DNA of 28,034 nt from a virus. Location: positions 1 to 28,034 of IMG/VR virus record IMGVR_UViG_3300028809_000058. One strand, 5' to 3'. The translations under genes were made by a program, and so were the position numbers. The notes beneath the pieces were generated by a model. It was not told where the DNA came from. It searched no databases and saw only the letters and a list, made by a program, of their open reading frames with translations. The number at the start of each line of letters is the position of its first letter. Within the stretch, counting starts at the first letter, position 1. This document shows, in pieces, positions 1 to 28,034 of the stretch.

Positions 1-121
1 CGCGGCTGCTGCCAGGCGGGTGATCGGATCGACGCGCAGCCGCGGTCAGGCTCTTGCGCTCGGCCGCCTGCGCCCGCTTGGCGAGTTCGACCAGCGTGTC
101 GAATCGCGTCTTGACGATCAT
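1..121 (-). CDS. Partial hypothetical protein (3' end outside window)
   Basis: The first 40 codons of an unidentified protein are visible, starting ATG and running off the left edge. The start reads MIVKTRFDTLVELAKRAQ and continues with an Ala/Lys/Arg-rich helical stretch. The ATG overlaps the TGA of the reading frame before it in an ATGA junction, the same arrangement used by most neighbours, which supports the start. The visible part has no recognisable motif, so no function is proposed. Confidence 0.6.
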   Translation of the reverse strand, partial: MIVKTRFDTLVELAKRAQAAERKSLTAAARRSDHPPGSSR

Positions 122-321
122 GTGCCGACCTCGAGCCATCCGTGGAGCTTGCCGATCACTTCCCATGTCTCGCGGCTGATCGAGCCTGCGTGCTCGCGCA
201 CAACCCAGTCGTCGGCCCCCGATCGTCGCGGCGGATCAGCGAGGCGCTTGGCCCTGAACTCGGCGGCGCGATCGAAGTCGATCTCGCTGCACTCGCTGGC
301 CTGCTTCGCGCACTCTCGCCC
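118..321 (-). pseudogene. Displaced 3' part of the gene at 556
   Basis: This frame reads ECAKQASECSEIDFDRAAEF and ends ETWEVIGKLHGWLEVGT before TGA at 118-120. That stop overlaps the next ATG in an ATGA junction. The frame has no ATG, GTG or TTG upstream of a GTG near 190, so it cannot start independently as a full product. Joining it to the frame from 556 at about 311-322 gives a continuous helical sequence (GDSERA followed by ECAKQASE). It could be a sequencing error, a real mutation or a programmed +1 shift. Confidence 0.5.
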
Positions 322-556
322 GCTCGCTGTCGCCCCGTAGATGCGCGTGCAGGCCCGCGAGCAGGAGCAGCGCGTAGTGGTCGTAGCCGCCGCACGTCCG
401 CAGCGTGACCCAGTGCAGAGGATGGCGTCCGTCGTGGGGCCCGACCGCGATGTGGTAGTCCCAGTCGGCGCGCACGAACAGGTGGGTGTGCGGCTCGTCC
501 GAGAACGTCGGGGGATCGTCGCTCGGGAGCATGACGGTCACGGTTCGGTCGCTCAT
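236..556 (-). CDS. Hypothetical protein, probably frameshifted
   Basis: An uninterrupted frame of 106 codons starts at the ATG at 556, which overlaps the preceding TGA in an ATGA junction. The first part (MSDRTVTVMLPSDD, then a Trp/His/Tyr-rich stretch ending YDHYALLLLAGLHAHLRGD) looks like genuine protein. From about position 320 the frame becomes Arg/Gln-rich and loses normal codon preference until the stop. In the same place a neighbouring frame becomes protein-like and runs to 118. The simplest reading is one gene of about 145 codons broken by a single-base shift. No family is recognised. Confidence 0.6.
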   Translation of the reverse strand: MSDRTVTVMLPSDDPPTFSDEPHTHLFVRADWDYHIAVGPHDGRHPLHWVTLRTCGGYDHYALLLLAGLHAHLRGDSERARVREAGQRVQRDRLRSRRRVQGQAPR

Positions 557-1026
557 CGGGGTGCCACCTCTGCATCGCGGGTGATCAACTGCGGCGGCTT
601 CTCGGCGGTGATGGTTCCGTTGATCGACGTCAGCATGTAGCCGCGCTCGAGATCGGCGATCGCGGACATCTGCTCGAGTACCGCCCACTGATCGAGCCCG
701 AGCCCGTCGGCGGCCCACTGGATGGCAGCCGCGATCTCGCTAGGGTAGTGATCGCCTTCCCACCAGATCGTGAAGCTGTCGCTCTCGTCGGCCGACGCGT
801 CGAGCTTCCAGCCACCGCCCTGCACCCTGACCGCGTGCGTGTCGAGCCAGGCGACCGCGGCCTCGGGCGTGATGCGGGCCTTCTCGACGTCGCCGCTGCC
901 CGGGTAGCACCGCCGCTTCCAGCGGACGCACTCGGACTCGGCGAGCTGTCGCGCCTTGGTCTCGGCCGCCAGCCTGCGCTCGAGCGGGCCAACGTGCGCG
1001 TCGCCACGCTCGAGCGCGCGCACCAT
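553..1026 (-). CDS. Hypothetical protein
   Basis: The product is 157 residues with no family I recognise. It begins MVRALERGDAHVGPLERRLA, followed by a charged helical stretch and a middle part with aromatic residues (FTIWWEGDHYPSE). The ATG at 1026 is chosen because AAGGAG lies 12 bases upstream. An alternative ATG at 1122 would add 32 codons but lacks a ribosome binding site and would run through the inverted repeat at 1054-1114. The TGA overlaps the start at 556, so the two genes are probably translationally coupled. Confidence 0.65.
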   Translation of the reverse strand: MVRALERGDAHVGPLERRLAAETKARQLAESECVRWKRRCYPGSGDVEKARITPEAAVAWLDTHAVRVQGGGWKLDASADESDSFTIWWEGDHYPSEIAAAIQWAADGLGLDQWAVLEQMSAIADLERGYMLTSINGTITAEKPPQLITRDAEVAPR

Positions 1027-1053
1027 GGGATCGTTCGACTCCTTCACGACCAG

Positions 1054-1114
1054 CCCTACAGCCAGATCGAGCCGATATTCCCCGCGGAAGCAGACGACTC
1101 GATCTGCTGTAGGG
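1054..1114. promoter_or_regulatory. Large inverted repeat between divergent genes
   Basis: Left arm CCCTACAGCCAGATCGAG (1054-1071) and right arm CTCGATCTGCTGTAGGG (1098-1114) are complementary over 17 bases with one bulged C, separated by 26 bases. The element sits between the minus-strand start at 1026 and the plus-strand start at 1121. That is where a bidirectional promoter or operator would be expected. It could bind one of the two XRE regulators at 3545-4116, but nothing in the sequence proves this. Confidence 0.5.
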
Positions 1115-1120
1115 TCGGCC

Positions 1121-1417
1121 ATGAAGCGAGGCAAGCAACGACAGCAAGCGAAAGCCCGACGAGCAGACCGAAAGCGCCGGGCACGGGAGCTCAGCGATCG
1201 GCTGGTGGCAGTGATGGGCGAGACCGCCCAGGTGCTGCTCGAGCTGATGGCCGGCAGCAACGACGACGCCAAGCTGGCCCGGCACCGGTTCATGTTCGGG
1301 CAGTACTCGCAACAACCAGAGTGTCCCGCGTCCGTCAGCCACGATGAGCTGCGGGCGGCGGCCATGGCCGAGCTCGGCCGGCGTCGATCGGAAATGCGCA
1401 AGGCCGCAGGCGGTTAG
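1121..1417 (+). CDS. Small basic hypothetical protein
   Basis: The product is 98 residues. The N-terminus is strongly basic (MKRGKQRQQAKARRADRKRR), followed by a helical segment (LVAVMGETAQVLLELM) and a C-terminal Ala/Arg/Glu helix. The basic leader suggests nucleic-acid binding, but no domain is recognised. A weak AGGG lies six bases before the ATG. The inverted repeat at 1054-1114 lies directly upstream. The next gene starts seven bases after the stop, so the two probably form one transcript pointing against the flanking genes. Confidence 0.6.
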   Translation: MKRGKQRQQAKARRADRKRRARELSDRLVAVMGETAQVLLELMAGSNDDAKLARHRFMFGQYSQQPECPASVSHDELRAAAMAELGRRRSEMRKAAGG

Positions 1418-1424
1418 TCTGGCC

Positions 1425-1862
1425 ATGGAACCGAAGTACAAGATCGAAACGGCGATGAAGCTCGGCGGCGTGGTGGCGGTGGTGGTCGAGAACACCGCCG
1501 GGACCTGGGTCGACCATCGCCTGCACGAACCTCACGAATGGGGCGGCCCGCTGGTGTGCGTCATGCGGTCGGCGATCGAAGGTCTTCGCCGCGCCAACAA
1601 GGACGAGGTCGTCGTCGTCGAGCTCGACGTCAACGTGCCCGACCTCGGGCTCAGGGTGAAGGCCAACTACCACAAACACCTCGGCGAGATCGTGGCCGCC
1701 GCGATCCCGAACAACCACCCGTCGATCAAGTCGTTCGTGCGGACGCTCCGATCGGCGGCCGGCGTGAAGCGTGGCGGGACACCGCCGACCGAGCCTCGCA
1801 CCGTGGGCGGTCACGATCAGCCCGACGAGACGACTTCGTCGGACTCGCGCCGCGTCGCCTGA
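1425..1862 (+). CDS. Hypothetical protein
   Basis: The product is 145 residues, starting MEPKYKIETAMKLGGVVAVV. It has alternating hydrophobic strands (VVVVELDVNVPDLGLRVKAN) and a polar, disordered-looking C-terminus rich in Pro, Thr and Asp. No family is recognised. It follows the gene at 1121 closely. Its last 46 bases overlap the 3' end of the convergent MuF-like gene, with both frames reading as protein until close to their stops. Confidence 0.65.
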   Translation: MEPKYKIETAMKLGGVVAVVVENTAGTWVDHRLHEPHEWGGPLVCVMRSAIEGLRRANKDEVVVVELDVNVPDLGLRVKANYHKHLGEIVAAAIPNNHPSIKSFVRTLRSAAGVKRGGTPPTEPRTVGGHDQPDETTSSDSRRVA

Positions 1863-2698
1863 TCGAAGCTCCGATCGCTTCCCCAGCTGGCCCGCCAGCC
1901 GACCACGATCTCGCGGTCGTTGGGCCTGTTCGGGGGAGCGTCGAACTTGCGCCCGCGCAACACGTCGGTGAACAGCTCGGTGACGCGCCGGGTCTGCCCG
2001 TGCAGCAGCTTGGAGTCGGTGCCGGTCACCGGGTCGAAGACCGCCACTAGCTTTTTGAGCATCGGATCGTCGGGCTCATCTTCTTCGAGCAGCGCCGCCA
2101 TCGTGGTGGAGTTGTAGACGGTCGCGGTCTCGGTCCTGACGATGCGGTCGACCATCCACTGGCGATCTTCGACGATGTGCTTGGTGGCCTTCCAGACGCT
2201 CTCGCGCGCGGTGTCCCAGCCCTCTCCGAACAGCACGGTCTTGGCGACCTCGTCCTCGATCGTGCTCACCGTCTCGGCGCCGTAGCGGGCGAAGCTCGCC
2301 CGGTAGATCCGCAGTCGCGATTGGAGCAGGGGCCGGCTGTAGCCCTCGAGCCACTCGAGCGCCGCCCATCGCAGCGGCTGTGCTGCGCCGAGAAAGTCTC
2401 GGTCGAGCGTCTCGAACCAGGCGACGGTGTCGCGCTGCGCCTGCGCGGCGATCTTGGGCAGCGCCCGACGGAGCAGGCTCAGCTGCCGAGCGCTCAGCCC
2501 ACGAACTGCCCCCGCGAGCTGGGTCAGCACGGCCGCTGATCGAGCTGCGGTCCACGACCCCGCGGGCGCGCGAGCCAGCTCGGCCTCGATCTGCGCGAGC
2601 GCTCGGACCACAAGCCGTCGCTGTCGGGCCGTGAGCGCCACCCACAGCTGCTCGTAGCGGTCCCGCTGGGCGATCGCGATCTCGGCAGCCACGGCCAC
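1817..2698 (-). CDS. MuF-like phage head morphogenesis protein
   Basis: The product is 293 residues, starting at GTG. The N-terminal half is helical. The C-terminal part has the layout of the Mu gpF / SPP1 gp7 minor head family: an arginine-threonine-glutamate segment with an asparagine downstream (VRTETATVYNSTTM, about 187-200), an aspartate strand (AVFDPVTGTDS, about 219-229), LLHGQTRRV (231-239) and a proline-rich segment (about 254-262). The usual Cys-Arg-Cys end is not seen. In this family the gene normally follows portal; here four other genes and a methyltransferase lie between. The protein is expected inside the procapsid, close to portal. Confidence 0.75.
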   Translation of the reverse strand: MAVAAEIAIAQRDRYEQLWVALTARQRRLVVRALAQIEAELARAPAGSWTAARSAAVLTQLAGAVRGLSARQLSLLRRALPKIAAQAQRDTVAWFETLDRDFLGAAQPLRWAALEWLEGYSRPLLQSRLRIYRASFARYGAETVSTIEDEVAKTVLFGEGWDTARESVWKATKHIVEDRQWMVDRIVRTETATVYNSTTMAALLEEDEPDDPMLKKLVAVFDPVTGTDSKLLHGQTRRVTELFTDVLRGRKFDAPPNRPNDREIVVGWRASWGSDRSFDQATRRESDEVVSSG

Positions 2699-2720
2699 GA
2701 TCGCCAGCGTACCACTCGGC

Positions 2721-3539
2721 TCAGGCCGGCTTGTGCAGCGTCAGCAACACCGTGCCCACGCTGGTGCCCGACGCCTCGAATGCCCCGTGCCCGAGCCCCT
2801 CGACATGGCCAGCCAAGTCGTCGACGAACTCCGCAAAGCGCCGGCGAACGCCGCGGCGATTGTCCGACTGGCACCATCCGGTCGACATGATCGAGACCAG
2901 GCGGCCACCGGGCTTGACGAACTCCCACGCGTGTCGCACGTGCGCGATGTCCTTGTCCTTGGCGAATGGAGGATTCATCACGACGAGGTCGATGGTCGGC
3001 TCCGGCGCTGGCTCGACGGTCAGAAAGTCCCGCTCGGCGACGATCACCGGCAGCTCGCTGGCGCCGTGGCCTTCGTCCGCATTCGCCTCGACGGCCGCGC
3101 AGGCATCGGGGTCGATGTCGAAGGCGATCACGAGCAGATCGGGCTCGCGCTCGAGCAATGCCCAGATCAGGGCGCCGTGACCACAGGATGGCTCGAGCAC
3201 GCGCTCGCCGGGCTGCGGGTCGGCCACCTCGGCGACTCGCTGAGCCAGGTCTCGCGGGGTGTAGAACGCTTGCAAGGCGTTCTTGCGGTGCGTCACCTTG
3301 CCGGACTCGGCAGCAAGGCCAAGCGCCTCGCGAGGGTCGTGCTGGAACAGGTGCGCGCCCGCCTTGCGGTCCCACTTCCCGCCGACAGCCGCGAGTACCT
3401 TGTTGACCTTCGTGTAGAGCTTGCGATCGAGCTGCTCGGGCGGAAGCACGACACGGTCGGCAGTGATCGTCGAGCGCTGCAAGATGGAACTTGAACCACG
3501 TTGGCCATGCGCGCCTGAACAGCGCAGCGCGGGTGGCAT
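2721..3539 (-). CDS. DNA N6-adenine methyltransferase (NPPF class)
   Basis: The product is 272 residues. It shows YTP (about 93-95), an AdoMet-binding motif VLEPSCGHGA (114-123), an acidic residue after the next strand (FDIDPDA), and the catalytic NPPF (189-192), followed by FVKPGGRLVSIMSTGW. The motif order and NPPF point to a gamma-type N6-adenine methyltransferase. No restriction endonuclease is adjacent, so it looks like an orphan phage enzyme that marks phage DNA. The first 30 or so residues look weakly coding; a later start such as TTG at 3482 is possible. Confidence 0.8.
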   Translation of the reverse strand: MPPALRCSGAHGQRGSSSILQRSTITADRVVLPPEQLDRKLYTKVNKVLAAVGGKWDRKAGAHLFQHDPREALGLAAESGKVTHRKNALQAFYTPRDLAQRVAEVADPQPGERVLEPSCGHGALIWALLEREPDLLVIAFDIDPDACAAVEANADEGHGASELPVIVAERDFLTVEPAPEPTIDLVVMNPPFAKDKDIAHVRHAWEFVKPGGRLVSIMSTGWCQSDNRRGVRRRFAEFVDDLAGHVEGLGHGAFEASGTSVGTVLLTLHKPA

Positions 3540-3544
3540 TCCGA

Positions 3545-3763
3545 TCAGAGGACGTCCTCGGTGAGCAGCTCGGCGGGCGTTGTTCCCAAAGCACCGGCGA
3601 TCTTCACGATGTTGAGCAAGCTGATGTTCCGCTCGCCTCGCTCGACGCCGCCGATGTATGTGCGGTGCAGGTCGGCAAGCTTGGCGAGCTGTAGCTGCGA
3701 TAGCCCTTGGCGCTCGCGCTCGATTCGGACGCGCTCGCCGAAGCGCTGCAAGACCGTCTTCAC
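3545..3763 (-). CDS. XRE-family helix-turn-helix regulator
   Basis: The product is 72 residues and consists almost entirely of one Cro/C1-type helix-turn-helix domain. It begins with a basic helix (RFGERVRIERERQGLSQ), then LQLAKLADLHRTYIGGVERG, where the recognition helix lies, and ends ISLLNIVKIAGALGTTPAEL. The start is GTG at 3763, overlapping the TGA of the upstream regulator in a GTGA junction, so the pair is probably co-translated. It likely represses or activates phage promoters. The target is unknown. Confidence 0.85.
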   Translation of the reverse strand: MKTVLQRFGERVRIERERQGLSQLQLAKLADLHRTYIGGVERGERNISLLNIVKIAGALGTTPAELLTEDVL

Positions 3764-4116
3764 CGCGCGGGCCCCATCCGGCTGCGCAGCAGGTCGAGTT
3801 CGTCGAGCAGCACCCTGACCACGCGCGCGACCAGGGCCAGCTCGTCGCTGCCGCGGCTGCTGATCAGATCGAACAGCTCGCGGCGCTCGTCGGTGCGCCC
3901 GAGCTCGAAGCTCTCGAACAAGGTCGAGGGGGCGACACCCAGCCCAGCGCAGAGCTTCCGCAGCGTATCGATGCTCGCGGAGAAGCTGCCGTGCTCGATG
4001 CGCCGGATGGTGTCTGCCGAGAGACCGCTGCGGTTCGCGAGCGCGTCCTGGGTGACCCCACGGGCGCGTCGAAGGCTGCGGACGTGCTTCCCGAACTCTT
4101 TCGCGTAGTCGCTCAT
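3760..4116 (-). CDS. XRE-family helix-turn-helix regulator
   Basis: The product is 118 residues. The N-terminal helix-turn-helix domain (about 4-68) includes VTQDALANRSGLSADTIRRI and ends LCAGLGVAPSTLF. A helical C-terminal segment of about 45 residues ends VLLDELDLLRSRM and may mediate dimerisation. The ATG at 4116 is preferred over an upstream ATG because the helix-turn-helix domain begins directly after it. The gene leads a two-gene regulator unit next to a 190-base gene-free interval that could hold its promoter. Two adjacent XRE genes on the same strand are unlike the usual divergent CI/Cro pair. Confidence 0.85.
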   Translation of the reverse strand: MSDYAKEFGKHVRSLRRARGVTQDALANRSGLSADTIRRIEHGSFSASIDTLRKLCAGLGVAPSTLFESFELGRTDERRELFDLISSRGSDELALVARVVRVLLDELDLLRSRMGPAR

Positions 4117-4182
4117 GCCGAGCCCTACCCGCGGTGTGGCGGTGTATTGCGCGGCGAGCACTCCGCCGATCAGAGCGCGCCG

Positions 4183-4287
4183 GCCAGGGGGGTTGGCTCG
4201 AGCGGTCAGCCCTGCGAGCCGCCGCCCTCACAACATCTCCGGGGCTCCAGCCCGGTGCTCTGATCTCGATTGAGCTACCCCCAGCCG
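4183..4287 (-). other. Gene-free interval with a degenerate tRNA-like 5' half
   Basis: No gene is seen in 4117-4306. On the minus strand, 4284 to 4239 resembles the first half of a tRNA. It has seven bases CTGGGGG, then TA, a D-stem GCTC/GAGC (4275-4272 with 4260-4257), one A, and a five-base-pair stem CCGGG/CCCGG closing the seven-base loop CTGGAGC (4250-4244). The loop would present anticodon GGA (serine). The D-loop lacks the conserved GG, and no canonical T-arm or CCA follows. A C-rich strand near 4183-4195 can pair with the G-run. It may be a remnant, a structured RNA or chance. Confidence 0.25.
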
Positions 4288-4306
4288 GTCGCGCTGTCGA
4301 AGCCTA

Positions 4307-5230
4307 TCACCGGCCCGGCTGGTAGCGACCCTCGCCATCGGGATCCCACAGCACCGGGACCGGGTAGCCGTGCCGGCGCTGCCCCTCGGGGTGCGAGAAG
4401 GTCTCGCGCGGCCGCGTCTCCAGCCCGAGTTCGGGCACGGCGTACTCGAGCACGACCCGCTGCCACAGCCCCTGGCCTGGGTCGGCTGCGCGCCAGCTGT
4501 CGCACTGCCGGTGCGCGTAGATGTACTTGATCTCGCAGCCGGCCGCGCGCCCGAGCTCGAGCAGCAGCCGCACGCCCGCGCGCGCAGCCGCAACCGTCTC
4601 CTCGGACAGCGCGGTCGGGCTGCCCCGCATCGGCTTGCGCCCGACCAGGCCCGGGTAGTTGCCGTCGACCTCGAGCCCGAGGCTGCGCGTGTTGAGGCGA
4701 CTCGCGTGGTGGACGTACCAGAGCGGCTCGACGGGCAGCACCAGGAACCCGGCTCGAAAGGCCATCGCGTGACAGGCGACGTCGAGCGCTCGCCGAGCGA
4801 GGTCGATGCGCTCGGTCCTGCCCCGTGGCGGGTCGAACTCGACGCCGGTCTGGTGTAGCACGATCGAGTCGATCGCCGCCGGGGCGCGCACGATCGTCTT
4901 GCCGTAGCGATCGCGTTTCGACTTCGGGTGCGGGTCGGTCTGCTCGCTGCGCAGGTCGTACACCTCGACGCCGTTGAGCTCGGCCGGGCAGACGATCGCG
5001 GAGCACACCTCGTCGGGCAGCTCGCCGCAGCCGAGCAGATCGAGCAGCTGCTCCGGCACGTCGTCGCGCGGATCCCAGGCGATGCCCCGCGCTTTGGCGA
5101 AGTGCAGCAGCGCGGCCTGGGTCTCGCGGCCGAAGTCGCTGTCGGCTCCGTACCGCGGGAGCCTTTCGCCAGCGCGCTCGAGCGCGACTTGAAGCCCCCG
5201 AACATGCTCACCCTGGTCACCGATTCGCAT
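4307..5230 (-). CDS. Endolysin: peptidoglycan-binding domain plus N-acetylmuramoyl-L-alanine amidase
   Basis: The product is 307 residues. The N-terminus is a PG_binding_1-like domain (about 3-50: GDQGEHVRGLQVAL, then DFGRETQAALLHFAKARG). The second domain resembles Amidase_2: the strand IVLHQTG with a zinc-ligand His (126), an aromatic/His-rich segment WYVHHAS, LGLEVDGNY (185-192), then YIYAHRQCDSW with a second ligand His (240), and ADPG at 249-252. It should cut the bond between muramic acid and the stem peptide during lysis. There is no signal peptide, so release would need a holin, which I did not identify. It lies four bases after the gene at 5235. Confidence 0.85.
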   Translation of the reverse strand: MRIGDQGEHVRGLQVALERAGERLPRYGADSDFGRETQAALLHFAKARGIAWDPRDDVPEQLLDLLGCGELPDEVCSAIVCPAELNGVEVYDLRSEQTDPHPKSKRDRYGKTIVRAPAAIDSIVLHQTGVEFDPPRGRTERIDLARRALDVACHAMAFRAGFLVLPVEPLWYVHHASRLNTRSLGLEVDGNYPGLVGRKPMRGSPTALSEETVAAARAGVRLLLELGRAAGCEIKYIYAHRQCDSWRAADPGQGLWQRVVLEYAVPELGLETRPRETFSHPEGQRRHGYPVPVLWDPDGEGRYQPGR

Positions 5231-5234
5231 GCGC

Positions 5235-5984
5235 TCAGTCTATCGTGATGACCACGTCGGGGTGCTCGACCACGATCAGCAGGTAGGTCTTGTTCGCGTC
5301 GAGCGGCCTGTTGCTCACGATGATGTCGTCGTCCACCGCCCCGTCCGCTGCACCGGAGACCGGCCACATGCCGACGTCCACCGCCAACGGGCCCCACGCC
5401 AGCGCGGCCACGTCGAGTTTGCGGCCGAGGTCGTCGCGCACGACCAGCGTCTCGACGCCGGGCAGCAGCGCGATCAGTGGATCCTCGACCAGCTGGCGGT
5501 TGTCCTGGTGCAGCCGCAGCGTGAGCGGCTCGTGGAAGCGCCGGGCGAGGCGTTCGGCGTGCGGCTCGGCTGGCGAGGTCGCTGGGGACCCTCGGCCCCG
5601 GACCCACATAGCGATCTCGCGGTCGATGAGCTCGTCTCCAAGCCCAGCCAGGCGCTCGCGCACGTGTTCGACCGCGCCAGCAACAACGTCTTCCGGCTGG
5701 TCTCCTTCGTACCACTTGACGTTGCCCTGCGACTCGCGGATCCGAGCGGTGAGATCGGCTTGGTCATAGCCGGCGAGGATCAGCTCAGCGAGCAGGTGGA
5801 CCTCGACGATCCGCGTCCAGCCAAGCTGCTGCGACCACCCACCACGCGACCGCGCCAGCATGCACACCGCGAAGAGTTCGCGGGCAAGCGCGGGCGTGAT
5901 CACCGGGTGCTCGTTGAGCCAGTTGCGGATCCAGAGAAAGAAGACGACGTTGCTCTTGAGGCAGTGTTCGGTCACGAGCACCAC
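5235..5984 (-). CDS. Hypothetical protein between portal and endolysin
   Basis: The product is 249 residues with no recognised family. The first half is helical (LNEHPVITPALARELFAV, then IVEVHLLAELILAGYDQADL). The second half is rich in hydrophobic strands (IALLPGVETLVVRDDLGRKL) and ends TYLLIVVEHPDVVITID. The start is a GTG at 5984 inside a GTGGTG pair, just after the portal stop. The position in the structural cluster suggests a virion or assembly role, but nothing specific can be assigned. Confidence 0.7.
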   Translation of the reverse strand: MVLVTEHCLKSNVVFFLWIRNWLNEHPVITPALARELFAVCMLARSRGGWSQQLGWTRIVEVHLLAELILAGYDQADLTARIRESQGNVKWYEGDQPEDVVAGAVEHVRERLAGLGDELIDREIAMWVRGRGSPATSPAEPHAERLARRFHEPLTLRLHQDNRQLVEDPLIALLPGVETLVVRDDLGRKLDVAALAWGPLAVDVGMWPVSGAADGAVDDDIIVSNRPLDANKTYLLIVVEHPDVVITID

Positions 5985-5987
5985 AAC

Positions 5988-8006
5988 CTAATCGAGCTCG
6001 TCTTCTTCCCCGTCGTCCTCGTCGGGTTCGTCCTCGGGCGCTTCGCCGGCCTGCACCGCCCGAGCCTTGGCGAGCCCCGCCATGCGCTGCGCGGGCGGGA
6101 CCACCGGGGGCTCGGGCTCGTTGGCCTTCTTCTCCCTGCGAAAGTCGAGCTGCGACTGGATCGCCTTGTCGACCTCGGCCGCGTTGACGGTCGGATAGTT
6201 GTCGATGATTACGAAGCGCGCGGCCTCGGGCGCGAGGTCGTCACCCACACGCGCGATCGTGTCGGCCATCGTCTTGGTCTGGATGCCGTTGCGCGCCTCT
6301 TGTTGCGGTGGCGCTTCTCCGGGCGCGAGCACGGGCTGGCCATCTTGCGTCGTCGCTGGCTGCTCGAGGTCGCCGTCGCCTTCTTTGCCGAACAGGTCGC
6401 CCTCGATGTCCGGGGCCATCGTCTTGTCGAAGCTCGCCACCTTGGCGTCCCGCTCGGAGCGGATGCGCTCGAGTTCGGTCGCGGGGTCGACGTCCAGCTC
6501 CGCGGCGTTGACCGCCAGCGTCACCGCGCTCTCCTGGCTGAGCACCGCCTGGCCGCCCGTGGCGAGCCCGAGCCCCTGCATGAGCGTCAGCAGCTCTTGC
6601 GGGCTCACGCTGTGCAAGCTGGGCCAGGTGAGCGCGAGCGCCTTGCCCGGACCGATCGCGTGCGGTTGGAGTTCGATCGTCGCGCCCTGGCCGGTGTCGT
6701 CTGGATCGCTCGCAACCTCGCGCGGCGGAAGCTCGATCCCCTCACCGTCTTCGCCGACCGCTTTGATGCCGTGCGTGCGCACCATGGCGAGCCAGACTCC
6801 GCCGAGCTGGGTGACGCCCTTGCCGAGCGGCACGCGGCGAGCTCCCGCACGCGTGTCCTGGGTGCGGTACAGCAGCTTGATCGCCAACCCGGAGAGCACG
6901 TTGCCGGCCACCTCGGGGTCGATCGTGATCACGCCGACGCGCACGTCGACCTGCTTGCGAACCTTCTCGAGCGTCAACCAGCTGGTCTCGACGCTCTTGC
7001 CGGCGATCTCGAGCAGGTAGGCGTCGCCGACATCGGAGACCTCGATCAGCTGGCCGTAGCCCTTCTTGCGCGAGGGCCAGCGCGCGAGCATCTGCGGCTT
7101 GTCCTTCACGACCAGGGTCGGGTCGACGTTGGCTGTCGCGCCGCGAGCGATCATCGACTGCAAGCGATCCATGCGGTCGATCTGCTCGAGCACGGGTTCG
7201 CAGTCGGGCTCGCCAAAGGGCGACTCGGTGTCGTGCGTGTTTTGGATCCACACGACCGGGCATCGGCCGGCACCGTGCTCGACCGGCGCGCTGGCCAGCT
7301 CAATCTCGGGCTCGTCGTCTTCGCTGTCGCGCTCGCGATCGACGAGATCCTCGTAGACGTAGACGTGCGTGCGGGTCCACGCGCGCGTGCGCCAGACCGT
7401 GTACTCGTAGACGCAGCCCTGGTCGTCGAGCCCCTCGAGCTTGACCTTGCGCTGCTCGATCACGAGTTCGGGGGTCCAGTCCGCCGAGTCGGCCCACTCG
7501 ATGTACAGGTTCGCGGGGTGCAGCACTCGCAGCGACGGGACCCCCTCGACGACCTCGGGAACGACCGCGGCGGCTCCGACCGAGCCGCAGATCCGACGCG
7601 CCTGCGCGAGCGCAGACCAGGTGTAGCTCGACTCGAACAGCGCGCCGAGCAGCTCGGTCGACGCGTCGTCGCCGATCACCCGGATCGTGGGCGTCCGCCC
7701 CTCGCCGAGCAGCAGTGCGGTGTAGGTGTCGACGACAAGGCCGACCACCATCGTCGGGCAGATCGGGCGGCGGTAGCCGTAGCCCACCGTGTTGACGTCG
7801 CTGGGCTGGTACCGCCCGCGGTCGAGCCTGCTCTCGAGGTAGCTCAGCCCGGGGGTGCGGCGGTACCCGTCCCAGTCGGTATCGAGGTGATCGTTCTGCG
7901 TCTGCCGGTAGTAGGCCTCCAGCTGGTGCAGCTGCCGGACCCGGTGGGTGTCTTCGAGCCGGAGGACTCGCAGGCGTGCCAGGCTGGGTTCGATCTCCTC
8001 GTCCAC
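5988..8006 (-). CDS. Phage portal protein (SPP1 gp6-like)
   Basis: The product is 672 residues, within the usual range for portal proteins. Family-like segments include TMVVGLVVDTYTALLLGEG (about 85-103), LRVLHPANLYIEW (159-171), CPVVWIQNTHD (249-259) with FGEPDCEPVLEQIDRMD (264-280), and ANVDPTLVVKD (292-302). Portal forms the dodecameric ring at the capsid vertex through which DNA is packaged. The C-terminus is a very acidic tail. In most phages large terminase lies directly upstream; here a plus-strand block of about 6.6 kb separates the two. ATG start at 8006. Confidence 0.85.
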   Translation of the reverse strand: MDEEIEPSLARLRVLRLEDTHRVRQLHQLEAYYRQTQNDHLDTDWDGYRRTPGLSYLESRLDRGRYQPSDVNTVGYGYRRPICPTMVVGLVVDTYTALLLGEGRTPTIRVIGDDASTELLGALFESSYTWSALAQARRICGSVGAAAVVPEVVEGVPSLRVLHPANLYIEWADSADWTPELVIEQRKVKLEGLDDQGCVYEYTVWRTRAWTRTHVYVYEDLVDRERDSEDDEPEIELASAPVEHGAGRCPVVWIQNTHDTESPFGEPDCEPVLEQIDRMDRLQSMIARGATANVDPTLVVKDKPQMLARWPSRKKGYGQLIEVSDVGDAYLLEIAGKSVETSWLTLEKVRKQVDVRVGVITIDPEVAGNVLSGLAIKLLYRTQDTRAGARRVPLGKGVTQLGGVWLAMVRTHGIKAVGEDGEGIELPPREVASDPDDTGQGATIELQPHAIGPGKALALTWPSLHSVSPQELLTLMQGLGLATGGQAVLSQESAVTLAVNAAELDVDPATELERIRSERDAKVASFDKTMAPDIEGDLFGKEGDGDLEQPATTQDGQPVLAPGEAPPQQEARNGIQTKTMADTIARVGDDLAPEAARFVIIDNYPTVNAAEVDKAIQSQLDFRREKKANEPEPPVVPPAQRMAGLAKARAVQAGEAPEDEPDEDDGEEDELD

Positions 8007-8080
8007 GGGCGCAGTATGCCACGCTCGAAAAAACGACGCCGGCCGGTGATCCCTACGCCGCGCCCGAGTACATAGCCACC

Positions 8081-8380
8081 ATGCTCACCAAGATCTTGGT
8101 CACCCTGCTCGTCACCATGACCCCATTACCCGAGCTCGCGGATGCGCTCGGGGCCAACCGCATCCAGGCGGCCAACGCCTGCCAGTCCAACTACGGCTGC
8201 TCGAGCTGCCGATACTGGCTGGGAATCTGGACGTGCTGGGGGTGCTCGGGATGCACCGACGTCGGCTCCTGCGAGGGGGACGTTTTCAGCTGCGGCGCTG
8301 GATCGTGCTTCACCGGCTCCGACTCCTGCACGATCACCAGCGCGAGCGATAGCTGCTGCGGCAGCGGGCCCAACAGCTGA
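8081..8380 (+). CDS. Small secreted cysteine-rich protein
   Basis: The product is 99 residues. The N-terminus (MLTKILVTLLVTMTPLPELA) looks like a signal peptide, with possible cleavage after Ala-Asp-Ala near residue 22. The mature part has 12 cysteines in 60 residues, at 34, 40, 43, 52, 55, 58, 64, 71, 76, 83, 92 and 93, amid Gly, Ser and Trp. Such density implies a disulfide-stabilised exported mini-protein. I do not recognise the family. It is the first gene of the plus-strand block and starts 74 bases from the divergent portal start. Because no domain supports it, the reading frame rests on composition, the signal peptide and the Cys pattern. Confidence 0.65.
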   Translation: MLTKILVTLLVTMTPLPELADALGANRIQAANACQSNYGCSSCRYWLGIWTCWGCSGCTDVGSCEGDVFSCGAGSCFTGSDSCTITSASDSCCGSGPNS

Positions 8381-8443
8381 CCATGGCAGGAGCGGCGCGG
8401 GGGCTGACGGGAAGATCCTCCGCGGGTCGCGGTTGGGCTGCGC

Positions 8444-9214
8444 ATGAGCGACCGCCTGATCGTGATCGACGGCGACAACAACCTGTACCGGGCCTTCCAT
8501 GCACCGAGCGATCGCCCGCCCGCCGAGCGATTCGGCTTCTGGCTCGGGCGTTGGCGCAAGACTTTCAACCCGACGCACATGGTCGTGGTCTTCGACGCGC
8601 TCGACGGGTACAGCTGGCGCCGCGAGCTCTACCCCGCGTACAAGTCCAAGCGCCCGCCCAAGCCACCGCAGCTCCTGCGCGCGCTCGTTGACGCGCGGGC
8701 TGAATGCAGGGCAGCCAACATCGCTATCGCCATCGACGACGGCAACGAGGCCGACGATCTGATCGCCGCCTACGTAGAAGCCGGTGTGCGCGAGGGCATG
8801 GCGGCGACGATCGTCTCGAGCGACAAGGATGTGACGCAACTCGTGCGCGACGAGCCGGTGCAGGTCCGCATGCACGACGAGGTGCGGCGAATGGTCTGGG
8901 GCCCGGTCGAGGTCTTCAACAAGTTCGGCGTCGCGCCGGCGCAGCTGCCCGATCTGCTCGCGCTGATCGGCGACAGCGGCGACGGGTTCCTTGGCGTGCC
9001 GGGGATCGGGCCGAAGACAGCGGCACCGCTTCTCGTCGAGCACGGAGACCTCGAGACGCTGCTCGCCAACAAGAACCTCGTGCAGTCGAGCAAGGTGATG
9101 AAGCTGCTGCGCAAGCACGAGGAGACAGCCAAGACCGCCTACCGCCTGGCGAAGCTGCGCGCCGACATTCCCCTGCCCGTGCCTCTGGACGGCTGCACGT
9201 GGGGGCGATCGTGA
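8444..9214 (+). CDS. 5'-3' exonuclease (PolA N-terminal / FEN family)
   Basis: The product is 256 residues, the size of stand-alone phage flap exonucleases. Motifs appear in order: VIDGDNNLYRAFHA (7-20), VVVFDALDG (47-55), YPAYKSKR (63-70), NEADDLIA (101-108), IVSSDKDVTQLV (123-134), GDSGD (176-180), and the helix-3-turn-helix GVPGIGPKTAAPLL (184-197). The conserved acidic residues for both metal sites appear to be present. It probably removes RNA primers and flaps during phage replication. The stop overlaps the next GTG start in a GTGA junction. Confidence 0.92.
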   Translation: MSDRLIVIDGDNNLYRAFHAPSDRPPAERFGFWLGRWRKTFNPTHMVVVFDALDGYSWRRELYPAYKSKRPPKPPQLLRALVDARAECRAANIAIAIDDGNEADDLIAAYVEAGVREGMAATIVSSDKDVTQLVRDEPVQVRMHDEVRRMVWGPVEVFNKFGVAPAQLPDLLALIGDSGDGFLGVPGIGPKTAAPLLVEHGDLETLLANKNLVQSSKVMKLLRKHEETAKTAYRLAKLRADIPLPVPLDGCTWGRS

Positions 9215-10344
9215 TCGACCCGGCAGCGGCGACGCCCGAGCGCGTGCTCGCGGTCTTGGAGGCGTGGGCGCGAGCGAGGGGCCTGTTTCTCACCGCCGAG
9301 TCGCTGCCGGCCAAGACCGGTGAATGGCGAATCGGCGTCGGCTGGCGACCCAATGCCGCAAGCACAGTCTTGTTCGGGGATGGTGGGAGCGATCACCTGT
9401 GGGGAGACGTCCCTCCGCTCGTCGCTCTCGCCTGGGCGCTCGCCGTCGAAGCGGACGAGCGGGTGGACGTGGGTCGGTGCAGGCGGTGCCGTGGGCGCGG
9501 CGAGTGGTCGTGGTGGGAGCAGGGCCAGACGACTCCGAAGTGGATGGCGTGGGCGATGCTGACGGACTGGGACCACGGCTCCGCATTGTTGAATGCCAAC
9601 CGGTCGGGCGTTGCCAAGGCGCTTGACGGCGCACCGTGGGCCTTGGGCACACCGCTCCGCGTCATTCGCCACGGGTACCCAGGCAACGGCAGCGGTCTGG
9701 CCCCATATGCGTGGCTGTGTGCGCTCTCGGGACCCTGCCCCGACTGCACCGGAACCGGCATCGAACGCCGCGAGGCTGCGCGGCTCGTGCTCGATGCTGC
9801 GCCGCGCGATGGCGTCGTCGGCTCGATGTACCAGCGCAAGCTCGCTGAGCGGTCCGCGGCCGAGCACCTTGCCGACCTCCGGCGGGGTGCGACGGTCGAG
9901 GTCATCGAGAGCCCGCTCCACGGCGCCCCACCGGGTCACAAGCTGTGGGCCTATCGGTGGTCCGAGCCCGGCGACCCGACGAGCATCGCCGCGCTCACCG
10001 TCCACGCTGAGCAGCTCGTGCACACGACCCCGCCGTGCTCGACGTGCGGTGGTTCGGGCAAAGACGTTGTGGCGCTGTCGCAGTCCGACCTGTCGCTCGT
10101 GAACGCCGAAGGCCACGCCGAAGGCCCGCAGCCGCAGCGCATGGGCACGGTCAAGTCCATCACGATCAAGTCCATCACGATCACGTCGAAGTGCCTGCGC
10201 TGCAATGGCAAGACGATCGACGCCGCCGGACAGCGCCAGCGCGACCGCGGCGAGCTACTCATGCACCTGCTCGAGCGCTGGACCGCGGGCCATTGGGACG
10301 GCAGCGAGGTCGCGTGCCGGATGCTCGAACCGGGGAAGCTCTGA
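9211..10344 (+). CDS. Protein with four DnaJ-like CXXCXG zinc motifs
   Basis: The product is 377 residues, start GTG at 9211, overlapping the exonuclease stop; an in-frame GTG at 9199 is an alternative. Four cysteine pairs occur: CRRCRGRG (from residue 90), CPDCTGTG (176), CSTCGGSG (276) and CLRCNGKT (328). They match the CXXCXGXG repeats of the DnaJ central domain, two of four perfectly, but are 50-100 residues apart instead of 15-20. Two zinc sites formed by pairs is a reasonable inference. No J-domain is present. The rest is not recognised. Confidence 0.8.
   Translation: MIDPAAATPERVLAVLEAWARARGLFLTAESLPAKTGEWRIGVGWRPNAASTVLFGDGGSDHLWGDVPPLVALAWALAVEADERVDVGRCRRCRGRGEWSWWEQGQTTPKWMAWAMLTDWDHGSALLNANRSGVAKALDGAPWALGTPLRVIRHGYPGNGSGLAPYAWLCALSGPCPDCTGTGIERREAARLVLDAAPRDGVVGSMYQRKLAERSAAEHLADLRRGATVEVIESPLHGAPPGHKLWAYRWSEPGDPTSIAALTVHAEQLVHTTPPCSTCGGSGKDVVALSQSDLSLVNAEGHAEGPQPQRMGTVKSITIKSITITSKCLRCNGKTIDAAGQRQRDRGELLMHLLERWTAGHWDGSEVACRMLEPGKL
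10151..10180 (+). repeat. 15-base tandem duplication inside the zinc-motif gene
   Basis: TCAAGTCCATCACGA occurs twice in direct succession (10151-10165 and 10166-10180). The duplication is in frame and gives the repeated residues KSITIKSITI just before the fourth cysteine pair. It looks like a recent slippage duplication of five codons. Confidence 0.85.
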
Positions 10345-10346
10345 CC

Positions 10347-10838
10347 ATGCCGTGCTGGTACACCACCTACAACGTCGGCAGCGACACCTACGGGTCCATG
10401 ATCTGGGCCCCGCAGCGGCGCGTCGCCGACGTCTGCAAGCGGCGGCGGCTTGGCGAGACGCTCATGTCGCCCATGCCGCAGCACCCGAGCTCGGCTTGGC
10501 CTGGCCGCGTGTCGACCGACCTGCGCAAGCTCGCCGATCCACGCGTGCGCAAGCGGCCGCGCGACGTCGACGTGATCCATGGGCTCACGTGGCTGCTGCA
10601 CCTGTGGTGCTCGGCTGGATGCGGCTCGGGTGCCGAGGCGAGCGGCGACGACGGCTGGTTCCATGACGCTGTGCACCTGATCGCGTTCGGGTCAGCTGGC
10701 TACGAGCGCGACTGCGGTCGACCGTGGCGGTCCGTGATCGAGCGTGCGCGCGACGTCGAGTCGAGCGTGCCCGGCTACCTGCCGAGCAGGTTCGACCTGG
10801 CCCGCATGTCCGCGCGCTCGCGGGCGTGGTGGGAATGA
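10347..10838 (+). CDS. Hypothetical protein
   Basis: The product is 163 residues and starts two bases after the preceding stop, with GGGGA about ten bases before the ATG. It begins MPCWYTTYNVGSDTYGSMIW, is basic in the middle, and has WLLHLWCSAGCGSGAE followed by a His/Asp/Trp-containing stretch. It ends with a helical, arginine-rich segment. I do not recognise a domain. Its tight position in the plus-strand operon suggests co-expression with the DNA-modification genes downstream. Confidence 0.7.
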   Translation: MPCWYTTYNVGSDTYGSMIWAPQRRVADVCKRRRLGETLMSPMPQHPSSAWPGRVSTDLRKLADPRVRKRPRDVDVIHGLTWLLHLWCSAGCGSGAEASGDDGWFHDAVHLIAFGSAGYERDCGRPWRSVIERARDVESSVPGYLPSRFDLARMSARSRAWWE

Positions 10839-10859
10839 CCACCGCGCCGCTGAGGTTGG

Positions 10860-11147
10860 GTGGTCGTGCAGACGTACACGACTACGTGCATCACCTGGGT
10901 TGATGGCGACACGGGCCCGACCGAAGCCGCTAGCGCGTCGGATGCCGCGATCAAGCACGCGGTTGATGGTTGGGAAAACGAGGAGATCGACAACACGCCG
11001 GCCGACGTCGAAGACGTGCCGATCGGCGATCGTGAGCCCGTCGAGATCCAGGTCACCGACGAGCACGGCATCGTCACGCGCTGGCTGGTCTCGTGGGACC
11101 GCGAAGCCGGCGAGGCCAGGGCCACCGAGATCGATCTTCCGCTGTGA
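10860..11147 (+). CDS. Small acidic hypothetical protein
   Basis: The product is 95 residues, starting at GTG 10860; GTG 10866 is also possible, since GAGG at about 10852 fits either. It is acidic and strand-rich, beginning [17 protein letters not shown] and including a beta-like pair around [20 protein letters not shown]. No family is recognised. The TGA overlaps the GTG of the next methyltransferase in a GTGA junction, implying translational coupling. Confidence 0.65.
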
Positions 11148-11914
11148 CCAAGCGAACGCAGAGCGGCGAGCCTACTACCGACCTCGTGCGGTCCGCCCAC
11201 GTGGGCGAGAACGCAGACCTGTTCGCCAAGATCATGGCGCTACACGTTCCCCGTGGTCGCGTGGTGGCCGACGTCACCCACGGTCGCGGGGTGTTCTGGC
11301 GATCGATCCCGCGTGGCGCCTACACCCTGCACGCGTCCGATCTCGTGCTCGATGTTCCCGCTGACGAGCGCGACCACCTGCTCGTCAGCTACCGCGACGG
11401 CGTCGACTGTCGTGCGTTGCCCTACCGCGATCGCACCATCGACTGCGTCGTGCTCGATCCGCCCTACATGGAGGGGTTCTTTCGCGAGAAGCCCGAGCAG
11501 CTCGCAGGCGCCGGCTCGCATGCGGCGTTCCGCGAAGCCTACTCGTCGGGCTCCGAGGTCGACGAGGGCGCCGACATTCCGAAGTGGCACGAGGCGGTGA
11601 TCGACCTGTACTTGCGCGCGGGGCTCGAGGCTCGCCGTGTTCTCGTGCGTGGCGGCAAGCTGATCGTGAAGTGCCAAGACGAGGTGAGCGCGAACAGGCA
11701 GCGACTCACCCACGTCGAGATCATCACCGGCTACGAGGACATGGGCTTCTACTGCAAGGATCTGTTCGTGCTCGTGCGGACCAATGCGCCGGGCGTGAGC
11801 CGGCTGATCCGGCAGGTCCACGCTCGCAAGAACCACAGCTACTTCCTGGTGTTCCAGCTGCCGCTGCGCGACCACGGCAAGCGGATGACCAACGTCAGGC
11901 GTTGCCCGGCATGA
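11144..11914 (+). CDS. DNA methyltransferase (DPPY class)
   Basis: The product is 256 residues, GTG start. An AdoMet-binding strand, [13 protein letters not shown] (about 40-52), is followed by ASDL (64-67), [19 protein letters not shown] (91-109) with catalytic DPPY at 105-108, and later [12 protein letters not shown]. The order, binding motif then catalytic motif, and DPPY suggest an N6-adenine methyltransferase, though N4-cytosine cannot be excluded. The motif I glycine pattern (THGRG) is unusual. No endonuclease partner lies nearby. It overlaps the next methyltransferase gene by four bases (ATGA). Confidence 0.75.
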
Positions 11915-12783
11915 TCGCCGACTTCAACGTCGCCCAGCGTGACTGCTGCGAGACGCTCGCGCTCGCGGCCGAGGTTGGAGGCGTCGAGCTGCTCGTCACC
12001 TCGCCGCCGTACCCCGACGCTCGCACCCCTGAGCAATACGGCGGCGCGGTGTTCGACACCTCGCTCGAGGGCGATGGCCAGCTTGGCGAGGCGGTGTTCG
12101 AGGCGCTCAAGCCCGGCGGCGTCTGTGCCTTGAACATCGACGGACCGATCCGCGTGTGGCGGCCAGAGCTCGGCGAGAGCGAGCGCAGCTTGATCGCCTT
12201 CGAGGTCGGGCTCGACTGGGCCAAGCGGATCGGGTTCCGCTACATCGAGCGCTGCGTGTACGCGCGCGAGGGAGTGCCGGGCGACCACGGTCCACGCTGG
12301 CGAAGCGGGGCCGAGCTCGTGCACGTCTTCGCGCGGCCCGGCGGCGAGGTCTACTTCAACAAGTGGGGCAAGACGCTACCGGCGAAGCTGGCAGGCATCC
12401 ACTACTCGAACGGCGGAGCGCGACGGCGGGGCGGGGCGACGTCCCGCGGGTCGTGGACCCAAGCCGAGCGGCGCATGCTCTCGACGGTGATCTCGTGTTC
12501 GGTCGGCAACAACCAGACTGATCGCGACCACGAAGCTCCGTTCGCAGCCGAACTCGCCGACGCGTTCGTGCTCTGCTACTCGAGGCCCGGCGCGCTCGTC
12601 TGCGACCCGTTCGTCGGCTCGGGCACGGTCGCCTACAGCTGCCATCGACACGGCCGTCGATTCATCGGTGGCGACCTCGGGATCCGCGAGGAGCACAACG
12701 GCAAGCCGTGCGGACGGCCGTGGGCGGACATCATCAACGAGGGGCTGGCCCAGCAGCGTCTCTTCCCGGTGGGGATCGCATGA
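11911..12783 (+). CDS. DNA methyltransferase (TSPPY class)
   Basis: The product is 290 residues. The catalytic motif TSPPYPD (30-36) comes first. The AdoMet-binding motif [10 protein letters not shown] is at the C-terminal end (231-240), followed by [13 protein letters not shown]. This permuted order is the beta class, common among N4-cytosine and some N6-adenine enzymes. The middle region (about 75-200) probably holds the target-recognition part. The ATG overlaps the previous stop and the TGA overlaps the next ATG, so it sits mid-operon. It is a different class from the enzymes at 2721 and 11144, so it probably has a different target. Confidence 0.85.
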
Positions 12784-13445
12784 CCGTCGCCGTGCTCGCG
12801 GGTGCTGGCGCCAAGCGCCTCCCGACGCTCGCCGAGCTCGAGTGGGCTGCCGAGGCGATCGCCGACCGCGGAGCGACGATCGTGCGCCACGACGGCCAGG
12901 CCAAGTTCGAGGCGGCCTGGATCCGCGCTCGGGGGCTCGCTGCGGTCGAGCTCTGGCAGGGCGCCGATGGTGACGCGCTGCTCGACGGTCGACCGCCTGG
13001 CCAGCTGATCGCCGAGCGTCCGGCCAGCTTCGTGGTTCGGTTCGAGGGTGGCCGGTCGGGCGTGAGCGAGGCCTACGGCCGCGGCATGCACGTCCACTAC
13101 ATCCACGAGCGCCCCGAGCCCCGAGCTTGGAACCGGCACCACGGAAACGCCCCGGGTCCATGGATCTACTGCGGCCGCGGCACGCCAGTCGGAAACGAGT
13201 TCGTGCTCGAGCTCCAGCCCGGCGAGACCCGAGCGCAGGCTTCCGATGATCCGCTCCGCAAGTACCGCGACTGGCTGCGCGAGCGCATCGTGCAGAAGTC
13301 GAGGTACTACGATCCCAAGGTGGTCGAGTGGATCAAGCGGCTCACGCCGGGTCACTACATCGTGTGCAGCTGCTTGCCGTACCCATGCCACGCCGAGTTC
13401 ATCATCCGTGCGTGGCGGTGGCTGACCAAGGAACCGACGACATGA
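12780..13445 (+). CDS. SLOG-like domain fused to DUF4326
   Basis: The product is 221 residues. The C-terminal half matches the DUF4326 layout: IYCGRGTPVGNEFVL (129-143), then YRDWLRERI, and the cysteine segment CSCLPYPCHAEFI near residue 205. The N-terminal half looks like a SLOG/YspA-type Rossmann fold: VAVLAGAGAKRLPTL (3-17), TIVRHDGQAKFEAAW (33-47), and FVVRFEGGRSGVSEAYGRG (84-102), where the Gly-Gly loop would contact a nucleotide. DUF4326 is common in phages and of unknown function. The fusion and its place between methyltransferase and Mom genes suggest nucleotide metabolism linked to DNA modification. Confidence 0.75.
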   Translation: MTVAVLAGAGAKRLPTLAELEWAAEAIADRGATIVRHDGQAKFEAAWIRARGLAAVELWQGADGDALLDGRPPGQLIAERPASFVVRFEGGRSGVSEAYGRGMHVHYIHERPEPRAWNRHHGNAPGPWIYCGRGTPVGNEFVLELQPGETRAQASDDPLRKYRDWLRERIVQKSRYYDPKVVEWIKRLTPGHYIVCSCLPYPCHAEFIIRAWRWLTKEPTT

Positions 13446-13711
13446 GCTGGCGTGTTCGAGCCCGACGCGTGATCCGGGCCTGCTTCGACTGGCGTGCTGA
13501 CGTCGCGCCATCTGGTCTCGTGTGCGTGACAGCCCGCGGGGCGACGGCCGGCTTCGGCGAGACGCAGGCGATCGCGGAGGCCAAGGCCGTCGAGGCCACG
13601 CTCTGCGACCTCGAGCGCGACGTGGTCGGGTTCCACGGCATGGCTGCCGACCAGCGCTTCGACGCGGTCCGCCGCGCTGCGATCCTCGCCGCCCAGAGGC
13701 ACGCCGGATGA
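13442..13711 (+). CDS. Small hypothetical protein
   Basis: The product is 89 residues, ATG overlapping the previous TGA. It begins MSWRVRARRVIRACFDWRAD, has a strand-like segment LVCVTARGATAGFGET, and ends with Ala/Arg-rich helices. No domain is recognised. The four-base overlaps at both ends support the frame. Confidence 0.65.
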   Translation: MSWRVRARRVIRACFDWRADVAPSGLVCVTARGATAGFGETQAIAEAKAVEATLCDLERDVVGFHGMAADQRFDAVRRAAILAAQRHAG

Positions 13712-13911
13712 CGCGCGAACAGCTGCTTGCTCGCGTTGGCGATCTCGAGGTCGAGTGCGCACGGCGGTGGAGCATGTACCGCGAGGCGAAGGTCGCTGCG
13801 CGGGAGGGTACCGACGTCGACGTGGCTGGTGCTCGCGCGGCAGCGGAGCAGGCACTCAAGGCGTGGCGAGTTGCTCGGGCCCAGGTGTTCCCGGGCGAGA
13901 GGTGCTTGTGA
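13708..13911 (+). CDS. Small helical hypothetical protein
   Basis: The product is 67 residues, predicted to be nearly all helix and possibly coiled coil (MTREQLLARVGDLEVECARR, then ARAAAEQALKAWRVARAQ). The ATG overlaps the previous stop, and the TGA overlaps the GTG start of the Mom-like gene. It could be a small partner or regulator of Mom, but this is only inferred from position. Confidence 0.65.
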   Translation: MTREQLLARVGDLEVECARRWSMYREAKVAAREGTDVDVAGARAAAEQALKAWRVARAQVFPGERCL

Positions 13912-14696
13912 TCGTCGACCACGCCCAGCGCTGGCGCAAGCGTCGGACCAACTACATGCCGGTCGGGGAGCCCATCGACACGCGCGCGTTCGAGGTCGCT
14001 GCGATCGCCGACCGGACGGCCAAGGCGTTCGTGCATGAGCACCACTACTCGGGTAGCTACCCGGCCGCGCGTGAGCGCATGGGTCTCTACCGCGGTCCCG
14101 AGCTGGTCGGCGTCGCAGTGTTCTCGATCCCAGCCCAGCCGCGGACCCTCGACGTGCTGCCAGGCGGTCGCGACTCGTCGGTCGAGCTCGGGCGCCTGGT
14201 TCTGCTCGACGACGTGCCGGCCAACGGCGAGAGTTGGTTCATCGCCCGCTGCTTCGATCTGCTGCGCCGCGACGGCTACACCGGCGTCGTGAGCTTCTCC
14301 GACCCCGTGCCGCGGCGAGCAGACGACGGCGCGGTGATATTCCCCGGCCACATCGGCACCATCTACCAGGCGAGCAACGCGGTCTACCTCGGTCGCTCGA
14401 AGCCCGAGACCCGCCGTCTCCTGCCCGACGGAACGCTGCTGCACGGTCGCGCGGTGGCGAAGATCCGCAAGCGCGACCGTGGGCATCGCTACGCGGAGTC
14501 CCTGCTCGAGCAGCACGGCGCACCACCGCTGCACCCCGGCGAGGATCCTGACGAGTGGGTCGAGCGCTGGCTGCTCGGGCTGACCCGGCCGCTTCGACAC
14601 GCAGGCAATCACAAGTATGCGTGGGACCTCGAGCGCCGCGGCCGACGAACTCGGCTGCCCGAGTCGAAGCCCTACCCGAAGATCGTCATCGGCTGA
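13908..14696 (+). CDS. Mom-family adenine DNA-modification protein
   Basis: The product is 262 residues, GTG start in a GTGA overlap. It matches the Mom-type GNAT-like family: EHHYSGSYPAARE (44-56), MGLYRGPELVGVAVFSIP (58-75), SVELGRLVLLDDVPANGES (91-109) with WFIARCFDLLRR (110-121), VVSFSDP (127-133), and GHIGTIYQASNAVYLGRS (147-164). Mu Mom converts N6 of adenine to a carbamoylmethyl (acetamido) form that blocks many restriction enzymes; homologues share the histidine-tyrosine-serine and glycine-threonine-isoleucine-tyrosine motifs. In Mu, mom expression is tightly controlled; here the gene is last in an operon with two methyltransferases. It converges on terminase with an 11-base overlap. 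Confidence 0.85.
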   Translation: MIVDHAQRWRKRRTNYMPVGEPIDTRAFEVAAIADRTAKAFVHEHHYSGSYPAARERMGLYRGPELVGVAVFSIPAQPRTLDVLPGGRDSSVELGRLVLLDDVPANGESWFIARCFDLLRRDGYTGVVSFSDPVPRRADDGAVIFPGHIGTIYQASNAVYLGRSKPETRRLLPDGTLLHGRAVAKIRKRDRGHRYAESLLEQHGAPPLHPGEDPDEWVERWLLGLTRPLRHAGNHKYAWDLERRGRRTRLPESKPYPKIVIG

Positions 14697-16269
14697 ACAG
14701 GTCCAGCGGGATCGCATCGATCGCCGCCTCGATCCCGAGCATCGAATACACCGAGCTCTGCCGTAACGTCTCGACGCAAATCCACCATCCCATGAGCAGG
14801 TCGCCCGTGTGCTTGGTCGGGTCGTACGCGAGCGCGTCTCCGATCAGCGCCTGGATCTCGGGCGCTGGCTGCCCCTCTTTGCCGAGGCTCCACGTCAGCC
14901 CGTCGTCGCTCTCGTCGCTCTCGTCTTCGACAAGCCCGTGGTCGAGGTCGAGCTGCGCGTGCTTCGGGCTCGGGAAGATCCAGAAGCCTTTGGCGAGCTC
15001 GTTGGCGAGCGACTCGACGCCGGTGGCCAGGTAATGCTTGTTGACGTTGGTGTTGTGCTCGACGAGCGGGATCGCGGTGATGTCCTGGATCAGCTCGAGC
15101 ACGAGCTGCTGCGCGGCATTGTTCTCGACGCCGATCACCGAGTTGTACCTGCGGCGAATGTCCTGGATCTGCTCGGCGATCTGCGGGCCTGTCCATCGCC
15201 CGCGGCGAACGTCGATGATCTGCCGCTTGCCGTCGGGCCGGATCATCGCGGTCACCATCGCCGTGTAGTCGCTGCCAGCCTTGCGGCGGTGTCCGAGGTC
15301 GACGCCGGTGAAGCACGCGACGTTTGGCAGCGCATTCGGCCGAAATGGCTCGCCGCGCCCGGCCGCGAGCGCGGCCTCAAACCACACCGACTTGAATCGC
15401 CCGAGCTCGAGGTCGGGCGCCTCGCACCGCAGCATCTGCTGCGACTGCGTTGGGCCAAGCCGCTCTTCGAGCTTGGCGATCTGCTCATGGCCGAGCACCG
15501 AGGGGGCCGTCAGCACGCGCTCGCCGGTCGCGGGATCGATGCGGTACGCCGGGTACTTCCCGTACTTGAAGCCCTTGTTGCGGACCAGGTCGATCGTGGC
15601 GTCGTTCTTGTGCCAGAAGTTGCCCAGCACGATGATCTTCACGCGGCGTCCGGTGAGTCGGCTGATCACCGAGCCGAGCCACTCGATCATCTTCTGCCGC
15701 CCGTCCTCGGTCAGCGTGTTCATGAAGTTGCAGAGGTCGTCGATCACCAGCACGGTCGCGCGCGAGCCGAGCAGCGAATCCGAGTAGGCACCGAAGACCT
15801 GGATCGTCGGGTCAGCGTCGAGCGGGCTGACGTCGCGGTCGATCTCGATCTCCGTCGACCGCCAGATCCGACCTGGGCGAAGCTGGGGGAACACGTGGTG
15901 CAGCCGGTTGGTCGGCGACGAGTCCTCGATCATTCGCGCGATGTTGGCCAGATGCTTCTTCGGCTGGCGCTGCGTCGCGCTCAACCAGATCACCTGCTCG
16001 AGCTGGTTGCGCCCGAGCATGTGCAGCAGCTTGCCGCGAACCTGGACGCTCTTGCCGAGGCCGACAGCGCCATGGATCACGCTCGCGGACTCGCGCTCCC
16101 ACATCTCGTGCCACTCGCGGTGGCAGGGTTCCTGCGTGACGCCGAAGACGTACTCGACAAAGGCGTTGCTGTCGGACCTGCACTGTGCCAGCTGCACCTG
16201 CCGCCGCCGCCGAGCTTGGGCGCTCACTCGCGACTTCTTCGTGTCGCGCCCTCGCTTGGTTGGCCTCAC
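14686..16269 (-). CDS. Phage terminase large subunit
   Basis: The product is 527 residues, GTG start. The ATPase has a Walker A-like HGAVGLGKSV (66-75), where the usual Lys-Thr/Ser is Lys-Ser, and Walker B VLVIDDL (173-179). The nuclease domain shows the strand FTGVDLGHRRKAGSDYTAMV with Asp 324, then IGVENNAAQQLV with Glu 382, and a C-terminal Asp near 490 (TGDLLMGWW). It cleaves concatemeric DNA and drives it into the capsid through portal. It starts directly after the FolE stop (TAG then GTG), so FolE and terminase are probably one transcript. The 3' end overlaps the Mom-like gene. Confidence 0.9.
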   Translation of the reverse strand: MRPTKRGRDTKKSRVSAQARRRRQVQLAQCRSDSNAFVEYVFGVTQEPCHREWHEMWERESASVIHGAVGLGKSVQVRGKLLHMLGRNQLEQVIWLSATQRQPKKHLANIARMIEDSSPTNRLHHVFPQLRPGRIWRSTEIEIDRDVSPLDADPTIQVFGAYSDSLLGSRATVLVIDDLCNFMNTLTEDGRQKMIEWLGSVISRLTGRRVKIIVLGNFWHKNDATIDLVRNKGFKYGKYPAYRIDPATGERVLTAPSVLGHEQIAKLEERLGPTQSQQMLRCEAPDLELGRFKSVWFEAALAAGRGEPFRPNALPNVACFTGVDLGHRRKAGSDYTAMVTAMIRPDGKRQIIDVRRGRWTGPQIAEQIQDIRRRYNSVIGVENNAAQQLVLELIQDITAIPLVEHNTNVNKHYLATGVESLANELAKGFWIFPSPKHAQLDLDHGLVEDESDESDDGLTWSLGKEGQPAPEIQALIGDALAYDPTKHTGDLLMGWWICVETLRQSSVYSMLGIEAAIDAIPLDLFSR

Positions 16270-16872
16270 CTATCCAGCGTAGCCCAGCCCGCTGCGCGCG
16301 ATGAAGTCACGTTGACGAGCTGGATCGGCGTAGCTGCCGTAGAAGCTCGTCGTGAGCATCGAGGAGTTGCTCTGCTTCGCGCCGCGGCTGGTCATGCACG
16401 CATGCGTCGCGCGAATGATCACCGCCACGCCGGTCGGCTCGAGCTCGCACCACATCGTCGAGGCGATCTGGTTGGTCAGCCGCTCTTGCAGCTGCAACCG
16501 GCGAGCGTAGGCGTCGACCAGGCGAGCGATCTTCGACAGGCCGCAGACCTTGCCGAGCGGCTCGTAGGCGACGCACGCGGTGCCGGTGATCGGCGCGAAG
16601 TGGTGCTCGCAGTGCGAGTGCACGGCGATCCCCGGCACAAAGACCTCGCCACCACCCGGCAGGCCCGCGTCGAAGCGCGCCTCGAGCAGCTGGGCAGGGT
16701 CGACGCTGTACCCCGAGAACCACTCCGCGAGTGCTCGCTCGACGCGTGCCGGCGTCTCGACCAGCCCCTCGCGGTCGGGGTCGTCGCCCGCCGCTCGGAT
16801 CAGCGTACGCACAGCCTTCTGGACGTTCGAGCGCCGACGCATCAACCGAGGTGCCCTGCTTACCGTGGCCAT
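16270..16872 (-). CDS. folE: GTP cyclohydrolase I
   Basis: The product is 200 residues, near the usual size. Motifs include GDDPDREGLVETPARV (29-44), HSHCEHHFAPITG (85-97) with zinc ligands Cys 88 and His 91, GLSKIARLVDAYARRLQLQE (111-130), and ATHACMTSRG (155-164) with the third zinc ligand Cys 159. It converts GTP to dihydroneopterin triphosphate, the precursor of both folate and preQ0. In phages the gene usually serves 7-deazaguanine synthesis, which fits the DpdA-like gene at 22791. An inner ATG at 16842 is an alternative start. It abuts the terminase start. Confidence 0.93.
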   Translation of the reverse strand: MATVSRAPRLMRRRSNVQKAVRTLIRAAGDDPDREGLVETPARVERALAEWFSGYSVDPAQLLEARFDAGLPGGGEVFVPGIAVHSHCEHHFAPITGTACVAYEPLGKVCGLSKIARLVDAYARRLQLQERLTNQIASTMWCELEPTGVAVIIRATHACMTSRGAKQSNSSMLTTSFYGSYADPARQRDFIARSGLGYAG

Positions 16873-16975
16873 GCAGGGCCAACCACGGCGGGCCCGGCGT
16901 TCTTCCGTGAACACGCGCAAAACGCCGAACACGGGGACCGAGGAATGCGCGAGCAACGAGGATTTTGATCCTCGC
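16873..16975. promoter_or_regulatory. Divergent promoter interval with a perfect hairpin
   Basis: This interval separates folE (minus) from the lipoprotein-like gene at 16976 (plus), so two promoters are expected. It contains CGAGGAT-TTTG-ATCCTCG (16957-16974), a perfect seven-base-pair stem with a four-base loop, ending one base before the ATG. GAGG inside the left arm would be the nearest ribosome binding sequence and would be hidden when the stem forms. It may be a translational switch or an operator. Confidence 0.45.
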
Positions 16976-17401
16976 ATGAAACCACGCAGCACCATCGTCG
17001 CCGCCATCCTCGCCGTCTGCTCGCCCTCGCTGCCGCCGGATCAGGTTGCCCCCCGCGCGCGCGTAAAGCCTGGCCCCGAGCGCGATGTCCCGCCGCTCAT
17101 CACCTCCATCTGCGTGCCCGACCCTAACCTTGCCGAGCCGATCGGGTACGGGGACATCGGCGGCCCAGACCTCGATCGCATCGACTGCGGCGACGATCTC
17201 GTGCAGCCGTGCGAGCGCTTCGCCGAATGCCCCGAGGTCGTCGACCCATCCGCGCCGCGACTGTGCGCCTGCGTGTGCCGGGACAACCTCGACTGCGAAG
17301 GGCCGCTGGTGCCGATGCGCGGCTGGTATCCGACCGTGCTCGACGGCTGGACCAGCGTGTGCGAGGTCGGCCGCTGCGTGTGGACGGCCCTGAGCCGCTA
17401 G
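16976..17401 (+). CDS. Secreted or lipoprotein-like cysteine-rich protein
   Basis: The product is 141 residues. The N-terminus MKPRSTIVAAILAVCSPS is a short signal peptide with Cys 15 in an imperfect lipobox (Leu-Ala-Val-Cys), so lipidation is possible but not certain. The rest is Pro- and Asp-rich with many cysteines, including LCACVCRDNLDCEGPL. I do not recognise a family; the style resembles small exported proteins of myxobacteria. The gene stands alone against the surrounding minus-strand morphogenesis genes, and its stop overlaps the small-terminase candidate by four bases. It may be a moron expressed from its own promoter. Confidence 0.65.
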   Translation: MKPRSTIVAAILAVCSPSLPPDQVAPRARVKPGPERDVPPLITSICVPDPNLAEPIGYGDIGGPDLDRIDCGDDLVQPCERFAECPEVVDPSAPRLCACVCRDNLDCEGPLVPMRGWYPTVLDGWTSVCEVGRCVWTALSR

Positions 17402-18057
17402 CCCGCGAGCGGTAGGTCGAGCTGCTTCTTCGGCAGCTTGCCAGTCTTCACGTACTCCTCTTGCTCCTCGGGGGTGAGCTGGGCCAGGTCGCTCACGATC
17501 GCGTCCAGCTCGCTGCCCGAGTTGCCGTCCTCGTCGTCGCCCCGCAGCATGCGGAACAGGTCGGACGCGCGCAGGTCGATGCCCTGGTCGCGCTCCCATC
17601 GAAGCGTGCGCAGGGCCGCGAGCACGTCGTTGGGCGCGGTCAGCTGCGCCAGCTCGAGCTCGAGCGGCGTGCCGCTCTCCTGCGCGCGCTTGGTCGCGTC
17701 CTCGACGGCTCGCCGAGCCCGGTCGTGCCAGGCCTGCACGATGATCTGCTCGAGCCGCACGGCGTACTCGATCGTCTTGACGCGCGTCTTGGCGACGTTC
17801 GCCGCGGTCTCGGCGATCGACTCGGCGAACGTCAGCTCCGAGTTGCGCAGACGAATCACCCGATCCTCGAGCTGGCTGCTCAGACTCGGCAGCTCGGGCA
17901 CGGGGTTCTTCCCGCCGCGCGCCGGCCAGCCGACTTCGATCATCCGGTCGACGTCGTCAGGGTCCATGCCGAGCGCCTCGGCGATGCGCTCCGCGGCCCG
18001 GCCTGCTCTGTAGAGCTCGAGCGCGCGCTGGTATTGTTCGGGTGTCGGCCTGGCCAT
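17398..18057 (-). CDS. Possible terminase small subunit
   Basis: The product is 219 residues. The N-terminus is helix-turn-helix-like (PTPEQYQRALELYRAGRA, then IAEALGMDPDDVDRMIEVGW, about 4-44). A long helical middle (about 60-130) could form an oligomer, and the acidic C-terminus ends KTGKLPKKQLDLPLAG. This layout, DNA-binding domain then oligomerisation helices, is that of small terminase subunits. The gene lies two genes upstream of large terminase on the same strand. I see no decisive motif, so the call is from layout and position. Confidence 0.5.
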   Translation of the reverse strand: MARPTPEQYQRALELYRAGRAAERIAEALGMDPDDVDRMIEVGWPARGGKNPVPELPSLSSQLEDRVIRLRNSELTFAESIAETAANVAKTRVKTIEYAVRLEQIIVQAWHDRARRAVEDATKRAQESGTPLELELAQLTAPNDVLAALRTLRWERDQGIDLRASDLFRMLRGDDEDGNSGSELDAIVSDLAQLTPEEQEEYVKTGKLPKKQLDLPLAG

Positions 18058-18062
18058 GGCGA

Positions 18063-18623
18063 TCAGCGTAGCGCCCAGCGGCTGTTGCAGCGCGCGAGGG
18101 TCTTCAACGCGAGCTCGCGCAGGTTGTAGCTCGACGGCAGATAGAGGTAGTTGAGCCCGTCCTGCGCTGCGACGAACTCGGCCAGCATGTCGAGCACGTT
18201 CGCGCTGGGCGGCAAGGCCTCGGGCTCGAGCCGAACAACGAGGTCTTGCACGGCCGGGTGTGAGCCACCGTGGTCGTTGAGGTAGATCGCGAGCTCGCGG
18301 AGGTTGCTCGAGCTGGCGATCGCCTCGCTCGCGTCGAGCACGAACTCGCACCCGCTCGCGGGCCAGACCTTGTCGCCGAGCTGTCGGATCGCCACGACGG
18401 TGCGATCGCCCGAGCCCTGGTCGAGCAGGAACTCGCGCAGCTCGGGCGCGGTCCAGTCGTCGACGCGGTCGAGCCAGATCCCCCAGACGCCGAACGCAGC
18501 CCGGTGCTCGGCGACCAGGTTGCGCGCTGCGTCGAGGTCGAACGGTGCGTGCAGGCAGTCGAGGCGCAGCACCGGCAGGCCCTGCGCGCCGCCGACCGGG
18601 AACGTGACGATCTCGGACTTCAT
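18063..18623 (-). CDS. Hypothetical protein
   Basis: The product is 186 residues. The ATG at 18623 is chosen over one at 18635 because it overlaps the stop of the small gene before it (ATGA) and has GGTGG just upstream. The sequence alternates strands and helices (LPVLRLDCLHAPFDLDAARN, then FGVWGIWLDRVDDWTAPEL, later NLRELAIYLNDHG), suggesting an alpha/beta fold. No metal-cluster cysteines or known motif are present. It starts a short run ending at the small-terminase candidate. Confidence 0.65.
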   Translation of the reverse strand: MKSEIVTFPVGGAQGLPVLRLDCLHAPFDLDAARNLVAEHRAAFGVWGIWLDRVDDWTAPELREFLLDQGSGDRTVVAIRQLGDKVWPASGCEFVLDASEAIASSSNLRELAIYLNDHGGSHPAVQDLVVRLEPEALPPSANVLDMLAEFVAAQDGLNYLYLPSSYNLRELALKTLARCNSRWALR

Positions 18624-18772
18624 GGTGACCACCATCCGTGCACGCGGTCACCTGCACGATCGCGTGCGGCTGCCCGAGCCTCTCGGCCGCGGCGACGCGC
18701 GACGCTGGCAGCGGCCCAGAGCATGCCAGCAATCGGGTGGGCGATTAGGTGGTGGGCGAGCAGGCGCATCAT
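18620..18772 (-). CDS. Small protein of 50 residues, possible membrane segment
   Basis: A 50-codon frame starts at ATG 18772 (an ATGATG pair, overlapping the previous TGA) and ends in a TGA that overlaps the next ATG. It thus fills exactly the gap between its neighbours with four-base overlaps at both ends. The N-terminal half (MMRLLAHHLIAHPIAGMLWA) is hydrophobic and could be a membrane helix. The C-terminal half is basic (VARRRGREARAAARDRAGDR). No function is proposed. Confidence 0.55.
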   Translation of the reverse strand: MMRLLAHHLIAHPIAGMLWAAASVARRRGREARAAARDRAGDRVHGWWSP

Positions 18773-19251
18773 CGCCACGCCTCATCCCATCGTCGTTTGT
18801 CTTCGTACGGGTCTTCGACCCGCTCGCGTGGAGACTCCTCCCAAAGCCGTGCGCGTTCGGCCTCACGCTCGCGGGCTCGCCGGTCATTATCACGCTTGCG
18901 CTGCTCGTCGCGCTCGCGTGTGGTCCGCTCAGCTTGCAGGCCCGCATCCGTTCGGAACCATCGCGGACGGTCGTACACTTGCGTAATCGGCCATTTCGCA
19001 TCCTCGTTCCACAGCGGCAGCCGACCGAACGCGATGATCGTCTCTACCTCCGCAAGGGGCACGCCTAACTCAGCTGCGATGGCGTCGGCGTGTTCGTGTT
19101 TGAGCACGAGTACGCCGCCCTCGTTGGCCGCCCGAGACATGACCCACCGGGTCACGGTGTCGCGGCAGCCGATGTAAAACCCAACTGGGTCGGCGATCCA
19201 GTCTTTGATGTGGCGTATTACGGTGCGCCTTTGAATCTCGTCGGCCGTCAT
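18769..19251 (-). CDS. Hypothetical protein with basic/acidic C-terminal helix
   Basis: The product is 160 residues, ATG at 19251. The N-terminal part has alternating helices (TVIRHIKDWIADPVGFYIG, then ADAIAAELGVPLAEVETIIA, which resembles a helix-turn-helix). The C-terminal third is a highly charged helix rich in Arg, Glu and Asp, probably a coiled coil. The family is unknown. The gene heads the minus-strand run that continues through the small-terminase candidate. A strong palindrome lies upstream at 19318-19360. Confidence 0.7.
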   Translation of the reverse strand: MTADEIQRRTVIRHIKDWIADPVGFYIGCRDTVTRWVMSRAANEGGVLVLKHEHADAIAAELGVPLAEVETIIAFGRLPLWNEDAKWPITQVYDRPRWFRTDAGLQAERTTRERDEQRKRDNDRRAREREAERARLWEESPRERVEDPYEDKRRWDEAWR

Positions 19252-19317
19252 GCCATCGAGTCTACGCGATCACGTTTCGCGTCGCTCGGCGTAGTAGACA
19301 TCGGGGTTGAAGTCGGT

Positions 19318-19360
19318 CATGCGGGAAGCAACCGCGGTCCGCGTGGTAACTTCCCGCATG
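19318..19360. promoter_or_regulatory. 43-base palindrome containing the start codon of the gene at 19358
   Basis: The arms CATGCGGGAAG (19318-19328) and CTTCCCGCATG (19350-19360) are perfectly complementary. Pairing continues inside as ACC/GGT and GC(G)/CGC. The right arm includes the ATG of the plus-strand gene at 19358. As RNA the stem would bury that start codon; as DNA the symmetry would suit a dimeric regulator. It lies between divergent genes, so it may control both. Confidence 0.55.
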
Positions 19361-20113
19361 GATCGAGTCTTCGTTCGCGCCATCCTGATCGGCTTCGCCA
19401 TCCTCGCCCTGGCCCAGTGCTGCGCGCAGTCGGCCTACGCTCGCCAGCCCGGCATTGTCGACGGCGACTTCTGTGATGCCCCTGACGGCCCACGCGAGCC
19501 GTGGACACGCGAGGCCAAAGCCCGCACCCGAGCTCGCGTCCAGGCCGGCTGCAAGGCACTGCGCGCCGCCCCGATCGTCTGCGCCTACTACCAGGCGATC
19601 GTGAGTCGCGAGAGCTTCGGCGGAGCCTCCTCCCGCCGACACACGCTGGGCTCGACCGAGAACGGCCTCGGCCCGATGGGACTGTCGCTGCGGATGACCG
19701 CCAACAAGTGGCCGGGCGACGACGAGGATCCGGCCTACTGCACACCCGAGGTCTCGCTGGTCGTCGCGCACGAGATCGTGTGGCGAGCGGTCACGGTCTA
19801 CGGGGCCGACTCGATCGCCGACGTCCAGGCGATCTACGGCGGCCGATGGCGCTGCGTGACCGCCGATCGGTGGCGTTGGATCACCGGCGTGCCGATGCTC
19901 GGCAGGCTGGTCGCGCGCTGGCTGCCCGGGCCGGACCGCGAGTGCATGCCCGCGCCGACGGCCGCGACCGAGGCGAGGATCTGCGAGCGCATGGATGGTC
20001 GCGGCTACAACTGCCACGCGCTGATCACTATCGAGGATCTCGGCCGTCGCATCCCGCTCGAGCAGCGTCGCAGCTGGGCGCTCTCGCAGGCAGCGGCATT
20101 CGCTAGCCGTTGA
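19358..20113 (+). CDS. Secreted lysozyme-fold (SLT-like) protein
   Basis: The product is 251 residues. A signal peptide or membrane anchor is clear (MDRVFVRAILIGFAILALAQ, with small residues near Ala-Tyr-Ala). A lytic-transglycosylase-like pattern follows: AIVSRESFGGASSR (80-93) with candidate catalytic Glu 85, then STENGLGPMGLSLRM (99-113), the Gly-Leu segment common in SLT domains. Several cysteines are present. If active, it would cut peptidoglycan outside the cytoplasm, for example as a virion-associated or exclusion factor. Similarity is at the motif level only. The start codon is inside a palindrome. Confidence 0.6.
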   Translation: MDRVFVRAILIGFAILALAQCCAQSAYARQPGIVDGDFCDAPDGPREPWTREAKARTRARVQAGCKALRAAPIVCAYYQAIVSRESFGGASSRRHTLGSTENGLGPMGLSLRMTANKWPGDDEDPAYCTPEVSLVVAHEIVWRAVTVYGADSIADVQAIYGGRWRCVTADRWRWITGVPMLGRLVARWLPGPDRECMPAPTAATEARICERMDGRGYNCHALITIEDLGRRIPLEQRRSWALSQAAAFASR

Positions 20114-20115
20114 TT

Positions 20116-20137
20116 GCGGAATCAGACGTTGATCCGC
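20116..20137 (+). promoter_or_regulatory. Short stem-loop between two plus-strand genes
   Basis: GCGGAATCA (20116-20124) pairs with TGATCCGC (20130-20137) with one bulged A and a five-base loop, just after the stop at 20113. No T-run follows, so it is a poor Rho-independent terminator. A second stem, GCCGC/GCGGC, lies at 20163-20177 before the ribosome binding site of the next gene. Either could affect transcript stability or reading into the lipoprotein gene. Confidence 0.3.
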
Positions 20138-20189
20138 CCGCTTGCTCCGAGCACAGATAGGCGCCGCTCGACGCGGCGAAGGAAGAACG

Positions 20190-21212
20190 ATGACACGAAC
20201 ACGAACAGCATTAGCAATCACCGCTCTCCTGCTCGCGACGGCCGCGTGCACGAAAGAGGAGATCTGTTTTCCATGGTACCAGAAATGTCCCGGAGAGGAG
20301 ACGGGCGACACCGGTGAGAGCGAGCCCGAATACTCGTGCTTCGACAACGGCGGACTCGAGCACAGCTGGTGCGTCGAGGACATCAGCGCGCTCGAACGTC
20401 AGGCCGTCTCGGCCGTGCTCGCGGTTGCGCCTGGACCTTGGGGCACCGCCGACTTCGACACGTGGGATCCCTTGCGCGAGTGCTTGACCCCGCTGGTCGA
20501 GCACGAGTGCGTGATGTCGGTGCTCAACGTGTCGAAAAAGTGCACCGTCTGCTGGACCGAGGAGGGCACGCCCGACTGGCAGGCCGCCACACTCACCGGG
20601 CCGGTTGCCGTGGTCGAGTGGGTCGAGAACGGCGAGGTCGTCCGCTTCTTTGATCACCTCGGCTGGTACGACGCGACGATGACCGACGCCGGCTTGGACG
20701 AGGAGAGCGCGGTGTGTCAGAAGGTGCGGACGCACGGCGTGCGGACCGGAGCGGAGTGCTTGTGCACAGCCGACAATCAGTGTCCGCAGCTGCTCGGCGA
20801 GGGCATCTGCGAGCAGGGCGTGTGCATCTACACCAACATCCCCGACGCGAGCCCGACTCTCGAGCCTGGTCCGCACCTGTACGGGCTGTCGCAGTGGTCC
20901 GACGGGCTCTCGTGCACGGGCAACACCTGCACGCTGACGTCGACGCTGATCGGCAACCTCCACGTGCTCGTCACCTGGTGGGATGACGAAGTCGAGTGGT
21001 CGGTCAACCCGACGACCGGGTACATCACGATCGACTCGCTGCACGGCGACTCGCTGCCGTACCAGCTTGGTCTTCGGCAAGGCGACGTAATCACGGCGAT
21101 CAACGGCCAGGCACCGACCGCCTCGACGGTCAACAACGCGATCGACACGCTGCTGCGCAGCGACACAGTCGCGGTCGCGCTCACGAACCGCACGATCATC
21201 CTGACGATGTAG
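20190..21212 (+). CDS. Lipoprotein with C-terminal PDZ domain
   Basis: The product is 340 residues. The signal peptide ends in a classic lipobox (LLLATAAC, Cys 20). A Glu/Thr/Gly-rich linker follows, then a long Cys-containing domain. The last 78 residues form a PDZ-like domain with SLPYQLGLRQGDVITAINGQ and a final strand pair. The combination of GLxxGDVI and INGQ resembles the GspC-type PDZ domains that Myxococcota use in exported proteins. AAGGA lies about seven bases before the ATG. It is an unusual phage gene and may act as a lysogenic-conversion or surface-exclusion protein. Confidence 0.8.
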   Translation: MTRTRTALAITALLLATAACTKEEICFPWYQKCPGEETGDTGESEPEYSCFDNGGLEHSWCVEDISALERQAVSAVLAVAPGPWGTADFDTWDPLRECLTPLVEHECVMSVLNVSKKCTVCWTEEGTPDWQAATLTGPVAVVEWVENGEVVRFFDHLGWYDATMTDAGLDEESAVCQKVRTHGVRTGAECLCTADNQCPQLLGEGICEQGVCIYTNIPDASPTLEPGPHLYGLSQWSDGLSCTGNTCTLTSTLIGNLHVLVTWWDDEVEWSVNPTTGYITIDSLHGDSLPYQLGLRQGDVITAINGQAPTASTVNNAIDTLLRSDTVAVALTNRTIILTM

Positions 21213-21223
21213 TCGGACAAACG

Positions 21224-21254
21224 GCAGCGGCGGGCCTATTTAGTCCGCCGCTGC
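21224..21254. terminator. Strong stem-loop between convergent genes
   Basis: GCAGCGGCGG (21224-21233) pairs perfectly with CCGCCGCTGC (21245-21254) around an 11-base AT-rich loop. It lies 11 bases after the lipoprotein stop and 7 bases before the stop of the convergent gene at 21262. There is no long T-run, but position and stability suggest a bidirectional terminator. Confidence 0.6.
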
Positions 21255-21261
21255 TACTCGC

Positions 21262-21507
21262 CTAGTCGGTGTCGCGCTGGACACGGTCGGCCAGAAGATC
21301 GGCATGCTGATCGACAAGGGCCAGCGCCCGATCACGATCGTCGAGCGTGCCGACCGATCGCGTCGAGCTCCTGCCGGCGGTGTAGAACGCGGTGAGCACG
21401 AAGCCCTGGATCTCGCCGGCCTCGCAGCGCTCAAGGAGCTCACGCGCGAGTTTCACAGCGGCCTCGTTCGGCTTCGGTCCGAGCGGCAGCAGCGTCGGCT
21501 CGCTCAC
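21262..21507 (-). CDS. Small hypothetical protein
   Basis: The product is 81 residues, GTG start in a GTGA overlap with the preceding gene. It has a helix (EAAVKLARELLERCEAGEI), a short strand (GFVLTAFYTAGRSS) and a C-terminal acidic/Arg helix. The fold resembles small single-domain phage proteins of unknown function. It is the last gene of the right-hand minus-strand operon, ending just before the stem-loop at 21224-21254. Confidence 0.7.
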   Translation of the reverse strand: MSEPTLLPLGPKPNEAAVKLARELLERCEAGEIQGFVLTAFYTAGRSSTRSVGTLDDRDRALALVDQHADLLADRVQRDTD

Positions 21508-21884
21508 TGGCCCTCGCTCTCGAGCAGCTTGCAGCGCTCGTAGGCCTCGATCATCGCGTTGTAGTTGGCCTCGCACGGCTGCGCGACCATCCGCGCACGC
21601 GCGGTGTCCAGCTCGATCGCAGCCTCGTCGATCGGTTCCAGCGGTGCCTCGACCGGCGCGAGCTCGAGACCCTGCTCCGCGGCAGCCTTCGCGGCCGCCT
21701 CGGCCGCGCTGCGTCGATCCTCGCGCTCGGCCGCCCAGTCGGCGAGCCAACACCCAACAGCCTCGAGCGCCGCACCCCACCCTTGGTCGAGCGCGCTCGC
21801 GGCCTTGCCACCTCCGCACACGCCAACGCCGACGCCCATGAGCGCCTGGTTGCGCTGCGCCGCCGTGCAGCCGATCGCGAGCAC
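21504..21884 (-). CDS. Lipoprotein-like small protein with uncertain start
   Basis: Starting at GTG 21884 the product is 126 residues and begins just before a lipobox (LAIGC). Upstream in the same frame, RIGNRIKIIALALV supplies exactly the basic and hydrophobic parts of a lipoprotein signal, yet no ATG, GTG or TTG precedes it back to the TAG at 21930. Initiation at ATC (21920) or ATT (21899), or readthrough of the amber stop, would be needed for a full signal. The rest has Gly/Val runs and a long Ala/Glu helix. A spanin-like role is possible but unsupported. Confidence 0.55.
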   Translation of the reverse strand: MLAIGCTAAQRNQALMGVGVGVCGGGKAASALDQGWGAALEAVGCWLADWAAEREDRRSAAEAAAKAAAEQGLELAPVEAPLEPIDEAAIELDTARARMVAQPCEANYNAMIEAYERCKLLESEGQ

Positions 21885-21929
21885 GAGAGCGAGTGCAATG
21901 ATCTTGATCCTGTTGCCGATGCGCTGAGC

Positions 21930-22784
21930 CTACACCGGCTCGGCCTCGAGCGTGCTTCGTTCCGCGACGTCCTCGAGCTGGTCGATGCGGGCGCGCTCGC
22001 GGTCGAGCTCTGCCAGGATCTTGTCCGCGTTCTCGATCATCCTCTGCGCGACGAGTTTGGCGTGCGCGGCTTCGCGTGCGGCTGCGTTGGCCATGCTCTC
22101 GCGTCCGCCCCGGCTGAACGTGCGCACGATCGCGGCCGCTTCGTCGAGCGCGCTCTCGTTCCACATCGAGAACCGCACGCCCGAGGCCCTCTCGAACCGG
22201 TGCATGAGCGCGAGCTCTTGCTCGACGCGGTCGAACTCGTAGGCCTTGGCCTGGAACCCGCGCAGCCGCTCGAGCTCCTCCGCCAACTCGGCCTCGAGTT
22301 CCTTGCGGATCTCGCCGCGCAGCCCCTTCGACCCGAGCTGCTCGTCAGCGCGGCGCAGGATCGCAGCCAGGAACGCGCGGCTGATCGGCTCGGGTGTCAG
22401 CGTCGGTGCTTCTTTGGCGACCTTCATGCTGGTGCCGCCACGGCCCGGCACGAGCAGACCCCACGCTGCGGGCACGTCACCCTCGCGCACGATCGAGGCG
22501 TCGCCGACCGCGAGGTAGAAGTGGTCGAAGAACTTGAAGTGCGACTCCTGCTTCGCGGGGTTGGCCAGCTCGCGAGTCAGGTCCGACCGGCTCACCTTGA
22601 TCTCCACGCCCGCGAGGGTGAGCCCGCGGCTCGGCCACGTGGACATGATCACCGCGTCGATCGTGCGTCGGTGGTTTGCGCCGGTGCCGTTCGATACGCC
22701 GGGCAAGACCGCGTACTCGGGCGCGCTGAATCGTTGTCGGATCGCCGCGTACACGGCTCGCTCTGTTGTCAGCTTCGATGCCAT
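21930..22784 (-). CDS. PD-(D/E)XK nuclease-like (MmcB-like) protein with coiled coil
   Basis: The product is 284 residues. The N-terminal half has the pattern of a PD-(D/E)XK fold like that of MmcB: RTIDAVIMSTW with Asp 43, VEIKVSRSDLTREL with Glu 61 and Lys 63, then KFFDHFYLAVGDA (84-96). The C-terminal half (about 140-280) is a long charged helix, probably coiled coil, ending with an acidic tail. MmcB homologues are linked to DNA repair; this one may be a nuclease acting on damaged, branched or foreign DNA. It follows the DpdA-like gene by six bases. The reaction is inferred from motifs only. Confidence 0.7.
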   Translation of the reverse strand: MASKLTTERAVYAAIRQRFSAPEYAVLPGVSNGTGANHRRTIDAVIMSTWPSRGLTLAGVEIKVSRSDLTRELANPAKQESHFKFFDHFYLAVGDASIVREGDVPAAWGLLVPGRGGTSMKVAKEAPTLTPEPISRAFLAAILRRADEQLGSKGLRGEIRKELEAELAEELERLRGFQAKAYEFDRVEQELALMHRFERASGVRFSMWNESALDEAAAIVRTFSRGGRESMANAAAREAAHAKLVAQRMIENADKILAELDRERARIDQLEDVAERSTLEAEPV

Positions 22785-22790
22785 CGTTCA

Positions 22791-23897
22791 TCACTCCCGC
22801 TGGCCCAGCGCCAGCTCGAACGCTCGTGTGTGGCTAGCCAGCCTCGCGTGCCGGCGCCGGTTGCCGGTCACCGGCGTCTCGTCGCCATCGCAGGCCCTCG
22901 CCATCTTGGTCGCGTTCACGGCGAACATCGTGACGGCGCGACCATCGATGCTCGTTGCCCCGAGCTCGCCGCACAGCTTCGCCCGTCGCTCGCCGTTGAC
23001 CCGACCGACGTGGACCCGCAGGCCCAGCTCGAGCCCGAGCGCTGTCCACCAATGCAGCGACTTCCACTTCCAGTTGGGTGTGTCCTTCCCCGCGCTGCCG
23101 CCCACGAAGATCACCGAGCAGCCGATCTCGCGCAGGACCGGCCGCACCATGTCGGGCGTCATGCCGTCCTGTACCGCCAGCGCGAGGTTGATCCCGCGCA
23201 GCTCGCCGCGGTGTCGCGCGTGGAAGTCGACCGAGAAGTCGAGGCTGCGCTGGCCCGCGCCGACGATGTCCGGCAGCACCGCCCAGCCCTCGCCAAGCCC
23301 TGGGCCCAGGCGCTCGAGCAGGCGCAGGAACGGGTCCGGCTCCCACGGCTTGCCGGCCTGGCTGCAAGGCCACGCGCCGTTGTCGAGCACGTAGGGCAGG
23401 CCCTCGACCGGCTGCGTGTGGCCGCTGAGGTCGTTGACCTTGTACCCGCAGTGGGTCTTGCGGACCGAGATCGGCGACAGCAGCGAGCCGAACCCGTGCC
23501 GCTTGCAGGCCTCGACGGTGCGCGCGTTGGTCGGCCGCACGACGTACAGGCGCAGGTCCGCCGCGCGCGGTCGCCGGGTCAGGCGACGCGGGATTGCCAC
23601 GTCTGCGGCGGTCAACACGTGGTGGTCTCGACGGACCGTGAAGCCGAGCCGTACCAGGACACGCGAGGCGTGCTCCAGGCCGCCCGAGAGCTCGCGCGCG
23701 GCCATCGGCCGGCCGCCGCTCTGGTAGGCGCTGGCGACCGCCACAATCGCCTTGGGCGGCAGCTGGAGACCGCCGACCTCGAGCACGTCGCGGGTCCCGT
23801 GGCGGAAGCCGTGCGCGCGCAGGAACACCTCGGGCCCGGACCGCGCGGCCTCGGCAACCGCGTGAAGCACGGCGCGGCGATCGAGCGTGGCGATCAT
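22791..23897 (-). CDS. DpdA-like DNA transglycosylase with ScoMcrA-type N-terminal domain
   Basis: The product is 368 residues, ATG in an ATGA overlap. The C-terminal two-thirds (about 115-330) resemble TGT/DpdA enzymes: LPYVLDNGAW (167-176), WAVLPDIVGAGQRSLD (205-220), INLALAVQDG (236-245), VIFVGGSAGKDTPNWK (262-277), and VHVGRVNGERRAKLCGELG (295-313). DpdA swaps guanine in DNA for preQ0. The N-terminal 95 residues (FLRAHGFRHGTRDVLEVG, LPPKAIVAVASAY, LSGGLEHASRVLVRLGFTV) resemble the head domain of ScoMcrA-type modification-dependent endonucleases. That fusion is unusual. Together with folE it points to 7-deazaguanine modification of phage DNA. The reaction itself is inferred. Confidence 0.75.
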   Translation of the reverse strand: MIATLDRRAVLHAVAEAARSGPEVFLRAHGFRHGTRDVLEVGGLQLPPKAIVAVASAYQSGGRPMAARELSGGLEHASRVLVRLGFTVRRDHHVLTAADVAIPRRLTRRPRAADLRLYVVRPTNARTVEACKRHGFGSLLSPISVRKTHCGYKVNDLSGHTQPVEGLPYVLDNGAWPCSQAGKPWEPDPFLRLLERLGPGLGEGWAVLPDIVGAGQRSLDFSVDFHARHRGELRGINLALAVQDGMTPDMVRPVLREIGCSVIFVGGSAGKDTPNWKWKSLHWWTALGLELGLRVHVGRVNGERRAKLCGELGATSIDGRAVTMFAVNATKMARACDGDETPVTGNRRRHARLASHTRAFELALGQRE

Positions 23898-24148
23898 CGA
23901 TCCTCCCAGCGCACCGAGTCGCTCGGCACCGCGCGATTGCTCAGCGGGCACGGCTCGCCGTCGGGCTTGTTGTGCGCGTAGTAGTAGTCGAGCGTGCCGT
24001 CGCCGCCCTTGGGGTTGTAGACGCCCACCTCGCGACCGCACTCGGGGTGCTCGCACACGCGCCTGGTCGGCGGTGGCTTCGGCACGCCGTGCTTCGCCAT
24101 GAAGCGCTTGGCCCGTTCGTAGTCGCGCTGCCGGCCTTGCTTCCGCAT
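23894..24148 (-). CDS. Small probable zinc-binding protein
   Basis: The product is 84 residues. A basic N-terminus (RKQGRQRDYERAKRF) is followed by VCEHPECGREVGVYNPKGGD, then a Tyr-rich stretch with a His and GEPCPLSNRAV. The cysteine/histidine arrangement (C-x4-C, then H and C about 25 residues on) could bind one zinc. The gene overlaps both neighbours (TGATG and ATGA), directly before the DpdA-like gene, so it may be its partner. No family is recognised. Confidence 0.65.
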   Translation of the reverse strand: MRKQGRQRDYERAKRFMAKHGVPKPPPTRRVCEHPECGREVGVYNPKGGDGTLDYYYAHNKPDGEPCPLSNRAVPSDSVRWEDR

Positions 24149-24552
24149 CACGACCACCCCTCGGCCGGCCAGTAGCAGAACGACTGCGGCGGGTTGAAGA
24201 CGCACCCGCTGTTCTTGGCGAGCGCGCGCGGGTCGATCGCGTGCTCGAAGCGGAGCGGCTCGAACACCTCGAACGCGTGCGCGAGCTGCTTGCCGTGGAA
24301 GTAGCGATCGAACTCGGCGCGCGTGATCCCGGCGAACTCGGCAGTGTCAGCCCAGAGCTCGGCCGGCTCGTCGCTCAGCACGCGCGCGACCTCGAACTCG
24401 CCGACGATCCGCAGCACCGGCGCGGTCGCGTACAGCGACACCCAACGCGGTGGCCGGGCGGGCACGACCCGGCGGAACTCGAACAGCTTGGTGCCCGCGA
24501 GGATCGCCTCGGCGTGCCGCGGATGGACGCTGAGCAAGATTCGATTACGCAC
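24148..24552 (-). CDS. ASCH/PUA-like domain protein
   Basis: The product is 134 residues, GTG start. It shows the ASCH pattern: LLSVHPRHAEAILAGTKLFE (6-25), then WVSLYATAPVLRIVGEFEVA (37-56) and a C-terminal part with FEHAIDPRAL and PPQSFCYW. ASCH and related EVE/PUA domains form a beta barrel that can bind RNA or modified bases. Beside a DpdA-like gene, sensing or handling of modified nucleotides is an attractive idea but not shown. The start overlaps the previous TAA by eight bases. Confidence 0.8.
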   Translation of the reverse strand: MRNRILLSVHPRHAEAILAGTKLFEFRRVVPARPPRWVSLYATAPVLRIVGEFEVARVLSDEPAELWADTAEFAGITRAEFDRYFHGKQLAHAFEVFEPLRFEHAIDPRALAKNSGCVFNPPQSFCYWPAEGWS

Positions 24553-24763
24553 GACGCACCTCGCGATGCAGCACGCCGTCGACCGCGTGCTCGCAGAGCG
24601 GCGGCCCGTTGCGGCTCCCGTCGGTCTCGGCGTCGAGCAGATTCCGAGTGCGGAACAGCTCGAGCGTCTCGTCGATCGTCAACACGCGCACGGCTCGATC
24701 CCACGACAGCTCGAGCACGCGGTCGATCCAAGCGCTCTCCCACATGTCGCCGAACATGCTCAC
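24545..24763 (-). CDS. Small hypothetical protein
   Basis: The product is 72 residues, starting at GTG 24763 in a GTGA overlap; an in-frame ATG at 24757 would be two codons shorter. It begins MSMFGDMWESAWIDRVLELS and continues RAVRVLTIDETLELFRTRNL, mostly helical, and ends with a Cys/His-containing tail. No domain is recognised. Confidence 0.65.
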   Translation of the reverse strand: MSMFGDMWESAWIDRVLELSWDRAVRVLTIDETLELFRTRNLLDAETDGSRNGPPLCEHAVDGVLHREVRRA

Positions 24764-24984
24764 CGCTTGGCCCCCGGCGCGGTCTTGCGCAGCCCGAGCT
24801 CGGCGAGCCGCGTCTGGATAATCTTCTCGGCTGCGACCAGCATCGCCTCCTCGGAGTCGCACTTGATCGGCGCGGCCATGGCCTTGACGCCGGTCCGACC
24901 GACGCGCGCGACCTGTTCGACCACGTACTTGAGACCCACGCGACTGAACTCGATCGAGATCCTGGCTCCCTCTTGCAGCTGCAT
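24760..24984 (-). CDS. Small hypothetical protein
   Basis: The product is 74 residues, ATG at 24984 preceded by TAGGAGA, a good ribosome binding site that also contains the stop of the preceding gene. It has a strand (ARISIEFSRVGLKYVVEQVA) and an amphipathic helix (EEAMLVAAEKIIQTRLAELG). No family is recognised. The stop overlaps the next GTG. Confidence 0.7.
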   Translation of the reverse strand: MQLQEGARISIEFSRVGLKYVVEQVARVGRTGVKAMAAPIKCDSEEAMLVAAEKIIQTRLAELGLRKTAPGAKR

Positions 24985-24992
24985 GTCTTCTC

Positions 24993-25445
24993 CTACCGCG
25001 CCGAGCGTTGGCGACTTCCGTGCATCACGAACCATCGGCCGATGCAGACCACGTCGCACTCGTCTTTGCTGAGCTTCGTCGTGGGCACCAGCTGGCCCAG
25101 CGCGAGCGCGGGCGTGGGCGCATCAGCTCGAGCAAGTTCGAGCTCGAGGCGGCGCACCTTCGACCACTGCCGCTCGACGGCTCGCTTGCTTCGCTGCTTG
25201 GTGGACAGCTTCTTACCCGTCTTGTCGTCGTGCGTCTCGATCGTGCGGAACGTGGGGCCCTGCCACTCGGCCGGCTGGACCTTCTCGATCGGCACGCCCT
25301 CGTCTTCCGCGATCACGATCCATCGATGCGCCGACAGCAGCAGCGCCTCGACGCTGGGCCAGTTGATCTGCTGGTTGGGCCCGTGCAGGCGCACGTGCTG
25401 GGCTTCGATGACGAGGGTGAACTCGGGGTCGACGTTGAAGTTCAC
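24993..25445 (-). CDS. RuvC-like Holliday-junction resolvase candidate
   Basis: The product is 150 residues, GTG start. It carries RuvC-like features: the strand TLVIEAQHVRL with candidate Glu 14, a helical stretch (SVEALLLSAHRWIVIAEDEG), the segment IEKVQPAEWQG (53-63), where RuvC has a Pro-x2-Trp-Lys-like turn, a Lys/Arg-rich linker, and KLSKDECDVVCIGRW (123-137) resembling the C-terminal Asp-containing helix. The usual first strand with Asp-Pro-Gly is missing or reduced to NVDPEF, so it may be divergent or truncated. It sits with other recombination genes. Assignment is tentative. Confidence 0.55.
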   Translation of the reverse strand: MNFNVDPEFTLVIEAQHVRLHGPNQQINWPSVEALLLSAHRWIVIAEDEGVPIEKVQPAEWQGPTFRTIETHDDKTGKKLSTKQRSKRAVERQWSKVRRLELELARADAPTPALALGQLVPTTKLSKDECDVVCIGRWFVMHGSRQRSAR

Positions 25446-25765
25446 GCAGCCTGCTCCCGCTCGGCGCTCCCGTAGAAAGCCGCGTCGAGTTCGAGCACGG
25501 CGTTGATGATCGCCATGACCTCGGGCCTGTCGGCACGCCGGACGCCGGCGAGCACCGTGGTGTGGTCGCGCCTAGTCAGCCTGCCGATCTCCGGGTAGCT
25601 CGCGTTGCTCACCACCCGCATCAGCCACCACACGGCCTGACGCGCGCAGACAGTCGACGCCGTGCGCGACTTGCCGACAATGTTGAGCCGGTGCACGCCG
25701 GTGACGCGGCTGACGTCCGCGACGATGCGGTTGAACGACTCGTGAGCGTTGCAGCGGCACGTCAC
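25442..25765 (-). CDS. DnaA domain IV-like DNA-binding protein
   Basis: The product is 107 residues, GTG start in a GTGA overlap. The core STVCARQAVWWLMRVVSNAS (37-56) and YPEIGRLTRRDHTTVLAGVR (57-76) match the C-terminal DNA-binding domain of DnaA, including the Arg-Asp-His-Thr-Thr-Val signature that contacts DnaA boxes. There is no AAA+ domain. It might recognise the phage origin, compete with host DnaA, or regulate transcription. It precedes the RuvC-like gene and follows the recombination genes. Confidence 0.85.
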   Translation of the reverse strand: MTCRCNAHESFNRIVADVSRVTGVHRLNIVGKSRTASTVCARQAVWWLMRVVSNASYPEIGRLTRRDHTTVLAGVRRADRPEVMAIINAVLELDAAFYGSAEREQAA

Positions 25766-26346
25766 GACTGCGCCCTCGCGTCCGAGTCTGGCAGGGCATT
25801 GACCAGATCGACGAGATCCACAAGGTCGTGGTCGTCACGATAGATTTCGTTGCCGTAGGCGTCCTCGACAATCCACTCGTGCAGCAAGTCGTCATCCGGG
25901 TGGCCGTCATCGTCGAGTACCGACGACCATGGCCTCGGCGTGACTTTGTCGAGAGCTCGGACCGCCACGTCGCGCTGCACGACGATCTGCTTGATCGCGG
26001 CGACCGGGCTCGACCAGTCGCGATTGCCGAGCGCTTCCGCGAGCGCGTCGCCGACGTCTCGCATGGTCGGCACGTGGAGCTGCGGCTTGGATCCGCGGCG
26101 CAGGAGCAGGCCAACCTCGGCTGCGACCAGGTGCTCGGCCGTCGCCACGATCTGCTTGGTGACCGCGGCCGCGTCGTCGCACGTTGCTCGCACCGGACGC
26201 AGGATCGAGAACACCGTCGGCTCGCGCTCGTCGAGTCCAACGGTGATCTCGATCTCTGTGGTGCTCGAGTGCCTGGCGATGCAGGCCAGTCGCCCGCGGA
26301 GCGGGCCGTCCCAGTGCAGGGTGTTCACGTATTCGACGAGGTCCAC
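25762..26346 (-). CDS. Hypothetical protein
   Basis: The product is 194 residues, GTG at 26346, with GAGG about 11 bases upstream. It is acidic, particularly toward the C-terminus, with strands such as TEIEITVGLDEREPTVFSIL, two helices with AATAEHLV-like and AIKQIVVQRDVAV-like character, and DLVDLVDLVNALP near the end. No known domain is apparent. It is embedded in the recombination/replication cluster and overlaps the DnaA-like gene. Confidence 0.65.
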   Translation of the reverse strand: MDLVEYVNTLHWDGPLRGRLACIARHSSTTEIEITVGLDEREPTVFSILRPVRATCDDAAAVTKQIVATAEHLVAAEVGLLLRRGSKPQLHVPTMRDVGDALAEALGNRDWSSPVAAIKQIVVQRDVAVRALDKVTPRPWSSVLDDDGHPDDDLLHEWIVEDAYGNEIYRDDHDLVDLVDLVNALPDSDARAQS

Positions 26347-26383
26347 ATCGACGTCAACCTCGCCGGCCGGTGCACATTCCCGG

Positions 26384-27391
26384 TCAGACCAGCTCGTCGA
26401 GCTCGGCCTCGCTCACCGGTCCGTCGTAGACCTCGCCGGTGTCCGGGTCGTACTCCGGCTCGGCTGGCTCGGCCTGCTCGGGCTCGGGCTGCTTCTGGGG
26501 GCGCTTGCCGTTCTTGCGCTGCTGCTCGCGCTGCTCGACCTTCTCGGCGAGCTTGCTGTCGTGCGTGCGCGCGGGGCCGCGCGGCTTCTCGGCCTCGAGC
26601 GGCTTCAAGGCCTCGACGATCGTCAGGTCGCCCATGCGGATGGACGTCACCATGCCTCGAAGGTGGCGAAGATCGTCGATGGTGAGTTCCTCGATCCCCC
26701 TGCGACCGAATGCCGCCAGCACCTGTTCCTCGGTGGCTCCGAACTCCTGGACGTAGAGGCCGATTGCTGCGGCCCGCTTGGCCTCCATCGACTTCTCTTT
26801 GCCGTCTGCCGTCCGCCGACTTTCATGCCAGGCGTGCTCCCAGAGCGCGCGCGGAACGGCGGCAAAGATCGCGTTGCGACGCGCAATCGCAGATCCGCGA
26901 GCGAGGGCGATCTGCTTGTCGTCGTCGTCTGACTTGGCCGACGTCTTCTTCTTCAGCACGCGCGTCGGGACATCGCTCTCGGTCAGCGTGTTGTTCTCGA
27001 GGTCGATGCACGACCCGCGCACGATCACGCGGTCGTCTTCGGTGCTCACGATCGTGGTCGAGACGGCGAGGTTCTTGTAGGCGACCACGACGAGCTCGGC
27101 GAATCGCACCGACGGTCCGACGACCCGCTTGCCACCGCGCGGCAGCGAGTAGGTGCAGCTCGCGGCGACGCTCTCGCTCATCGTGCAGTACTCGATCAGC
27201 TTGTCGTTGAACTCGCGCATCGATCGCTTGTTCTTGCGAGCCTCCTGGATCTGCCGCCCGAGGTCGGCGTCTCGGATCTCGCCGATCGTGCTCATCTTCG
27301 CCGCGGCGAGTGCCTCCTCGAGCGAATAGTCGGTGATGTCGTCTTGCCGCTGCGGCTCATGCCGTGCAGCTCCGTTTGCTTGCTTTCCCAT
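26384..27391 (-). CDS. Phage recombination-associated protein of unproven function
   Basis: The product is 335 residues, ATG at 27391 with AGGAG about 11 bases upstream. The central region has YSLPRGGKRVVGPSVRFAEL (82-101), followed by a pair of strands and a helix rich in Ala and Arg (LARGSAIARRNAIFAAV). I recognise this GGK-x-GPS-x-R-AE pattern from a phage family usually found beside PD-(D/E)XK exonucleases. The position, six bases after a RecE-like gene, suggests a single-strand annealing or exonuclease-partner role, but this is inferred. The C-terminus is a Lys/Gln/Glu-rich disordered tail. Confidence 0.65.
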   Translation of the reverse strand: MGKQANGAARHEPQRQDDITDYSLEEALAAAKMSTIGEIRDADLGRQIQEARKNKRSMREFNDKLIEYCTMSESVAASCTYSLPRGGKRVVGPSVRFAELVVVAYKNLAVSTTIVSTEDDRVIVRGSCIDLENNTLTESDVPTRVLKKKTSAKSDDDDKQIALARGSAIARRNAIFAAVPRALWEHAWHESRRTADGKEKSMEAKRAAAIGLYVQEFGATEEQVLAAFGRRGIEELTIDDLRHLRGMVTSIRMGDLTIVEALKPLEAEKPRGPARTHDSKLAEKVEQREQQRKNGKRPQKQPEPEQAEPAEPEYDPDTGEVYDGPVSEAELDELV

Positions 27392-27396
27392 GTTCT

Positions 27397-28034
27397 CTAG
27401 CTCTCCTGGTGGTGGGCCCATCCGGGCATGTTGATACCTTTGCAGGTGCGCTGCCATTCCGCGAGCCAGTCGCCCTCGGCCTGACGACGCAGATAGTCTC
27501 GCAGCGTGGCCATGTACTGCGCCCGCCCGAGGGCCAGGTCGTTCGGGTCAATCTCGTAGCAGGCAGCTTCGTAGGGAGGTCGCGACCGGACCGCGCAGAA
27601 GAAGAAGTGCAGCCACTGGCCAGGGAACAGCGCCTGCACGCCGTCGATGTAGATGGCGCCCTGACGGTGGTAGCCGTAGCGGGCGATCGAGGCGCCAAAG
27701 CTTCCAGGGCATGGGTCCTGGGTCGTCTTGAGGTCGAGCACCGCCAGCGTGGTCTCGTCGATGCGGCGAAGCCCGTCGACGCGCAGTCGGATCACGGGCA
27801 TCGACTCGGCCAAGCACGGATCGAGATCGGCCTGTTCGAGCAGCTGGGCCATCGGCTCGATCGCCGGCCGCCACAGCACGGTCTGCTCGTTGCCCCCCTC
27901 GTCGGCCAGGATCATCGACGCGAACGGGTGCTCGCGCACCGCTCGGGCCATTGCCTCGACCTTGGCGATCCCGTCCTGGTCCAGCTCGATCGCGTCGGCA
28001 GGTCGCGTCGCGTGCCAGTCCACCGGTACATCCA
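27397..28034 (-). CDS. Partial RecE-like PD-(D/E)XK exonuclease
   Basis: The reading frame is open through the right edge, so the true start lies outside. About 212 codons are visible. They show the RecE/exonuclease VIII C-terminal core: RLRVDGLRRIDE with an Asp, LAVLDLKTTQD with the Asp-x-Lys catalytic pair, then RYGYHRQGAIYIDGV, the Tyr-His-x-Gln signature of this family. The enzyme degrades one DNA strand from double-strand ends to create 3' tails for annealing. It is followed by the likely partner at 26384. A GTG at 28023 is possible but would leave the protein shorter than its family. Confidence 0.8.
   Translation of the reverse strand, partial: DVPVDWHATRPADAIELDQDGIAKVEAMARAVREHPFASMILADEGGNEQTVLWRPAIEPMAQLLEQADLDPCLAESMPVIRLRVDGLRRIDETTLAVLDLKTTQDPCPGSFGASIARYGYHRQGAIYIDGVQALFPGQWLHFFFCAVRSRPPYEAACYEIDPNDLALGRAQYMATLRDYLRRQAEGDWLAEWQRTCKGINMPGWAHHQES

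Follow-up and report, generated by a model that had tools for sequence, protein, structure and literature searches.

A ScoMcrA-type head domain joined to a DpdA-like transglycosylase barrel in phage proteins

Introduction

Why would a phage join an enzyme of the base-exchange kind to a module otherwise found in enzymes that attack modified DNA? The question is raised by one gene in a 28,034-base metagenomic phage record (hereafter the window, meaning that whole stretch). The initial annotation, made from sequence alone, read this gene as a DpdA-like transglycosylase fused to a ScoMcrA-type head domain, suggested that the head might sense DNA context or modification, and knew of no described example. 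Here we examine each half of the protein, the recurrence of the pairing, and the explanations that could account for it.

Gene organization and start of the fusion

Besides several DNA methyltransferase genes, the window contains genes for a portal protein and the large terminase and a RecT-region gene; it is likely a fragment. The open reading frame, its coordinates, and its motifs held as first annotated. Its features are as follows.

22791..23897, minus strand: head-TGT (tRNA-guanine transglycosylase) fusion gene, a single open frame of 368 aa plus stop, with a homologous fusion in a second record (L007)
23894..23897, minus strand: ATGA, in which the start codon overlaps the stop of the small gene upstream (23894-24205)
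23613..23897, minus strand: head domain, residues 1-95, ScoMcrA-type by 5ZMM sequence match, PADLOC mREase_IV, and fold match
23559..23612, minus strand: linker, residues 96-113, basic (pI 12) and of low confidence (pLDDT <50 at residues 102-113)
22884..23558, minus strand: minimal TGT-type (beta/alpha)8 barrel, residues 114-338, of family phrog_15826 ("T1"), by phrog_15826 match and fold
22794..22883, minus strand: C-terminal tail, residues 339-368, basic and of low confidence (pLDDT <50)

A ribosome-binding site, GGGAGGA at 23907-23901, precedes the ATG of the fusion gene (23897-23895). The start of the L007 fusion is likewise ATGA-coupled (7674-7677). As this coupled start is common to both fusions, the head truly opens the protein.

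Two other genes in the window were observed. A small ASCH-like gene (phrog_3136; 24148-24552, minus strand) lies three genes upstream of the fusion and has homologues in the L007 (L007:16150-16572) and L008 (L008:13661-14425) records. ASCH domains are related to base readers of the EVE/PUA type. An open reading frame at 20142-21212 (plus strand, opposite to the main gene set) encodes a signal-peptide, lipoprotein-like product with a weak PDZ match, and has the look of host-derived cargo.

Identity of the head domain

Neither half of the fusion has a model in Pfam or NCBIfam. Direct comparisons were more informative for the N-terminal part, which is a ScoMcrA-type head domain. Residues 5-90 match PDB 5ZMM (ScoMcrA; phmmer, E=5.8e-10) and residues 5-95 match PADLOC mREase_IV (PDLC03662; E=6.1e-11), while a profile built on 22 head sequences (window plus fetched loci) retrieved 5ZMM from the PDB at 1.6e-23 with no other significant match. 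When modelled by itself with AlphaFold (pLDDT 91), the head superimposed on that of 5zmm_B with Z=10.8 and an rmsd of 1.9 A over 72 aligned residues. No clear relative besides 5ZMM emerged from this fold search, in which the next entry had Z=2.4, nor was any aromatic-cage or SRA/EVE-like fold match found. The proposed relation of the N-terminal module to McrA (ScoMcrA), for which the initial annotation had itself set a test, was upheld for residues 1-95 by both sequence and fold.

The ScoMcrA head is described as small, flexibly attached, and of unknown function; the dimer contacts of that enzyme come from its other three domains, and the head makes none (PMC6224610). Residues 5-93 of the fusion are 33-38% identical to it with a like fold, and both heads are N-terminal and flexibly attached. 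The proteins differ in what follows: SBD, SRA, and HNH domains in ScoMcrA, but a TGT barrel in the window fusion. No nuclease domain (HNH or PD-(D/E)XK) was found in the fusion chain by Pfam, PHROGs, or NCBIfam. The protein fails the nuclease criterion for a type IV restriction endonuclease, the rest of the chain being the TGT barrel.

Fold and catalytic residues of the barrel

Residues 145-337 match phrog_15826 (E=2.5e-25), to which no function is assigned. The T1 family sequence profile found nothing in the PDB, and the TGT assignment therefore stands on fold and motifs. In an AlphaFold model of the whole fusion, mean pLDDT was 82, exceeding 90 in the barrel core. All 50 of the top 50 PDB entries retrieved with this model were TGTs (Z 14.9-15.4; 217-239 residues aligned), and Foldseek matched it to the TGT fold at 2.6e-5. 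The C-terminal part of the fusion, as predicted by the model, has a TGT fold; the alternative of a non-TGT fold was not borne out by the structure model or the PDB fold search. For the head and the barrel alike, the matches lie well outside what chance would give.

Across 62 T1 relatives (alignment A4), D172, D210, Q243, G266, G267, H296, and D318 are invariant. Residues of the fusion and of E. coli TGT were paired by motif order and similar spacing, without coordinate superposition, to give the following correspondences.

23382..23384, minus strand: D172 (LDNGAW), invariant, opposite E. coli TGT D89 by motif order
23268..23270, minus strand: D210 (LPDIVG), invariant, opposite E. coli TGT D143 by motif order
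23169..23171, minus strand: Q243 (AVQDG), invariant, opposite E. coli TGT Q187 by motif order
23097..23102, minus strand: G266-G267 (FVGGS), invariant, opposite E. coli TGT G213-G214 by motif order
22944..22946, minus strand: D318 (SIDG), invariant, opposite the E. coli TGT nucleophile D264 by motif order

The counterpart of D318, TGT D264, is known to act as the nucleophile. The CxCxxC zinc motif is present in E. coli TGT, but was absent from the window protein, 66 T1 sequences, 73 sequences of a second family (T2, described below), and phage 9g DpdA. The fusion is without the zinc/tRNA subdomain by which TGT holds tRNA. Bacterial and eukaryotic TGTs thus have the fold and catalytic residues in common with the fusion barrel, but differ in having a zinc site and no head, whereas the fusion has a head, no zinc site, and a phage context of DNA metabolism.

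Relation to DpdA and to phage relatives

A single-sequence search of viral contigs with the window protein returned nothing, and alignments were needed to find its relatives. These led to 387 viral stretches with T1 relatives, 80 of which were read. The phrog_15826 proteins of Erythrobacter phage R6L (gp10), Rhodococcus phage ReqiPine5 (gp03), and Arthrobacter phage Aoka (gp40) belong to the same T1 catalytic family; together with that of phage ZS04, they are about 210 aa and headless, compared with 368 aa for the fusion. Among the nearest annotated phage relatives, only Aoka gp40 carries a name, "DpdA-like tRNA-guanine transglycosylase".

Profile comparison (hhalign) tied T1 only weakly to 9g-type DpdA (E=3.7e-5, probability 44%). 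For the DpdA2 protein of Vibrio phage nt-1 it gave no relation (E=0.48 across 26 columns). The latter comparison used a single-sequence target, so that a merely distant relation could be missed. Against the single E. coli TGT sequence, hhalign gave no useful result for T1 or T2, nor even for true DpdA. Given the weak tie to 9g and the lack of one to nt-1 DpdA2, the label "DpdA-like" from the initial annotation held, whereas identification as a DpdA is not supported.

T1 proteins have the TGT fold, the absence of a zinc site, and the D-H-D motif order in common with 9g DpdA and the bacterial Dpd islands, the histidine of this order being H196 within KVHGFG in 9g DpdA and H296 within VHVGRVN in the fusion. 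They differ in that the 9g barrel spans 317 residues without a head, compared with about 225 plus the head. The nt-1 DpdA2 protein, a phage member of the TGT superfamily encoded with preQ0 genes, is 464 aa and likewise has no head. Its published description gives it no histidine equivalent to 9g H196 (PMC6884629). We observed that nt-1 DpdA2 (L218:15913-17307) contains VHMLGFG, very like KVHGFG of 9g; the His motif alone therefore does not discriminate DpdA.

Recurrence of the head-TGT pairing

The same fusion was found in L007, a 97.5-kb record from another sample, with 58% identity over 370 residues. In the sister record L006 the head is missing its first half, and in L008 it is lost altogether; no head was seen at the other T1 loci examined.

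A search of viral contigs using the head only, blind to whatever lay downstream, gave 17 loci. Besides T1 loci, these comprised eight heads joined to an HNH nuclease, four fused to another protein that bears TGT motifs (DSGAF, APDQVG, QKG, HLLGLG, DSCW), two stand-alone heads (L090, L092) each followed by a TGT gene of this second kind through an ATGA overlap (4234-4237 in both), and one stand-alone head beside a DNA methyltransferase (L094). In L094, the head gene (521-781) lies just upstream of an N4/N6-type DNA methyltransferase (918-2558) and a possible nuclease gene, an arrangement that might be that of a restriction-modification system subunit.

We assign the other TGT-motif protein to a second, distantly related TGT family, T2, on the basis of motifs and profile links and without a structure model. 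Profile comparison shows homology between T2 and T1 (hhalign, probability 98%, E=8e-14), as well as a link of T2 to 9g DpdA (E=2e-6). Within a T2 survey of 80 loci, nine distinct sequences carry head fusions (L089, L096, L101, L103, L107, L108, L109, L112, and L113); beyond these and the two split pairs, the rest are headless. A PADLOC model independent of our profiles detects the head in L101, L103, L090, and L007. Searching phage records with the T2 protein of L101 returned nothing, and T2 fusions are therefore known here only from metagenomes. Matches to T2 in bacterial genomes had no head. As both TGT families carry the pairing and it occurs also as neighbouring genes, it is probably meaningful.

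T2 TGT domains were also observed inside polyvalent phage proteins of more than 1,900 residues (L129, L148, L151, L158, L160, L163, and others). A TGT of this kind is not listed in the 2017 survey of polyvalent proteins.

Origins of the pairing

A tree of 70 barrels separated T1 from T2 (100/100). The head-bearing T1 proteins and L008 formed one clade (100/100), and the head-bearing T2 proteins fell within T2. A single clade of all head-bearing TGTs was rejected (p-AU 2.4e-5), which implies that head and TGT came together twice or more, or else once with very many later losses. In the head tree, nuclease heads formed a supported cluster (98/98) with all TGT-linked heads outside it. A clade of T1 and T2 heads apart from nuclease heads received 90/98 in a small tree, and we do not claim it: once bacterial heads were added, neither this clade (p-AU 0.17) nor placement of T1 heads with nuclease heads (0.22) could be rejected.

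No heads on TGTs were found among 195 bacterial genomes from the phylum of a Myxococcales MAG; in these same genomes, heads occurred on nuclease-like and McrB-like proteins. Two such architectures from Myxococcota are unnamed by Pfam: in L207-L212 the head is N-terminal to a part that resembles PD-(D/E)XK nucleases, whereas L214 has a head-like domain followed by the start of an McrB-like ATPase.

PreQ0 genes near T1 and T2 loci

Genes for preQ0 synthesis adjoin headless T1 members. Of 14 sampled T1 records, 7 carry queD (PF01242) downstream of the TGT gene, at a distance of 9-248 bp. Using 9g-derived profiles on 65 non-redundant T1 loci, a queC-like gene was found at most 350 bp from the TGT gene in at least 13, and within 3 kb queE was found in at least three and folE in at least one. 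These counts are lower bounds, because the queD genes detected with Pfam escaped the 9g queD profile. The comparison figure for preQ0-gene neighbours in T2 is 2 of 72 loci.

Within the window itself, one such gene is present.

16270..17007, minus strand: FolE (GTP cyclohydrolase I; PF01227, 5.4e-60), adjoining the large terminase gene

FolE is the first enzyme of preQ0 synthesis and also of folate synthesis. It was found in the window only, the three sister records having none. Neither queC nor queD was found in the window or in the three sister records (81-98 kb), all of which may be fragments. Compared with the 9g DpdA and Dpd type, family members do lie near preQ0 genes, but queC and queD were not found in any head-bearing T1 or T2 record searched. 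The base may therefore be supplied by the host, or be a different one.

The preQ0 genes beside headless T1 members, the TGT fold, and the catalytic residues together make deazaguanine base exchange the most likely activity, and a DpdA-like function is proposed on these same grounds. We consider it likely that the T1 barrel exchanges bases in DNA, although this activity is inferred from fold, residues, and the neighbourhood of relatives.

Genes for PAPS-reductase-like PP-loop proteins were seen adjoining the T1 TGT genes of R6L (L002:7517-8560) and ReqiPine5 (L004:6757-7674). In L129 (2337-8075), a T2 TGT, an ART-PolyVal domain, and a PAPS_reduct domain occur in one protein of 1,913 residues. 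Conceivably, PAPS-reductase-like proteins near TGTs stand in for QueC.

Proposed mechanism

We favor, with a probability of roughly 0.6, the reading that the fusion is a DpdA-type phage enzyme that exchanges bases in DNA, with a ScoMcrA-type head in front of a minimal TGT barrel; its activity is inferred. In this model, the mobile head on its basic linker would tether the small barrel to duplex DNA, and in the split form (L090, L092) the head would act as a TGT subunit. D318 would attack C1' of deoxyguanosine, and guanine would leave a pocket formed by D172, D210, Q243, and G266-G267, its position being filled by a 7-deazaguanine such as preQ0 or one of its derivatives. The host would supply this base, as the window and its longer sisters are without queC and queD, and the FolE of the window may raise its supply. 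The predicted outcome is modified, restriction-resistant phage DNA.

A role of the head in docking to DNA is likely, but is inferred; the literature searched held no evidence of DNA binding. Nuclease heads accompany separate readers, namely EVE in L093 and SBD plus SRA in ScoMcrA (PMC6224610). Since the same head sits beside different recognition modules, general docking fits better than a specific sensor, and the flexible attachment and unknown function of the ScoMcrA head suit a tethered docking module. Bacterial DpdA has a partner protein, DpdB (PMC12839542), and by analogy minimal barrels of about 225 residues may need a DNA-docking partner. The net charge of TGT-linked heads ranges from +8 to -7, so that strong electrostatic binding of DNA is not a common property. 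Other points that weigh against our reading are the pairing of catalytic residues by motif order alone, the weak profile tie to characterised DpdA, and the absence of queC and queD from the head-bearing records searched. So does Mycobacterium phage Orion, which has dpdA and no preQ0 genes, and in whose DNA no 7-deazaguanine was detected (PMC6884629).

Alternative explanations

The strongest alternative is that the head is a sensor of modification or sequence (methylation, phosphorothioate) which steers exchange to or from marked DNA, making the fusion a reader-writer. This is possible, and sensing is untested. In its favor, the same head occurs in modification-dependent restriction enzymes, TGT-linked heads fall outside the nuclease-head cluster (98/98) as if specialised, and both the window phage and relatives of it encode several DNA methyltransferases. 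Against it, nuclease heads sit with separate recognition domains (EVE in L093; SBD and SRA in ScoMcrA) to which sensing is already assigned, and the head is without an aromatic-cage or SRA/EVE-like fold match. In a bolder form, head-TGTs might constitute a distinct, repeatedly assembled class of reader-writers, in which the head, a part borrowed from defence enzymes, reads context or modification and steers the swap, with fusions in both TGT families and a coupled gene pair as its known forms. The suggestion of sensing in the initial annotation is neither shown nor excluded; the docking reading, itself inferred, fits better.

Less plausible, and in our view unlikely, is that the head serves counter-defence, either as a protein-interaction or decoy module against head-bearing restriction enzymes of the host, or by recruiting a phage protein. 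Host nucleases often have such a head N-terminally (bacterial loci L207-L212), and stand-alone heads exist in phages (L090, L092, L094). However, the ScoMcrA head makes no dimer contact (PMC6224610), and the L090 and L092 heads are translationally coupled to the TGT gene, which points to a partner in cis.

It is also improbable that the TGT part acts not on DNA but in tRNA exchange, or in nucleobase-protein conjugation as in type IV CBASS. QueC-like and TGT-like proteins are known to co-occur in type IV CBASS. At several headless T1 loci, the only preQ0 gene detected in the vicinity is a queC-like one adjoining the TGT gene, and protein conjugation is a role for which members of the QueC family have been co-opted (PMC13329287, PMC13279940). 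Yet queD, queE, and folE also neighbour T1 genes, which indicates base synthesis; no CBASS component was seen in the window, and the zinc/tRNA subdomain is missing; and the T1 records belong to phages that encode several DNA methyltransferases.

From a single metagenomic contig, with half a head in L006 and none in L008, one could suspect a degenerate gene or an artefact of assembly or annotation, but this is all but excluded by the intact, 58%-identical L007 fusion from another sample with the same ATGA start, and by the nine further head-TGT fusions in T2.

Novelty and implications

We found no description of a head-TGT union in the literature searched, which left out a 2023 paper on additional phage 7-deazaguanines (NAR gkad657; PMC10516641) and a 2023 Dpd structure paper (PMC10164549); within these bounds, the claim of no described example held. 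Both domains were known separately. What is new, within the same literature, is that they are joined, in each of two TGT families, and are also encoded by paired genes.

Since its structure appeared in 2018, the ScoMcrA head has had no assigned function. Its link to TGTs separates the head from nucleases and makes its role testable. Head-TGT proteins also widen the architectures of phage deazaguanine enzymes. In our preferred reading of the fusion as a base-exchange enzyme, one small module would serve both the attack on modified DNA and the making of it.

A further observation concerns the L007 record, where a cytosine-C5 DNA methyltransferase (PF00145; L007:2615-5506) is apparently interrupted right after its catalytic PPC motif by an intein-like stretch containing a LAGLIDADG domain (PF14528, E=5e-8).
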